This document shows positions 1 to 64,000 of a stretch of 64,000 nucleotides of DNA, piece by piece. The stretch is from Ilumatobacter sp. GTDB lineage: Bacteria; Actinomycetota; Acidimicrobiia; Acidimicrobiales; Ilumatobacteraceae. Made by a program: the position numbers and the translations under genes. The stretch is from assembly GCA_007693335.1 (NCBI GenBank), contig REDU01000085.1, forward strand, positions 1 to 64,000. Direction: 5' to 3'. The notes beneath the pieces are model-generated. The model did no database searches and had not been told where the DNA came from. It was given only the letters and a program-made list of their open reading frames with translations. The stretch's first letter is position 1. Each line of letters begins with the position of its first letter.

Positions 1-105
1 GACCTCGTCATGTCGTTGCGGATCGACGACGGCGTCATCACGCACGCCTTCGATCTCATCGATGCCCGTGCCGAGGACTACCTCCGCCGTCTGCAGGGTT
101 CGTGA
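1..105 (+). CDS. 3' end of an unidentified gene
   Basis: The window opens inside a reading frame (frame 1) that runs 34 codons to a TGA at 103-105. The residues end in Arg-Ala-Glu-Asp-Tyr-Leu-Arg-Arg-Leu-Gln-Gly-Ser. Codon third positions are strongly G/C, as in the real genes here, so I treat it as the true C-terminus of a gene that starts upstream of the window. The fragment is too short to assign a family. Confidence 0.5.
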   Translation, partial: DLVMSLRIDDGVITHAFDLIDARAEDYLRRLQGS

Positions 106-123
106 GGCTCCGTAGGGCCGGAT

Positions 124-413
124 CTACTGGTCCGAGCGCTGACGGTCGTCGTCGCCATCGATGAGTCGTTCGAGCGCCGCCAGGGCTGCGCTCGTCGCGC
201 CCTCGGCTCGTGCAGGCTACGATCGAGCGGCGTTGCCGGCAGCCCAGCCGACAGCCGCTCACGCTGGTCGCACGTCCAGCGCTGCGACATGAGACCGCTG
301 CCCGCCTGAAGGACCTTCAGGACTCCAGGGAACGCCATGCCCAGATAAGTGCGGTTGGCCACGTTCGATAACGCTGCGGAATCGGCGTCTCGGGGCACTT
401 GCGTGCGGATCAA
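124..413 (-). pseudogene. possible frameshifted small gene
   Basis: The 336 bases between the left-edge gene and the DUF3626 gene hold no clean ORF with a recognisable domain. On the minus strand an ATG at 413 opens a frame with reasonable G/C third positions (Met-Ile-Arg-Thr-Gln-Val-Pro-Arg...). It becomes Arg/Ser-rich and non-protein-like after about 60 codons. Another frame then gives a natural-looking C-terminus, Ala-Ala-Leu-Glu-Arg-Leu-Ile-Asp-Gly, ending at a TAG at 124-126. One frameshift near 200-230 would join the two. The assignment is weak and no family is recognised. The decayed phosphotransferase nearby makes gene decay plausible. Confidence 0.25.
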
Positions 414-441
414 GCCGCACGTTCTGGGCAGCGGTCAGATG

Positions 442-1476
442 TCATGGAGCGGCGTCGTGGCCGTGGGCGAGCAGGGTGTGCCAGAGGTACTTGAACTGCT
501 GCCATGTGGACGCCGGGGGATCGCCGAGTGGGGTGGGTTCTTCGTACGGTTGTCGAGCGGCAGCGATGCCGATGACTCGAGCGTGGACGATCCCGTCGGC
601 GCTTGCAACGACGCGTGCCAGTGTGGGCATGGTCGGGCCGCGGAAGTCGTCCGGGACGTGTTCGACTGCGAGTTCGGAGCCGCAGTGCCATGCGACCTCG
701 ATGCCGTGCCGTGCGGCGGCGGAGGCGATGTCGTGTTCGATGTCGCTGCTGCGGAACGAGGGATCGAGCACGATGGCCTCGACATCGTCGGCCAGGGCGA
801 CGCCTCCGTGGACCTGGATCTCCACGTACCCGTCGAGGTCCCGACTCGCCGAGCGACTTGGGTGGTGCCCGTCCAGGGTCGCGAGGAGCGCCTGGGTGTC
901 GAGCCCTCGATTGAGGAGATTGCACTGAGCGGCCTGTTCGCCGAGGCCGGCGAGGATGCTCCACGGCTCATCGAACGTCCCGACGTCTCGTGGCCCGGTA
1001 TGGCTGTCGCCCACGCACATGGTGGTTCGTTCTCGGACGTGAGACCGCAACACGACGAAGCTCGACCCGAACCGAGGCGAGCCGCCGTGCTCGTCAACCG
1101 CGAGATCGAACGCGCCGTACACGGGATGCTCGCCCGAGGACGGCGCCGTGTCGTCGTAGGCCCCAGCGAAGAACTCGCGCTCGAACCGGTGTCGTTCGCC
1201 ACCTGGGAGCGCTGATCGGCTGCCCGCAGAAGTGCCGGTCACCCACTGGCTCCTGTACGCGCCATCGACCGCGAGTCCCGCAGCCACCGAACGGCCATCA
1301 CGACCGATCCGATCCGGGTGGAAGTTCAACGTGAGACGCCCGACCGACCGCAATCGATCTGCCCACGCCTCCAAGCTGCCTCGGTCACCTGTTGACGCAA
1401 CCCAGCGAGCCTGCGCGTCCGCTCGGTCGTCGAGCGCCCGTCGCTCGATCACACCGATCGCCTCTGCGAAGCCCAT
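442..1476 (-). CDS. DUF3626 domain protein
   Basis: This 344-residue protein matches what I recall of the DUF3626 family, whose function is unknown. Visible family-like stretches are LTLNFHPDR near residue 50, a G-x-Y-R-S-Q-W-x-T-G-T-S-A-G segment, VYGAFDL, GSSFVVLR, and ERTTMCVGDS followed by a Gly-Thr. There is no signal peptide or membrane segment, so it should be cytoplasmic. The ATG at 1476 has a short purine run (GAGG) just upstream, and no better upstream start exists in frame. It lies alone in a decaying region between a possible frameshifted ORF and a phosphotransferase remnant, with no operon partner. Long ORFs on the opposite strand are its shadows. The family call is from memory of motifs. 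Confidence 0.7.
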   Translation of the reverse strand: MGFAEAIGVIERRALDDRADAQARWVASTGDRGSLEAWADRLRSVGRLTLNFHPDRIGRDGRSVAAGLAVDGAYRSQWVTGTSAGSRSALPGGERHRFEREFFAGAYDDTAPSSGEHPVYGAFDLAVDEHGGSPRFGSSFVVLRSHVRERTTMCVGDSHTGPRDVGTFDEPWSILAGLGEQAAQCNLLNRGLDTQALLATLDGHHPSRSASRDLDGYVEIQVHGGVALADDVEAIVLDPSFRSSDIEHDIASAAARHGIEVAWHCGSELAVEHVPDDFRGPTMPTLARVVASADGIVHARVIGIAAARQPYEEPTPLGDPPASTWQQFKYLWHTLLAHGHDAAP

Positions 1477-1592
1477 TGCCTCGCGGACAGTAGCCAGGCC
1501 AAAGGGTGGCGAGCGGCGAAACTTCCGAACGTTGCATCACGACGGCGCAATGGTGGCCCCGTCGACCCCACGGTTCCGGCGGTTCGGGCGGG

Positions 1593-1965
1593 TCACAGGT
1601 ACGAGTTGACGAGACGTTCAAGGGTGGTCCGTCCAATGTCGGCCATGGCCGGATTCGACTCTCGGTAGTACCAGTACGCCCCGATCGCCTGCTCGAACGC
1701 CCACTCGGCACCTCGCTCCCACTGCAGATCGCTTCAGCCCAACGCAAGGCGCATCTGCTCGCGCGGCGTCTCGTCGAACAAGTGCCATCCGGCGACCAGG
1801 TCGAGGGCCGGGTCGGCTGCCCGGAAGCCTCCAGTGTCGAGCACGTCCGCCAACCGTTCGTCGGACACCAAGACCAGCATGGCCCACCGTGGTAAACCAG
1901 CCAGCCGCGTTCCCGCACTGGTGCTCGAAACCGGCGATCGGTGACGCTCTGGACGACCTGGCGTC
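1593..1965 (-). pseudogene. aminoglycoside phosphotransferase remnant (C-terminal part)
   Basis: Reading the minus strand back from a TGA at 1593-1595 gives a C-terminus typical of the APH/phosphotransferase family. It includes DTGGFRAADPALDLVAGWHL, ERGAEWAFEQAIGAYWYY, ESNPAMADIGRTTLERL and a terminal NSYL. An in-frame TGA at 1734-1736 interrupts it between LRLALG and SDLQWERG. The expected catalytic-loop region (family pattern W-[LV]-H-G-D) appears only as GWLVYHGG in a second frame around 1885-1910, so there is also a frameshift. Upstream of about 1965 all three frames are closed and the N-terminal lobe is missing. The gene cannot make a functional kinase. Family members phosphorylate small-molecule hydroxyls. 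Confidence 0.75.
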
Positions 1966-2112
1966 AGGGGATCATGGAACGCCCGGTACGAGGGCCAGTC
2001 GCACCGGTGTGGTCCTTCGACCTGTCAGTCTGCGTTCCCGAGTGTGCGGTTGTGACCGTGGCCGCCTGGTGCGAGCGTCAGCATCGTCTGAGCTGAACGG
2101 GTTCGGGCACCT

Positions 2113-3582
2113 TCACTTCTTCTGGTCGTGATCTTTGCCGTCGTGGTCCTTCTTCGGGCCCTCGTCCTTGCCGGTGTGATCTTTGCCGTCGTGATCTTTG
2201 CCGTCGTGGTCTTTGCCGTCGTGGTCCTTCTTCGGGCCCTCGTCCTTGCCGGTGGTGTCGACATGTTTCGGGGGTTGCGGACACCAGGCGACGGTTCCCG
2301 GATGATGCTCGCCGTCGACGACACCGAACACGTCGACGAGCACATGTACGTTGCCCGACGAGTTGTAGATGTCGACCTGATTCGCCCACCCGGTGCCGAC
2401 CATCGTGAAGTTGGGGGTCGCCGAACCGTCGGACACGTTGACCGTCGACATATCAGGTTGCGGTGCCCCCGCCGGCCACACCGTCAAGTACGTCGGCTCG
2501 GAGGCGTCCACAGCTGTGACGTTGAGCGCAACAGCCTCCGATGCGCCCACGTGAAGGTTCACCCGGCGGGTCTCTCCAGGTCCGAAAGCGAGCGGGCAAG
2601 AGGGCTGCCGGGTATCGAGCTTGCGGTGAGGACCGAAGCGCCGATAGCCGGTACCAGGCTCGAGATAGCCGAGCACGTCGATCAGCACATCGACGTCACC
2701 GGAAGAGTTGAACACCTCGATCTCTCCACGGTCGTCGATCGCCACGACCGCCATGTTGGCCACCGCGGCACCGTCACTCACGTTCAGGTTCGAGGTGTCC
2801 GGCCGCTCACCCGTCCCCCACACCGTCAGGAAGGTTGGCTCGAAGGCGTTGACAGCGGTCACGTTGACGACGACGGCGGCCGCGCTGGGGCCGACGTCGG
2901 CTCCTACCACGTCGACGGAGATCGAGGTTTCGGGTGAGACCTGCTCGGTCTGGCGGGTATCGACCGCTCGCCACGGTGGCACAGCGCGAAATGTCCCCGT
3001 GAACGTCCCCGTGACATCGATCAAGACGTCGACGTCTCCGGTGGAGTTGAACACCGCGATCTCTCCGGAATCGGAGACCTCGACGATCGCCGCGTTCGCA
3101 CGCACACCACCGTCGGAAACGTTGACGGTCGAGGTTTCCGGCATCGCGCGGTCCGGGTTCCAGACCGTCAAGAACGTGTCCGTGGTCGGCGACACAGCCG
3201 TGATGGTGACCGCCACGGCGACCACATCGGGACTATCGGCCACCGCGAACCTGCGCTGCTCGCCCGGAGAAAACGGACGCTGGTCGGCGCGGGTGTCAAC
3301 GGCGCGACGGGCTCGATCGGCACGGAATGTCGCTGCGTCCCGGACGGGTGCCGACCACACGCCATCCGCGAACCAGTCGCCGAAACCTACGTGAGGGGCC
3401 TTGTCGGAGGAGTCGTCCTTGGGGGGCTTGACCGGGTCGTACCCCCCCTCCTTGTCTGCGGTGGCGTCGGAACCGCCGGCAACATTCGACGCATGGACTG
3501 TCGGGACAGCCATGGCAACGAGGGTGAGCGCGGCAACAACGGACAGCCCGCAGCGGCGAACTCGTGTGGTGGCTGATGTCAT
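2113..3582 (-). CDS. secreted three-repeat protein with Lys/Asp/His-rich tail
   Basis: The start is the ATG at 3582, preceded by a strong GGAGGA. A longer ORF to 3729 lacks coding character. The 489-residue product begins with a signal peptide (Arg-Arg, then a hydrophobic run ending near VHASN). Three beta-rich repeats of about 105-120 residues follow. Each starts with a VDTR or LDTR motif, has FLTVW or YLTVW in the middle, then a STVNVSDG-type turn, and ends with a VFNSSGDVDVLIDV-type strand. A tail of about 45 residues is made of Gly-Lys-Asp-His-Asp and Gly-Pro-Lys-Lys-Asp-His units. It resembles the repeat part of the protein at 54654-56456. Export is clear; an extracellular or surface role is inferred and no enzymatic motif is seen. 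Confidence 0.8.
   Translation of the reverse strand: MTSATTRVRRCGLSVVAALTLVAMAVPTVHASNVAGGSDATADKEGGYDPVKPPKDDSSDKAPHVGFGDWFADGVWSAPVRDAATFRADRARRAVDTRADQRPFSPGEQRRFAVADSPDVVAVAVTITAVSPTTDTFLTVWNPDRAMPETSTVNVSDGGVRANAAIVEVSDSGEIAVFNSTGDVDVLIDVTGTFTGTFRAVPPWRAVDTRQTEQVSPETSISVDVVGADVGPSAAAVVVNVTAVNAFEPTFLTVWGTGERPDTSNLNVSDGAAVANMAVVAIDDRGEIEVFNSSGDVDVLIDVLGYLEPGTGYRRFGPHRKLDTRQPSCPLAFGPGETRRVNLHVGASEAVALNVTAVDASEPTYLTVWPAGAPQPDMSTVNVSDGSATPNFTMVGTGWANQVDIYNSSGNVHVLVDVFGVVDGEHHPGTVAWCPQPPKHVDTTGKDEGPKKDHDGKDHDGKDHDGKDHTGKDEGPKKDHDGKDHDQKK
2125..2254. repeat. minisatellite inside the secreted protein's tail
   Basis: A 42-bp unit occurs twice, at 2135-2176 and 2213-2254. Between and before the copies lie 15-bp units of the form GTSRTCTTTGCCGTC. 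It encodes the repeated Asp-His-Asp-Gly-Lys tail on the minus strand. Such arrays expand and contract by slippage, so tail length probably varies between strains. That last point is inference. Confidence 0.85.
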
Positions 3583-3829
3583 GGTCGATCGTTCCTCCGA
3601 ACACGTGCCGTGCTGTTGTGCAGATGCCGCCGCTGCCGATCTGTCGCATGCTCCATGAGCATCACTCGGACGAATGCGGCCCGGGCTCAAGTCAAGAAAC
3701 CGTTCACAGCGTGATCGGCACCGCGTCAACCTCCCGGCGGTTGCATCAGCGACGCCCGAGGCTTGTCGCCCGGGATCATGGGACGTGCGACTCGGGCCTG
3801 ATCGATGATGGAAGGGCAGTGCAGCGCCG

Positions 3830-3874
3830 TGGAGCCCGGAGTGGGAATTGAACCCACGACCTACGCATTACGAG
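3830..3874 (-). pseudogene. 3' half of a tRNA-Thr(CGT)
   Basis: On the minus strand this stretch reads as an anticodon loop CTCGTAA, a stem half, variable bases, a perfect T-arm (GTGGG, loop TTCAATT, CCCAC), acceptor strand TCCGGGC, discriminator T and an encoded CCA. The 5' half is absent. After the anticodon loop the sequence no longer pairs, and no D-arm or matching acceptor strand occurs up to tRNA-Val. It therefore looks like a tRNA cut at the anticodon loop, the usual scar of an integration or recombination event. The stop codon of the DUF5615 ORF (3861-3863) lies inside it. Confidence 0.75.
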
Positions 3875-4208
3875 TCGGTCCCGGACCGTTCGCCCAGTCG
3901 CGGTTTGTGTTATCTACCAGGCACTTCGCGTGTTGGAAGTCCGTCGAGTGCCAGCCTGTGACAGGCGGTACCACCGAATTTCTCGGATGAAATCTTGGAT
4001 GGCGGCAGCCCACCGCAGCCCGCCGTTGGATGTCGCCGAAGCCGCGGTCCAGCGTGATGACGAGTCTTCCCGCAGCGGTGGCCACCTCGGACACGGTGGG
4101 ATCGTCCGCACCGGCGAGACCCTCCTCGTGCACGGAGTCGACGTCGTGGCACGCTGCGAGCAGTGGCGCAGCGCGCCGTGGGAGGTTCTCGTCGAGCTTG
4201 ACCTTCAC
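3861..4208 (-). CDS. DUF5615 PIN-like toxin, C-terminus replaced
   Basis: The product opens with the DUF5615 signature: VKLDENLPRRAAPLL, then a His-Asp-Val-Asp-Ser-Val stretch, DDPTVSEVATAAGRLVITLD and RGFGDI. These residues fit the family's acidic nuclease-type site (Asp-Glu near the start and the later TLDRGFGD). DUF5615 proteins are PIN-like putative RNases paired with DUF433 antitoxins. The start is a GTG overlapping the antitoxin stop as GTGA. After about residue 75 the usual C-terminal strand and helix are missing. The ORF runs through unrelated sequence into the tRNA-Thr remnant and ends there (115 residues). Activity is doubtful. Confidence 0.7.
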   Translation of the reverse strand: MKVKLDENLPRRAAPLLAACHDVDSVHEEGLAGADDPTVSEVATAAGRLVITLDRGFGDIQRRAAVGCRHPRFHPRNSVVPPVTGWHSTDFQHAKCLVDNTNRDWANGPGPTRNA

Positions 4209-4450
4209 CGCGATGCGACGGCGGGGTACTCGTCGCGTGCGAGTTCTGCGCCGTGCGCAGCGGCTGCCCGGATCCCCTCGACGGTGAGCGTCGGGTAGTC
4301 GTCGATGATCTCGCGCTCGGTCATGCCTGCTGCGAGACAGTCGAGCACGACGCTGACCATGATCCGCGTGCCCTTGATGACGGCCTGGCCGTGGCAGACC
4401 AGCGGGTCTCGCGCGATCAGATCTCGCAGCTCCTCGGTCACGCCGATCAT
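4205..4450 (-). CDS. DUF433 antitoxin
   Basis: This 81-residue protein starts at the ATG at 4450. A longer ORF to 4681 is low-complexity and unlikely to be translated. The DUF433 features are clear: LIARDPLVCHGQAVIKGTRI, then a helix-turn-helix-like VSVVLDCLAAGMTEREIIDDYP and LTVEGIRAAAAHGAELA. Members neutralise DUF5615 toxins and are expected to repress their own promoter. The stop overlaps the toxin's GTG start, so the two are translationally coupled. This is the only toxin-antitoxin pair in the window, and it sits between a broken tRNA-Thr and an intact tRNA-Val. Confidence 0.8.
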   Translation of the reverse strand: MIGVTEELRDLIARDPLVCHGQAVIKGTRIMVSVVLDCLAAGMTEREIIDDYPTLTVEGIRAAAAHGAELARDEYPAVASR

Positions 4451-4884
4451 CCTAACGGCGAGGACACATCGCACATTCTCGACGAGAGGGGGCGACGGCA
4501 AGGGCCTTCGCTCGCCCGCAGAACCGGCGTTGGAGGGCACCCCCGGTTGACCCAGCTCTGCGTGCCGAAATCCGCACGCCATGTGCGGATTCGGGTGCGC
4601 AAACGCGCCTTCCGGAGCGCAGCGTGCCGGTCTGCGCCGCACCAGCCGATTGCACGGCCGAACGCTCAGCGTCATCATCATCTCGCGAGGCGACGCGTCA
4701 TCTGTGCATTTTGCGTTGGGGGGCGTTCCGGACGTGGGGCTGGAACTCCAGGGGCGGCGCTCTTCGCGGTTCAGCGGCCGTCGGCGGGCAGTGTGGCGAC
4801 TGGGCAGTGTGGCGACGTGAGGTCTCGATCGGCCCCTGCCGAGAAGGGGACGTCCCTCGAGGTGGCCTTCGAGCTGGAGTTTCG
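4451..4884. other. 434-bp non-coding stretch upstream of the antitoxin
   Basis: No ORF here has a recognisable domain or consistent codon bias. The side next to 4450 should contain the toxin-antitoxin promoter, but I see no confident -35/-10 pair. A 16-base string GTGCGGATTCGGGTGC at about 4582-4597 recurs at about 54389-54404 in another intergenic stretch. That may be chance in GC-rich DNA or a fragment of a dispersed repeat. Confidence 0.4.
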
Positions 4885-4961
4885 TGGTGGGCGCAGAGGG
4901 ACTCGAACCCCCGACATCTTCCTTGTAAGGGAAGCGCTCTAGCCAACTGAGCTATGCGCCC
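4885..4961 (-). tRNA. tRNA-Val(TAC)
   Basis: The minus strand folds as a full cloverleaf. The acceptor is GGGCGCA paired to TGCGCCC, the D-arm is GCTC/GAGC, the anticodon stem CTTCC/GGAAG encloses CTTACAA (anticodon TAC, reading GUA), and the T-arm has GTTCGAGTC. CCA is encoded at the 3' end (4885-4887). Confidence 0.95.
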
Positions 4962-5009
4962 GATCGGGGGATGACCCTATCCGGCGCTCCGACGGCTTCA
5001 GGTCGGCGA

Positions 5010-5789
5010 TCAGCTCTGCCCCACACCCGCAGTGGCCCCCGACCGGAGCCGTTCGACGAGGAGGGCGCTCACGAGTGAATGGTTGGCCGCGACCACCGGG
5101 GTGCGGCGGGCAGTGTGCTCCACCACCGACAGGTCCCGGCCGTGCAGGTCGACGGCAACACCGCCCGCCTCGCGACAGATGAGCACCGCGGCCAGGTAGT
5201 CCCACACGCCGTGCGCGTCGTCGCTCATGTCGCACCACCCGTCGAGCGCCCCGCTCGCGACCAGACAGAGGTCGGGCGCGGCCGCGCCGAGGGCTCTGAA
5301 CTGCGCCCAACCGTAGTGATGGGTCGGCAGTCCGCTCACCCCGATGACCGCATCCCCGAGGTGAGCGCATCCCGACACCCCGATGGGATGTCCGTCGCAG
5401 TGGGCGCCGTGACCCCGCACAGCGGTGAACCGCTGCCCGGTCGCGTGGTTCGCGACCATCGACACCGACGGCCCGTCACGGTCGACGAGACACAACGCCG
5501 TCGCGAACCACGGCACTCGACGGCTGGCGTTGGTCGAGCCGTCCAGCGGATCCACCACCACGACCGGACCGCCAGGTGGCCCCTGGTGGCCCGACTCCTC
5601 GGAGAGCACGGACAAACCCGCGGCCAGCAGCGGCGCGATACACATCGAGTCGGCCACCAGATCAACCGCGTACTGTCCCGGTCGTTCCCCGGACTCACCC
5701 CACTCGGTCTGACGTGTGAGGACGCCGGCAACCGCTCCCGACACATCATGGAACAGCTCGAGTACCGATTCGGGAGTGGGGTCGCTCAC
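5010..5789 (-). CDS. inositol monophosphatase family phosphatase
   Basis: The product is a Mg2+-dependent phosphatase of the IMPase/FBPase/CysQ superfamily. Visible metal-site motifs are the SEES pair (Glu64-Glu65), VVVDPLDGSTN (Asp80, Asp83) and the late WDYLAAVLICREAGG segment that supplies the third Asp. I chose the GTG at 5789 (VSDPTPESVLEL). The in-frame ATG at 5843 would overlap the divergent gene's start and adds non-conserved residues. That gives 259 residues, normal for the family. Candidate substrates are inositol-1-phosphate, histidinol-phosphate, PAP or sugar bisphosphates, and the sequence alone does not decide. A HisN (histidinol-phosphatase) role is attractive because no other HisN is seen in this window, but that is inference. 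Confidence 0.8.
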   Translation of the reverse strand: MSDPTPESVLELFHDVSGAVAGVLTRQTEWGESGERPGQYAVDLVADSMCIAPLLAAGLSVLSEESGHQGPPGGPVVVVDPLDGSTNASRRVPWFATALCLVDRDGPSVSMVANHATGQRFTAVRGHGAHCDGHPIGVSGCAHLGDAVIGVSGLPTHHYGWAQFRALGAAAPDLCLVASGALDGWCDMSDDAHGVWDYLAAVLICREAGGVAVDLHGRDLSVVEHTARRTPVVAANHSLVSALLVERLRSGATAGVGQS

Positions 5790-5832
5790 CGGTGGAACGG
5801 TAGTGTCGGGGGCGCATGGTGAGAGGACTGAC

Positions 5833-6402
5833 GTGGCCGTCATCGACGTAGCAGGATTCGTCGCCGATCTGAAGAGCCAGGCGATCGACTACGGCTTCCA
5901 CGTCCACGACGAACGACATTTCGTCGAGACGTACTCGCTGCGGCAGCTGTGGGAGGTCGACCTGCACCCCGAGGAGGCGTGCAGCGGCCCCATCGACCTG
6001 CACCTGTCGCTCGATGTCGACCCCAGAGCGCTCCTCGGGTTCGAAGACGAGATCATCAAACTCGACGACGTCGACGACGATCCGCCCTCGGGCTTCACGT
6101 TCCCGCTGCTGTTCACGTGGACGCTCCCGCCGCTCCCCCAACCGCCCGACCTGCTGGTGCTCGCCACCGAGCTGGCCGGTATCGGGGGGGTCGAGCTCCC
6201 CGTGGAGGTCTCGGCGATCGACTCGTTCCCGTCGGTCACCGACGCACCCGAGCGCAGCCTCTCGATCGTGGCTCGCCGGTCGGTCGATCTGGCCGACGTC
6301 TACCTGAACAACGACGGGTCCGTCACCATCAGCCTCGAGAAGTGCAAACATGTCAGCCTGTTCCTGCTCGACCGGGCCGACGCCTGGCTCGACGGGATCT
6401 GA
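5833..6402 (+). CDS. conserved hypothetical protein
   Basis: This 189-residue acidic protein has no family I recognise. I chose the GTG at 5833, preceded by GAGAGG and divergent from the phosphatase. The longer ORF to 5716 runs antisense through that gene. There is no signal peptide or membrane helix. A proline-rich TLPPLPQPPD stretch lies near the middle, and the C-terminus alternates hydrophobic and charged residues (SLFLLDRADAWLDGI). Codon use is normal for the window, so the gene is probably real. A short acidic gene follows 54 bp downstream on the same strand, and the two may be co-transcribed. Confidence 0.6.
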   Translation: MAVIDVAGFVADLKSQAIDYGFHVHDERHFVETYSLRQLWEVDLHPEEACSGPIDLHLSLDVDPRALLGFEDEIIKLDDVDDDPPSGFTFPLLFTWTLPPLPQPPDLLVLATELAGIGGVELPVEVSAIDSFPSVTDAPERSLSIVARRSVDLADVYLNNDGSVTISLEKCKHVSLFLLDRADAWLDGI

Positions 6403-6456
6403 ACCCACAGCCACAGCTGCCGACCATCGAGAACGGCCCACCGAGAAGAGGACGCC

Positions 6457-6708
6457 ATGCGAGTGAGCGAGTTGATCGACATCCTGCGGGACCAACCGGC
6501 CGACGCCGAGGTCGAACTCGCCGTGGTGGCCCCCGTGACCGACGAGGCCGACGACATCACGGTCGACCGCTTCGCCATCGACGGCGTGCTCCCGTGGGAG
6601 GACGAAGCGGAGGGCGACGACGAGGGCGGTCTCACGATCTGGCTGATCGGCGGCGAGGACGCCGACGTCGACGTCTTCCTCGACGCCGTCGAGCAGCAGA
6701 GCGAATAG
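6457..6708 (+). CDS. small acidic conserved hypothetical protein
   Basis: The product has 83 residues and is strongly acidic. It begins MRVSELIDILRDQPADAEVEL, then has a central Asp/Glu-rich loop and a final GGLTIWLIGGEDADVDVFLD strand-like segment. The opening resembles small proteins of the type 'VSELIELLKTLPPDAEV' that occur in many bacteria without an assigned role. The upstream purine run GAGAAGAGGA sits well for the ATG at 6457. It follows another unknown acidic gene and converges on the YggT-family gene. No function can be given. Confidence 0.6.
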   Translation: MRVSELIDILRDQPADAEVELAVVAPVTDEADDITVDRFAIDGVLPWEDEAEGDDEGGLTIWLIGGEDADVDVFLDAVEQQSE

Positions 6709-6713
6709 CCGGG

Positions 6714-7268
6714 TCAGGTCGGCGGGGGCATCGGCCGCTGCTGGGCCTGAGCAGCCTGAGCGGCGGTCGCCGCCGCTGCCGCTTGGGCCGCCTGCTGGGC
6801 GGCGGCCTGTTGGAGTGCGAGCTGCTTCGCGGCCTCGTACTCGCTCAGCGCCGCCTGCTGGGCTGCAGCGCGAAGGTCACGTACTCGGCGGTCCTGGCTG
6901 GCGGCCTTGCCGGCAAGCCAGCGGAGGGCGAAGTCGAGCACCAGTGCCACCACCACGTACACCACGGCTGCGAACAGCAGCGAGGTGTCGAGCACCGAGA
7001 CCTCTCCCACTTCGGTGGCGGGGAAGATGCCGCGGAACGGCTCCATCGACCGGTCGGAGCTGCGGTAGATCCACCGGGTGAACGCCGCATCGGTGCTCGC
7101 GCCGAGGAGGCGGAGCACGAACGCCGTCAGCAGCAGGAGTACCTGTACGAGGATGAGGGCGTAGAAGAACCAGACGACCGCACGTGCGAACTTGAGCAGC
7201 ACCGGCAACGCCGAGTGTTGCGCCGCATCGGCCTGCTGCTCGTACCTCTCCGACAACGGCTGCGTCAT
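6714..7268 (-). CDS. YggT-family membrane protein with Ala/Gln-rich tail
   Basis: The start is the ATG at 7268 (MTQPLSERYEQQ). Upstream in-frame sequence is a shadow of the divergent dioxygenase region. The 184-residue protein has two hydrophobic helices (FFYALILVQVLLLLTAFVLRLLG near residues 35-57 and LLFAAVVYVVVALVLDFAL near 98-116). A MEPFRGIFP motif between them is characteristic of YggT-type proteins. The C-terminal 60 residues are a highly charged then Ala/Gln-rich coiled-coil-like tail ending in a Pro-rich tip. YggT proteins are inner-membrane proteins of uncertain role, linked in actinobacteria to division and the envelope. The tail is unusual and may bind a partner. Confidence 0.65.
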   Translation of the reverse strand: MTQPLSERYEQQADAAQHSALPVLLKFARAVVWFFYALILVQVLLLLTAFVLRLLGASTDAAFTRWIYRSSDRSMEPFRGIFPATEVGEVSVLDTSLLFAAVVYVVVALVLDFALRWLAGKAASQDRRVRDLRAAAQQAALSEYEAAKQLALQQAAAQQAAQAAAAATAAQAAQAQQRPMPPPT

Positions 7269-7413
7269 CACGTCCACCGTAGTGGACGACGGCGACCCGA
7301 CTGACGACTTCGGCAGCGAACGCGAGGAGCATGGCCGCGTCTGAACCTCCGGGGCCCCAACCCAGCTGGTCCTCGAGCCCAGTGCCCCGAGAGCACTGCG
7401 GTACCGTGCCGAC

Positions 7414-8241
7414 ATGGCGATCATCCATGTCGAGCCCGACGCCGATGCCGAGCTGATCCTCGACGTCCTCCGACGCGACGGTGCGGTCGTGATCGATCGT
7501 TTGGCCGACCACGCCACGATCGACGGCGTCCTGGCCGAGATGGAGCCGTACATCGACGCCACACCCACCGGGAGCGACGACTTCTCCGGACGCCGCACCC
7601 GGCGCACCGGTGCACTGGTCGCCCGGTCGGCCACCGGTCGACAGCTGGTGCAGCACCCGCTGGTGCTCGACGTCACCGGCCGCCTGCTCGACCGGGCCAT
7701 GAGCTACCAGCTCCATCTCACCCAGATCATCGCCATCGGCCCTGACGAACCGGCCCAGCCCATCCACCGCGACCAGTGGGCGTTCGACTTCTTCCCGTTC
7801 CCCACCGACCACCACGTGCAGTGCAACACCATCTGGGCGCTCACCGACTTCGACGAACAGAACGGCGCCACCCGGATCATCCCCGGATCGCAGGACTGGC
7901 CCGACGATCAGGGACACACCCACGACGAGACCGTCGCCGCCGAGATGTCGAAGGGGTCGTGCCTCCTCTACACCGGCAAGGTGTACCACGGTGGAGGCGC
8001 CAACGACTCCGACGCGACCCGGATCGGGTTGAACATCACGTACGTGGTGGGATGGCTGCGCCAGGAGGAGAACCAGTACCTGTCGGTGCCCCTCGACGTG
8101 GCGGCCACGCTCGACGACGACCTGCTACGGCTGATGGGCTACCGCATCGGGGCCTATGCGCTCGGCTACATCGACGACGTCCGCGATCCACTCGAAGCGG
8201 TGCGGGGTCGCTCCGGTGCGATGAGCTTCGGGAGCAGCTGA
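7414..8241 (+). CDS. phytanoyl-CoA dioxygenase (PhyH) family protein
   Basis: This 275-residue Fe(II)/2-oxoglutarate-dependent oxygenase-like protein has IHRDQWAF (the H-x-D pair of the iron triad) near residues 119-126 and NGATRIIPGSQ. YHGGGANDSDATRIGLNIT supplies the distal His and the 2-oxoglutarate-binding Arg. These are standard PhyH-family features. The substrate cannot be inferred; family members hydroxylate fatty acyl chains, secondary metabolites or small alcohols. The ATG at 7414 is the first in-frame start after the divergent YggT promoter region. It is followed by a tiny membrane peptide gene and then a serine hydrolase, with no evidence of a shared operon. Confidence 0.8.
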   Translation: MAIIHVEPDADAELILDVLRRDGAVVIDRLADHATIDGVLAEMEPYIDATPTGSDDFSGRRTRRTGALVARSATGRQLVQHPLVLDVTGRLLDRAMSYQLHLTQIIAIGPDEPAQPIHRDQWAFDFFPFPTDHHVQCNTIWALTDFDEQNGATRIIPGSQDWPDDQGHTHDETVAAEMSKGSCLLYTGKVYHGGGANDSDATRIGLNITYVVGWLRQEENQYLSVPLDVAATLDDDLLRLMGYRIGAYALGYIDDVRDPLEAVRGRSGAMSFGSS

Positions 8242-8345
8242 CCCGAAGAGGTGGTTCAACGTCGGCACAACTGGGTATTGCCGATCTGAACTGGCGCGGA
8301 GACTCAGATCCGTCGCCACCAACTCAAGCTCGGAGGGAACCCATC

Positions 8346-8411
8346 ATGTACATCGGTGGAGGCGTACTCGTTGTCATCCTGATCATCATCTTGCTCATCG
8401 TGCTGCTGTAG
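8346..8411 (+). CDS. 21-residue single-pass membrane peptide
   Basis: An ATG at 8346 opens a 21-codon frame ending TAG at 8409-8411. It encodes Met-Tyr-Ile-Gly-Gly-Gly and then an unbroken run of Val, Ile and Leu. A strong ribosome-binding site (GGAGGGAACCCATC) lies at ideal spacing, which is much better than most starts in this window. The peptide is just long enough to span a membrane. Tiny hydrophobic proteins of this kind exist in many bacteria as regulators of membrane complexes. Whether this one is conserved cannot be judged here. Confidence 0.6.
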   Translation: MYIGGGVLVVILIIILLIVLL

Positions 8412-8512
8412 TCACATCACAGCACTCAGCGCTCGGACCGGCCGCGCCGGAACCGGGCCTGCCAGACTCCGCAACTCGGGTCTCGAACGAGACCGGCCTG
8501 GAGGATCAACGA

Positions 8513-9703
8513 ATGAGCGAGAACACCAATGTCAGCGGCCACGTCGCCGACGGCTGGCAATCCGTCGCCGATGCCCTCTCGGGGAGCATCGAGCGGGGCG
8601 ACGACCTCGGCGCATCGGTCGCCGTCTACCACCGGGGCGACTGCGTGGTCGACATCGCAGGTGGCGCATTCGACGCGACCGGTGACCGCACGTACGACCA
8701 CGACACGCTCCAGCTGGTGTTCAGCACGACCAAGGGCATCACCTCGATCGCCGTGGCGATGTGTGTCCAGCGAGGCATGCTGCGCTACGACGAGAAGGTC
8801 TCGACGTACTGGCCCGAGTTCGGATCCAGCGGGAAAGACGACGCCACGGTGGCCCAGCTACTCAGCCACCAGTGCGGTCTGATCACGATCGACGGCATCA
8901 CGCTCGAGGAGGCGCTCGACTGGGACACGGTGACATCTCGGCTGGCGGCCGGAGTACCGGAGTGGCCGATCGGCAGCGCGCACGGTTACCACGCACTGAC
9001 CTTCGGATGGCTGGCCGGAGAACTGGTTCGGAGGGTGGACGGACGGTCGATCGGCCAGTTCGTGGCCGATGAGATCGCCGGACCCCTGGGCGTCGATCTG
9101 TGGATCGGCCTTCCGGAGTCGGAGGAACACCGCGTTTCACCACTCGTCGGGGGCATCGGCGTCACCGACGGCGACATGGATCCCGACGTGAAAGCCATGA
9201 TGGACCAGGTGATCGGTCCGGGCACGTTGGGAGGCCGCGCCCTCTCGCTGAGCGGGGCGTTCTCGGTCGACGGGGCCTTCAACCGGCGCGACGTGCACGC
9301 CGCCGAGATCCCCGCGGCCAACGCGATCTCGAACGCCGCGGCGCTCGCGAAGATCTATGCGGCCACACTCGCCCCGGTCGACGGCGTCCAACTCATCGAC
9401 GACGCCACCCGCGAGATCGTCCGCACCCAGGTGACACCGCACGGTGAGCCCGACAACTGCCTACTGCTGCCCACCACGTTCGGAATGGGATTCATGACGC
9501 ATGGCCTCTTCACGCCCTACGCGGGCCCCGGCAGCTTCGGCCACCCCGGGGCCGGCGGCTCGGTCGCGTTCGCCCAGCCCGAGCGCGACCTTGCGTTCGC
9601 CTACGCCATGAACACGATGGCCGCCAATCTGGCTGCCGACTTCCGAGCCCAGCAGTTGATCGAAGCAGCGGCCACCGTCATCGACGCCGGCACCGCTGCC
9701 TGA
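8513..9703 (+). CDS. beta-lactamase-related serine hydrolase (esterase family VIII type)
   Basis: The 396-residue protein has the class C beta-lactamase/penicillin-binding fold signature. The Ser-x-x-Lys motif is FSTTKGIT near residue 70, the Tyr motif is HGYHALTFGWLAGE near residue 160, and the GHPGAGGSVAFA segment replaces the usual Lys-Thr-Gly box. These features fit EstB-like carboxylesterases and serine hydrolases better than true beta-lactamases. No signal peptide is seen, so it is probably cytoplasmic. The start has an excellent GGAGG 7-8 bases upstream. The natural substrate is unknown; it is likely an ester or lactone. Confidence 0.85.
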   Translation: MSENTNVSGHVADGWQSVADALSGSIERGDDLGASVAVYHRGDCVVDIAGGAFDATGDRTYDHDTLQLVFSTTKGITSIAVAMCVQRGMLRYDEKVSTYWPEFGSSGKDDATVAQLLSHQCGLITIDGITLEEALDWDTVTSRLAAGVPEWPIGSAHGYHALTFGWLAGELVRRVDGRSIGQFVADEIAGPLGVDLWIGLPESEEHRVSPLVGGIGVTDGDMDPDVKAMMDQVIGPGTLGGRALSLSGAFSVDGAFNRRDVHAAEIPAANAISNAAALAKIYAATLAPVDGVQLIDDATREIVRTQVTPHGEPDNCLLLPTTFGMGFMTHGLFTPYAGPGSFGHPGAGGSVAFAQPERDLAFAYAMNTMAANLAADFRAQQLIEAAATVIDAGTAA

Positions 9704-9752
9704 TCACCAGGGGGTTCACACGTCGCGACCGGTCGACGTCAGGAGAGCCGAG

Positions 9753-11864
9753 ATGAACGAAGCGCACACTCGACGTCAGTCCACGGCGGCGGCGGACGAC
9801 GCGGCTGCGGAAGCCGACGACAGCCATCGCGGTCACGCCAGCGACCCGAGCAATGATCACGGCGATCACGGCGATCACGGCGACCACGCCGCACAGTTCA
9901 GGGATCGATTCTGGCTGACACTGGTGCTGTCGGTCCCGGTCGTGATCTGGGCACCGATGATCCAGGACTGGTTCGGCTACACCGCCCCGCAGTTCCCCGG
10001 CGACGAACTGATCGCACCGATCCTGGGCACGATCATCTTCTTCTACGGCGGTTGGCCGTTCCTCACCGGAGCGAAGGACGAGGCCCGCCCATGGCAGCCC
10101 GGGATGATGATGCTGATCGCGATGGCGATCACGGTCGCCTACGTCGCGTCGCTCGCCACCTCGTTGGGCCTCTTCGACACCCAGATCTGGTGGGAGCTGG
10201 CGCTGCTGATCGCGATCATGTTGCTCGGCCACTGGATCGAGATGCGCGCGGTCGGCCAGGCCCAGGGTGCGCTCTCAGCACTCGCGGAGATGATGCCCGA
10301 CGAGGCCGAGCGGGTGACCGACGACGGCGAGACCGAGACGGTCAAGGTGACCGCTCTCGAGGTCGGCGACGTCGTACTGGTGCGCCCGGGTGCCCGGGTC
10401 CCCGCCGACGGTGAGATCGTCGAGGGCGCCGCCGATGTCGACGAATCCATGATCACGGGCGAGTCCACACCGGTGTCGCGTGGCGAGGGCGAGCGGGTGG
10501 TGGCAGCGACCGTGGTCGCCGACTCGAGCCTCCGGGTGAAGGTCGACGCGGTCGGCGACGACACCGCCCTGGCAGGTATCCAGAAGATGGTCGAGGATGC
10601 CCAGGAATCGAAATCCAAGACCCAACGGCTGGCCGACCGAACCGCTGCGCTGCTGTTCTACGTCGCGGTGGCGGTCGCGGCGATCACCGCGATCGTGTGG
10701 GCCCTGACGGGTCAACCGGACTTCGCGATCAACCGATCGGTCACGGTGCTGGTCATCGCCTGTCCCCACGCGCTGGGACTGGCGATCCCACTGGTGACCG
10801 CCATCTCGACGTCGAAATCCGCCAGCTCTGGCATCCTCGTCAAGGACCGACTCGCGCTCGAGGCGATGCGACGCGTCGACACGGTGCTGTTCGACAAGAC
10901 CGGCACCCTGACACTCGGCGAGCACAAGGTGGCCGACACCGCCGTCACCGATGGCGTCGAACTCGACGAGATGCTGCGCCTGGCGGGCGCGGTCGAGGCC
11001 GACTCCGAACATCCGCTGGCTCGCGCCATTCACGCCCACGCGCGTGAACAGGTCGGTGAACTGCCCAGTGCCGGCGCGTTCGAATCGATGACCGGCAGGG
11101 GCGTCCAGGCCGAGGTGGACGGCACCACGGTGGCGGTCGGGGGTCCCGCTCTGCTCGACGACCGGGAACTCGCCGCACCTGACGACCTCGACGAGCACCT
11201 CGACGCCTGGCGAGAGCGTGGCGCGGCGATCCTCTACGTCGTGCGTGACGGCTCGGTCATCGGAGCGCTCGCGTTGGAGGACCAGGTCCGGGAGGTCTCT
11301 CGCGAGGCCATCGACCGGCTCCACCGAGCGAACGTGACCGTTGCGATGATCACCGGGGACGCCCAACAGGTGGCCGATGCAGTGGCCGCCGAACTGGACA
11401 TCGACGAGGTGTTCGCCGAGGTCCTTCCCGAGGACAAGGACAAGAAGGTCGCCGAGCTCCAAGACCAGGGTCGCAGCGTCGCGATGGTCGGCGACGGCAT
11501 CAACGATGCGCCGGCCCTCGCCCGTGCCGACGTCGGCATCGCCATCGGCGCCGGCACCGACGTCGCGATCGAGTCGGCCGGGATCATCCTGGCAGCCGAC
11601 GACCCCCGCGGGGTGGTGGCGATCCGTGATCTGTCCCAGGCCACCTACCGAAAGATGGTCCAGAACCTGTGGTGGGCCGCCGGCTACAACATCGTCGCGC
11701 TCCCGCTGGCCGCCGGGATCCTCGCGCCATGGGGCATCATCCTCCCCATCGCCGTCGGGGCGATCCTGATGTCGACCTCCACGGTCGTGGTCGCCCTCAA
11801 CGCCCAGCTGCTGCGTCGCGTGGAACTGAACGTCGGTGACGGAGAACTCGCCGCCGCCAGCTGA
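9753..11864 (+). CDS. copB: copper/silver-type P1B ATPase (CopB class)
   Basis: This 703-residue heavy-metal P-type ATPase has a cytosolic N-terminus rich in His (repeated Asp-His-Gly around residues 30-45) in place of a CXXC domain. Transmembrane helices flank VDESMITGES (actuator) and the metal-site motif Cys-Pro-His (Cys337). DKTGTLT follows with the phosphorylated Asp381, and then MVGDGINDAPALARADVGIA. The Cys-Pro-His motif together with the His-rich leader marks the CopB (P1B-3) class, which exports Cu or Ag ions. The start has AGGAGAG at correct spacing. No copper regulator or chaperone gene is adjacent. The triple GATCACGGC repeat encoding the His tract is visible at 9858-9890. Confidence 0.88.
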   Translation: MNEAHTRRQSTAAADDAAAEADDSHRGHASDPSNDHGDHGDHGDHAAQFRDRFWLTLVLSVPVVIWAPMIQDWFGYTAPQFPGDELIAPILGTIIFFYGGWPFLTGAKDEARPWQPGMMMLIAMAITVAYVASLATSLGLFDTQIWWELALLIAIMLLGHWIEMRAVGQAQGALSALAEMMPDEAERVTDDGETETVKVTALEVGDVVLVRPGARVPADGEIVEGAADVDESMITGESTPVSRGEGERVVAATVVADSSLRVKVDAVGDDTALAGIQKMVEDAQESKSKTQRLADRTAALLFYVAVAVAAITAIVWALTGQPDFAINRSVTVLVIACPHALGLAIPLVTAISTSKSASSGILVKDRLALEAMRRVDTVLFDKTGTLTLGEHKVADTAVTDGVELDEMLRLAGAVEADSEHPLARAIHAHAREQVGELPSAGAFESMTGRGVQAEVDGTTVAVGGPALLDDRELAAPDDLDEHLDAWRERGAAILYVVRDGSVIGALALEDQVREVSREAIDRLHRANVTVAMITGDAQQVADAVAAELDIDEVFAEVLPEDKDKKVAELQDQGRSVAMVGDGINDAPALARADVGIAIGAGTDVAIESAGIILAADDPRGVVAIRDLSQATYRKMVQNLWWAAGYNIVALPLAAGILAPWGIILPIAVGAILMSTSTVVVALNAQLLRRVELNVGDGELAAAS

Positions 11865-11943
11865 CCGCGATTCGGATCCGGGGTGGGAACACCCCCAGCC
11901 GGTGGTGTCAGAACCGTGATCCCGGGTCCGCGAAACTCGGCAC

Positions 11944-13092
11944 GTGATCACTGGCTTCCTCCATCCGGGTTCCATGGGTGCGTCGCTCGCTGCTGTGTGC
12001 ACCGGCCAACGCCTGTGGGTGAGCGACGGGCGGACCGACGCCACACGAGAGCGTGCGCACGACGCAGGGCTCGTCGACACCTGGTCGCTGCACGAGCTGG
12101 CCGAGCGGGCCGATGTCATCGTGTCGGTGTGCCCACCCGCCGCCGCGCTCACTCAGGCCGAAGCCATCTCGGCCGTCGGCTACGACGGGATCTACGTGGA
12201 CGCGAACGCCGTCTCACCGAGTACGGCCCGGCAGATCGGCGACCTGTTCGACCGGTTCGTCGACGGCGGGATCATCGGGCCGCCGGTGCGGCATCCCGGC
12301 TCGACCCGCCTCTACCTCGCCGGTGAGGAGGCGAGCGCCGTCGCCGCGCTCTGGGACGGATCGGCGCTCGACGTCCGGGTACTCGACGATCCTGCGGGCG
12401 CCGCCTCCGCGGTCAAGGTCTGTTTCGCTGCCTGGACGAAGGGATCGGCCGCGCTGTTGCTGGCGATCCGAGCCCTGGCTCGCGCCGAGGGCATCGACGA
12501 TGCCCTCCTCGATGAATGGGCGATCTCGATTCCGGATCTCGCAGGGCAATCGGAGCGCTCAGCGTTCGGCAACGCCCCGAAAGCGTGGCGCTTCGTCGGT
12601 GAGATGGAGCAGATCGCGGGCGCGTTCGACGAGCACGATCTTCCCGCGGGCTTCGCGGTAGCGGCCGCCGATCTGTACCGGCGCCTCGCCACCTTCAAGG
12701 ATGCAGCCGGCCCGACCGTCGCCTCGTACGAACTGGCGGAACCTCGAGTGATGGTCGTGTCCGCCGACCACGTCTTGCTCTCGTACCGTGCAACGTTCGT
12801 CCGGCCGGCATCGAGCGACAACGACTCCGACGCAACTCCCGTGATCTGGAACATCACGTCGCTGCGGACCCGGATCGGCGACCACTGGCTCAACCGGTTC
12901 AGCCAGGACACGCCCGCGAGCCGAGCAAACACTCGCCGCAGGCACCGACACATCTGCCCTGACCGAGCGTCCCATGATCGCCGGCGACCTGCCCCGCACG
13001 GCGCGTCGAACCGTCCATCATCCGACGAGACGGGTAGTGGGGCGGGTGGGTATCGAACCCACGACCCAGGGATTATGAGTCCCCTGCTCTGA
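11944..13092 (+). CDS. chimeric ORF: DUF1932/6PGDH-like dehydrogenase fused to a DUF4440 remnant
   Basis: Residues 1-260 form an NAD-binding dehydrogenase-like protein of the 6-phosphogluconate dehydrogenase/DUF1932 type. It has a GFLHPGSMG dinucleotide loop, VDANAVSPSTA, and a helical domain with FGNAPKAWRFVGEMEQIA. The family normally ends near here. The frame instead continues without a stop into about 65 residues (YELAEPRVMVV...LLSYRATF...NRFSQDTPA) that look like the C-terminal half of a DUF4440/SnoaL-like protein. It then runs through non-protein-like sequence into tRNA-Met. The DUF4440 N-terminus is missing, so I infer an in-frame deletion fusing two genes. The start is a GTG at 11944. 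The dehydrogenase half may still fold. Confidence 0.65.
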   Translation: MITGFLHPGSMGASLAAVCTGQRLWVSDGRTDATRERAHDAGLVDTWSLHELAERADVIVSVCPPAAALTQAEAISAVGYDGIYVDANAVSPSTARQIGDLFDRFVDGGIIGPPVRHPGSTRLYLAGEEASAVAALWDGSALDVRVLDDPAGAASAVKVCFAAWTKGSAALLLAIRALARAEGIDDALLDEWAISIPDLAGQSERSAFGNAPKAWRFVGEMEQIAGAFDEHDLPAGFAVAAADLYRRLATFKDAAGPTVASYELAEPRVMVVSADHVLLSYRATFVRPASSDNDSDATPVIWNITSLRTRIGDHWLNRFSQDTPASRANTRRRHRHICPDRASHDRRRPAPHGASNRPSSDETGSGAGGYRTHDPGIMSPLL

Positions 13093-13110
13093 CCACTGAG
13101 CTACCGCCCC
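13038..13110 (-). tRNA. tRNA-Met(CAT)
   Basis: The minus strand gives acceptor GGGGCGG paired with CCGCCCC, D-arm GCTC/GAGC, anticodon loop CTCATAA (CAT) and T-arm GTGGG-TTCGATA-CCCAC. The discriminator is A and no CCA is encoded. A CAT anticodon could be elongator Met or a lysidine-modified Ile2 tRNA; elongator Met is my first choice. Confidence 0.88.
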
Positions 13111-13116
13111 GAACAC

Positions 13117-13147
13117 GACGATGGGGTCCCAACGGGACCCCATCGTC
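13117..13147 (-). terminator. 14-bp perfect hairpin between two tRNA genes
   Basis: GACGATGGGGTCCC (13117-13130), loop AAC, then the exact complement GGGACCCCATCGTC (13134-13147). It lies between tRNA-Asn and tRNA-Met, both on the minus strand. There is no T-run, so termination would be of the GC-hairpin type common in actinobacteria, or it could be a processing signal between the tRNAs. Confidence 0.65.
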
Positions 13148-13153
13148 AGTGAG

Positions 13154-13226
13154 CTCCGGGGGTGGGGCTCGAACCCACGACAAATCGGTTAACAGCCGAT
13201 TGCTCTGCCAGCTGAGCTACCCCGGA
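13154..13226 (-). tRNA. tRNA-Asn(GTT)
   Basis: The minus strand gives acceptor TCCGGGG paired with CCCCGGA, D-arm GCTC/GAGC, anticodon loop CTGTTAA (GTT), T-arm GTGGG-TTCGAGC-CCCAC and discriminator G. CCA is not encoded. Confidence 0.95.
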
Positions 13227-13410
13227 AGGACGGGGAAAGGTTATCGCCCGCACCAATCCCATCACACGCCGATGCACCGAACTACTGGAGTACAAGAGCA
13301 CGGACAACCCATCGGATGCTTGCTCCGCCGGATCGACGGATCAGCCCCCATGCGTCGCAGCGGGCGATCTCGGCGAGCGTCCACGACTCGGCCCGGTACG
13401 GGGCCTGACG

Positions 13411-14730
13411 CTACTCGGCCTCGAGGAACTCGCGGAGCTTGTGGGAGCGCTGGGGGTGACGGAGCTTGGCGAGGGTCTTGGCTTCGATCTGGCGGATGCG
13501 CTCGCGGGTGACGCCGAACTCCCTGCCGACCTCTTCGAGTGTCTTGGCGCGGGCACCATCGAGGCCGAACCGCATGCGCACGATCTCCTGCTCCCGCTCG
13601 CTGAGCTCACCCAGCACCGACTCGACCGCCTCGGTGAGCATCGTGCGGGTGGCGGCGTCGGCCGGGCCGTCGGTGGACGCATCCTCGATGAAGTCACCCA
13701 GGTTCGACTCGTCCTCCTCGCCCACCGGCGAGTCGAGCGACAGCGGGTCGAGCGAGATCCGCAGCAGGTCGCGCACCCGCTCGGGTTCGATCTGGAGCTT
13801 GGCCGCCAGCTCGTCGACGGTCGGTTCACGCTCGAGTTCCTGCTGCATCTGACGACGGGTGCGGGTGAGGCGGTTCATGTGCTCGACCATGTGCACCGGG
13901 ATACGGATGGTGCGGGCCTGATCGGCGATCGAGCGGGTGATGGCCTGACGGATCCACCACGTGGCGTAGGTCGAGAACTTGAAACCCTTGGTGTGGTCGA
14001 ACTTGTCGACGGCACGCATCAGCCCGAGGTTGCCCTCCTGGATGAGATCGAGCAGTTGCATCCCCCGACCCGAGTAGCGCTTGGCGATGCTCACGACCAG
14101 CCGGAGGTTGGCCTGGATGAGCTCGCTCTTCGCCCGCTGCCCACGCTGGACCGCGCGGGTCAGCATCCGCATCTCGGACGCCTCGAGCACCCGGTCCTCG
14201 TCACCAGCGCGATCGATCTGCTCGGCCGCGACGTTGCCCTCCTCGATCAGCTGAGCGAGTCGGCGCTCGTCCTCGGTCGTGAGGAGGTCGACCTGACCGA
14301 TCTCACGGAGGTACATGCGCACCCCGTCGGCCGTACCGGGTGACTCGGTGCCCTTGGCGGGGCGGCGAGCGGTGCGACGCCCGCGGCGGCGGGCCAGGAG
14401 CTGTTCGGCTTCGTCGTCCTCGATCACGATGCGGCGGCCGACCCCGGTGGAGGGTGTGTCGTCGAGCGCTTCGTGGAGGTCGTCGTCGATGGTCACACCG
14501 AGGCCGGCGAGGGAACGATGCACCACCGCCAACGCGTCGCCGGTCAGTTCGACGCTGCGCAGCACGTGGGCCACGTCTTCGGCATGCAGCTCCCCGGTGA
14601 TCTGACCGAGTCGGACGAGTTCGACCCATTCGTCGATGTCGACACCGGACAAGGGCGGCGAGGGCGGCGAGGGCTCGACGACGGGGTCAGCAGTCTCGGC
14701 GGTCGTGTCGGCCACCTCAGCTCCCCCCAT
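13411..14730 (-). CDS. rpoD: principal RNA polymerase sigma factor (sigma-70)
   Basis: This 439-residue group-1 sigma factor has region 1.2 ([15 protein letters not shown]) and region 2 ([21 protein letters not shown] then [15 protein letters not shown]), which recognises -10 elements. Region 3 includes [13 protein letters not shown]. Region 4 ([15 protein letters not shown]...[21 protein letters not shown]) holds the -35-binding helix-turn-helix, and the C-terminus is LREFLEAE. The N-terminal region 1.1 is acidic and short, with an Arg-rich linker near residues 115-125. The ATG at 14730 lies 14 bp inside the end of dnaG, so the genes are coupled in the classical macromolecular-synthesis order. 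Housekeeping transcription should depend on it. Confidence 0.96.
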
Positions 14731-16474
14731 GGACTCGTTCCTCCGTTCGATCCGAGAGCCACGCTAGCAACCACGCCGCCGCCTCGTGGACGCGGTCGGC
14801 ACTCTGGAGGTCTTCGAGCTGGAGGCGTGCCTCGCGGTCGCGGCGGATCAGGTCGGGATCGGAGAGCCGTGACCCGCGCCCGAGCTCGCGGCGGGTGGCA
14901 GCTGCGATCAGGTTCCGAGCCTCGATCTCGGCGTCGGCCACGATGTCGATCACCGCGGCGGATTCGAGCAACTCCCTCGCGTCGGGATCGGCCCGTTCCA
15001 GTGCAGACGTCAGATCACCCTCGGCGCCGGCGAGGGCCAAGAACGCCCGTCGGCAGAGATCGTCCACGAACAGCGCTTCGACCAGCCAGGGAGCGATGGC
15101 GTTCCACTCGTGAACGAGCAGGGCGATCGCGGCGAACTCGGCGTTCTCCCGGGGTCCGCGTCGGACCGGCGCCGACACCCGCAGCTGCGGCCGACGGGTG
15201 CCCCGCTCGGCCAGCTGGACGAGATCGGCCACCGGGAGCCCGACCTGAGTGGCGACCTGTCCCGCGTAGAGCTTGCGGACGTTGACGTTGGGATGCTCGT
15301 TCACCACCGACATCGCGGTCTCGCCCAGGCGGGTCCGCTGTTCGGGCGACTGCGGTGCCCGACCGGTCAGCACCCGGTCGAGCCGGAACCCGAGGAACGG
15401 GAGCGCATCGTCGACGGCCGCAGCGAGGGCCTCGGGGTCGCTCTGCGCGAGGTCGCCGGGATCCTTGCCACCCACGAACCGGGCCACGCTCACCTCGACC
15501 TGGTACTTCTCCTCCCATTCGTAGAAGCGTTCGGCCGCGCCCTGGCCGGCGGCATCGGCGTCGAATGCCAGCACGACCCGGCTGGTGTAGCGCTTGAGCA
15601 GGCGGACGTGCTCTTCGGTGAAGGCCGTACCGCACGTGGCGACCGCCCGGGGCAATCCGGCCCGGTGGAAGCCGATCACGTCGGTGTAGCCCTCGCACAC
15701 GATCGCCTGATCGCTGGAGACGATGTCGGACTTGGCCCAGTTCAGCCCGTAGAGGGTCTTCGACTTCGTGTAGATGGGCGTCTCGGGCGAGTTCTTGTAC
15801 TTGGCGGGATCGTCGGAGCCGGGCAGGACCCGACCCCCCACGCCGATCGCCTCACCGGTGTCACTGAAGATCGGGAACAGCACCCGGGCACGGAACGCGT
15901 CCTGCGACCGGTTGCGCTTGTTCTGGAAGACCAGACCCACCTCACGGAGCAGGTCGGCGGACACACCGGCTCCCCGGGCCAGCGCATCCCAGTCATCGGG
16001 CGCCCAGCCGAGCTTGAACTGGCGTGCGATGTCACCCGACAGCCCTCGGCTGCGGAGGTAGTCGCGGGCCGGTCGGGCACCAGGGTCGTTCAGCAGCCGG
16101 TCGTGGTACCAGTCGATGGCGGTGGCCATGGCCTCGACCAGCTGCTTGCGTCGGGCGCGCTCCTTGCTCTGACCGGCGGAGGTGTAGGTGAGCTGGATAC
16201 CGGCGCGGCCGGCCAGCTGCTCGACCGCGCCCACGAAGTCGACGTGTTCGATCTCCTGCACGAACGTGAACACATCACCCGACGCGTCGCAACCGAAGCA
16301 CTTGTAGCGCCCCGACTCTTCGCGCACGTTGAACGAGGGCGACTTCTCGGCGTGGAACGGACACAACCCGACCCAGTTCCGACCCACCTTGCGGAGCTGG
16401 ACCTGCTTGGAGACCACATCGACGATCGACACCGTGGAGCGGATCCGCTCGATGTCGTCATCCGCGATCGCCAT
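14717..16474 (-). CDS. dnaG: DNA primase
   Basis: This 585-residue primase makes RNA primers for DNA replication. The N-terminal zinc finger is [12 protein letters not shown] followed by [11 protein letters not shown]. The TOPRIM core includes [15 protein letters not shown] (catalytic Glu) and [17 protein letters not shown] (Asp-x-Asp). The C-terminal helicase-binding region is divergent and charged. It is transcribed behind ppdK (57-bp gap) and ahead of rpoD, which starts inside its last codons. A 990-codon ORF on the opposite strand (15110-18082) crosses this gene and is only a shadow. Confidence 0.96.
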
Positions 16475-16531
16475 GGGCCGAATCTACTGGTCGCCCCCCG
16501 GGGTCGGGCGCGGCGCGTTCGGTGCGGACCG

Positions 16532-19183
16532 TCAGGCGGTCGACTCGGCCGAGCCGATGATCGCCTGCGCCGCCGCCAGCCGGGCGATCGGCACCCGGAA
16601 CGGCGAGCAGCTCACGTAGTCGAGGCCCGCGTCGTAGAACAGCTGGATCGACTCGGGATCGCCACCGTGCTCACCGCAGACGCCCAGCTTGAGGTCGGGC
16701 TTGGTCTCCCGACCGAGCTTGGCGCCGAGACGCACGAGGTCGCCCACACCGTCCTGGTCGATGGTCTCGAACGGGTTCCGCTTCAGCAGACCCTGTTCGA
16801 GATAGGCCGGCATCATCCGGCTCTCGACGTCGTCGCGACTGAACCCGAACGTGAGCTGGGTGAGGTCGTTGGTGCCGAAGCTGAAGAAATCGGACACCTC
16901 GGCGATCTCGTCGGCGCAGATGGCTGCACGTGGCGTCTCGACCATCGTGCCGATCGTGATGTTCGGCTTGCGCCTCATCCCCTTCAAGGCGTCGTCGATC
17001 TCGGCCTGCACCCAACTACGGGCCAGCGCCATCTCCTCACGGGTGACGGTGAGCGGGATCATGACCTCCACGATCGGCTTCTTGCCCCGCTCGCGCAGCG
17101 TGGCCGCAGCGGCGAGCAGCGCCCGCACCTGCATCGCATACAGGCCCGGCTTGATGACGCCGAGGCGCACGCCACGGGTGCCGATCATCGGGTTGTGCTC
17201 GGCCCAACTCTCGGCGGCGGCGAGCATCTCCTGCTCCTCGTTCGAGAGCCCATCGGTGGCTTCTTTGAGACGGAGCTCCTCGGCCGACGGCAGGAACTCG
17301 TGCAACGGCGGGTCGAGCAGACGCACCGTGACGGGGAGCCCGTCCATTGCGTCGAGGATGTCGAGGAAGTCGGCCTCCTGGGCGGCGCGCAGCTTCTCGA
17401 GCGCCATCTCCTCCTGGGCCGGGGTGTTCGCGAGGATCATCTCGCGAACCACCGGCAGACGATCGGGTGCGAGGAACATGTGCTCGGTCCGGCACAGTCC
17501 GATGCCCTCGGCACCCAGCTCGCGGGCGTTGGCGGCGTCCTCACCGGTGTCGGCATTGGCGCGCACTGCGAGCTTGCCCTTGCGGATCACGTCGGCCCAC
17601 TTGAGGATCGTGTGGAACTCGGCCGGAGGTTCGGCGCTGGCGAGCTCCATCGCGCCGAGCACGACCTCGCCGCTGGTGCCGTCGAGCGAGATCACGTCGC
17701 CCTCCGACACCACGATGTCGCCGACGCTGAACTGCTTGCCCTTGATCTTGATGTCTTCGGCACCCACGATGGCCGGGGTGCCCCAGCCACGGGCGACCAC
17801 CGCGGCGTGGCTCACGAGACCGCCACGAGCAGTCAGGATCCCCTCGGCGACCATCATGCCGTGAACGTCTTCGGGGCTCGTCTCGCTGCGAACCAGCACC
17901 ACGGGCTCGCCCCGGTCAGCGGCGTTCACCGCGTCGTCAGCAGTGAAGTAGACCTTGCCGACCGCAGCACCGGGCGATGCGGCCAGGCCCTTCGCGAGCA
18001 TCAGGCCCTTCCCTGCGAACTGCGGGTGGAGCACGGCATCGAGGTGATGTGCGTCCACCCGCATCACCGCTTCCTCGCGTGAGATCTTCCAGCGATCGTC
18101 GCCCTTGCCGGTGCCCTTGGTCATGTCGACGGCCATCTTCAGCGCAGCAGCGCCGGTGCGCTTACCGACGCGGGTCTGGAGCATCCAGAGCTTGCCCTGC
18201 TCGATGGTGAACTCGGTGTCGCACATGTCGCGGTAGTGCGCCTCGAGCCGCCTGAAGATGACGAGGAGCTCGGTGTGGATCTTCGGGAACTTCTCCTTCA
18301 TGTGGTCGAGATCCTCGGTGTTGCGGATCCCGGCCACGACGTCTTCACCCTGGGCGTTCACGAGGAAGTCGCCGTACGGCTTGTTCGCACCCGTGGCCGC
18401 GTTGCGGGTGAAACCGACGCCGGTGCCCGAGTTGTCGTCGCGGTTGCCGAACACCATGGCCTGCACGTTCACTGCGGTACCCAGGTCGTGGCTCAGCTTC
18501 TCGCGGACCCGGTAGGCGATGGCGCGAGCACCGTTCCAGCTCTTGAACACGGCCTCCACGGCACCATCGAGCTGCTCACGAGGCTTCTGCGGGAACGGCG
18601 AACCGGTGGCGTTCTCGACCGCCGCCTTGTACGCCTCGCAGAGATGCTTGAGCTCGGGGGCACCGAGTTCGGCATCATTGATGACGCCGGCGCGATGCTT
18701 CGCATGCTCGAGCGGCTCTTCGAACAATTCGCCGTCGACGCCGAGCACGATGCGGCCGTACATGGCGATGAACCGGCGGTACGAGTCGTATGCGAACCGC
18801 TCGTCGTCGGTCACGGTGGCGAGCCCCTCGACGCTCTGGTCGTTGAGGCCCAGGTTCAACACGGTGTCCATCATCCCGGGCATCGAGAACTTGGCGCCCG
18901 AACGCACGCTGACGAGTAGCGGGTCGCTCGGATCACCCAACTTGCGTCCCATCGCCTTCTCGAGCTTGGAGATCTGCTTCGCGATCTCCGCGTCGAGCGC
19001 ATCGGGCCATCCCGATGCGAGGTAGTCCACGCACGCCTCGGTGCTGATGGTGAATCCCGGGGGCACGGGCAACTTCAGCACGCTCGTCATCTCGGCCAGG
19101 TTGGCCCCTTTGCCGCCGAGGAGATCCTTGTACTCCATCGGGGGACGACGATGTTTGTGGTCGAATGCGTAGACGTAGGGCAC
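16532..19183 (-). CDS. ppdK: pyruvate, phosphate dikinase
   Basis: The enzyme interconverts pyruvate + ATP + phosphate with phosphoenolpyruvate + AMP + diphosphate. I chose the GTG at 19183 (VPYVYAFDHKHR). The ORF extends to 19789 but that part is antisense to the divergent peptidase gene. The resulting 883 residues match the family length. The ATP-grasp part shows LLGGKGANLAEM, SVRSGAKFSMPGMMDTVLNLG and GVGFTRN. The swivelling phosphohistidine is His459 in GGLVSHAAVVARGWG. The PEP/pyruvate barrel shows IGLCRTEHMFL, GVRLGVI, FSFGTNDLTQLTFG and GVCGEHGGDP. It heads the ppdK-dnaG-rpoD block. Confidence 0.96.
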   Translation of the reverse strand: MPYVYAFDHKHRRPPMEYKDLLGGKGANLAEMTSVLKLPVPPGFTISTEACVDYLASGWPDALDAEIAKQISKLEKAMGRKLGDPSDPLLVSVRSGAKFSMPGMMDTVLNLGLNDQSVEGLATVTDDERFAYDSYRRFIAMYGRIVLGVDGELFEEPLEHAKHRAGVINDAELGAPELKHLCEAYKAAVENATGSPFPQKPREQLDGAVEAVFKSWNGARAIAYRVREKLSHDLGTAVNVQAMVFGNRDDNSGTGVGFTRNAATGANKPYGDFLVNAQGEDVVAGIRNTEDLDHMKEKFPKIHTELLVIFRRLEAHYRDMCDTEFTIEQGKLWMLQTRVGKRTGAAALKMAVDMTKGTGKGDDRWKISREEAVMRVDAHHLDAVLHPQFAGKGLMLAKGLAASPGAAVGKVYFTADDAVNAADRGEPVVLVRSETSPEDVHGMMVAEGILTARGGLVSHAAVVARGWGTPAIVGAEDIKIKGKQFSVGDIVVSEGDVISLDGTSGEVVLGAMELASAEPPAEFHTILKWADVIRKGKLAVRANADTGEDAANARELGAEGIGLCRTEHMFLAPDRLPVVREMILANTPAQEEMALEKLRAAQEADFLDILDAMDGLPVTVRLLDPPLHEFLPSAEELRLKEATDGLSNEEQEMLAAAESWAEHNPMIGTRGVRLGVIKPGLYAMQVRALLAAAATLRERGKKPIVEVMIPLTVTREEMALARSWVQAEIDDALKGMRRKPNITIGTMVETPRAAICADEIAEVSDFFSFGTNDLTQLTFGFSRDDVESRMMPAYLEQGLLKRNPFETIDQDGVGDLVRLGAKLGRETKPDLKLGVCGEHGGDPESIQLFYDAGLDYVSCSPFRVPIARLAAAQAIIGSAESTA

Positions 19184-19271
19184 GTCGCACGAGTCTAGGA
19201 GTCGTCGACCCGATGTGCAGGACCGATGTGCAGGGCCGATGCGCCGGGCCGATGCCCTAGCCTGGAGTCCG

Positions 19272-20495
19272 ATGTTCCGACTGCTCGGGTTCGACGTGCG
19301 CGTCCGGCCCGGTTTCGTCGTCTTCATGCTGCTCATCGTGTTCCTGTACGGCGACGCGTTCGGCGTCTGGCTCGCAGGGTCGCTCGCCGCGTTCACGCTG
19401 CTGCACGAGTTGGGGCACGCCCTTGCCGCCCGACGCGCCGGCGCGCACGCCGAGATCTCGCTGGACTTCCTGGCCGGGTACACCTCGTACCGACCCACCT
19501 CCGCTCTGTCACGATCGCGACGTGCGTTCATCTCGTTCGCCGGTCCGGGTATCCACATCGCAGTGAGCCTCGGGGTACTCGTGGCGATGGGGGTCAATCC
19601 GATCGACCGTGACAGCATCGGCCAGTCGGCTGCCACCGTGGCGATCTGGTGGGCCGGGCCGGTGATCGGTCTGTTCAACCTGGTGCCGGTACTGCCACTC
19701 GACGGCGGCCACATCGCCCAGACCGGCCTCGAAGCCACGATCGGTGAGCGCGCCCAGCGAGCGATGATCGTGTTCAGCCTGGCAGCCACGGGCGGGTTCG
19801 CGGTGTGGTGCCTGATCGATCCTGACCGCCGCTTCTACGCCATCTTCGTGGCGTTCCTGCTCATTTCACAGTTCCAGATGCTCCAGGCGGTGTCGAGCAG
19901 ATCCGCGTCGCGGCAGGCACCGCTCGACCGGCGCATCGCCGCGGCAGCCGAAGCCGAGCGGTCGGCGTGGCGAACCGGGCGGTCGGGAATGCTCCTGCCG
20001 GGCCAGGAGCTCTCACCGTGGTACCGGGCGCACCGGGCGATGCTGGGCGGCCGGAGCGATGAGGCCCGAGAGCTGATCGTGGCCGACCTCAGCGATCCTG
20101 GCCCCCGCCGATGGTGGCCGCCCGACGCCGCATCACCACAACAGCTCGACGATCTCGTGGCGCTGCTCCCCCAGCCGCTCCCGAACGGCAACCCACTCAG
20201 CGAACAGGTACTGGCCGAGATCCTTCTGCGCACCGGCGACCGGGTGACCGCCGGCTACTACGCCGCCGACACCTACTCGCGCACGCGCTCGGCGGCCAGC
20301 GCGCTGCTCGTCGCCCGCGCCTCGGCGGCGCTCGGGGATCGGGACACCGCCGTGAAATGGCTCCATGCCGCGTCGGAGAGCCCCGATGTGTCCGCCGCTG
20401 ATCTTGCCAGGGCGATCGATGGCGCCGGCGAGCTCGAACCGCTCCGCCACGACACCGAGGTGCGCCGGCTCCGCGCCGCCCTCGGTGCTACCTGA
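19272..20495 (+). CDS. site-2-protease family (M50) membrane metallopeptidase with C-terminal repeat domain
   Basis: The product has 407 residues from the ATG at 19272. The zinc motif HELGH (His45-His49) sits in the second helix, and LPLDGGHI near residue 143 supplies the third ligand Asp. Several hydrophobic segments between residues 14 and 215 embed the site in the membrane, as in SpoIVFB and rhomboid-unrelated S2P proteases. The last 190 residues are soluble and helical with Ala-rich, TPR-like stretches (LLVARASAALGDRDTAVKWL). Substrates are unknown; S2Ps cleave anti-sigma factors or signal-peptide remnants. It overlaps the convergent ygfZ-like gene by 8 bp. An upstream ATG at 19215 is unlikely because it lacks conserved residues. 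Confidence 0.82.
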   Translation: MFRLLGFDVRVRPGFVVFMLLIVFLYGDAFGVWLAGSLAAFTLLHELGHALAARRAGAHAEISLDFLAGYTSYRPTSALSRSRRAFISFAGPGIHIAVSLGVLVAMGVNPIDRDSIGQSAATVAIWWAGPVIGLFNLVPVLPLDGGHIAQTGLEATIGERAQRAMIVFSLAATGGFAVWCLIDPDRRFYAIFVAFLLISQFQMLQAVSSRSASRQAPLDRRIAAAAEAERSAWRTGRSGMLLPGQELSPWYRAHRAMLGGRSDEARELIVADLSDPGPRRWWPPDAASPQQLDDLVALLPQPLPNGNPLSEQVLAEILLRTGDRVTAGYYAADTYSRTRSAASALLVARASAALGDRDTAVKWLHAASESPDVSAADLARAIDGAGELEPLRHDTEVRRLRAALGAT

Positions 20496-21174
20496 AGTCG
20501 ATCACGGTGCCCACCTCGGCGCCACGCTTCACGTAGCCGAGCGCCAGGGTGCCGCTGACGCTGGTCAACACGCCCACCTCGGCACCGTCGGCGTCGACGA
20601 TCGGCTCGCCCGGTGACGCGCCCTCGGCCACGTCGAGACGTCGCAGCGCACGGGGCGGGGTGGCGCCCCGGCTGTCCATGCGCTCGACCAGCTCCTGGCC
20701 GGGATAACAGCCCTTGCGGAAGTCGACGGCGTGCAGGGTCACGCCGGTCTCGGCGGGAATGGTCTCGCCTGGCACGATCTCGGCACCCATCCGCGGCCAA
20801 CCGACCTCGATCCGCGACCGCTCGACCTCGGGGGTGACCGCATCGGGACCCGGGCCGGCGACGAGAGCGGTCTCGGCCTTCACCCGGATCTTGAAGCGGT
20901 CGAGACGGGCGAGCAGCAACTCACCGAACCCCGGGTCGGTCTCGAATGCGAACGTCTCGTGGTCGGTGCGGATGACCCGGGCGAGCACGTCGATCTTGCC
21001 GGTGGGCTGCAACAGGAAGGTCCATCGCGCCTCCCCCGGCGCAAGTTCGCGGATGTCCTGGGAGATCTGCGAGTGCAGGTAGGTGAGCGCATCGGGGCCC
21101 GACACCACCACGGTGTCGGCCACACCGTCGAACCATGGGGTGTCGAGCCGGGGGGTCACGTCGCTGGGTTCCAT
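20488..21174 (-). CDS. ygfZ: YgfZ/GcvT-like folate-binding protein
   Basis: This 228-residue protein is related to the aminomethyltransferase GcvT and belongs to the YgfZ group. That group binds tetrahydrofolate and helps maintain Fe-S enzymes. The diagnostic Lys-Gly-Cys-Tyr-x-Gly-Gln-Glu motif is present (FRKGCYPGQELVERMDSRG near residues 151-169). ALTYLHSQISQDI and LLQPTGKI near the N-terminus are also typical. The ATG at 21174 is chosen over an upstream one at 21267, which overlaps the divergent gene's coding sequence. It diverges from a small membrane protein gene (33-bp gap) and converges with the M50 peptidase gene. Confidence 0.85.
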   Translation of the reverse strand: MEPSDVTPRLDTPWFDGVADTVVVSGPDALTYLHSQISQDIRELAPGEARWTFLLQPTGKIDVLARVIRTDHETFAFETDPGFGELLLARLDRFKIRVKAETALVAGPGPDAVTPEVERSRIEVGWPRMGAEIVPGETIPAETGVTLHAVDFRKGCYPGQELVERMDSRGATPPRALRRLDVAEGASPGEPIVDADGAEVGVLTSVSGTLALGYVKRGAEVGTVIDFR

Positions 21175-21207
21175 GACACCAGTGTGCCGTGCCACACTCG
21201 ACGGGTC

Positions 21208-21753
21208 ATGGCTGATCCAGAGCAAGTCGTCCGTCGAATCGCCGATGGGGTGCTCAGCCAGGTGCAACGCGTCGGCGGGTACGTCTCCAAGCTGGCGGTG
21301 GGAGCGGTCGTCATCTCCGTCGCGTCGTTGCTGCTGGGCATCGCTGCGCTCGACGGCGGCGCACAGACCGTGTGGATCCTGCTGGCCGTGGTCTTCGGAT
21401 GGATCTCGTTGTCACGGGTGATCCGCGTGCGTTGGAACGTCGCCAAGCTCTCCCGCAACCGGGATGCGCTCGAGACCGAGCTGCTGATGGGGATGAACCA
21501 GCGGCCCGACGCGGAGCGGGTCGTGATCGATCTCGCCGATCCGGAGATCAGCGACGAGGTCGCCATGGAGATCTGGACCCGCGAGTTCGCCTCGGCGCCG
21601 GTCGACAGCTCGCGGATGGCCGGGTTCCGGTGGATCCCGTTGGCGATCCAGTCGCTCAAGCAGCTGGGGGTCGTGCTCATCACCACCACGTTCATCACCG
21701 CGATGTTCGCCCTGTTCGGCCTGATCTTCCTGGTGGCGCTGGCGCTGTCCTGA
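21208..21753 (+). CDS. conserved membrane protein of unknown function
   Basis: This 181-residue protein begins MADPEQVVRRIADGVLSQVQRVGGYVSKLAV. It has a hydrophobic pair in the N-terminal half (VGAVVISVASLLLGIAAL and VWILLAVVFGWISLSRVI) and one C-terminal helix (VVLITTTFITAMFALFGLIFLVALAL). A charged cytosolic stretch of about 75 residues lies between them. No domain name comes to mind. The ATG at 21208 is well placed relative to the divergent ygfZ-like gene. It converges on trpE with a 26-bp gap. Codon use and membrane topology support a real gene, but the function is unknown. Confidence 0.65.
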   Translation: MADPEQVVRRIADGVLSQVQRVGGYVSKLAVGAVVISVASLLLGIAALDGGAQTVWILLAVVFGWISLSRVIRVRWNVAKLSRNRDALETELLMGMNQRPDAERVVIDLADPEISDEVAMEIWTREFASAPVDSSRMAGFRWIPLAIQSLKQLGVVLITTTFITAMFALFGLIFLVALALS

Positions 21754-21779
21754 GCAACTGCGCCCGCCGGACCGGCTGG

Positions 21780-23339
21780 TCAGGCCGGGGTGCCGGCGGC
21801 GCGGCGGGCGGCCGTCATGCGACGGGCCGCCGGGATGGCCGCCAGCAATCCGGCCGCCTTGTTCCGACACTCGAGATCTTCGTCGTCAGGCACAGAGTCG
21901 GCCACGATGCCCGCACCGGCCTGGAGGCTGGCGATGGCGGGGTCGGCCGTGCCATCACCTCGCACGAACATCGTGCGGATGGCGATGGCGGTGTCGAGGT
22001 TGCCGCTCCAGTCGACGTAGCCGACCACTCCCGCGTACGGGCCGCGCTTCACCGGCTCGAGATCGTCGATGATCTCCATCGCCCGCACCTTCGGTGCGCC
22101 GCTGACGGTGCCCGCCGGCAGCGTGGCGCGCAGCACGTCGATCGGGCCGAGATGATCGACCAGATCGCCCGAGACCTGCGAGGTCATGTGCATCACGTGG
22201 CTGTACCGCTCGAGCGTCATCAGTTCGTCGACCACGACCGACCCGAACTCGGCCACGCGACCGACGTCGTTGCGGGCCAGATCGACCAGCATCACGTGCT
22301 CGGCGCGCTCTTTCGGGTGCTCGATGAGCTCTGCGGCCATGCGCCGGTCGTGCTCGTCGGTGGCACCGCGACGACGGGTACCGGCGATCGGCCGCGAGAC
22401 GACCCTGCTGCCACCGCCGCTCGCAGCGCCGGCGAGCACCTGCACCATCGGCTCGGGCGACGAGCCGACGATGGTGATCTCGGGGTGCCGTACGAAGTAC
22501 ATGTACGGGCTGGGATTCACCTGCCGGAGCACCCGGTACACGTCGAACGGGTCGGCCCCCAGCTCGAGGTCGTACCGCTGTGACAGCACCACCTGGAAGA
22601 TGTCGCCGTCGAGGATGTGCTCCTTCGCGACCTCGACCGCCCGCTGGTACTGGCCGTCGGGCATCGACGAGCGCAGCTCGGGCACCACGTCGTCGCGCTG
22701 CGGTGGTTCGACCGCCACGTAGGGAAGGGGACGCGCCAGATCGTCCACGGCAGCGGCCACCCGTGCCGCCGCGGCGTCGTAGGCGGCATCGAGCTCGGCG
22801 GCGGTCAGGCCGAACGTGGGCACGCTCTCGATGAGCGAGACCCGTTGCCTCCAGTGGTCGAAGGCTGCGAGCGAACCGATCACACCCATGATCGCGTCGG
22901 GCAGGCCACGATCGTCGTGGGGCACATCGGGCAGGTGCTCGACCTCGCGGACCACGTCGTAGCCGAGGAAGCCCATGATGCCGCCGTGGAGGGGCGGGAG
23001 ATCGGGGAACGACGGACTGCGGTACTCGGCCAGCAACGCTTCCATCGCGGCGAGGATGCCCCGGTCGGTGGGAACGCTCACGGGCAGGTCGCCGTGCACC
23101 TCGACCTCACCGTCGCGCAGGATCAGCGTGGCCGAGGGGTTGCGGCCGACGAACGAGAAACGGCTCCAACGCTCGCCGTGCTCGACCGACTCGAGGAGGA
23201 ACCCGGGACCATCGCCCACCAGCTTCACGAATGCCGCCACGGGCGTCTCGAGGTCAGCGAGCAGTTCGGTCCACACCGGCACCACCGTGTGACCGGCCGC
23301 CAGTGCATGGAACTCGTCTCGGTCCGGCTGCAACCTCAC
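21780..23339 (-). CDS. trpE: anthranilate synthase component I
   Basis: The enzyme converts chorismate to anthranilate, the first committed step of tryptophan synthesis, using ammonia from a TrpG partner not seen in this window. Motifs are the N-terminal [21 protein letters not shown] (the Leu-Leu-Glu-Ser tryptophan feedback site) and [19 protein letters not shown]. Further motifs are [50 protein letters not shown] and [16 protein letters not shown] chose the GTG at 23339 ([10 protein letters not shown]), 13 bp after hisI. It gives 519 residues, normal for TrpE. It is the last gene of groES-like/hisI/trpE. Confidence 0.95.
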
Positions 23340-23352
23340 GACGCGGACCGGG

Positions 23353-23709
23353 TCACGAACCGAACTGCCGGAAGAAGCAGGTGCGTGCCCCGGTGTGGCA
23401 GGCACCAGCACCCTCCTGCTCGACCTTGAACAGCAGCGTGTCGCCGTCGCAGTCGTAGTACGCCTCGCGCACGAACTGGCGGTCGCCACTGGTGTCGCCC
23501 TTGCGCCAGAGCTCCTGGCGGCTCCGGCTCCAGTAGACCATCCGACCCTCGTCGAACGTCATCTGCAGGCTCTCGGCGTTCATCCAGGCCATCATCAAGA
23601 TCTCGTGGTTGTCGATGTCCTGGGCGATCACGGGCACGAGGCCGTCGGCGTTGAACGCGACGGCGTCGAGCTGCTCGGATGTGACGTCGATGCGGGTGCC
23701 GGTGGGCAT
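23353..23709 (-). CDS. hisI: phosphoribosyl-AMP cyclohydrolase
   Basis: This 118-residue monofunctional HisI opens the purine ring of phosphoribosyl-AMP in histidine synthesis. Signatures are VIAQDIDNHEILMMAWMNAESL, YWSRSRQELWRKGDTSG, and the metal ligands in YYDCDGDTLLF and GACHTGARTCFFR. No HisE domain is fused. The ATG at 23709 lies 10 bp after the groES-like stop; the longer ORF upstream overlaps that gene. It is separated from the hisC-hisF block by about 2.5 kb and is instead followed directly by trpE, so histidine and tryptophan genes share a transcript here. Confidence 0.95.
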   Translation of the reverse strand: MPTGTRIDVTSEQLDAVAFNADGLVPVIAQDIDNHEILMMAWMNAESLQMTFDEGRMVYWSRSRQELWRKGDTSGDRQFVREAYYDCDGDTLLFKVEQEGAGACHTGARTCFFRQFGS

Positions 23710-23719
23710 GACGGTCAGC

Positions 23720-24043
23720 CTACAAATAGAGGCCGGTCGACCCCTCGATGCGTTCCGCGGCGACGGCGTGGAGATCGCGCTCGCGCAGCATGATGTAGTC
23801 CGCGCCCTGCACCTCGACCTCGTAGCGGTCGTCGGGACTGAACAGCACGCGATCACCCACCTCGGCCGCCCGTACGTTCTGGCCGAGCGCCACCACTTCT
23901 GCCCACACCAGACGCTTGGCCATCTGGGCGGTGGCGGGGATCAGGATGCCGCCCGACGACTGACGCTCGCCGTTCTCGTTCGACATCTTCACCAGCAGCC
24001 GGTCGTTGAGCATCTTGATCGGGAGTTTGTCGCCGGTCGTCAC
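23720..24043 (-). CDS. GroES-like co-chaperonin
   Basis: This 107-residue protein shows the chaperonin-10 pattern: IKMLNDRLLVKM near the N-terminus, a mobile-loop-like ERQSSGGILIPATAQ, AEVVALGQNV, VGDRVLFSPDDRYEVEVQGADYIMLRERDLHAV. Spacing matches GroES, but it is not next to groEL and several positions are divergent. It may be a paralogue rather than the main GroES. The GTG at 24043 gives the usual length, and longer ORFs upstream overlap the divergent hydrolase. It is the first gene before hisI and trpE (10- and 13-bp gaps). Confidence 0.75.
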   Translation of the reverse strand: MTTGDKLPIKMLNDRLLVKMSNENGERQSSGGILIPATAQMAKRLVWAEVVALGQNVRAAEVGDRVLFSPDDRYEVEVQGADYIMLRERDLHAVAAERIEGSTGLYL

Positions 24044-24079
24044 GATGGCGAGGGTACCGGCCCGGGCTACCGTGCCGAC

Positions 24080-24691
24080 GTGGAGTGGGTGCAGCTGACG
24101 ACATCGGACGGGCACGTGCTCGATGCCGATCTGAGCCAGGTGCCCGACGCCCGCGCCGGGGTGGTGCTGTGCCACCCGCACCCCCAGTACGGCGGGTCGC
24201 GGTTCGATCACGTGGTGAGTGCGCTCTTCGACGGTCTGCCCGATCATGCGATCTCGGTGCTCCGCTTCGACTTCCGTCGGGCGTACGGGGGCGGCATCGA
24301 CGAACGCATCGATGCTGCGGCGGCCATCGACGTGCTGGCCGGGCGACTCGACGGGCGGCCCGTGCACCTCGTCGGCTACTCCTTCGGCGCCATGGTCGCG
24401 CTCGGCACCGCACATGCCGGCGTCGCGTCACGCGTCCTGATCGCGCCGCCGTTCCCGATGGACCCTGCACTGGCGAGCGATGGTCCGCTCGCGGGTCCGA
24501 CATTGGTGATCGTGCCCGAGCACGATCAGTTCTGTCCCCCCGAGGCCGCCCGTGCGGTGGTGGACACATGGGGCGACGCCGCGTTGGCCACCGTCTCGAT
24601 GGCCGATCACTTCCTCGTCGGTCGAGCGTCGGTGGTGGTCGATCTGGTCGGCGAGTGGGTCACCGGACGGCGGCCTTCATCCGATCCTTGA
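24080..24691 (+). CDS. alpha/beta hydrolase (dienelactone hydrolase-like)
   Basis: This 203-residue protein has an alpha/beta-hydrolase core. [13 protein letters not shown] is the oxyanion-loop region and [15 protein letters not shown] follows. The nucleophile elbow is Gly-Tyr-Ser-Phe-Gly ([14 protein letters not shown] near residue 99). [13 protein letters not shown] carries the acid, and ADHFLVG carries the catalytic His. This HPHPxYGG type is common among uncharacterised bacterial hydrolases. The GTG at 24080 is chosen because the ORF upstream is antisense to groES-like and hisI. Its 3' end overlaps the convergent aldo/keto reductase gene by 32 bp. The substrate is unknown. Confidence 0.8.
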
Positions 24692-25637
24692 CCTCGTCGG
24701 TGATCAGCGGGATCACGTCGAGCGCGTCGAAGTTCTCGTGCACCTGGCTGGCACGGCTGGCACCGGTGATCACCGACGACACGTTCGGGTTCGAGGCGCA
24801 CCACGCGATGGCGAGCTGGGCCATCGAGCAGTCGAGCTCATCGGCGATCGGGCGCAACTTCTCGATCTTCGCCAGTGCCTCGCCGTCGGTGAGTCGGTCC
24901 TGGAGCCACTCGTAGCCCTCGAGCGCACCGCGAGATCCCTCGGGGATGCCGTCGCGGTACTTACCCGTGAGCAGCCCCGAGGCGAGCGGGCTCCAGATCG
25001 TGTTGCCGTAGTGGTGGTCCTCGATCAGGCGGGCGTACTCGCGCTCGACCTTGCGCCGTTCGAGCAGGTTGTACTGCGACTGCTCGGTGATGGGCTTGTG
25101 GAGGTGGTGGCGCTCGGCGATGTCGATGGCCGTGCGGATCTCGTCGGCCGACCACTCGCTGGTGCCCCAGTACAGCGCCTTGCCCGACGTGATGATGTCG
25201 TGCATCGCGAACACGGTCTCTTCGATGGGCGTGTTCGGATCGGAGCGGTGGCAGTACAGGACGTCGACGAAGTCGAGACCGAATCGCTCGAGCGACCCGT
25301 CGATCGCCTGCATGAGGTACTTGCGGTTGAGCGTGTGCACCATGTTCGGCACCTTCTGGTGGAGGCCCCAGAAGACCTTCGTCGTGACCACGTACGAGTA
25401 CCGCGGCCATCCGAGCTGGTGCAGCACCCGACCCATCTGCTCCTCGCTCTTGCCCCCGGCGTACGCCTCGGCGTTGTCGAAGAAGTTGCAGCCGGCATCG
25501 TGCGCAACCTGCATGCACTCGAGCGCGGTGTCGTCGCCGAGCTGGGTGTCGAAGGTGACCCAGCTCCCGAACGACAAGACGCTGACCTGCAGGCCAGAGG
25601 GTCCGAGACGGCGGTATTCCATTGGGGTCGTCGGCAT
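24660..25637 (-). CDS. aldo/keto reductase (Kv-beta/YghZ-like)
   Basis: The product is a 325-residue NADPH-dependent aldo/keto reductase from the ATG at 25637. The barrel and catalytic tetrad are visible: [18 protein letters not shown] (Asp and Tyr), VVTTKVFWG (Lys) and [15 protein letters not shown] (His). Cofactor-site residues lie in [22 protein letters not shown] and [11 protein letters not shown]. The overall pattern fits the voltage-gated potassium-channel beta-subunit/YghZ branch. The physiological carbonyl substrate cannot be told. It lies 29 bp behind the enoyl-CoA hydratase gene on the same strand and overlaps the convergent hydrolase gene at its end. Confidence 0.88.
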
Positions 25638-25666
25638 GGGGGTGACCCTACCGACCGCTCGGCGAG

Positions 25667-26407
25667 TCAGTGAGTCGGGGCGGATTTCGATTCGCGGTCG
25701 GCGGCGATCTGCCGCTCCATCGTTGCGAGCACCTCGCCCCGCAGCGTCCGCACCGTGCCGGCGTAGGCCCGGCGGTCGAGCGTGTTCGCCATCTCGGTGG
25801 CACGCTCGATGGCCACGTCGAGCACGCGATCGGCCGGCACCACCTCGTCGAGGAAGCCCGCATCGACGGCACCGGCCTGGTCGGTGAGCCGGGCGTTGGC
25901 GAGCGCCCGTTGGAGATGACGGCGGCTCAGCCGTTCGGCGGCGATGGTGATCGCCCACGGGGGCAGCACCATCTTGATCGCCACTTCGTTCATGCCGATC
26001 TTGGCGGGCGCGTCGCCACCGATCCGCAGATCGCAGGCGAGCAGGAGAAGCGCACCCGCCGCCAACGCGTGCCCGGTGCACGCAGCAACGGTGGGCACAC
26101 CCGATCCGTAGATGGCGCGGACGAGATCGCCCCCGTCGGACACCAACGTCGAGATCGCGTCCACATCACCGGTGTTCATCACCGAGAGGTCGAATCCGGC
26201 GCAGAACTTGCCCTCCCGCCCGTGCAGCACCACGGCGCCCACGTCGGGATCGGCGTCGGCCGCATCGATCTCGGCACGGATCGCCGCGATCAGCTCCGTC
26301 GAGAGGGCGTTCACCTTGCCGTCGTCGAGGTGCAGCACGACCACACCGTCGAGTCGTTCGGTGCGGAGAGCTGGAGATGAGACCTGTTCAACCGTGCTGT
26401 CACCCAT
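25667..26407 (-). CDS. enoyl-CoA hydratase/isomerase family protein
   Basis: This 246-residue crotonase-fold protein has [15 protein letters not shown] and the oxyanion-hole segment [14 protein letters not shown] second segment is [23 protein letters not shown], and [16 protein letters not shown] follows. The residues at the two usual catalytic Glu positions of 2-enoyl-CoA hydratase are not both evident. Isomerase, hydrolase or another crotonase activity is therefore possible. The ATG at 26407 is used; upstream sequence to 26581 consists of the intergenic direct repeats. It probably shares a transcript with the aldo/keto reductase gene downstream. Confidence 0.85.
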
Positions 26408-26428
26408 CCCCGCGAACGTACACCCACC

Positions 26429-26546
26429 CCCGAACCGTCCGCGACAATCGGGCGGATCCGGGCGATCCCCACAGACAGTTCGAGTGGTCACTCCCGAACC
26501 GTCCGCGACGATCGGGCGGATCCGGGCGATCCCCACAGACAGTTCG
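26429..26546. repeat. duplicated 54-bp intergenic repeat
   Basis: Two copies, 26429-26482 and 26493-26546, differ at one base (GACAATCG versus GACGATCG) and are separated by 10 bp. Each begins CCCGAACCGTCCGCGA and ends CCCCACAGACAGTTCG, so its ends form an imperfect inverted repeat (CCGAACCGTCCGCG against the complement of CACAGACAGTTCGG). The block fills the gap between hisF and the enoyl-CoA hydratase gene. The arms resemble the perfect palindrome at 59887-59940. Confidence 0.9.
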
Positions 26547-26558
26547 GGGGGCTGTCGG

Positions 26559-27335
26559 TCAGGCGGGGCGGACCGTGACACCTGCGGCGGCCATCAGGGC
26601 CTTCGCCTCGGCCACCGTGTGCTCCCGGAAGTGGAAGATCGACGCAGCCAGTACGGCATCGGCTCCACCGTTCACCACCCCGTCGACGAGGTGCTGCAGC
26701 GTGCCGACACCACCGCTGGCGATCACGGGGACGTCGACGGCGGCCACGATGGCACCGGTGAGCTCGACGTCGAAGCCCTCACGGGTGCCGTCGCGATCCA
26801 TCGAGGTGAGGAGGATCTCACCGGCACCTCGAGCGACGGCGTCGGCCGCCCAGGCGACGGCGTCGATACCCGTGGGCGTGCGACCACCGTGCAGGTACAC
26901 CTCGAACAGCGGCCCGGTCACGGCTCCGGGCGGGCGCCGCTTGGCGTCGATCGCGCAGACGACGCACTGGTTCCCGAACTCGGCGGCGATCTCGCTGATC
27001 AGCTCGGGACGCTGCACCGCCGCAGTGTTGACGCTCACCTTGTCGGCGCCGGCCCGCAGCAACCGCCGCGCGTCCTCGAGCGACCGGATGCCGCCCCCGA
27101 CGGTGAACGGGATGAAGACCTGCTCGGCCACGCGGTACACCATGTCGACGGTGGTCTCGCGGTCGTCGCTCGATGCCGTGATGTCGAGGAACACCAGCTC
27201 GTCGGCGCCCTCTGCGTCGTAGCGGGCCGCCAGCTCGACCGGATCACCGGCGTCGCGGAGGTCGACGAAGTTGGTGCCCTTGACGACGCGACCCCCGGTC
27301 ACGTCGAGGCAAGGGATCACCCGGGCGACGTTCAT
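26559..27335 (-). CDS. hisF: imidazole glycerol phosphate synthase cyclase subunit
   Basis: This 258-residue barrel enzyme joins with HisH to make imidazole glycerol phosphate and AICAR from PRFAR. Motifs are [19 protein letters not shown] (catalytic Asp), [56 protein letters not shown] (second Asp) and [13 protein letters not shown]. The ATG at 27335 overlaps the hisA stop by four bases (ATGA). It is the last gene of the hisC-hisB-hisH-hisA-hisF operon. The duplicated 54-bp repeat follows its stop immediately. Confidence 0.97.
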
Positions 27336-28066
27336 CCAGCGCTCCCGTTCCGGCAGGCGTCGAGGGCATCGGCCACGGTGAAGCGTGCCTCGTAGAGCGC
27401 CTTGCCCGTGATGATCCCGCCCAGCCGGGTGATGCGGGCCAGCGCCGCGATGTCGTCGAGGCTGGCGACGCCGCCACTGGCGATCACCGGGACATCGGTG
27501 GCGTCGACCGCAGCTGTGAGCCCATGCACGTCGGGGCCGGTCAGCATGCCGTCGCGAGCGATGTCGGTGATCACGAACGCTGCCGCCGACGGGAACAGCG
27601 CGAGGGCGTCGTCGAGGCGTACTCCGCTGCCCTCGGTCCAACCGTGCACGGCCAGTTCACCGTCGCGGTGGTCGAGGCCGACCGCCACGGGCAGCTCGCG
27701 GGCGACCCGCTCGACCAGGTCCGGGTCGCGCACGGCCGCCGACCCCATCACCACGCGAGCCACACCCACGTCACGCAGGGCGACGGCGTCGTCGACCGAC
27801 CGCACACCACCCCCGGTCTGCACCGAGGCGCGACCGGTGAGCGCGCGCGCCACCGCGGCCACGATCGGCCGGTTCACCGGATCGCCCGACCGGGCGGCAT
27901 CGAGATCGACCACGTGGATCCACGTGGCCCCGGCCTCGGCGAACGAGGTCGCGACCTCGACGGGATCGTGCCCGTAGACGGTCTCGGCGTCGTAGTCGCC
28001 CTTGGTGAGGCGCACCACGCGGCCACCCCGGAGGTCGATGGCCGGATACAGCTCGACGCCGGTCAT
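27332..28066 (-). CDS. hisA: ProFAR isomerase
   Basis: The product is 244 residues with the HisA barrel signature: [19 protein letters not shown] (catalytic Asp), [63 protein letters not shown] (second Asp) and [13 protein letters not shown]. In many actinobacteria the homologue PriA also acts as TrpF. No other trpF is visible in this window, so dual function is possible but cannot be decided by eye. Both ends overlap neighbours by ATGA. Confidence 0.95.
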
Positions 28067-28740
28067 GCCGTCACCGCCGCGGCCACGCCCACGAAGTTGC
28101 CCAGCAGCCGGAGGCCCGGAGCGCTCGACTTCTCGGGGTGGAACTGCGTGGCGAACACCGGTCCTGATCGGAACGCCGCGTTGATCGTGCCGCCGTAGTC
28201 GCAGGTGGCGGCCACCACCGACGGATCGTCGGGCACCCCGTGCAGCGAGTGCACGAAGTACACCCAGGCGTCGTCGCCCTCGAGGCCGGCGAGCAACGGT
28301 TCATCGCTCTTCACCACGTCGAGCCGGTTCCACTGCATCTGCGGCCGTTTCACCCCCGGCGGGATCCACTCGACCGTGCCCGGGATGACGCCGAGACCTT
28401 CGACCGGCGCACCGTCGGGTCCGGGTTCGTCGCTGCGGGAGAAGAGCATCTGCATCCCGACGCAGATCCCGAGGAACGGCCGACCCGACCTGGTGGCGTC
28501 GAGCACGGGCTGCTCGAGCCCCACCGACCTGAGCGCCTGCATGCACGCCGCGAACGCACCGACACCAGGCAGCACCACGGCGGCGGCGTCCGCGATCAGC
28601 CCGGCGTCGGCGGTCAGCCGTGCGTCGGCACCCATGCGCTCGAGCGCCTTGTGGGCCGAGTGCAGGTTCCCGATGCCGTAGTCGACCACGGCCACGAGCG
28701 GTCGCGTGTCCGAACCCGCGGCCGACGCGGCCGGCGTCAC
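28063..28740 (-). CDS. hisH: imidazole glycerol phosphate synthase glutaminase subunit
   Basis: This 225-residue class I glutamine amidotransferase supplies ammonia to HisF. It shows VVDYGIGNLHSAHKALERMG, VLPGVGAF, the nucleophile Cys93 in LGICVGMQMLF, and the His/Glu pair in ATQFHPEKSSAPGLRLLGNF. A short N-terminal extension (about 14 residues rich in Ala/Ser) precedes the core. The start at 28740 overlaps hisB by four bases and its stop overlaps hisA, so HisH and HisA are made from coupled translation. Confidence 0.97.
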   Translation of the reverse strand: MTPAASAAGSDTRPLVAVVDYGIGNLHSAHKALERMGADARLTADAGLIADAAAVVLPGVGAFAACMQALRSVGLEQPVLDATRSGRPFLGICVGMQMLFSRSDEPGPDGAPVEGLGVIPGTVEWIPPGVKRPQMQWNRLDVVKSDEPLLAGLEGDDAWVYFVHSLHGVPDDPSVVAATCDYGGTINAAFRSGPVFATQFHPEKSSAPGLRLLGNFVGVAAAVTA

Positions 28741-29339
28741 AGCACACCCTTGGTGGAGGGCACTCCACCAGAGGCGCCTGAGGTGTCGATCCGTACGGCG
28801 TCGCGCAGGCTCCGCGCCAACCCCTTGAAGGTGGCCTCGATGATGTGGTGCACGTTCTGGCCTCGGATCAGCTCGACGTGCAGCGTCATGGCGGCCGACG
28901 TGGCGAACGACGACACCGCGTGCTCGGCCAGCTGCGGATCGAACGCGGGCGAGCCCAGCGGCAGGCTCTCGGGCATCACGACGTCCCAGAACACGAACGG
29001 ACGGCCCGACAGATCGAGCGCCACGTCGACCAGTGCCTCGTCGAGCGGATAGCGACCGCTCGCGAACCGGCGGATGCCGGCTTTGTCGGCGAGTGCCTCG
29101 CGGAAGGTCTCACCGAGGGCGATGGCGACGTCTTCGACCGTGTGATGGGTGTCGATGTGGAGGTCGCCCTCGGCACGCACCGTCAGATCGAAGCCGCCGT
29201 GACGGCCGAGCTGATCGAGCATGTGGTCGTAGAACGGGATGCCGGTGGACACATCGGTGGCACCGGTGCCGTCGAGGTCGAGGGTGATCTCGATCGAGGT
29301 CTCGGCGGTGGAGCGTGAACGTGAGGCGGTGCGGCTCAT
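28737..29339 (-). CDS. hisB: imidazoleglycerol-phosphate dehydratase
   Basis: This 200-residue monofunctional IGPD lacks the histidinol-phosphatase domain found in enterobacterial HisB. Duplicated metal motifs are DHMLDQLGRHG, DTHHTVEDVAIALGE, LDEALVDVALDLSGRPF and HHIIEATFKGLARSL. The ATG at 29339 overlaps the hisC stop (ATGA); a longer upstream ORF is antisense noise. With hisC it catalyses the seventh and eighth steps of the pathway. A separate histidinol phosphatase is needed, for which the IMPase-like gene at 5010-5789 is one candidate. Confidence 0.96.
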   Translation of the reverse strand: MSRTASRSRSTAETSIEITLDLDGTGATDVSTGIPFYDHMLDQLGRHGGFDLTVRAEGDLHIDTHHTVEDVAIALGETFREALADKAGIRRFASGRYPLDEALVDVALDLSGRPFVFWDVVMPESLPLGSPAFDPQLAEHAVSSFATSAAMTLHVELIRGQNVHHIIEATFKGLARSLRDAVRIDTSGASGGVPSTKGVL

Positions 29340-30391
29340 GGGAGGACCTCCGTGAGGGCGTCGAGGAAGGCATCGTTCTCGGCGGGGGTGCCGATCGTGA
29401 CGCGGAGGCAGTGGTCGAGCCGGGGCCACGACGAGCAGTCGCGTACGAGCACGTCGCGGTCGAGGAGTCCCTGCCACAGCTCACGGCCCGGCATCGACCG
29501 CGGTCGGATCAGCACGAAGTTCGCACCGCTCGGGAACACCTCGAGATCGAGCAACTCCATGGCCGCCACGAGTCGGGTGCGCTCGGAGACGATCTCGGCC
29601 ACCCGGGCGTCCATGTCGTCGACGAACTGGAGCGCGAGCCGACCCGCGATCTGCTTGGCCGCGTCGAGGTGGTACGGCAACACGACCTTCTCGAGCTCGG
29701 CGACCAGCCAACGTGGCCCGATCAGGTAGCCGAGTCGCGACGCCGCCATGCTCCAGGTCTTGGAGAACGTGCGCACGACGACCACCGGGGTCTGATCGTC
29801 GACATGACCGAGCGCGGTCCACTCGGCGAACTGGGCGTACGCCTCGTCGACCACCACGAGGCCCGGTGCCACCTCGAGCAACTGCTCGAGCAGCTCGGGG
29901 GGTTCGACCACCCCGGTCGGGTTGTTGGGCGAGCACAGGAACGTCACGTGGGGCTGGTGCTCGGCCACGACGCGGCGCATCTCGGTGGGATCGAGGGTGA
30001 AATCGGTCGCGCGCTCGCCCTCGACCACCGTGGCGCCGGTGATGCGGGCGATGTGTGCGTGGAGCTGGTAGGTGGGCTCGAACGTGGCGACGGTGCGACC
30101 AGGACCTGCGTAGGTGAGCAGGAGCGTCTGCAACACTTCGTTGGAGCCGTTGGCCACGAAGACCTGGGAGGGGTCGACTCCGTGCCACCCGGCGATGGCG
30201 GCGCGGAGGTCGGTCGCGGCACGGTCGGGATAGCGATGCCACTCGACGCGGGAGAGCTCGGCGACGAACGCATCACGCCACGCCGCCGGCGGCGCGAGGG
30301 GCGATTCGTTGGTGTTGAGCCGAACACGCACGTCGACCTGGGGCGAGTGGTAGCCCTCGAGGGACCGCAGATCGTCGCGCACCGGGATCAC
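29336..30391 (-). CDS. hisC: histidinol-phosphate aminotransferase
   Basis: This 351-residue PLP enzyme of fold type I begins at a GTG at 30391. Motifs are VRLNTNESPLAPP near the N-terminus, VFVANGSNEVLQTLLLTYAG, LCSPNNPTGVVEPPE and VVVDEAYAQFAE. The PLP lysine is in TFSKTWSMAASRLGYLIG, and RLTIG-type C-terminal residues follow. The final third has the Arg that binds substrate phosphate. It leads the five-gene his operon, whose promoter must lie in the roughly 100-bp gap shared with the divergent small ORF at 30492. Confidence 0.95.
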   Translation of the reverse strand: MIPVRDDLRSLEGYHSPQVDVRVRLNTNESPLAPPAAWRDAFVAELSRVEWHRYPDRAATDLRAAIAGWHGVDPSQVFVANGSNEVLQTLLLTYAGPGRTVATFEPTYQLHAHIARITGATVVEGERATDFTLDPTEMRRVVAEHQPHVTFLCSPNNPTGVVEPPELLEQLLEVAPGLVVVDEAYAQFAEWTALGHVDDQTPVVVVRTFSKTWSMAASRLGYLIGPRWLVAELEKVVLPYHLDAAKQIAGRLALQFVDDMDARVAEIVSERTRLVAAMELLDLEVFPSGANFVLIRPRSMPGRELWQGLLDRDVLVRDCSSWPRLDHCLRVTIGTPAENDAFLDALTEVLP

Positions 30392-30491
30392 GCAGGCAGG
30401 CTACCGACGGGCACGGTGCGCCGGCCGACCCGATATCACTCCCGCCCGCTCGCCGCCGCCCCGTCTCCGCCGTCCCCGTATCGTGGTGCTC

Positions 30492-30701
30492 ATGAGCACC
30501 CCGGATCCCGCCTCCACCGCCGCCGAGCTCGCCGCCGTCACCGAGACGGTCGAGCGCTCACGCGAGCGGGTGGCCGGGATGGCCGAACCGTTCCTCGGCA
30601 CCGAGCGCGACGACATCGTCACCGCCGTGTACGAGGCCGAACGTCAGCTCCTGGGCGCCGAACGGGCACTGCAACGGGCACTCAAGATCGTGCGCGGCTG
30701 A
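30492..30701 (+). CDS. small helical conserved hypothetical protein
   Basis: A 69-residue, fully helical product from ATG 30492 (a GTG at 30483 is an alternative start). It reads MSTPDPASTAAELAAVTETVERSRERV, then DDIVTAVYEAERQLLGAERALQRALKIV. Heptad-like spacing suggests a coiled coil or helical hairpin. It diverges from hisC and ends before a tandem repeat and a hairpin terminator, so it is probably a monocistronic gene. I recognise no family. Codon use is typical of the window, which supports its reality. Confidence 0.55.
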   Translation: MSTPDPASTAAELAAVTETVERSRERVAGMAEPFLGTERDDIVTAVYEAERQLLGAERALQRALKIVRG

Positions 30702-30730
30702 GTCCCGTCCCACATCGCCCCACGAGACCT

Positions 30731-30775
30731 CGGGTCAGCACGTCAGGGGTCAGCACGTCAGGGGTCAGAACGTCA
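30731..30775. repeat. 3 x 15-bp tandem repeat
   Basis: The unit GGGGTCAGCACGTCA occurs three times in a row. The first copy starts with C instead of G, and the third has one change (GAACG for GCACG). It sits in the gap between two convergent genes, just before a hairpin. No coding role is seen. Confidence 0.85.
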
Positions 30776-30795
30776 GGGATCGGCCGAAAACGCAA

Positions 30796-30820
30796 CGACG
30801 GCCCCCAGCGGGGGCCGTCG
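30796..30820. terminator. GC hairpin, probable transcription terminator
   Basis: CGACGGCCCCC (30796-30806), loop AGC, then the exact complement GGGGGCCGTCG (30810-30820) form an 11-bp stem. A short AAAA precedes it at 30787-30790, so on the minus strand the stem is followed after about 5 bases by TTTT. It lies between the convergent genes at 30492-30701 and nth and could serve both directions. Confidence 0.7.
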
Positions 30821-30862
30821 CACGAGGCGACGCCGGGCGGCGGATCCCAGCAGTCGCGCTGA

Positions 30863-30885
30863 TACCAGGTGGCGGGAACCTGGTA
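30863..30885. terminator. second hairpin beyond nth
   Basis: TACCAGGT (30863-30870), seven-base loop, ACCTGGTA (30878-30885). It lies 40 bp beyond the nth stop codon. There is no T-run, so it is a weak terminator or RNA-stabilising candidate. Confidence 0.45.
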
Positions 30886-30924
30886 ATCAACTACTCTACA
30901 CGACCGGCCCCTGGAGCGGAACCG

Positions 30925-31578
30925 TCATCGCCGCCTGCTCAACGAGCTCGACGGGCAGAAGTCGGCCAGCACGCAATCGCTGCACCGCGGCGCCCGGGCA
31001 TCGCAGACCCTCCGTCCGTGGAGGATCATCCTGAGGCTGAACGCACCGCGCTCGTCGGCCGGCAGGAAGCTGTTGAGCTGGTGCTCGATCTTGACCGGGT
31101 CGTCGTGCTCGGTCAGGCCGAGCCGGTTCGACAACCGCTTCACGTGCGTATCGACCGGCAGACCGGGCAACCCGAACACCACGGTGCGGACGACGTTCCC
31201 GGTCTTGCGACCAACGCCCGGAAGCGTGACGAGATCCTCGAGCCGCGTCGGCACCTCACCGTCGTAGCGTTCGACCACGGCCTGCGCCATCCCGATGAGA
31301 TGTCTGGTCTTCGACTGGTAGAAGCCGGTCGAGCGGATGATCCCGGCGACCTCGTCCGGATCGGCCACCGAGAGCTCGTGGGGTCCGGGATACCGCTCGA
31401 ACAGCGCCGGGGTCACCAGGTTGACCCGGGCATCGGTGCACTGGGCCGACAGGATCGTCGCGGCGAGCAGTTCGAACGCGTTCGAGTGGTCGAGCTCGCA
31501 GATGGCCTCGGGGTACTCCGACGCGAGGCGCGATGCCGCGGTGCGCGCCCGACCCTTCGGTGTCCGGGGGGTGCCCAT
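30925..31578 (-). CDS. nth: endonuclease III
   Basis: This 217-residue bifunctional DNA glycosylase/AP lyase removes oxidised pyrimidines. It has the helix-hairpin-helix LVTLPGVGRKTGNVV with the catalytic Lys, and the catalytic Asp in LPVDTHVKRLSNRLGL. The C-terminal Fe-S cluster loop is Cys-x6-Cys-x2-Cys-x5-Cys (VCDARAPRCSDCVLADFC). LAATILSAQCTDARVN is also diagnostic. The ATG at 31578 gives the normal length; the ORF upstream runs antisense through glgE. It diverges from glgE with a 114-bp gap. Confidence 0.96.
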   Translation of the reverse strand: MGTPRTPKGRARTAASRLASEYPEAICELDHSNAFELLAATILSAQCTDARVNLVTPALFERYPGPHELSVADPDEVAGIIRSTGFYQSKTRHLIGMAQAVVERYDGEVPTRLEDLVTLPGVGRKTGNVVRTVVFGLPGLPVDTHVKRLSNRLGLTEHDDPVKIEHQLNSFLPADERGAFSLRMILHGRRVCDARAPRCSDCVLADFCPSSSLSRRR

Positions 31579-31692
31579 GACCGCGAAGGTTACGTCAGCG
31601 TCCCACCGGGGCACCCTCCCGGTAGCGGGCCGACGACGCTCGCTGGACCGGTCTAGGTTCGACAGCACCGACACGAGAGCGAGGAACCACGA

Positions 31693-33695
31693 GTGAAACC
31701 CACCAGACGTCGCGTGAGCATCCGTGACCTTTCCCCTGTGGTCGATCACGGACGGTTCCCGGCCAAGGCATCGGTGGGCGAACCCGTCACCGTCGGCGCC
31801 GATGTGTTCGCCGACTCCCACGACCTGGTGGCCGCAGTGCTCCGGTGGCGACCGGAGGGCACCCCGACGTGGCACGAGGTGCCGATGGAAGCGACCGTGA
31901 ACGACCGGTGGGTCGCGAGTTTCGAGGTGGACGAGCCGGGCCGGTACGAGTTCAGGGTCAGCGGGTGGATCGACCACTTCTCGACGTGGCAGCGCGACAT
32001 CGCGAAGAAGATCGCCGCCGACGTGGCCACCGACGTCGACGTCGAGGTGGGCGCAGGGGTGCTGGCCGACATCGCCAGCGCGACGGGCGGCGACGACCGC
32101 CGGGCGCTCCAGGCGTTGATCGACGGCCTCCTCGACCGCACCACCACCCTCGTCGAGCGAGCCGCTCCGGCGTTGGACGACGACGCGTCCGAGTTGGTCC
32201 GGCGGAACCACCCGCGTCGTCACGCCACCGACACCGACCGGTTCCCGCTACGGGTGGATCGCGCCCGCGCTCGCTTCTCGTCGTGGTACGAGCTCTTCCC
32301 ACGCTCGGCTGCCACCGATCACGGTCGGCACGGCACGTTCGACGACGTCGTCGCCCGGCTCCCCTACGTCCGCTCGATGGGATTCGACGTGCTCTACCTC
32401 CCGCCGATCCACCCGATCGGGCTGTCGCACCGCAAGGGCGCCAACAACGCGGTCGACGCCGCCCCGGGCGAGCCGGGGTCACCGTGGGCGATCGGCGGCG
32501 CCGACGGCGGTCACACCTCGATCCATCCAGAGCTGGGGACGGCGAAGGACTTCCGCCGGCTCGTGAAGGCCGCTCGAGACCACGAGCTCGAGATCGCGAT
32601 GGACATCGCCTTCCAGTGTTCCCCCGACCATCCCTGGGTGACCGAACACCCCGAGTGGTTCACCCGCCGGCCCGACGGGACCATCCAGTACGCCGAGAAC
32701 CCCCCGAAGAAGTACCAGGACATCTACCCGCTCGACTTCGAGACCGACGACGCCGAGGGCCTGTGGCGAGCGTTGCGGGCCGTCTTCCAGCACTGGATCG
32801 ACGAGGGGGTCCGTATCTTCCGGGTCGACAACCCCCACACCAAGTCGTTCGCGTTCTGGGAGTGGTGCATCGACGACATGACGCAGGCGCACCCCGACGT
32901 CATCGTGCTCGCCGAAGCGTTCACGCGCCCGAAGGTCATGAAAGAGCTCGCCAAGGTGGGCTTCACGCAGTCGTACACCTACTTCGCCTGGCGGGATCTC
33001 AAGTGGGAGATCGAGCAGTACTACACCGAGCTGTTCCTGACCGACGTGGTCGACTACTTCCGACCGAACTCGTGGCCCAACACTCCCGACATCCTCACCG
33101 AGTTCCTGCAACGCAACGGCCGGGCCGGCTTCGTCCAGAAGCTCGTGCTCGCCGCCACGCTCACGGCGAACTACGGCATCTACGGCCCGCCGTTCGAGCT
33201 GATGGTGCACGAGGCCCGACCCGGCGCCGAGGAGTACCTCGACAACGAGAAGTACCAGATCCGCCACTGGGACCTCGACGAGCCGGCCTCACTGGCCGAG
33301 CTGATCGCCCGGGTCAACCACATCCGGCACGACAACCCGGCGCTGCAGCAGGATCGCTCGTTCCACCTCCATCACATCGGCAACGACCAGCTGATCGCGT
33401 ACTCGAAGCGAGCGGGCGACAACGTGGTGCTCACGATCGTCAACCTCGATCCGCACTCGACCCAGGCGGCCACGACCTGGCTCGACCTCGACGCCCTCGG
33501 GCTGGCCGAGCACGAGCGCTTCGAAGCCCACGACCGACTCGGCGGTGCGAGGTTCGTGTGGCAGGGCAACGACAACTACATCGAGCTGGATCCGAACGTG
33601 TCACCGGCACACGTCTTCGTGCTCACACCACTCGATCGCTCGACATCGGTCGATCGCCCGGCACCGACCGCACCCGATGCCGGAGAGGCAACCGA

Positions 33696-33699
<4 letters not shown>
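31693..33699 (+). CDS. glgE: alpha-1,4-glucan:maltose-1-phosphate maltosyltransferase
   Basis: This 668-residue GH13_3 enzyme extends alpha-glucan with maltosyl units from maltose-1-phosphate. The N-terminal beta domain and helical insert (residues 1-190) precede the barrel. The nucleophile is Asp379 in IFRVDNPHTKSFAFWEW and the acid/base is Glu408 in VIVLAEAFTRPKVM. The 29-residue spacing matches characterised GlgE, as I remember it. KKYQDIYPLDFE and GGADGGHTSIHPELGT are also GlgE-specific. The start is a GTG at 31693. The stop overlaps the next gene's ATG by ATGA, so production is coupled to the enzymes that make its substrate. Confidence 0.96.
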
Positions 33700-37123
<3,424 letters not shown>

Positions 37124-37127
<4 letters not shown>

Positions 37128-39070
37128 CGACGTACGACGGCAACGGCTCACCGTTGTCCGATCTGGATCTCCACCTGTTCAACGAAGGTACCCACCTCCG
37201 GCTGGGCGACCGCCTCGGGGCGCACCCGGGCGAACTGGACGGCACCACCGGTGTGCACTTCTCGGTGTGGGCCCCCAACGCCACATCGGTCTCGGTCATC
37301 GGCGACTTCAACGGTTGGAACCACGACCAGCACCCGATGTCGGCTCGTGACGTGTCGGGGATCTGGGAGCTGTTCGTGCCCGACGTGGGTCACGGCACCA
37401 CCTACAAGTTCCACATCCGTTCCCATCACGGCCACACCCGCGTCGACAAGGCGGATCCGTTCGCGGTCCACACCGAGACACCCCCGCTCACGGGATCCAA
37501 GGTGTGGGACCTCTCGTACGAGTGGGGTGACCACGAGTGGATGGCGACGCGCGAGGACCGCCAGCGGCTCGACCGCCCGATGTCGATCTACGAGATGCAC
37601 CTCGGGTCGTGGAGATGGGGCGGCGACGAACTGGACCGGCCGCTCAACTACGCCGAACTCGCCGATCCACTGATCGAGCACCTCGATCGGATGGGCTTCA
37701 CCCACGTCGAGTTCATGCCGGTGATGGAACACCCTTTCGGTGGATCATGGGGATACCAGACCACCGGGTACTTCGCTCCGACCTCGCGGTTCGGCACCCC
37801 GCAGGATTTCAAGGGTCTCGTCGACCGACTCCACCGCGCCGGCATCGGCGTGGTGCTCGACTGGGTCCCGTCGCACTTCCCCACCGACACCCACGGTCTC
37901 GCGGAGTTCGACGGCACCCACCTGTTCGAGCACGCCGACCCCCGCCAGGGTTTCCACCCCGACTGGAAGAGCGCGATCTTCAATCTCGACCGCAACGAGG
38001 TCGTCAGCTTCTTGCTGTCATCCGCGATGTTCTGGCTCGACCAGTACCACGTCGACGCCATCCGGGTGGACGCCGTGGCGTCGATGCTCTACCTCGACTA
38101 CTCGCGCGAGGAGGGCGAGTGGATCCCGAACGAGTGGGGCGGCAACGAGAACCTGGCGGCCATCTCCTTCCTGCGACGTTTCAACACAGAGGTGTACCAG
38201 TCGTTCCCCGGCGTGCAGACGCTGGCGGAGGAGTCCACCGCGTGGCCGATGGTGTCGCGCCCGACGTACGTGGGCGGGCTCGGTTTCGGCCTGAAGTGGG
38301 ACATGGGCTGGATGCACGACACGTTGGCGTACTTCGAGCTCGAGCCCGTGCACCGCAAGTACCACCACGATCAGCTCACGTTCCGCGCCGTCTACGCCTT
38401 CACCGAGAACTACTGCCTCCCGCTGTCGCACGACGAGGTCGTGCACGGCAAGGGTTCGCTGCTGTCGAAGATGCCGGGTGACGACTGGCAGAAGTTCGCC
38501 AACCTGCGCGCCCTGTACGGCTACATGTTCACCACACCGGGGAAGAAGCTGCTGTTCCAGGGCGGCGAGATCGGTCAGTGGCGCGAGTGGGACCACGACC
38601 GCAGCATCGACTGGCACCTCCTCGATGACGATCCGGGACATGAGCTGCACCGCGGGCTGCTCCGGTGCCTCGGCGACCTCGCCCGCCTCTACCGCGACGA
38701 ACCGGCGCTGCACGACGGCGATGTCGATCCGTCCGGATTCCGGTGGATCGACGCGAGCGACAGCGAGCAGAGCGTCATCAGTTATCTCCGCCGCACCCGC
38801 GACGGCACGCGCCAGATGGCCGTGATCGCCAATCTCACCCCGGTGACACGAACGAACTACCGCGTCGGTGTTCCAGCGCGCGGCTACTGGGCCGAGCGGT
38901 TCAACTCCGACGCCGCCGAGTACGGCGGCAGTGGCGCCGGCAACCATGGGGGCACCGGATCGGTCCCACTCCCCTGTCACGGACACCGCCACTCGTTGGT
39001 CCTCACGCTGCCGCCGCTCTCGATCCTGGTCCTCGAGCCCGATCGTGAACGCGAGCTCGACTTCGGCTGA
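37124..39070 (+). CDS. glgB: 1,4-alpha-glucan branching enzyme
   Basis: This 648-residue GH13_9 enzyme adds alpha-1,6 branches to the GlgE product. A CBM48 domain (VHFSVWAPNATSVSVIGDFNGW) follows a short N-terminus, so the extra N1 domain of long GlgBs is absent. In the barrel the nucleophile is Asp316 in VDAIRVDAVASMLYLDY and the acid/base is Glu369 in TLAEESTAWP. The 53-residue spacing equals that of the E. coli enzyme. PLSHDEVVHGKGSLLSKMPGD is also typical. It is the third gene of glgE-treS/mak-glgB. The C-terminus has an atypical Gly/His-rich insert (YGGSGAGNHGGTGSV). Confidence 0.96.
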
Positions 39071-39117
39071 CGATCGACGAGGCGATCACGACGCTGGTCG
39101 CCGCTACCCTCGCCCCC

Positions 39118-40059
39118 GTGACCCGAGTCGACCCCCGGATCGAGGTGATCCACGACCTCACCTCGGTCGTTCCGACGATCACCGAGCTGCTCGTGGCCGC
39201 AGCCGACGCCGACCAACGGCATCCGCTGTCGGATCAGCTCCGGCTCGACCTCGAGCACGGCGGCCGACCCGGATCCCTGGCGGTCGTCGCCCGTGATGAA
39301 CAGGACCGGGTGATCGGCTACACCCAATCGTCACCCGGGAACGAGTCGACGGTCGTGCAGCTCGTGGTCCACCCTGACCACCGCGACGATCTCACCACGG
39401 TCGGCGAACCGCTCCTCCGACTGGCCACTCAGGTCACCGACGACCTCTCCGGGGCCGACGCCCACCCGGTCACGTGGTGGGTCGCCGAACCCGATGAGTC
39501 GCATCACCGCCTGGCGGCCGATCTGGGGTGGTCCCCTGCTCGCCGCCTGTACCAGATGCGTCGGCGCCTGCCGACGGGCGAACCGGTGACGATCGATGTC
39601 CGGCCCTTCCGCCCCGGCGACGACGACGAGGCGTGGATCCACGTGAACAACCGAGCCTTCGCCGCCCACGGTGAACAGGGCGGCTGGGATCTCGCCACGC
39701 TGCGGCAGCGCATGGGCGAGCCCTGGTTCGATCCCGAGGGCTTCCTGGTGCACGAGGTCGACGGTCGCATGGTCGGCTTCTGCTGGACCAAGCTCCACGA
39801 CGAGCTCGACCCGGTCGAGGGTGAGATCTACGTGATCGGTGTCGACCCCGACCTGCACGGCGCCGGCATCGGGCGTCAACTCACCCTGGCCGGCCTCGAT
39901 TCGATCGCCCGACGAGGCGTCACGATCGGGATGCTGTTCGTCGACGCCGACAACACTCCTGCCGTACGTCTCTACGAACGACTCGGGTTCAGCATCCACC
40001 GCACCGACGTCGCCTTCACCGGACCACCGCCGGCGACCCCTCCAGGAGCACCAGCATGA
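39118..40059 (+). CDS. mshD: mycothiol synthase (mycothiol acetyltransferase)
   Basis: This 313-residue tandem GNAT protein acetylates Cys-GlcN-Ins, the last step of mycothiol synthesis. The C-terminal active GNAT domain shows MVGFCWTKLHDEL, GEIYVIGVDPDLHGAGIGRQLT (the acetyl-CoA P-loop) and ADNTPAVRLYERLGFS, which match MshD closely. The N-terminal GNAT half is degenerate, as in known MshDs. The start is a GTG at 39118, 47 bp after glgB. The stop overlaps the pepF start by ATGA. Mycothiol is restricted to actinobacteria, so this gene supports the taxonomic call. Confidence 0.93.
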   Translation: MTRVDPRIEVIHDLTSVVPTITELLVAAADADQRHPLSDQLRLDLEHGGRPGSLAVVARDEQDRVIGYTQSSPGNESTVVQLVVHPDHRDDLTTVGEPLLRLATQVTDDLSGADAHPVTWWVAEPDESHHRLAADLGWSPARRLYQMRRRLPTGEPVTIDVRPFRPGDDDEAWIHVNNRAFAAHGEQGGWDLATLRQRMGEPWFDPEGFLVHEVDGRMVGFCWTKLHDELDPVEGEIYVIGVDPDLHGAGIGRQLTLAGLDSIARRGVTIGMLFVDADNTPAVRLYERLGFSIHRTDVAFTGPPPATPPGAPA

Positions 40060-41891
40060 CCGCCTCGACGACCACCACGACGACCACCCTCGATGAGCAG
40101 GAACTCCCCCGATGGAGCGTGGCCGACGTCCACGAATCCCTCGACGCCAGGTCGTTCACCGATGCGTTCGAGGGCGCAACCGCCGACGTCGACCGACTGG
40201 TCGCGCTGTTCGACTCGCGCGATGTCCGAGCCATCGAGCCACGGCCGGTGTCGGCCGACGACGGAGCGACGGCCGACGAGGTCATCAGCGCGCTGAACGC
40301 CACCATCGAGTCGTTGCACGTGATCCGAGCGGTCGTGTACGCCACCGTGTCGACCGACTCACGCGACTCGCACGCGCAGTCACTGCTGAGCGAGATCGGC
40401 GTCCTCGACGCGAAGGTGACGCCGTTGTCGGCGCGGCTGGCCGATTGGGTGCACTCGCTGGGCGTCGACGAGCTGGCCGAAGTGAGCCCCGTGGTGAACG
40501 ACCACGTCGGGCCGCTCCGCCGGCTCGACCAGCGTGCCGCCCACCAGATGGCCGAGGCCGAGGAGGCCCTCTTCGCCGAGCTCACCACCACGGGAGCGTC
40601 GGCCTGGGGCCGGATGCAGCGTGACGTCACGTCGCAGCTGTCGACCGACGTGTCGTTCCCCGACGGCCGGGTGGAGCACCTGCCGCTGACCGCGGTGCGC
40701 GGCCTCGCCACCCACGGCGATCCGGCCGTGCGGGAGGCCGCCTACCGGGCGGAGCTGGCCGCGTGGCCGACCATCGCCACCCCCGTCGCGGCGGCGATGA
40801 ACGCGATCAAAGGTGAGGCCAACACGGTCAACCGTCGGCGCAACTGGGCGTCTCCCCTCGACGCATCGCTGTTCGCCAACAGCGTCGGTCGGGCCACGTT
40901 CGACGCCATGCAGTCGGCGGTGGTGGCATCACTGCCCGACTTCCGCCGCTGGATGCGCACCAAGGCCGGGCTGCACGGTCACCTCGACGGGCTCCCCTGG
41001 TGGGACCTCGTCGCACCCCTCCCGCACGCCGCCGGGGAGGTGTCGTGGGAGCAGGGCCTCGACGTCGTCCGACAGGGGTTCGCCTCCTACCACCCGACGC
41101 TGGCCGCCCTGGTCGACCGGGCCCTCGACGAGCGGTGGATCGACGCCTCCCCGCGCGACGGCAAGACCGGCGGAGCATTCTGCATGCCGTTCGTCGACGA
41201 CCGATCGCTGGTGCTGCTCAACTGGTCGGGATCGCTCGAGTCGGCACAGACCACCGCTCACGAACTCGGTCACGCCTACCACAACACCACGCTCGCCGGC
41301 CGCACACCGTTGCAACGCCAGCTCCCCATGGCCCTGGCCGAGACGGCCTCGATCTTCTGCGAGACGCTGGTGGTCGAGGCCGGGTTGGCGCACCTCGAGG
41401 GACCCGACCGGCTCGCGCTCCTCGACATCGATCTCCAGGGTGCCAACCAGATCGTGGTCGACATCCACTCCCGCTGGCTGTTCGAGACCGAGGTGTTCGC
41501 CCGCCGTCAGCGCCGGACGCTCTCCGCCAACGAGCTCGACGAGCTGATGAACGAGGCCCAGGCCGAGGCGTACGGCGACGGCCTCGACCGATCGACCGCG
41601 CACCCGCACATGTGGCTGCTGAAGCCGCACTACTACGGCTCCCACTTCTACAACTGGCCGTACACCTACGGGCTGCTGTTCGGGCTGGGGCTCTACTCGA
41701 AGTTCCAGGAGGACGCCGACCGCTTCCGACGGGGATACGACGACCTGCTCTCACGTGCGGGCATGGACACGGCCGAACAACTCGGCGACGCATTCGGCCT
41801 CGACGTGACCGACGAAGGCTTCTGGACCTCGAGCCTCGACGTGCTCCGCGCCCGCATCGACGACTACACGCGGCTCGCGGCCGAGCTCTGA
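40056..41891 (+). CDS. pepF: M3-family oligoendopeptidase F-like metallopeptidase
   Basis: This 611-residue zinc peptidase of family M3 carries the motif HELGH (His402, Glu403, His406 in TTAHELGHAYHNTTL). The third ligand Glu lies in MALAETASIFCETLVVE about 28 residues later. The C-terminal PHYYGSHFYNWPYTYGLLFGLGLY stretch, which shapes the substrate channel, is characteristic of PepF-type enzymes. No signal peptide is present, so it should degrade cytosolic oligopeptides. It is translationally coupled to mshD (ATGA) and is followed within 11 bp by a truncated deaminase gene. Confidence 0.92.
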   Translation: MTASTTTTTTTLDEQELPRWSVADVHESLDARSFTDAFEGATADVDRLVALFDSRDVRAIEPRPVSADDGATADEVISALNATIESLHVIRAVVYATVSTDSRDSHAQSLLSEIGVLDAKVTPLSARLADWVHSLGVDELAEVSPVVNDHVGPLRRLDQRAAHQMAEAEEALFAELTTTGASAWGRMQRDVTSQLSTDVSFPDGRVEHLPLTAVRGLATHGDPAVREAAYRAELAAWPTIATPVAAAMNAIKGEANTVNRRRNWASPLDASLFANSVGRATFDAMQSAVVASLPDFRRWMRTKAGLHGHLDGLPWWDLVAPLPHAAGEVSWEQGLDVVRQGFASYHPTLAALVDRALDERWIDASPRDGKTGGAFCMPFVDDRSLVLLNWSGSLESAQTTAHELGHAYHNTTLAGRTPLQRQLPMALAETASIFCETLVVEAGLAHLEGPDRLALLDIDLQGANQIVVDIHSRWLFETEVFARRQRRTLSANELDELMNEAQAEAYGDGLDRSTAHPHMWLLKPHYYGSHFYNWPYTYGLLFGLGLYSKFQEDADRFRRGYDDLLSRAGMDTAEQLGDAFGLDVTDEGFWTSSLDVLRARIDDYTRLAAEL

Positions 41892-41902
41892 CGGTCGGTC
41901 CC

Positions 41903-42154
41903 GTGCGAGTCGACCTCGAGCCGCCGATGCACACGGCGCTCGACCTCGCGTGGCGGTCGTTCGGAGCCGGGAGCTTCGGGATCGGTGCCGTCGTGACCGA
42001 TGCCGACGGGGTCGTGGTGGCCACCGGCAGGAACCGAATCCTCGAAGAGGATGCAGGCGATGACGTGCTCGCCGGGACGTCGGCGGCCGGCATCCTCTGG
42101 ACACGACTCGGCCACCACCTCGACGAGCTCCGCGACCTCGACCATCGGCACTGA
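41903..42154 (+). pseudogene. truncated nucleoside/nucleobase deaminase remnant
   Basis: An 83-codon ORF from GTG 41903 (or ATG 41927) reads MHTALDLAWRSFGAGSFGIG, then AVVTDADGVVVATGRNRILE and DDVLAGTS. That is the N-terminus of a cytidine/adenosine-type deaminase. In intact members this is followed at once by the zinc motif His-Ala-Glu and later Pro-Cys-x-x-Cys. Here the sequence breaks off into AAGILWTRLGHHLDELRDLDHRH and stops. No zinc site is present, so it cannot be active. An internal deletion that brought in another gene's 3' end is the simplest reading. Confidence 0.65.
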
Positions 42155-42177
42155 GCTGCACCGATAGCGTCGACGGC

Positions 42178-43227
42178 GTGGCCACCCGCTACGACCACTC
42201 CCGCGACGGTCTCACCGAGCTGCTCGCCCGCATCGACCCCGATCTCCCGCGCTACCGGGTCGATCAGGTGTGGGCCGGACTGTACGAGCAGCTCACCGAG
42301 CCGGCCGAGTGGACGAACCTGCCGAAGGCCCTGCGCGCCGAGCTGGCCGAGCATCTTCCCACGGCACTGACGCCAGTGACCGAATCGGTCAGCGACCGCG
42401 GCGACACGGTGAAGTTCCTGTGGCAGCTCGAGGGCGGGAGCCGCATCGAGACCGTCCTGATGCTCTACCCCGACCGGGCCACGGTCTGCGTCAGCAGCCA
42501 GGCGGGCTGCGCGATGGCGTGCGGTTTCTGCGCCACCGGCCAGGCCGGCTTCACCCGTCACCTGAGCAGCGGCGAGATCGTCGAGCAGGTGATCCGTGCC
42601 ATCCGTCGTGCACGCGAGGTCGACCGACGCGTGTCGAACATCGTGTTCATGGGCATGGGCGAGCCGCTCGCCAACGAGGCAGCCGTGTGGGCGTCGATCG
42701 AGCGCTTCCACCACGATCTCGGTCTGTCGGCGCGACACCTCACGGTGAGCACGGTCGGTCTCGTGCCAGGGATCCGCACGCTCACCACACGGCCCCTCCC
42801 GGTCAACCTGGCCGTGAGCCTCCACGCCGCCAACGACGAGCTGCGCGACGAACTCGTCCCGATCAACCGCCGCTACCCCATCGACACCCTGGTGGGCGCG
42901 TGCCGCGACTACCTGGCCGAGAAGGGCCGCCGGATCAGCTTCGAGTGGGCGATGATCGACGGCGTGAACGACCGGCCGAGCGATGCCGCCGAGCTGGCTG
43001 CCATCTGCCGCTCGCTGCGTCCCGGCGCCCACGTGAACCTGATCCCGCTCAACCCCACCCCCGGCTTCCCCACCGTCGGATCACCGCTGACACGGGTGAA
43101 CGAGTTCCGCGACCTGCTCGAGACGCTCGGCGCCAACGCCACCGTGCGGCGCAACCGGGGCACCGACATCGACGCGGCGTGCGGTCAGCTCGCCGCCGGT
43201 CAGCCCGTGGTCATCTCGGCGCGCTGA
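42178..43227 (+). CDS. rlmN: dual-specificity 23S rRNA/tRNA m2A methyltransferase
   Basis: This 349-residue radical-SAM methyltransferase makes 2-methyladenosine at 23S rRNA A2503 and in some tRNAs. The iron-sulfur motif is Cys-x3-Cys-x2-Cys in AGCAMACGFCATGQAGF, preceded by VCVSSQ. Family motifs are NIVFMGMGEPLAN, STVGLVPGI, LAVSLHAANDELRDELVPINRRYP and NLIPLNPTPGFP. The C-terminal Cys in TDIDAACGQL is the methyl-carrying residue. The start is a GTG at 42178. The Cfr-type antibiotic-resistance variant is unlikely because all signatures fit RlmN. Confidence 0.95.
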   Translation: MATRYDHSRDGLTELLARIDPDLPRYRVDQVWAGLYEQLTEPAEWTNLPKALRAELAEHLPTALTPVTESVSDRGDTVKFLWQLEGGSRIETVLMLYPDRATVCVSSQAGCAMACGFCATGQAGFTRHLSSGEIVEQVIRAIRRAREVDRRVSNIVFMGMGEPLANEAAVWASIERFHHDLGLSARHLTVSTVGLVPGIRTLTTRPLPVNLAVSLHAANDELRDELVPINRRYPIDTLVGACRDYLAEKGRRISFEWAMIDGVNDRPSDAAELAAICRSLRPGAHVNLIPLNPTPGFPTVGSPLTRVNEFRDLLETLGANATVRRNRGTDIDAACGQLAAGQPVVISAR

Positions 43228-43263
43228 CCCGGCAGCCACAGCGCCGGACGGGCGAATCGGATG

Positions 43264-43605
43264 TCACTGCACGTAGCGGGGGTTCGCGACCGCGAGCTTG
43301 TCGAGCACGCTGTCGCGGACCACGGCGCGGACCTCCTCGATGCGGTGATCGAGCGCTCCGGTGCGGATCGCCGCCGCGAGTTCGGTGTCGTCGGACACGC
43401 CCAGCGTCGCCAGCCGCTCGCCGTGACGGGCCTCGTGCTCGGGCGCCACGGCCAGCTCGCGTTCGACGATCTTCAGCATGTTCGCGGCCACCCGCGCGTG
43501 GAACGACAGACGGCCCTCGGTGCCGGGCATCACGTCGCGTTCGAGCCATTCCCGGACGGCCTCGACCAGCTGGCCCATGTCGGGTGCGTCGTGTGGTGCG
43601 CCCAT
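43264..43605 (-). CDS. DUF6285 domain protein
   Basis: This 113-residue helical protein has MGQLVEAVREWLERDVMPGTEGRLSFHARVAANMLKIVERELA near the N-terminus. Such proteins, now called DUF6285, are commonly found next to aminoglycoside-phosphotransferase-like kinases and acyl-CoA dehydrogenases in actinobacteria. The ATG shares its A with the stop of the upstream phosphotransferase (TGATG), so translation is coupled. No catalytic residues are obvious, and a role as a small partner of the kinase is inference. It is the last gene of the M23-phosphotransferase-DUF6285 series. Confidence 0.75.
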   Translation of the reverse strand: MGAPHDAPDMGQLVEAVREWLERDVMPGTEGRLSFHARVAANMLKIVERELAVAPEHEARHGERLATLGVSDDTELAAAIRTGALDHRIEEVRAVVRDSVLDKLAVANPRYVQ

Positions 43606-44561
43606 CACCAGCGTCCTTCCAGCGCGAGGAACAGGTCGTACTCGTTCTCGCACACCCGTCGGCCGATCGCCGCCAGCTCGTGGCTGCGAGCACGACCCGA
43701 CAGGTGGGTCTCGGCCTGGCCGATGCACATGATCCCCCACTTGAGGGTGCCGAGCACCTCCCACCAGTGGACCACCTCGGGATCGACCCGCAGGCCGCTC
43801 TCGGCTTCGTACGCCTCGAACAGCTGCTCGTAGCGCCCGAGCCCGGCCACGGGACCCTGCCCACCGAAGCGCCATGCCCGTACGCACAACCAGCCGAGAT
43901 CCTCCATCGGATCGCCGGCGTGGACCAACTCCCAATCGAGTACCGCTCGCAGACCGTGCTCGTCCACCATCACGTTGCCGAGCCGGAAATCGCCGTGCAC
44001 CAGGGTGCGCCGAGTGGGCGGGGGCCGGTGATCCTCGAGCCACCGGAATGCGAGCTCGAACGCCGGGTGCGGCGCACCGAACTCGTCGAGCACGACCCGG
44101 TACAGCTCGAGCTGATCGACATCCACCACACCATCGATGCCGTCGGGATCGATCGTGTGGATCCGGGCCAGTGCTTCCCCCAACTGTGCCGGGAGGTGCT
44201 CACGGGCCGAGGCGAATCGATCATCGCGCAGGATCTTGCGGGCGATCGTCTCACCCTCGACCGCAGCCGACACGATGTACGACGCCCCCGACGCACCCAC
44301 CCCACTCGCCACCAGCTCGGCGAGCGGCGCCCCGCTGGCAGTGACGGCACGAAGCACTCGCGCCTCGACGGACATGTCACGCTCGTCGCCGCCACGTTGG
44401 CGCTGCACCACGAGGGGCCGCCCGTCGGCACGGAAGCGCCACGTCTCGCGCGACGCTCCTCCAGAGAGCCGGGTCAGATCGTCGATGTGCTCGGCGCCGA
44501 GGATCGACGCCAGCTCGACCCTCAACTCGGTCGAGGTCTCGGGAGCCGGGGCCGAAGGCAT
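43605..44561 (-). CDS. phosphotransferase family protein (ACAD10-kinase-like)
   Basis: This 318-residue kinase-fold protein has LSGGASRETWRF (P-loop-like, near residue 33), the catalytic loop LVHGDFRLGNVMVD and the metal-binding Asp in AVLDWELVHAGDPMEDLGWLC. The C-terminal GTLKWGIMCIGQAETHLSG is typical of the actinobacterial group related to the kinase domain of ACAD10/11, thought to phosphorylate 4-hydroxyacyl-CoA or similar. That substrate is not proven here. It starts 17 bp after the M23 peptidase gene and is coupled to a DUF6285 gene. A second, different member lies at 56673-57680. Confidence 0.85.
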   Translation of the reverse strand: MPSAPAPETSTELRVELASILGAEHIDDLTRLSGGASRETWRFRADGRPLVVQRQRGGDERDMSVEARVLRAVTASGAPLAELVASGVGASGASYIVSAAVEGETIARKILRDDRFASAREHLPAQLGEALARIHTIDPDGIDGVVDVDQLELYRVVLDEFGAPHPAFELAFRWLEDHRPPPTRRTLVHGDFRLGNVMVDEHGLRAVLDWELVHAGDPMEDLGWLCVRAWRFGGQGPVAGLGRYEQLFEAYEAESGLRVDPEVVHWWEVLGTLKWGIMCIGQAETHLSGRARSHELAAIGRRVCENEYDLFLALEGRW

Positions 44562-44578
44562 CGCTCCAGCTTGGCGGC

Positions 44579-45859
44579 TCAGCAGCCGGCGGCTCGCACC
44601 GAAGGGGTCGGGTTGACCGGAACCCCGCTGCCGGGCCGGATCTCGAAGTGGAGATGCGGCACACCGGTGGCGTTCCCCGTCTCGCCCACGTACCCGATCA
44701 CCTGGCCCTGGTCGACCCGTCCGGCGGGTCCCTCGTATGCACTGAGGTGGGCGTAGTAGTACCGGACGCCGTTGTCACCCACCAGCGAGACCGTGAGACC
44801 TCCCAGGCGGTTGGCGCGGTGCTCGGTCGACCCCGACACCACGGCCACGAGCGGCGTACCCGTCGGGGCCAACATGTCGACGCCCTGGTGTCGGCGACCA
44901 CCGCTGCGCGGGGCGCCCCAGGTGTCCCCCCACGCCGAGCCACCCACCACCGGGCACACGATGGCGTCGACGAAGAGACTGCTGGGGTTCGATCCGCCGC
45001 CCCCAGCGCCGGTGCGACCGCCAACGGCACTCGCCGTCGGATCGATCCGTCGACCGGACTCGGGGGCGACATCGGTCTGGTCGGCCACGGTCTCGGCCTC
45101 GACACGACGGGCATCTTCCACCCGGCGCCGCTCGGCTTCCTCGAGCTCGCGTTGTGCCTCGCGCTGTCGGGCCTCGAGTGCCCGGCGTACCGCTTCGTCC
45201 TCGAGTCGCTGCCCCTCGACCTCGCGGAGCCGTTGCACCTCCGCCTCGGCGTCGACGCGCAGCTGCTCGAGGCGTTCCTGTTGACGACGTGATGCCCGCT
45301 GGGTGGCGGCGAGATCGAGACGCGCCACATCGAGCTCTCGACGAACCGCATCGAAGTCGTCGAGCCGCGAGGCGCCCACATCGGCGACCACGCCCACCAG
45401 CACGTCGGCCCGGACCCGTTCGTTCGGCGCCCTGATGTCGGTCAGCAGCGGGATGCCCTCCGAGCCGCTCGCCACGAACCTCGTGATCGCGATCGATTCG
45501 ACGTTGGCGCGGAGCATCTCGACCTCGACCTCGAGCTCGTCGATCTCGGCGGTCAGGCGCAGCTCGTGCTCGAGCAGGAGGTCGTAGGCGGACTGCGTGC
45601 TCCACAACTCGTCGGCCAGCGCGTTGGCGCGTTCGCGCGCCGCCGAGATCGCCCGCGCCGCCTCCTCGGCTGCCGCATCGTCGAGGGGAGGGTCATCGAC
45701 AGGGAGGTGCTCGATGGGGCGATCGTCGATCGCGGGCACAGCCGTTGCCCAGCCGGCGAGCACGGGCGACGACGGTGCCACGGTGAGGACAGCGCTCGTG
45801 ACTGCGAGAGCGACAACGAGCGCGAACCCCATCACCGGCCTCGCCCCTGGTGCACCCAT
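44579..45859 (-). CDS. secreted M23-family peptidoglycan endopeptidase with coiled coil
   Basis: The product is 426 residues from ATG 45859 and begins with a signal peptide (VMGFALVVALAVTSAVLTVA). Residues about 60-280 form a long coiled coil (EEAARAISAARERANALADELW and later Glu/Arg-rich heptads), as in EnvC- and NlpD-like division factors. The C-terminal LytM domain has RRHQGVDMLAPTGTPLVAV (zinc His and Asp) and ATGVPHLHFEIRPG (His-x-His). The zinc site is complete, so it may cut peptidoglycan itself rather than only activate amidases. It is divergent from the ABC ATPase gene and precedes a phosphotransferase gene. Confidence 0.9.
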   Translation of the reverse strand: MGAPGARPVMGFALVVALAVTSAVLTVAPSSPVLAGWATAVPAIDDRPIEHLPVDDPPLDDAAAEEAARAISAARERANALADELWSTQSAYDLLLEHELRLTAEIDELEVEVEMLRANVESIAITRFVASGSEGIPLLTDIRAPNERVRADVLVGVVADVGASRLDDFDAVRRELDVARLDLAATQRASRRQQERLEQLRVDAEAEVQRLREVEGQRLEDEAVRRALEARQREAQRELEEAERRRVEDARRVEAETVADQTDVAPESGRRIDPTASAVGGRTGAGGGGSNPSSLFVDAIVCPVVGGSAWGDTWGAPRSGGRRHQGVDMLAPTGTPLVAVVSGSTEHRANRLGGLTVSLVGDNGVRYYYAHLSAYEGPAGRVDQGQVIGYVGETGNATGVPHLHFEIRPGSGVPVNPTPSVRAAGC

Positions 45860-45922
45860 ACGGAGCCCGACACTACCGCTCGGATCATGCACGGGACCCG
45901 GCGCCGCGGCTACAACGAGACG

Positions 45923-46741
45923 ATGTCCGACATCATGCCGAACGATTCGAACGCGAGCGATCCGCTGGTGGTCGACGACGTGTCGTTCCGGCGCGACGGA
46001 CGAGCGATCCTCGACCGGGTCACGATCCGGGTCGAGTCCGGCCAGCGATGGCTGGTGCTGGGCGCGAACGGCAGCGGCAAGACCACGCTGCTGCGCATCG
46101 CGGCGCTCTACGAGCACCCGTCGAGCGGTTCCGTGTCGGTGCTGGGAGAGCGACTGGGCGTCACCGACGTGCGTGTGCTCCGCCGACGCATCGGGTACGC
46201 ATCGGCAGCCCTCGGTGCACAGTTCCGGACCGAACTCACTGCCGTGGACATCGTCAAGACGGCCCGGTACGCCGCACTCGAGCCGTGGTGGCATCAGTAC
46301 GACCGCGACGACCACGACCGGGCGGTCGCCTGTCTCGGGTCGATGGGCGTCGACGCTCTCGCCCACCGGACCCTGGGCACACTCTCGTCGGGTGAGCAGC
46401 AGCGGGTGTTCCTCGCCCGCACCCTGATGAACGACCCGGCGGTGGTGCTCTTGGACGAGCCCTCGGCCCGGCTCGACCTCGGCGGACGCGAACAGCTCGT
46501 CGTGGCGCTGCAGCACATGGCGGCCGATCCCACCGCACCACCGTTCGTACTCGTGACCCACCACGTGGACGAGGTACCACCCGGGGTCACCCACGCAGCG
46601 CTGCTGCGCGACGGTCGGATCCTGCAGTCGGGCGTGATCGACGATGTCCTGACCAGCGAGGGGCTGAGCGAGTGCTTCGGGCTGCCGCTCGAGCTCGATC
46701 GACGGCCCGATGGTCGACTCACGGCGTGGGGTCGGCGCTGA
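45923..46741 (+). CDS. ABC transporter ATP-binding protein, orphan
   Basis: This 272-residue ATPase has Walker A GANGSGKTT, an unusual signature SSGEQQR, Walker B AVVLLDEPSARLDLGG and the switch His in LVTHHVDEVPPG. The ATG at 45923 is chosen; one at 45887 would add a basic Arg-rich stretch. No permease or binding protein is adjacent. The long D-loop and the YEHPSSGSVSVLGERLG region resemble the ModF/YlmA-like 'iron/molybdate-type' stand-alone ATPases, which may act outside transport. Its end overlaps the convergent SRPBCC gene by 23 bp. Confidence 0.85.
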   Translation: MSDIMPNDSNASDPLVVDDVSFRRDGRAILDRVTIRVESGQRWLVLGANGSGKTTLLRIAALYEHPSSGSVSVLGERLGVTDVRVLRRRIGYASAALGAQFRTELTAVDIVKTARYAALEPWWHQYDRDDHDRAVACLGSMGVDALAHRTLGTLSSGEQQRVFLARTLMNDPAVVLLDEPSARLDLGGREQLVVALQHMAADPTAPPFVLVTHHVDEVPPGVTHAALLRDGRILQSGVIDDVLTSEGLSECFGLPLELDRRPDGRLTAWGRR

Positions 46742-47165
46742 CCAACTCGATCAACCGCTCGCTCCCCCGCCGGATCTCGTCGTCGAGGATCCGCTCGAGG
46801 ATCCCACCGGTCCACAACGACCCGCCATACGAGAGATCCATCGTGAGACGACTGCCCGTGCCCAGGGGCTCGACGAGCGCGTTCAGCGTCCATGCTGCGT
46901 GATGGCGGCCATCGAGCTCACGGCGTTCGAAACGCGCCGACCGGCCGGGTTCGAGCCCGGTCCGCTCCATCCTGAGACGCTTCGATCTCGCGAGTGGTCC
47001 GACGCGGGTGCGCAACTCGACCATCCACGCCGGTGCGCCGTCGGTCTCGACCGGTTCAGCGGCGTGCACCAGGGTCATCCAGGCCGGATAGCGGTCGAGC
47101 GCCTCGATGTGTTCGAACAGCAGCCCGGGCGCGCAGTCGGCCTCGAGCGCGGCCGTGGTCCTCAT
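46719..47165 (-). CDS. SRPBCC (START-like) family protein
   Basis: This 148-residue helix-grip protein begins MRTTAALEADCAPGLLFEHIEALDRYPAWM, the standard polyketide-cyclase/SRPBCC opening. It ends with ERILDDEIRRGSERLIELV, a long C-terminal helix. The internal RMERTGLEPGRSARFERRELDG and TMDLSYGG strands line a hydrophobic pocket for an unknown ligand, probably a lipid or polyketide-like molecule. Its ATG overlaps the upstream DUF3499-like gene's stop (ATGA), so it is the last gene of the NfeD-SPFH-ATPase operon. Confidence 0.8.
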   Translation of the reverse strand: MRTTAALEADCAPGLLFEHIEALDRYPAWMTLVHAAEPVETDGAPAWMVELRTRVGPLARSKRLRMERTGLEPGRSARFERRELDGRHHAAWTLNALVEPLGTGSRLTMDLSYGGSLWTGGILERILDDEIRRGSERLIELVSADPTP

Positions 47166-47713
47166 GGACCCGGGCGACGCGGCGGGAGGTCTTCGCCACG
47201 GAACGCCCGGGCGAGCAGCGGGCTACGCACCTCGAGGAGCCCGTCGAGGTTGTCGTCGGTGTCGAACGTGGGCATCCACTCCGACGCCGGTTCACCGTCG
47301 CCGGTCGGGGTCACATCTCCGGCCTCGACCAGATCGGCGGGGACCATGGGTGTCTCGACGGGGGTGGCGTCGAGTTGCAGCTGCTCAGACGCCGCCGGAG
47401 CGCGGCTGGCGGTGCCTGCCGTCGTGCCGGCGGTACGGCGACGTGGAGCGCTTCGCCGTTCGGACGTCGTACCCTTCGCCCGCTTCGGCGAGGTGGGCGG
47501 TCGGAACAACCGCGGGATGGGCTCGCGGCGATCGTCGAGGGTCCACCCACGGGGCACCACCATCGCGTCGGCGTGGCGCTTGCACAGCACACCGTTGGCG
47601 TGCTGGTTCCACCGGTCGAGCGGCGAGAGCCAGAACACGAGGTCTTCGGGACGCATGCCGTAGGCGGCGGCACCGGGCTCGGAGCAGCCCGGTCGCTCGC
47701 ACAGCTTCGTCAT
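47162..47713 (-). CDS. DUF3499-like zinc-ribbon protein
   Basis: This 183-residue protein has CERPGCSEPGAAAYG near the N-terminus and GVLCKRHADAMVVPRGWTL about 30 residues later. The Cys-x4-Cys and Cys-x2-His pair plus the VPRGW motif are the hallmarks of the actinobacterial DUF3499 family, best known from a conserved but uncharacterised mycobacterial gene. After the ribbon (residues 1-60) comes an Arg/Thr/Pro-rich linker and an acidic C-terminus. The ATG at 47713 lies 10 bp after the P-type ATPase stop. Zinc binding is inferred; the function is unknown. Confidence 0.7.
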   Translation of the reverse strand: MTKLCERPGCSEPGAAAYGMRPEDLVFWLSPLDRWNQHANGVLCKRHADAMVVPRGWTLDDRREPIPRLFRPPTSPKRAKGTTSERRSAPRRRTAGTTAGTASRAPAASEQLQLDATPVETPMVPADLVEAGDVTPTGDGEPASEWMPTFDTDDNLDGLLEVRSPLLARAFRGEDLPPRRPGP

Positions 47714-47723
47714 GCCGCCGAAT

Positions 47724-50480
47724 CTACTGCGCGTGAGGTGCGACATCCGTGCTGTTGCGGAGGCGTCGGATCGCCTTGTCGATCTCCATCGCCACGACGA
47801 TCGTCGTTGCGACGAGGAGGATCCGCACCCACGTCGCGAGGTCCAGCGGCTCGACCCGCAACACGAACTGCGTGGGTGGCAGATACAGGGCGAGCACGTG
47901 GATCGAGAGCGCCAGCCCGGTGGCGCCCAACAGGAACGGGTTCGAAAGCGGGTCGAGGCGGAACAGCGATCGGGTCTCGGACCGCGAGTTGCCCACGTGG
48001 AGCGCGCCGAACACGACCATCGTCGTGAGTGCCGTCGTCTGGGCCAGCACGAGTGCTGTGTCGGGATCCATCCCCGGGCGATCGAGCTGCCATCGGAAGA
48101 GCACGAGCGTACCGATGGCCATCACGAGACCCGAAGAGAGCGTCCGCTCCCACAGACGCCGCGACAGCACGCCCTCGTCGATCGAGCGCGGTGGCTGGTC
48201 GACGACCCCTTCTTCCCCGGGCTCGAACGCGAGCGACACGTCCTGGAGGCCCTTGGTGACCAAGTTGAGCCAGAGCAGCTGGGCCGGCAACATCAAGAGC
48301 GGCCACTGCAGCCACACCGCGGCGGCGATGGCGAAGATCGACGCAGCGCCCGTGGAGACCAGGAAGAACGTCACCTTGCGAACGTTTTCGAAGGTGATGC
48401 GCCCCTCCTCGACCGCCGCGGCGATGCTCACGAAGTTGTCGTCGGTGAGCACCATGTCGGAGGCCTCCCGGGCGACGTCGGTGCCGTCTTTCCCCATCGC
48501 GATGCCGATCGCAGCCGCCTTGAGGGCGGGCGCGTCGTTCACGCCGTCGCCCGTCACCGCGACCACGTGGTCGTTGTCGCGCAGCGCGTGGACGATCCGC
48601 AGCTTCTCCTCCGGTGCGACGCGGGCGAACACGCGAACCCGCCGGACGGCCTCGCGGAGCGCGTCATCGTCCATGTCGTCGAGATCGGCGCCGGTCAGCA
48701 CCTCGGCATCATCGGCGTCGTCGGCAACGATTCCGAGGTCCCGGGCGATGGCCCTGGCCGTCACCGCGTGGTCGCCGGTGATCATCATGACGGCGATCCC
48801 GGCCCGGGAGCACGTGGCGATCGACTCGCGCACGCCCTCGCGCGGCGGGTCCAGCATCCCCTGCATCCCGTGCAGGACGAGTCCGTCAGGATCGTCGATG
48901 TCGTCGGAATCCACCACGTCGGGAGGGACCGTGCCGCTCGCCATGGCGAGCACCCTCAATCCTTCGGCGGCCAGCTCGTGGGCGGCCCTGCGCACGACGT
49001 CCGGGTCGATCTCGACCAGGCCCTCCGGAGTGGCGACATGGCTGCACATCGCAAGCACCCGCTCGGGCGCGCCCTTGACGAAGATCTGGTGCTCGCCGTC
49101 GATCTCGCTCACGGCGGCCGCGTAGCGGCGCTCCGACTCGAACGGGATCTCCGCCACGACGGGCCACCGCTCACGGACGGCACCCGGATCGATGCCGACG
49201 CCCATCGCGGCGATCAGCAGCGCAACCTCGGTCGGATCACCGATCGCGCCACGCTCGCCGTTGACGCTCGTCGTGACCGCCTCGTTCGCCAGGATCCCGG
49301 CGATGATCGTCCGGGCGAGCCCATCGTCGGCGCCCGGTTCCACGGTGACCAGTTCGGAGTCGCCCGAGTCGCCGAGAGGTCGGAAACCCGCCTGCGGGTC
49401 CGATCCGGCCAGCTCGAATCGACCGGCATGAGTCCAGATCGTGCGGACGGTCATCCGGTTCTCGGTCAAGGTGCCCGTCTTGTCGGAACCGATGACAGTG
49501 GTGCTCCCCAAGGTCTCGACCGCCGGCAGCCGACGGATGATGGCGTTCCGCCGGGCCATTCGGCGGACGCCGATCGCGAGGGTGATCGTGAACACGACCG
49601 GGAGCCCCTCGGGGATCGCGGCGACGGCGAGCGCCACGGCGGTGAGGAACATCTCCTGGACGTCGCCGCCGAGCGCCACACCGGACACGAACACGATGAG
49701 AGACGACGCACCGACGAAGGCGCCAACGAGGTGGGCGAACCGCGTCATACGCTGCTGTAGCGGGGTCTCCAGGTCCTCCTCGGTCCTGATCATCCCGGCG
49801 ATCGCGCCGAGCTGGGTGGCATCGCCGGTCGCCACGACGACCCCGCGGCCACGGCCGCTCGTGACGACGGCACCCGAGTAGGCCATGTTGGCACGGTCGG
49901 CGAGCGAAGCGTGGGCGTCGACCGGGCGCGCGTGCTTGCCCACCGGCACGGACTCACCGGTCAACAGCGACTCGTCGACCCGGAGCGAGATCGTCGACAC
50001 CAGACGCACGTCAGCGGGCACACGGCTCCCCGGATCCAGCAACACGACGTCACCGGGCACCAGGTCACGGCTGTCGATCTCCTCCTCGGACCCGTCACGG
50101 ACCACCCGGGCGTGCGGAACCACGAGGCTCATCAGCGAACGCACAGCGCTCTCGGCCTTGCGCTCCTGGGTGAAACCGATCGCCGCGTTCAACACGAGCA
50201 CGGCCGCGATGACCGCCGAGTCGAGGTACTCCTGGAGGAGGATCGTCACGACCGCTGCCGCCAGGAGGATGTAGATCAGCGGGCTCGTGAACTGCCGCAA
50301 GAACACGACCAGCGGCGGGGTCGGCGGATCGTCGGCGAGTTCGTTACGACCGTGCTCGGCGAGCCGCTCGGCCACATCGTCGTCGGCGAGACCACGCTCG
50401 AGATCGGTCCCGACTCGCGCCGCCACCTCCTCGGGCTCGGCGGCGTGCCACGAAAGTTGTTCGGTGAGCTGCTCAGTCAT
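47724..50480 (-). CDS. P2-type cation-transporting ATPase (Ca2+/SERCA-like)
   Basis: The product is 918 residues from ATG 50480. The N-terminal [21 protein letters not shown] is a typical cation-ATPase N domain. Motifs are [15 protein letters not shown], the metal-site helix [19 protein letters not shown] (the Pro-Glu-Gly-Leu-Pro of calcium pumps), phosphorylated Asp333 in [25 protein letters not shown], and [22 protein letters not shown]. The [22 protein letters not shown] segment in helix 6 carries Asn and Asp ligands. Ca2+ or Mn2+ efflux is most likely; Mg2+ cannot be excluded. It starts within the stop region of the SPFH gene (8-bp overlap), which is unusual company for such a pump. Confidence 0.9.
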
Positions 50481-51318
50481 CGGCACCCGGCGGCGGGAGG
50501 CGGTCGTCGGGAGCGGCGGTTGGCGCATCGGGCGCCTGTGATCGTCGGTTCTGGTCGGCGAGATCGGCGGTGGCCTGCGCGAAGCGCAACAGCTCGACCG
50601 GCACGGGGAAGATCAGGGTCGAGTTCTTCTCGGCCGACACCTCGCTCATGGTCGACAGCAACCGCAGCTGCATGGCACCCGGATTCTGGTCCAGGGTGCG
50701 GGCCGCCTCGCCGAGCGCGCTGGCCGCCTCGAGCTCACCCTGGGCGTGGATCACCTTCGCCCGTCGATCGCGCTCGGCCTCGGCCTGACGACCCATGGCC
50801 CGGCGCATCGTCTCGGGCAACTCGACGTCTTTCACCTCGACCAGCGTGACCTTCACCCCCCACGGGTCGGTCACACCGTCGATGATCTGCTGCAGCTCGG
50901 TGTTGATGTCGTCGCGCTTGATGAGGAGGTCGTCCAGCTCGACCTGACCGAGGATGCTCCGCAGGGTGGTCTGGGCGATCTGCGAGGTGGCGACCAGGTA
51001 GTTCTGAATGGCGACCACGGCCCGCACGGGGTCGACCACGTTGAAGTAGGTGACGGCGTTGACCCGCAGCGTGACGTTGTCCTTGGTGATGACGTCCTGG
51101 GGTGGGATGTCGGCGGTGATGGTCTGCAGGTTGACCTTCACCATCTTGTCGATGAGCGGGATGATGAAGAACAGACCGGGCCCCTTGGCACCGATCACCC
51201 GACCGAGCCGGAAGATGACACCGCGTTCGTACTCGTTGACGATCTTGATGGCCGCCACCAGCAGCAGCACGACCACGAGGACGGCGGCGCCGATGCCGTA
51301 GAGGAGTGCTTCGTTCAT
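50473..51318 (-). CDS. SPFH/Band-7 protein (slipin)
   Basis: This 281-residue stomatin-like protein has one N-terminal membrane helix ([20 protein letters not shown]), then the Band-7 domain: [86 protein letters not shown] and the [15 protein letters not shown] helix. The C-terminal 40 residues are Pro/Ala/Asp-rich. Slipins form membrane rafts and partner with NfeD proteases. Here nfeD is directly upstream with an ATGA overlap, and the gene overlaps the ATPase start by 8 bp. Confidence 0.93.
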
Positions 51319-52772
51319 GAGGCTCCTTCGGGTTGCCCGCCGACCGGCGGCGTGACGGGTGGGGTGATCGGTGGTTCGAGCGGCGGCGTGCTCGCCGGGG
51401 CCGGTGCGGCGGGGACGACCACGAGGGTGAGGCCCTCGACATCGACCACCTCGACCACGGCGCCGTCAGCGAGCACGGTACCCGGATCGCGCGGTCGGAC
51501 GTTCCACCAGGCACCCCCGACGAAGACCTGTGGGTGACCGCGCGCCGACCGCACCGTGAGCCTGTGGCCGACGAACAATCCCGCACCCGTCGTGGTGGAG
51601 GGAGCCGTGCGGGCCCGCATCGCGAACCGACCGGCGATCACCACGAACAGGGCCACGACGATCGCGACCGGAAGGATCACGGCAAGGCTGATCTGCAGAC
51701 CCGGGGCATCGTCGAACAAGAAGATGCCGCTCATCACGAGCGCGAACGCCCCGCCGGCAGCGGCGAGGCCGAGTCCTGGCGCGAAGACCTCGGCGACGAA
51801 GAGCGCAGCAGCGAGCAGCAGGAACACCAGACCCACCAGATTGACCGACAAGACGGCGAGACCGAACAGCCCGAGTGTGACGAACGTGAGTCCGAGCACC
51901 GCTCCCACGCCGATGCCCGGCGACGCGAGCTCGTAGATCAACCCGAGAGTGCCGATCGACAGCAGGAGGAACGCGATGTTCGGGTCGGCGAGCACCTGCT
52001 GGATCGATCGGAACACCCCCATGTCGTGCTCGTCGACCAGGGCCCCGGAGAGCTGGAGCGTCACCTCGCGATCAGTCGGCCCCACGGTGACGGTGAGGCC
52101 ATCCACGGCGTCGAGCAGGTCGGCGGTCGAGCTCGCCACCACGTCGATCACCCCGAGGTCGAGCGCCTCGGTCGCGCCCGCCGACCGGGCGTCACGCACG
52201 GTGTCGCCGATGAACCCACGGTCGCGATCGCGGGCATCGGCGATCGCCTCGGCGTACGCCACCGCATCGTTGACGACCTTCTCGTCGAGGTCGCCACCGT
52301 CGCCGCCCACCGGCGTGGCCGCTCCGATCGTGGTTCCCGGTGCCATCGCTGCCACATGGGCGGCGAAGGTGATGATCGCGCCAGCCGAGGCCCCTCGGGC
52401 GCCCGCCGGGGCGATGTGCACGATCACCGGTACCTCGGCGGCGAAGATGTGCTGCACGATGTCGCGCATCGACGTGTCGAGCCCACCGGGCGTGTCGAGT
52501 CGGACGAGGTAGGCGTCGTAACCCTCACGTTCGGCGCGTCGGATCCCGTCGGCCAGGTGGCCGGAAACAACGGGCGTGATGGGCGCCTTGATCGTGGCCT
52601 GCAGCACCCGCGCCGCCGCGAACTCGCCGGATTGGGCGGGGACCCCCGACGGGTGTGCCGCACCACTGCCGCTCGGGTTCGCGAGGGTGAACACGCCGAC
52701 GAGGGCCACGAGGAACGCCCACGCCCACCGGTGACGGCGGACGGTGGTCTCGGATCGGGGAATCGGCGACAT
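51315..52772 (-). CDS. nfeD: NfeD-family membrane serine protease
   Basis: The product is a 485-residue long-form NfeD. After an N-terminal signal-like helix, the ClpP-like domain shows [18 protein letters not shown], the catalytic Ser in [19 protein letters not shown], and a candidate Lys in [15 protein letters not shown]. Four to five membrane helices follow ([21 protein letters not shown] through [17 protein letters not shown]). A C-terminal OB-fold domain ([25 protein letters not shown]) precedes a Pro/Thr-rich end. NfeD proteases are thought to cleave slipins; the coupled slipin gene is immediately downstream. It heads the five-gene operon. The promoter lies in the 96-bp gap shared with the MscS gene. 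Confidence 0.92.
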
Positions 52773-52868
52773 GGTGGGCTCCCGGATGTACCCGCCGACC
52801 GGCGGGACGACCGGTGTACACCATCAACCTACCGGTGGTTCCGGGGGCGAGCTGTTTCACGATCGTCG

Positions 52869-54314
52869 ATGCTGGGCACGCTCGCGACGAATCTGATGCC
52901 GCACCAACTCCCCATCGCCCCTCCACCGTCTGCACGGCGCGGCCCGTCGCGCATCGTCGCGGGCCTGGTGGCGGCACTGGCGACCCTCCTCGTCGTGCCC
53001 GGCGCCGGCCCCTCCGTGTCGGGCGCTGCACCCCAGCCCGGACCGGCCGTCGCCACCATCGCCGCACCCGGACAACCCGACGAGGAACCGCCCGGCACCG
53101 ACCCGACCGCCCCCGTCGGTGATCCGGACGCGGACGAGCCCGCACCCCGGACCGGACCCGAGGAGGACATCGAGACCGATCCCGCGGACGATCCCGAGAC
53201 CGATCCCGCGGACGAGCCCGACGAGCCCGACACCCCGACCACGGTGTTCCCACCGGGTCCGCCACCCGGGTTCACCGAGGAGCAGTTCCGACGGTTCGTC
53301 GACGTCGTCCAGGTGTGCGGGTTCGACGCCGGCTGGGTCTGCGACTCGGTGTTCGCGCTGACGGGCAACGAGGCACTCGCCGAGACCGCCCAGTGGGTCT
53401 ACGACATCCCGCTCCGCCTCGCCATCATCTTCCTCCTGGCATTCGGTGCCAACCGACTCGTCCGTCGGGGCATCGCCTCGTACGCCGCACGGGCGACCGC
53501 CCGGTCGACCGCCCAGCGCTACGACGACCCGGAACTGATCAGGCGTGACGAGCTGCGCGTCAACACGGCGACATCGGCCATCGGGGGCGCTGCGAGCGTC
53601 GTCATCTTCTTGATCACCGGCCTGATCGTCCTCGGCGAGATCGGGATCACGCTCGGACCGCTGCTCGCCGGTGCCGGTATCGGCGGCGTCGCGCTCGGTT
53701 TCGGCGCCCAGAACATGGTCCGCGACTTCCTCGCCGGCATCTTCGTCGTGTTCGAGGACCACTACGGCGTGGGCGACAACATCGACGCGGGCCGGGCGAG
53801 CGGGACCGTCGAGGAGGTCACGCTGCGGATCACGAAACTTCGCGACATCGAGGGCACGTTGTGGTTCATCCCGAACGGCATCATCGAGGGCGTCGGTAAC
53901 CGGACCCAGCTGTGGGCCCGAGCCATCATCGATTTCGACATCGATTACCGGGCCGACCACGAGCGCGCCGGCGAGATCATCAAGGCCACGGCCGACCGGG
54001 TCTGGCAGGACCCCGAGGCACCCGTGCGGATCCTCGAGGAGCCGGCCCTGTGGGGTGTCGAGAGCCTCGGCGACTCGGCGGTCGTGATCCGAATCGCCGT
54101 CAAGTGCGCGCCGGCCGAGCAGTGGTCGCTGGCGCGGATGCTGCGGAGCGAGGTGAAGAAGGCACTCGACGCCGAAGGGATCGAGATCCCGTTCCCGCAG
54201 CACACCGTCTGGGTGCACGGGGTACCCGAAGGCGACGCGGCGGAGGGAGCTCTGCTGGCGGCGGGCGCCGCCGGAGCGGTCGAGACGATCGAGGCCGACG
54301 ACTCACGCAGGTGA
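52869..54314 (+). CDS. MscS-type mechanosensitive channel with long acidic N-terminus
   Basis: This 481-residue protein has an N-terminal signal or anchor helix (IVAGLVAALATLLVVPGAG). A roughly 90-residue low-complexity acidic segment follows, rich in Pro, Asp, Glu and Thr (repeated ETDPADDP/ETDPADEP). Three membrane helices come next. The MscS pore motif is LGPLLAGAGIGGVALGFGAQNMVRDFLAGIF and the beta domain has YGVGDNIDAG, GTVEEVTLRITKLRD and WFIPNGII. The C-terminal cytosolic cage follows. Such channels release solutes during osmotic downshock. ATG 52869 is chosen, with a second ATG at 52896. The acidic repeats are an uncommon addition. Confidence 0.9.
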   Translation: MLGTLATNLMPHQLPIAPPPSARRGPSRIVAGLVAALATLLVVPGAGPSVSGAAPQPGPAVATIAAPGQPDEEPPGTDPTAPVGDPDADEPAPRTGPEEDIETDPADDPETDPADEPDEPDTPTTVFPPGPPPGFTEEQFRRFVDVVQVCGFDAGWVCDSVFALTGNEALAETAQWVYDIPLRLAIIFLLAFGANRLVRRGIASYAARATARSTAQRYDDPELIRRDELRVNTATSAIGGAASVVIFLITGLIVLGEIGITLGPLLAGAGIGGVALGFGAQNMVRDFLAGIFVVFEDHYGVGDNIDAGRASGTVEEVTLRITKLRDIEGTLWFIPNGIIEGVGNRTQLWARAIIDFDIDYRADHERAGEIIKATADRVWQDPEAPVRILEEPALWGVESLGDSAVVIRIAVKCAPAEQWSLARMLRSEVKKALDAEGIEIPFPQHTVWVHGVPEGDAAEGALLAAGAAGAVETIEADDSRR

Positions 54315-54653
54315 ACCCAGCAGTCGTCACTGCGTCGCGACCCGCAGCGCGCCAACGCGATGTCGTCGTGTGCCCAGCCGACCCTGGTGCGGATTCGGGT
54401 GCACGAACACCCCTCACCGGGACCGCCACCGGTGTGTCGGTGAATGACGGCGACGCGGTCTCGTCCGTTCCCCGACGGCTGGCACATGGCGATCCGTGAC
54501 GCGGTCGCCATCACCTTCGAAAGGCACCTGTTCGGAGGATCTACACTCTCCGAACAGCAGTGTCAGCCAGGTCTACGACATCGGCGATCTGACAGGCCCG
54601 CTCATGGAGACCTGCCGTTCGCACGACAGGCGACCGATCGAAAGAGCATCACG
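54315..54653. other. 339-bp gap upstream of the secreted repeat protein
   Basis: No ORF here is convincing. An in-frame extension of the next gene to 54444 lacks a plausible signal peptide. The gap holds the inverted repeat at 54528-54557 and one copy of the 16-base string also seen at about 4582. Promoter elements cannot be set with confidence. Confidence 0.5.
54528..54557. promoter_or_regulatory. 9-bp perfect inverted repeat upstream of the HExxH repeat protein
   Basis: CTGTTCGGA (54528-54536), 12-base spacer, TCCGAACAG (54549-54557). It lies about 95 bp before the ATG at 54654. It could be an operator for a dimeric regulator or a 5'-leader hairpin; no regulator can be named. Confidence 0.45.
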
Positions 54654-56456
54654 ATGACGACGACGGGGCAGCCGCCACGGCCCATGGAGCACATCGACAG
54701 GCGAGCACCGACGATCGCCCTCGTCGCCGCGATGCTCATCTCCGTGATGGTCGTTCTCCCCCGCGGCGTGGCTGACGCGTCCGGCGAGAGATCACGATTC
54801 GAGCCCGTGACACCGTGCCGGCTCGTCGACACCCGATCGGGAGCGGCGCTGGCGCCGGGATCCGACCTCACCGTCGAGGCCACCGGTCGCTGCGACATCC
54901 CGGCCGCTGCTGCCGCCCTCGCCGTGACGGTCACCGGCACCAGCGCCGCACGCGACGGCTACCTGACGCTGTGGCCCGCCGGCGGCGCCCGACCCGAGGT
55001 GTCGAACCTCAACCTCACGCGCGGTGAGACACGCGCCAACTCGGCGATCGTGCGCGTCGGAAGGGGCGGTGCCATCGACGTCCACCTCGACGCCGGCGGA
55101 CATCTCCTCGTCGACGTCACGGGCGTCTTCCTCCCGGCCCAGGAGGTCGCGAACGGCCGCTTCGTCGCCATCGATCCGCAGCGTCTCGTCGACACCCGAG
55201 GCGCGGACCGTCCCGCAGCCGAGTCGACCGTGAGGGTCCGATTGCCCGCCGAGGTCCCAGCCGACGCAACGGCGCTCGCCATCAACGTCACCACCACCGA
55301 CTCGGTCGGGGCCGGCTACTTCACGGCGTTCGCCGCCGGCTCGGACGTGCCGGAGGCCTCGGTGCTCAACACCGACGGCCCGGGCCAGACCCGCGCGGCC
55401 TCCGCGATCGTGCCGGTCGGGCCCTCCGGCTTCGAGGTGCTCACCTCTGCGGGCGATCACGTGATCGTCGACGTGACCGGATTCTTCACCGGCCCGTCGG
55501 CCATACCCAGCTCGAGCGGGCTGTTCGTGCCCCATGATCCGGTCCGGGTGCTCGACACCCGGCCGTCGGCCACCCCGGTGGCACCCAGTGGGCACGTGCT
55601 GTTCCGGGGCGCATCGCCCTACAGGTACGCCCAGGTGGCCGGCAACGTCACGATGATCGTCGCTCCCGGCGCCGGGGGATTCGCGACCCTGTGCGCGCCC
55701 ACCCCCGCCCTCGACTGCGGAGAGGCGGTCTCGAACGTCAACGCCGACGCCGGTGCCGTGGCGAACGCGTTCGTCGGAGTGACCGTCGACCTGATGGGGC
55801 TCGGCTGGTTGCGATCGAGCACCGCCGCCCACGTACTCATCGACGTCACCGGTGGGTTCGTCGGGCAGCCGGCCCCGCACCGGCTCGAACTGGTCCCGAC
55901 GATCGGACAGGGCGTTCTCGACCCGCTGCCGCCGTCTCCGCGGGATCCACTGCCGGCGCCGAGCGATGCATGGGCTCGCCAGTACGCCCGCCTCTGCCTC
56001 CCCGGCACGGTGCTCGCCCGCCTCGACCAGCTCAACACCCGCTGGTTGGCCGTCCCGGGCAGCGGTGGGAGCGCACCTCTGGTCATCAGGGGGGTCGACC
56101 GGTTCAATGTCGTCAACCTCGGGACGGCCAACTCATTCGAGTTCCTGTGCGATCAGACGACCCCGCACGAGGCGATGCACGTGCTCGACTTCCGCGCCGG
56201 GGGAAGTGCCAGGTTCGCATCAGCCCACCTGGCGCAGTTCCTCGGCCCGTTGGATTGGTTCCAGCACGTCGAGTGCCTGGCGCAGGCCGCTGAACTGCTG
56301 GTGCTGGGCGAGGACCGCAGGCTCAGCTACGACAATGATCCGGTCATCGAACAGTGCACCAGGGCCGCCCAGACCGCCGACCTCGCCCAGGTGCTCTGGA
56401 CCCGCGCCGATGGCACGTTCTTCCGTTGGTCCGGCGACGACGTCGTGCCCCGCTGA
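54654..56456 (+). CDS. secreted beta-repeat protein with C-terminal HExxH domain
   Basis: The product is 600 residues from ATG 54654. An N-terminal signal peptide (IALVAAMLISVMVVLPRGVADA) precedes three repeats of about 110-120 residues. Each starts with VDTR or LDTR and has a YLTLWPAGG- or YFTAFAAG-type core and a final LLVDVTGVF-type strand, as in the protein at 2113-3582. The last 130 residues form a different domain with His505-Glu506-x-x-His509 (TPHEAMHVLDFRAG) and His538/Glu540 in WFQHVECLAQAAELL. That spacing fits a gluzincin-type zinc peptidase. The domain has several Cys residues that may form disulfides. Peptidase activity is inferred from the motif alone. Confidence 0.78.
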   Translation: MTTTGQPPRPMEHIDRRAPTIALVAAMLISVMVVLPRGVADASGERSRFEPVTPCRLVDTRSGAALAPGSDLTVEATGRCDIPAAAAALAVTVTGTSAARDGYLTLWPAGGARPEVSNLNLTRGETRANSAIVRVGRGGAIDVHLDAGGHLLVDVTGVFLPAQEVANGRFVAIDPQRLVDTRGADRPAAESTVRVRLPAEVPADATALAINVTTTDSVGAGYFTAFAAGSDVPEASVLNTDGPGQTRAASAIVPVGPSGFEVLTSAGDHVIVDVTGFFTGPSAIPSSSGLFVPHDPVRVLDTRPSATPVAPSGHVLFRGASPYRYAQVAGNVTMIVAPGAGGFATLCAPTPALDCGEAVSNVNADAGAVANAFVGVTVDLMGLGWLRSSTAAHVLIDVTGGFVGQPAPHRLELVPTIGQGVLDPLPPSPRDPLPAPSDAWARQYARLCLPGTVLARLDQLNTRWLAVPGSGGSAPLVIRGVDRFNVVNLGTANSFEFLCDQTTPHEAMHVLDFRAGGSARFASAHLAQFLGPLDWFQHVECLAQAAELLVLGEDRRLSYDNDPVIEQCTRAAQTADLAQVLWTRADGTFFRWSGDDVVPR

Positions 56457-56521
56457 GCACCCCTGGTGCGCCATGGGCAACGGCATCGCTTCGGCCAGTG
56501 CGCTGATCTGGCTTCACCGAG

Positions 56522-56594
56522 TGGGCGATACGGGCCTCGATCCCATGACCTCCACGGTGTGAACGTGGCGCTCTTCCAACTGAGCTAATCGCCC
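56522..56594 (-). tRNA. tRNA-Val(CAC)
   Basis: The minus strand gives acceptor GGGCGAT paired to ATCGCCC, D-arm GCTC/GAGC, anticodon stem CCACG/CGTGG around TTCACAC (CAC), discriminator A and no encoded CCA. The T-loop reads ATCGAGG instead of TTCGAGG, so position 54 is A, which is off consensus. The D-loop is short. Confidence 0.9.
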
Positions 56595-56672
56595 TTGCGG
56601 GTGCCGCAGGATATCAGCAGACCGCCGGGCCCCACACCTCGCCAGCCACCTGGTGTGCTCCGGCCGAGCCCC

Positions 56673-57680
56673 TCAGCCGAGCAGCTCGGCCGCCCGGCCG
56701 AAGAGGTACGCCACGCTCGGTGCGATGTGCTCCCACTCTTCATCGGGTCGCTTGCCGGTGCGGTGCAACATGACGTTGAAGCACGAGATGACGCCGAACC
56801 GGTACCCCGCCAGCGCGCGGTACCAGGCGACATCGTCGAGGGCCACGTCTCGTCCCGTCGCCGAGGCGTAACGACCGACCAGCTCCCCGAACGATGGGAG
56901 CTCGGGGATCTCGGCGCCGTGTGCCCAGCTGGCGGCATCGTTCATCATCAGCAGCCAGCCCATGTCGAGCAGCTGATCACCGATGCCCGAGATCTCCCAG
57001 TCGAGCACGGCGTTGAGACGGCCCTGGTGGAACAGCACGTTGTTGGTCTGGAAGTCGCCGTGGAACACGCCCACGTCGCCATTCGCGGGCATGGCCGCCA
57101 GGAGGCGATCGCGCACGCGCTCCCCCATGGTGATCCAGGCCGGATCGGCCGATTTGGCGAGGATCGGGTCCCAGAAGCGGATCTCCTGCTCGAGCTGCTT
57201 GGGCTCCTCCCAGTCGGCGAGGTGCGTCCGCCAATCGAACGTGTGGATCGATGCGAGCGCCTCGACGGCCTGACCGAGCGCTTCGCCCGGGGCGATGTCG
57301 GCCACGGCCGGGGCGGGATCGCGAACCTGGTAGGTCGAGCCCGGGAGCTTGGTGGTCATGATGTACGGCACGCCGAACCAACGTTCATCGGCGTCGAACC
57401 ACGGCACCGGCGGCACCGGCACACCAGCTGCGCCGAGCGCCCTCAGGAGCGGTACCTGTCGCAGCACGTCGGTGTTGCCCGACCGGCGCACCCCCTTGGG
57501 CGGGAGGCGCACCACGAGCTCCTCGACCACCTCACCGCGGAACTCGACGCGGAAGCCGAACGAGAGCCCGGCATGACCGGGCATGACCTCGGGCCGTGGC
57601 ACGGTGACGCCCTCGTGGTGATGGGCGGCCGCCCACTGCTCGAGTTGGGCGTGGAGCATGTCGAGATCGAACGCTGGCAT
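56673..57680 (-). CDS. phosphotransferase family protein (ACAD10/11 kinase-like)
   Basis: This 335-residue kinase-fold protein has GLSFGFRVEF, LVVRLPPKGVRRSGNTDVLRQ, the catalytic loop GVFHGDFQTNNVLFHQG and the metal-binding LNAVLDWEISGIGDQLLDMGWLL. The C-terminal GYRFGVISCFNVMLHRTGKRPDEEWE is typical of this actinobacterial kinase family. Known relatives act on hydroxyacyl-CoA-type substrates, but substrate specificity cannot be read here. It is a distinct paralogue of the gene at 43605-44561. It is followed on the same strand only by tRNA-Val and preceded by the J-domain gene (23-bp gap), so the two may be co-transcribed. Confidence 0.85.
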   Translation of the reverse strand: MPAFDLDMLHAQLEQWAAAHHHEGVTVPRPEVMPGHAGLSFGFRVEFRGEVVEELVVRLPPKGVRRSGNTDVLRQVPLLRALGAAGVPVPPVPWFDADERWFGVPYIMTTKLPGSTYQVRDPAPAVADIAPGEALGQAVEALASIHTFDWRTHLADWEEPKQLEQEIRFWDPILAKSADPAWITMGERVRDRLLAAMPANGDVGVFHGDFQTNNVLFHQGRLNAVLDWEISGIGDQLLDMGWLLMMNDAASWAHGAEIPELPSFGELVGRYASATGRDVALDDVAWYRALAGYRFGVISCFNVMLHRTGKRPDEEWEHIAPSVAYLFGRAAELLG

Positions 57681-57703
57681 GACTCGACCGTACCGAGACG
57701 GGC

Positions 57704-58357
57704 TCAGCCGGCAGAGGATGTGGCGGGCGCGGCGGGTGTGGGCGGGAGCACGCAGGCGATGCCGAGCCCGAGCCGGTCACGGTGCGGCGAGGTACCGCCC
57801 GGACATCTCGATTCGAGCGGGATCAGACGGTCGACCACCAGATCTCCAGCTCCCTCGCAGCGGACCTCGCGCACATCGGTGTTGGGGAGGATCTCCACAC
57901 AGGAACCCGACCGGATGACGCCGTCGGGCTCGCGTTCGGTGGGTCCGTCGATCAGAGCGGCACCGAGCAGCACCGAGCCGATGCCGATGGTGGCGAGCAC
58001 CGCCAGGAACCTCCACGGGACGCGGGCGGGCTCCAGCGTCGGTGCGTCGTAGTTGTAGGTGGTGCGACGGATGGTCGCGATCAGGTCGTCGTCGTCCGTC
58101 GTGGCGGATCGGCCCGCCGGCGCCGCCGACCCGGTGGCGCTGCTCGGGCCGCCACCGTCGAGCGTCCGGTCGTACACGGCCCGCCGACCGGGATCACCCA
58201 GTACCCGGTACGCCTCGTTCAGCGCCGCCATCTCGGAGGCCGAACCCGTGGCGACCCGATCAGGGTGCACGATGCGAGCGCGCTCACGGTAGGCGTTGCG
58301 GATCCGGGCGGCGTCGGCGCGCCGGTCGATCCCGAGGACGTCGTAGTGGGAGCGGAT
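57704..58357 (-). CDS. membrane-anchored J-domain protein with no usual start codon
   Basis: The frame encodes a complete J domain: SHYDVLGIDRRADAARIRNA, then RERARIVHPDRV with the His-Pro-Asp motif, and LNEAYRVLGDPGRRAVYDR. A linker, one membrane helix (FLAVLATIGIGSVLLGAALI) and an outer domain with four Cys (GSCVEI, REVRCEGAG, SRCPGG, IACVL) resembling LppU-type domains follow. Between the TGA at 58382-58384 and the first GTG (58270) there is no ATG, GTG or TTG, and that GTG would cut the J domain in half. ATC at 58357 gives the family's normal N-terminus and is my provisional start. J domains stimulate DnaK ATPase. Confidence 0.65.
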   Translation of the reverse strand: MRSHYDVLGIDRRADAARIRNAYRERARIVHPDRVATGSASEMAALNEAYRVLGDPGRRAVYDRTLDGGGPSSATGSAAPAGRSATTDDDDLIATIRRTTYNYDAPTLEPARVPWRFLAVLATIGIGSVLLGAALIDGPTEREPDGVIRSGSCVEILPNTDVREVRCEGAGDLVVDRLIPLESRCPGGTSPHRDRLGLGIACVLPPTPAAPATSSAG

Positions 58358-58381
58358 ACCAGCGATGCTACGGCGGTCGGC

Positions 58382-59314
58382 TCAGTACCCGGCGTCCACG
58401 TCGACCGGTCCGATGAGGGGCTCACCGGCACCGAACCGGCGTACGTTCTCGGCGACCCGGGCAGCCAGCAACGGCACCGCCATCTCGGGTGTGTTGCCGA
58501 CATGCGGGGTGATCAGGCAGTTCTCGAGCGTCCACAGTCGGTGATCGGCCGGCAGCGGCTCGGGATCGGTCACGTCGAGGCCGGCGCCACCGATCACCCC
58601 GGACTCCAGGGCGGCCACGAGGTCATCGGTCACGATGTGGCGGCCCCGTGCCACGTTCACCAGCCAGGCGTGGGATTCCATCGTCGCCAGTTCAGCGGCG
58701 CCGATCATCGCCTCGGTGCCGGGCGTGAGCGGGAGGGCGAGCACCACCAGATCGGCGCCGGGGAGTGCCTCGCCGAAGCGATCGTCGGGCAGCACCCGAT
58801 CCACCCCGGTCATGTCCTGCACCTGGCGTCGGACGACGGTGATCGTGCAGTCCCACGGCTGCAGCAGTCGAACCAGCGACTCGGTGATGCCACCGCCGCC
58901 GAGGATGCTGACGCGTCCGCCGAGGAGGTTGTGGCCGCGCGGGCCCGTCCAGCGTCCCGCTCGTGCGTAGGCGCCGAGGCCGCGCAGCCCGGCCACGCCG
59001 AGCGCCAGCGCCATCTCGGCCACCGGCTCCGCGTACACACCCTTGCCGCACGTCCACAGGTGGTCGTGGTCGAGCAGGTGGACGAAGTTCTCGATGCCGG
59101 CGAACGGCAGTTGCACCCATCGGGCATCCCGCGCGGCGTCGAGTGCCTCGGCCAGCCGTTCGGGTGCCTTGGCATCGGCCCAGACGATCGCCTCGCACTC
59201 GGCCAACGGGACCAGCCGACCGCCGCCCCGCTCGATCGCATCGGCCAGCCACGGCACCCCGGCGTCGGGGCCGAGCGCAATGCGGGGGGAAGCTGACGCG
59301 GTGGCGGGTGACAT
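58382..59314 (-). CDS. D-2-hydroxyacid dehydrogenase family protein
   Basis: This 310-residue NAD(P)-dependent dehydrogenase has VQLPFAGIENFV in the substrate domain and the nucleotide loop GGRVSILGGGGITESL, whose Gly pattern is slightly unusual. Further motifs are VVLALPLTPGTEAMIG and LVNVARGRHIVTDDLVAALESG with the catalytic Arg. The Glu is in AGLDVTDPEPLP and the catalytic His is in LITPHVGNTPEMA. 2-Hydroxy acids or phosphoglycerate-like molecules are the family's substrates; which one is used here is unknown. Its TGA is directly in frame with the J-domain ORF downstream. It diverges from an Lrp/AsnC regulator gene (67-bp gap). Confidence 0.88.
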   Translation of the reverse strand: MSPATASASPRIALGPDAGVPWLADAIERGGGRLVPLAECEAIVWADAKAPERLAEALDAARDARWVQLPFAGIENFVHLLDHDHLWTCGKGVYAEPVAEMALALGVAGLRGLGAYARAGRWTGPRGHNLLGGRVSILGGGGITESLVRLLQPWDCTITVVRRQVQDMTGVDRVLPDDRFGEALPGADLVVLALPLTPGTEAMIGAAELATMESHAWLVNVARGRHIVTDDLVAALESGVIGGAGLDVTDPEPLPADHRLWTLENCLITPHVGNTPEMAVPLLAARVAENVRRFGAGEPLIGPVDVDAGY

Positions 59315-59381
59315 CGCGCCCGCAGGGTAGTCCCTACGCTGGGACCTCTATGGACGTCCGAACGCACGAGCCGAGACCCCG

Positions 59382-59876
59382 GTGAGCGATTCCGCGAAGC
59401 GACCGGCCGCGCGCCCGTCAGGGCGACCGTCCACGGAACTCGATCAGATCGATCGGGCGATCATCGAACACCTGCAGCGCGACGGACGCATGCCGTTCAC
59501 GAAGCTCGGCACCGCCGTGGGGCTCTCCGAGGCCGCCGTGCGTCAGCGGGTGCAACGACTGCTCGACGCCGATGTGATGCAGGTCGTGGCGGTGACGAAC
59601 CCGCTCTGGCTGGCCGGTCGGCGGATGGCGATGATCGGCATCAAGGTGAACGGTCCGGTGCAGCCGCTGGCCGACCAGATCCAGCAACTCGACGGGGTCG
59701 AGTACCTCGTGGTCACCGCCGGATCGTTCGATCTGCTCTGCGAGGCGGTGGTGGCCGACGATGCCGGCCTGCTCGAGCTCACCAACCGGCTGCGCTCGAT
59801 CGACGGGGTGTCCGCCACCGAGACCATGGTCTACCTCGACCTCGTCAAGCAGACCTTCCAGTGGGGAGCCCACTGA
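59382..59876 (+). CDS. Lrp/AsnC-family transcriptional regulator
   Basis: This 164-residue regulator has an N-terminal winged helix-turn-helix (LDQIDRAIIEHLQRDGRMPF, then LGLSEAAVRQRVQRLL-type residues). The C-terminal RAM ligand domain is IGIKVNGPVQPLADQIQ, VEYLVVTAGSFDLLCEAVV and SATETMVYLDLVKQTFQWG. An N-terminal basic stretch precedes the DNA-binding part. The start is a GTG at 59382. Lrp/AsnC proteins sense amino acids. In mycobacteria a related AldR controls ald, and an ald gene lies 2.4 kb away here. The aldehyde dehydrogenase gene that converges on it is the closer candidate target. Both links are inference. Confidence 0.92.
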   Translation: MSDSAKRPAARPSGRPSTELDQIDRAIIEHLQRDGRMPFTKLGTAVGLSEAAVRQRVQRLLDADVMQVVAVTNPLWLAGRRMAMIGIKVNGPVQPLADQIQQLDGVEYLVVTAGSFDLLCEAVVADDAGLLELTNRLRSIDGVSATETMVYLDLVKQTFQWGAH

Positions 59877-59886
59877 CCCAACCCCA

Positions 59887-59940
59887 CCGAACTGTCCGCG
59901 CCGACCCGGCGGAACCACCCGAAAACCGCGGACAGTTCGG
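59887..59940. repeat. perfect 14-bp palindromic element, intergenic
   Basis: CCGAACTGTCCGCG (59887-59900) is followed after 26 bases by its exact complement CGCGGACAGTTCGG (59927-59940). It fills the gap between the convergent AsnC and aldehyde dehydrogenase genes and could act as a two-way terminator. Its arms match those of the 54-bp repeats at 26429-26546 with a few changes, so it looks like one member of a dispersed repeat family. Confidence 0.85.
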
Positions 59941-59965
59941 AGGACCGGTCAGCTCCCGGGGCCGA

Positions 59966-61393
59966 TCAACTCTCGAGGTTGGCCATCACGTGCTTGATGC
60001 GGGTGTAGTCGTCGAGCGAGTACGCCGAGAGGTCCTTGCCGTAACCCGACTTCTTGTATCCACCGTGGGGCATCTCGGCCACCAGCGGGATGTGGGTGTT
60101 GATCCACACGCACCCGAAGTCGAGTCGCTTCGACATCCGCATCGCCCGCCCGAAGTCGCGGGTCCACACGCTCGAGGCCAGGCCGTACTCGACGCCGTTG
60201 GCCCAGCGCACCGCTTCGTCCTCGTCGGTGAACGGCTGCACCGTGATGACCGGGCCGAACACCTCGCGCTGGCTGAGCTCGTCGTCCTGACGGAGATCGG
60301 CCACCACCGACGGCTGGAAGAAGTAGCCGGTGTCGCCGATCCGTGATCCCCCGGCCGCCACACGGGCGTGATCGGGCAGTCGGTCGAAGAAGCCACTCAC
60401 GTGGGTGAGCTGGTTCACGTTGTTGACCGGGCCGAGCAGGATGTCCTCGTCGGCGGGTTTGCCCACCTTCGCACCGGCCGCCTGCTCGGCCAGGGCGTCG
60501 ACCAGATCGGCGTAGATGCCGGGCCCCGCCAGCACGCGTGTGGCCGCCGTGCAGTCCTGCCCGGCGTTGAAGTAGCCGGCGGTGGCGATGCCTTCGGCGG
60601 CCAACGCCAGATCGGCGTCGTCGAACACCACGACCGGGGCCTTGCCGCCGAGCTCGAGGTGCACCCGCTTGAGACTCGACGACGCCGCCGACGCGACCTC
60701 CATACCGGCCCGCACCGAGCCGGTGACCGACACCATGGCCGGCGTGTCGTGCTCGACCATGCCGCGGCCCGTGTCACGGTCGCCGCAGATCACGTTCAGC
60801 ACGCCGGGCGGCAGGAACTCGGCGGCGATCTCGGCCAGCAGGGTGGTCGATGCGGGGGTGGTGTCGCTCGGCTTGAGCACGACCGAGTTGCCGGCGGCCA
60901 GCGCCGGGGCGAACTTCCAGACCGCCATCATCATCGGGTAGTTCCACGGCGCCACCTGGGCGCACACCCCGACCGGCTCACGACGGATCCACGAGGTCAT
61001 GTTCGCCATGTACTCCCCCGCGCTCTTCCCCTCGAGGTGACGGGCCGCCCCGGCGAAGAACCGGATCTGGTCGACCATGGGCGGGATCTCCTCGCTGCGG
61101 GTCAGCTCGATCGGCTTACCGCAGTTCTCGCTCTCGAGTGCGATCAGCTCTTCGCCCCGCTCCTCGATGGCGTCGGCGATGCGGATCAGCGCGAGCGATC
61201 GTTCCGAAGGTGTGGCATCAGCCCACCCGTCGAACGCGGCCGCAGCCGCCGACATGGCCCGGTCGATGTCCTCGGCACCGGATCGGGGCGCGGTGGCGTA
61301 CTGCTCACCGGTCGTGGGGTCGATCACCGGAGTGGTAGCACCATCGGCGGCGTCGACGTACTCACCGTTCACGAAGTTCTGGAAGGCCCTCAT
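59966..61393 (-). CDS. aldehyde dehydrogenase (gamma-aminobutyraldehyde dehydrogenase-like)
   Basis: This 475-residue NAD-dependent aldehyde dehydrogenase starts at ATG 61393 ([13 protein letters not shown]). It has [43 protein letters not shown], the catalytic Glu in [16 protein letters not shown] and the catalytic Cys in [14 protein letters not shown]. The C-terminal [28 protein letters not shown] is typical of the 4-aminobutyraldehyde/betaine-aldehyde group (YdcW/Prr-like). Polyamine or choline-derived aldehydes are therefore likely substrates. It lies 50 bp after the diiron oxidase gene on the same strand and faces the Lrp/AsnC gene. Confidence 0.9.
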
Positions 61394-61443
61394 CGCGCCA
61401 GGTGTAGCAGATCGCGGACCGTCCCGGGGGCAGTTCCGAACGG

Positions 61444-62136
61444 TCAGGTGAAACGGGGGGCGTCCATCGCCTCGAGGCTCTCGAGCTTGTGCATCCGCTC
61501 GTCGTAGCCGATCTGTCGGAACAGGTCGGCCAGCGTGTCGAACCGGCCGTACTCCTCGGCGAACAGCCCGTCGTACGGACGCTCGGCCAGCGATGGGTTC
61601 TCGGCCACGAACAGGGCGTACTCGTGCTCGGCGTGATCTTCGAAGTCGGCGTTCAGTCGGTAGCTCCAGGCCGGCTTCACCACGTACAGCAACCACGACA
61701 GCTGGTAGTACGCGAAAGCGATCACCTGGGGGATCAGGCGGTAGCGGATGTACGGCTCACGACGCCCTTCCTCGTGCAGCAACTCCTCGAGGATGAGCAG
61801 ATGCCACTGCTCGTTGTCCTGCTGGCGACGGCTCTCGGCCACCCGGTCGAAGATGCGGCGCGCGAACTTCGGCTCCGAGTAGCGGTGCGTCACGGCCACG
61901 TACGCCACGTGCTCCCACGCCTGGTACGGCACCCGGGCGATCACCTCGAGCACCCGGAACTTCGCGAATGTGCGCCGTTTGCCGTACAGCAGGTCCATCA
62001 TCATGAACAGCAGCGCGGCAGCGGGGGACGCCCGCCGGCGCGGCGTCGCCAGGGTACGTGCCTGCTCGTCGGCCAGTTGCTCGTTCGACAGGCGCTCGGT
62101 GACGCCGAACACCACGGAGTCGTTGGAAGCCGTCAT
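61444..62136 (-). CDS. AOX/PTOX-like diiron quinol oxidase
   Basis: The product is 230 residues from ATG 62136. [18 protein letters not shown] matches the first iron-binding helix of plastid terminal oxidase and alternative oxidase (Glu64). The other ligands are also in place: Glu109 and His112 in [14 protein letters not shown], Glu166 in [12 protein letters not shown], and Glu213 and His216 in [10 protein letters not shown]. Hydrophobic stretches ([16 protein letters not shown]) fit interfacial membrane binding. Such enzymes oxidise quinols directly with oxygen without pumping protons. The gene precedes the aldehyde dehydrogenase gene (50-bp gap) and diverges from ald. The family call is by motif only. 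Confidence 0.78.
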
Positions 62137-62230
62137 GCCGTCATGCTCGCACCGATCACCGCACCGACGGCGCCGGGGTCGACGTGACGTTTGACCGGTA
62201 CGACCGTTCCACTGGTGCATGATGTCCGGC

Positions 62231-63361
62231 ATGAGCGCACCCGCCATCCGCACCGTGGGGGTCCCCCGCGAGATCAAGTCCGCCGAACACCGCGTGGCCA
62301 TGACCCCCGACGGAGTCCGCGAACTCGAGCGCCACGGGATCGACGTGTTCGTGGAGACCGGAGCGGGCGACGGCGCCTCGATCAGCGACGACGACTACCG
62401 GGCGTCGGGTGCCGACATCGTGCCGACCGCGGCCGATGCCTGGTCCCAGGAGCTGGTGGTCAAGGTCAAGGAACCGAAAGAGGAGGAGTTCGGGTTCCTC
62501 CGTGACGACCTGACGCTGTTCACCTACCTCCACCTGGCGGCCTACCCCGACGTGGCGAAGGCACTGATCGCTTCGGGCACCACCTCCGTCGCGTACGAGA
62601 CCGTGCAGTTGTCCGACGGGTCCCTGCCGCTCCTCGCCCCGATGAGCGAGGTGGCGGGTCGACTCGCCCCACAGATGGGCGCCCACTTCCTCGAACGACA
62701 CAACGGCGGCCGAGGCGTGTTGATGGGGGGTGCACCCGGTGTGCGCCCGGCGCGAGTGGTGGTGCTGGGCGCCGGCAACGTCGGCTGGAACGCAGCCTGG
62801 ATCGCCGCGGGCATGGAGGCCGAGGTGGTGCTGATCGACAAGAACCTCGACCGTCTGCGCTGGGTCGACCAGATCCACAAGGGACGCATCATGACCCTGG
62901 CATCGAACCGCGGGGCCATCGAGCGCTCGGTGCTCGAGGCCGACCTCCTGATCGGCGCGATCCTCGTGGCGGGTGGTCGGGCGCCGGTGGTGGTGAGCGA
63001 CGACATGGTCGCATCGATGAAGCCCCGCGCCGTGATCGTCGACGTGGCCGTCGACCAGGGCGGCTGCATCGAGACCACCCGCGAGACCACCCACGACGAC
63101 CCCACCTACGAGATGCACGGCATCGTCCACTACGCCGTGGGCAACATGCCGGGAGCGGTGCCCCATACCTCGGCCTACGCACTCACCAACGCAGTCCTCC
63201 CGTACCAGCTCGCGGTCGCGCTGCACGGCGTGGCCGGAGCGGCCCGCCGCGATCCCGCCGTGGCACACGGTGTCAACACCGTCGGCGGGCAGGTCACGAT
63301 CGAGCCCGTCGCCGAGTTCATCGGCGTCGACTTCGTGGAGCCCATGGTCGCGCTCCACTGA
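62231..63361 (+). CDS. ald: alanine dehydrogenase
   Basis: This enzyme of about 376 residues interconverts L-alanine with pyruvate and ammonia using NAD. It has TVGVPREIKSAEHRVAMTP (substrate Arg and Lys region), VVKVKEPKEEEF, YLHLAAYPD (catalytic His), MGGAPGVRPARVVVLGAGNVGWNAAWIAAGM (NAD loop) and IVDVAVDQGGCIETTRETTHDDPTY (Asp and Gly pattern of the family). Three in-frame ATGs exist (62219, 62222, 62231); the last is chosen for best agreement with family length. It stands alone on the plus strand, divergent from the oxidase gene. Regulation by the nearby Lrp/AsnC protein is plausible but unproven. Confidence 0.95.
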   Translation: MSAPAIRTVGVPREIKSAEHRVAMTPDGVRELERHGIDVFVETGAGDGASISDDDYRASGADIVPTAADAWSQELVVKVKEPKEEEFGFLRDDLTLFTYLHLAAYPDVAKALIASGTTSVAYETVQLSDGSLPLLAPMSEVAGRLAPQMGAHFLERHNGGRGVLMGGAPGVRPARVVVLGAGNVGWNAAWIAAGMEAEVVLIDKNLDRLRWVDQIHKGRIMTLASNRGAIERSVLEADLLIGAILVAGGRAPVVVSDDMVASMKPRAVIVDVAVDQGGCIETTRETTHDDPTYEMHGIVHYAVGNMPGAVPHTSAYALTNAVLPYQLAVALHGVAGAARRDPAVAHGVNTVGGQVTIEPVAEFIGVDFVEPMVALH

Positions 63362-63404
63362 CCGCGCTCGGCCCACACGGCGGCCCACCGCATACAGTGC
63401 GCGC

Positions 63405-64000
63405 ATGGGGAGCACGACCATCACCGACAGCACTGCGACCAACGTCTTCGATCTCGACCTCCCGGATCTCGGCGCGATGGACGTCGATCTCACCTTCGAC
63501 GAGAACGCCGCCGCGATCAGGGAACTGGCGCGTGACCACTGGATCGCCCGGCATCCGTTCGGCTTCTCCATCCTCCACTACGACGACACGGTCGCCGTGC
63601 TCCGCGACAAGCGCTGGCACAGCGCGTCGCGCCGTATCCCCGAGATGCTCGGAATCACCGACCCGGCGTTCCTCGCACGCCGACGCGAATCGATCCTGTC
63701 CGCCGAGGGCGAGGTGCACACCCGTCTCCGACGTCTGGTCGGCAAGGCGTTCTCACCCCGCGCCGCCGACCGGCTGCGCCCGTTCATGCGCGAGGTCGTG
63801 AACGGCTTGATCGATCCGGTCGCTCCCGCCGGCCGGGCCGACATCGCCGTCGACATCTGCGAGCCGTATCCGATCCCCATCATCTGCGAGCTGCTCGGTG
63901 CACCGAAGGACGACTGGCAGCTCTTCAGCCGATGGGCCACCGACGTGCTCAGGATCTTCAACGCCACCGTGGCCGAGGAGCTGCCGATCATCATGCAGGC
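63405..64000 (+). CDS. cytochrome P450, 5' part
   Basis: From the ATG at 63405 the frame stays open to the window end (198 codons). It begins MGSTTITDSTATNVFDLDL and continues with LARDHWIARHPFGFSILHYDDTVAVLRDKRWHSASRR, SAEGEVHTRLRRLVGKAFSPRAADRLRPFM (the C-helix with His and Arg that contact heme propionate) and the SRWATDVLRIF helix. This is the pattern of bacterial class I P450s. The I-helix and the heme-Cys loop lie beyond the window, so function cannot be refined. No ferredoxin partner is visible. Confidence 0.9.
   Translation, partial: MGSTTITDSTATNVFDLDLPDLGAMDVDLTFDENAAAIRELARDHWIARHPFGFSILHYDDTVAVLRDKRWHSASRRIPEMLGITDPAFLARRRESILSAEGEVHTRLRRLVGKAFSPRAADRLRPFMREVVNGLIDPVAPAGRADIAVDICEPYPIPIICELLGAPKDDWQLFSRWATDVLRIFNATVAEELPIIMQ

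Follow-up and report, generated by a model that had tools for sequence, protein, structure and literature searches.

How does translation begin on a gene that has no ATG, GTG or TTG where its start should lie? The question is raised by a membrane J-domain protein gene in a window of 64,000 nucleotides from Ilumatobacter sp. (contig REDU01000085.1, positions 1 to 64,000; family Ilumatobacteraceae). On the minus strand, a D-2-hydroxyacid dehydrogenase-like gene (58382-59314) runs from an ATG start to a TGA stop at 58384-58382; its product, of 310 amino acids, matches Pfam 2-Hacid_dh_C (E 1.2e-43). From 58381 onwards the frame of this TGA has no further stop until 57706-57704, and in this stretch the 37 codons between the TGA and the first GTG (58270-58268) are devoid of ATG, GTG and TTG. 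This arrangement had been described in an earlier reading made from the letters alone (hereafter the sequence-only reading), and we confirm it on the minus strand, with the J domain intact. The GTG, which is the first canonical start codon in frame, is the valine codon directly 5' of the His-Pro-Asp motif and thus lies inside the J domain; we rejected it as the start of the gene, as the first half of the domain would be lost. If sense coding frequencies are used, the chance that 37 codons here lack all three canonical starts is about 0.09, and with any-frame frequencies it rises to about 0.20; because this probability is of the order of 0.1-0.2, the gap in a single genome is only suggestive. 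It becomes significant because it is conserved in relatives.

The candidate that emerges from the comparisons below is an ATC at 58355-58357, minus strand, which has no canonical start in its frame, is conserved in relatives and is predicted to form the 5' end of the mRNA. The coding sequence would then occupy 57704-58357 on the same strand (217 amino acids plus stop). A second ATC further upstream (58366-58364) is not conserved.

The product is best explained, from its sequence features, as a membrane-anchored DnaK co-chaperone with a cytosolic J domain, one transmembrane helix and an outer domain with four cysteines. The J domain (58169-58348, minus strand; residues 1-70, Pfam PF00226) is matched with E 1.1e-15 and 57.9 bits against a cut-off of 27.8, its HPD motif lies at 58259-58267, and H31, P32 and D33 are invariant in an alignment of 81 homologues. 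An AlphaFold model contains the J-domain helices, and J domains are matched in the PDB. This is not a full-length DnaJ: TIGR02349 scores 56.6 bits against a cut-off of 377.2, the match being to the J domain only. A hydrophobic stretch at residues 115-135 (57953-58015, minus strand), helical in the model, is the predicted transmembrane helix, and it is followed by a small beta domain (57734-57925, minus strand; approximately residues 145-208) with confidently modelled strands, in which C153, C167, C185 and C202 are invariant across the 81 homologues. The suggestion that this outer domain is LppU-like finds no backing, nor does a septum-formation domain, since residues 140-217 match no Pfam family at E up to 10; J domains took up the results of PDB searches by sequence and by fold. 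A J domain together with a transmembrane helix is also known from membrane-anchored bacterial proteins such as DjlA. In the present protein, unlike DjlA, the J domain is N-terminal, followed by the helix and then by the four-cysteine outer domain, which has no Pfam match.

Is the missing start a peculiarity of this genome? Protein searches recovered homologues throughout the family of the window; across the order, 397 genomes were sampled and 119 gave a homologue. The nearest named relative is an Ilumatobacteraceae MAG with 68% identity. For 111 homologues from the family and 15 from outside it we classified the region around the start, counting codon positions from the first tyrosine of the J domain and scoring a locus as lacking a canonical start when no ATG, GTG or TTG occurs within 12 codons before the domain. 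Among the family homologues, 70 have a canonical start, 37 have none and four combine an ATC at leaderless spacing with a nearby canonical codon, these counts being of related sequences and not of independent events. Since 70 of the 111 have a canonical start, the non-canonical one is dispensable. The 37 loci divide into 28 with ATC, at codon -4 in 25 cases and displaced to -7 or -8 in three, and nine with ATT at -4, all from genus g4. ATC is kept in every homologue of g20 (8/8), g22 (7/7) and g1 (2/2), and in the single homologue of g25. When two loci from other families are included, 23 of 39 loci without a canonical start have an in-frame stop no more than 13 codons before the J domain, so that the frame is closed just upstream of the ATC in many relatives. 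On a tree of 122 rows, the two start classes require 12 changes, a figure that does not separate gain from loss. Pairwise dN/dS between relatives is about 0.05-0.3, showing that the J protein is under purifying selection.

These comparisons decide between the three options that the sequence-only reading had offered, namely an ATC start, readthrough of the dehydrogenase TGA and a wrong base in the assembly. Taken together, the shared position of the codon and the closed frames strongly support initiation at the ATC at 58357. Readthrough would yield a dehydrogenase-J fusion, and in the window the two reading frames are indeed the same. However, the dehydrogenase of L024, L031, L032, L082 and L166, all of them relatives without a canonical start, is out of frame with the J gene. 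In many relatives it has a different frame, lies hundreds of bases off or could not be located, and further in-frame stops intervene (for instance a TAA or TAG at codon -8, within the -10 box discussed below). We therefore reject readthrough as highly improbable. The third option, that a sequencing or assembly error has destroyed a normal start, might draw on the fact that the genome of the window is a draft of 162 contigs. Most of the compared genomes are likewise drafts, but the same codon occupies the same place in many separately assembled genomes, including the single-contig G020 and G038, and with so many independent genomes in agreement an error here is barely conceivable and is likewise rejected.

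What, then, brings the ribosome to this ATC? Seven nucleotides before it lies TAGCAT (58365-58370, minus strand), a predicted -10 box of the form TANNNT, placed as in a leaderless promoter. Outside g4, 26 loci of the family lack a canonical start, and every one of them has a TANNNT 6-8 nt before the ATC, although the box played no part in defining this class. Often it is the TAA or TAG of the box that supplies the upstream in-frame stop. A count of 32 out of 32 loci, which we also obtained, is circular, its rows having been selected by the box, and 26/26 is the fair figure. At such spacing, TANNNT precedes fewer than 1% of other codons near gene starts (G038 counts), and a spacing of 6-8 nt is the one at which leaderless ATG and GTG starts concentrate in both G038 and the genome of the window; the placement of the box before the ATC is thus that of leaderless genes. 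In L025 the spacer is 6 nt, against 7 nt in its close relative L027, and therefore the DNA upstream of the ATC is not in-frame coding sequence. An upstream alignment whose rows were chosen by the -10 box revealed no -35 consensus, and positions other than the box are poorly conserved in it. Leaderless J homologues in the family start with ATC in 30 cases, with GTG in eight and with ATG in none. The evidence supports a predicted leaderless transcript, and for an ATC start on a leaderless mRNA, the two taken together, we would put the probability at roughly 0.78.

A different reading retains the ATC start and has a longer dehydrogenase-J transcript as the main mRNA, with the ribosome re-initiating at the ATC through translational coupling and the -10 box playing a minor part. 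The gene order would allow this, in that most family relatives with an examined flank have the dehydrogenase immediately before the J gene, and in the window its stop is 24 nt before the ATC. Against this, among loci without a canonical start the dehydrogenase ends between 29 and 612 nt before the J-domain tyrosine, and in the flanks examined it was not found for any of the non-canonical g4 loci or for most of g20. Moreover, the best conditions for coupling are found in g26, whose two genes overlap, and there the start is ATG, GTG or TTG. We regard coupling as quite unlikely.

A leaderless ATC might also reflect a general habit of the lineage. We examined 400 kb of G038 (380 predicted genes) and 310 kb of the genome of the window, G000 (270 genes), and no lineage-wide use of leaderless ATC starts was seen in these two samples. 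Starts located 6-7 nt from a -10 box comprise 34 ATG, 16 GTG, no TTG and one ATC in G038, and 27 ATG, 18 GTG and one ATC in G000; in each sample the lone ATC belongs to the J gene. Across these approximately 650 genes it is the only leaderless ATC gene without a usable canonical start. We also scanned for genes with a coding signal extending well upstream of their first canonical start; each sample yielded several candidates, of which the convincing ones were the J gene and, in the genome of the window, infC with ATA. The remaining candidates, two with CTG apart, we judged collectively to be antisense or mis-set frames. The infC start is ATA in all 25 readable family loci (L093 from the genome of the window and 24 others), and therefore AUH starts are used in this lineage, though apparently rarely. 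Both CTG candidates form a CTGA overlap with the stop of the preceding gene: in the genome of the window, an rRNA-methyltransferase-like ORF behind an rplT-like gene has an apparent CTG start at L224:8558-8560 (minus strand) and no ATG, GTG or TTG before its conserved-looking part, and in G038 a PIN/VapC-like ORF has an apparent CTG start at L137:7291-7293.

Genus g4 departs from this pattern. Its nine ATT loci (L066, L068, L069, L073, L075, L188, L189, L198 and L200) include several in which the ATT is preceded by an SD-like GGTGA, and in the g4 flanks examined the dehydrogenase was found upstream only in one member with a canonical start. By the look of these sequences, g4 has another mode of initiation, with the non-canonical start kept. 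Two further g4 rows, L186 and L190, were scored as canonical but also have an ATC or ATT at -4, and they probably belong with the non-canonical g4 loci.

Weak start codons recur at this place in other families of the order. A leaderless ATC is present in L166 (f13) and L348 (f44), each with a TGA two codons before it, and L328 (f27) has a probable ATC start. In f18 and four f40 genomes the leaderless codon is ACG, while in f3 (L318, L320) and f53 (L347, L360) an ACG stands behind a purine-rich, SD-like sequence. Two f3 loci, L170 and L317, are ambiguous between ATC and ACG; in L170 (genome G400) the candidate starts are a leaderless ATC at -12 and an ACG at -4 behind AGGAGG.

The finding is therefore stronger than the sequence-only reading supposed, and for another reason. 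That reading had recognised neither the leaderless promoter nor the conservation, nor the variants with AUU and ACG; what makes the case is a conserved non-canonical, probably leaderless start, which is real.

Why would a poor start codon be kept? One answer is that it is neutral, the gene having drifted to a poor start codon (ATC, ATT or ACG) that it tolerates, and the interchange of canonical and non-canonical starts on the tree, in 12 changes, fits such drift. Against this, ATC is retained by all eight g20 and all seven g22 homologues, although in the pairs measured their synonymous sites have diverged by about 0.7 per site or more, and beyond infC and the two CTG candidates no convincing gene without a canonical start was found among the approximately 650 sampled. 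In addition, other families have different weak codons at this place, and because the codon varies in this way, selection would be on weakness and not on a particular codon. Neutrality thus seems unlikely, and the sequence comparisons support selection for a non-canonical codon, which probably keeps translation of the J gene weak or controlled.

Our proposed mechanism is that a promoter just behind the dehydrogenase gene would give an mRNA with AUC as its first codon, at which translation would start, and that selection would retain the non-canonical codon for the weak initiation it gives. On the analogy of infC and sigR the start is probably sensitive to IF3, in which case output of the co-chaperone would be low, or would rise when the stringency of initiation falls. 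Reported IF3 effects on leaderless mRNAs (PMC9031893) fit the proposed sensitivity, which we infer by that analogy, as we do the physiological purpose of such control. Taken by itself, selection on weakness or IF3 control strikes us as somewhat probable. The fullest version, in which a membrane co-chaperone gene is wired across the order to the fidelity of initiation through AUC or ACG at the 5' end of its mRNA, by a leaderless route outside the AUG/GUG-only rule, with the amount of J protein reporting IF3 activity or the free 70S pool, is tentative and on balance doubtful.

The main tension is with Mycobacterium smegmatis, where leaderless mRNAs initiate only at ATG or GTG and ATC served as a presumed non-initiating control; with a Shine-Dalgarno sequence, ATC was slightly above background and ATT robust (PMC4633059). 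This is the systematic test that we found, and the ATC of the window, like the ATC or ACG of its relatives, conflicts with its AUG/GUG rule. The discrepancy could mean that these bacteria differ from M. smegmatis, that very little initiation is enough, or that the main transcript is longer.

The J gene shares features with three known systems. As with infC, which has an AUU, AUC or AUA start, an AUH start is conserved over a lineage, the family's own infC having ATA; infC differs in being autoregulated by its own product and in having a purine-rich stretch before the start, whereas the present product is a membrane J-protein and its mRNA is probably leaderless. To our knowledge, conserved starts other than AUG, GUG and UUG have been characterised in very few bacterial genes, and we know of IF3-sensitive starts mainly from infC and sigR. 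The J gene resembles this class in that it lacks a usable canonical start and conserves a non-canonical codon in that place. In Streptomyces sigR, a GTC start is likewise conserved in an actinobacterial lineage and misplaced by gene finders; it is repressed by IF3, and the stress response is deregulated when ATG, GTG or TTG is put in its place (PMC5472188). Gene and codon differ from ours, leaderless mRNA is not mentioned in the main text of that report, and the J gene has ATC, ATT and ACG at the same place in different relatives. Mycobacterial and corynebacterial leaderless genes share a -10 box a few nucleotides before the start codon, but start with ATG or GTG (PMC4633059, PMC4847777).

We found no report of leaderless AUC starts, or of ACG starts of any kind, in bacteria in the open-access literature. 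The present case would add a chaperone gene to the conserved non-canonical starts, apparently on leaderless mRNAs, and it is one that gene finders limited to ATG, GTG and TTG would miss or would cut at the HPD motif. With a one-base change in a reporter, it also allows a test of which genes are under IF3 control.

As regards the decoding of AUC, the complete genome G038 has 46 tRNA matches, and no dedicated AUC initiator tRNA was seen in it. The ARAGORN calls include three tRNA-Met(CAT) and one clear tRNA-Ile(GAT), a second GAT call overlapping a tRNA-Gly on the opposite strand. Downstream of the J gene, the window (56521-56594) and G038 (C1:1557158-1557231) each have a tRNA-Val(CAC) gene.
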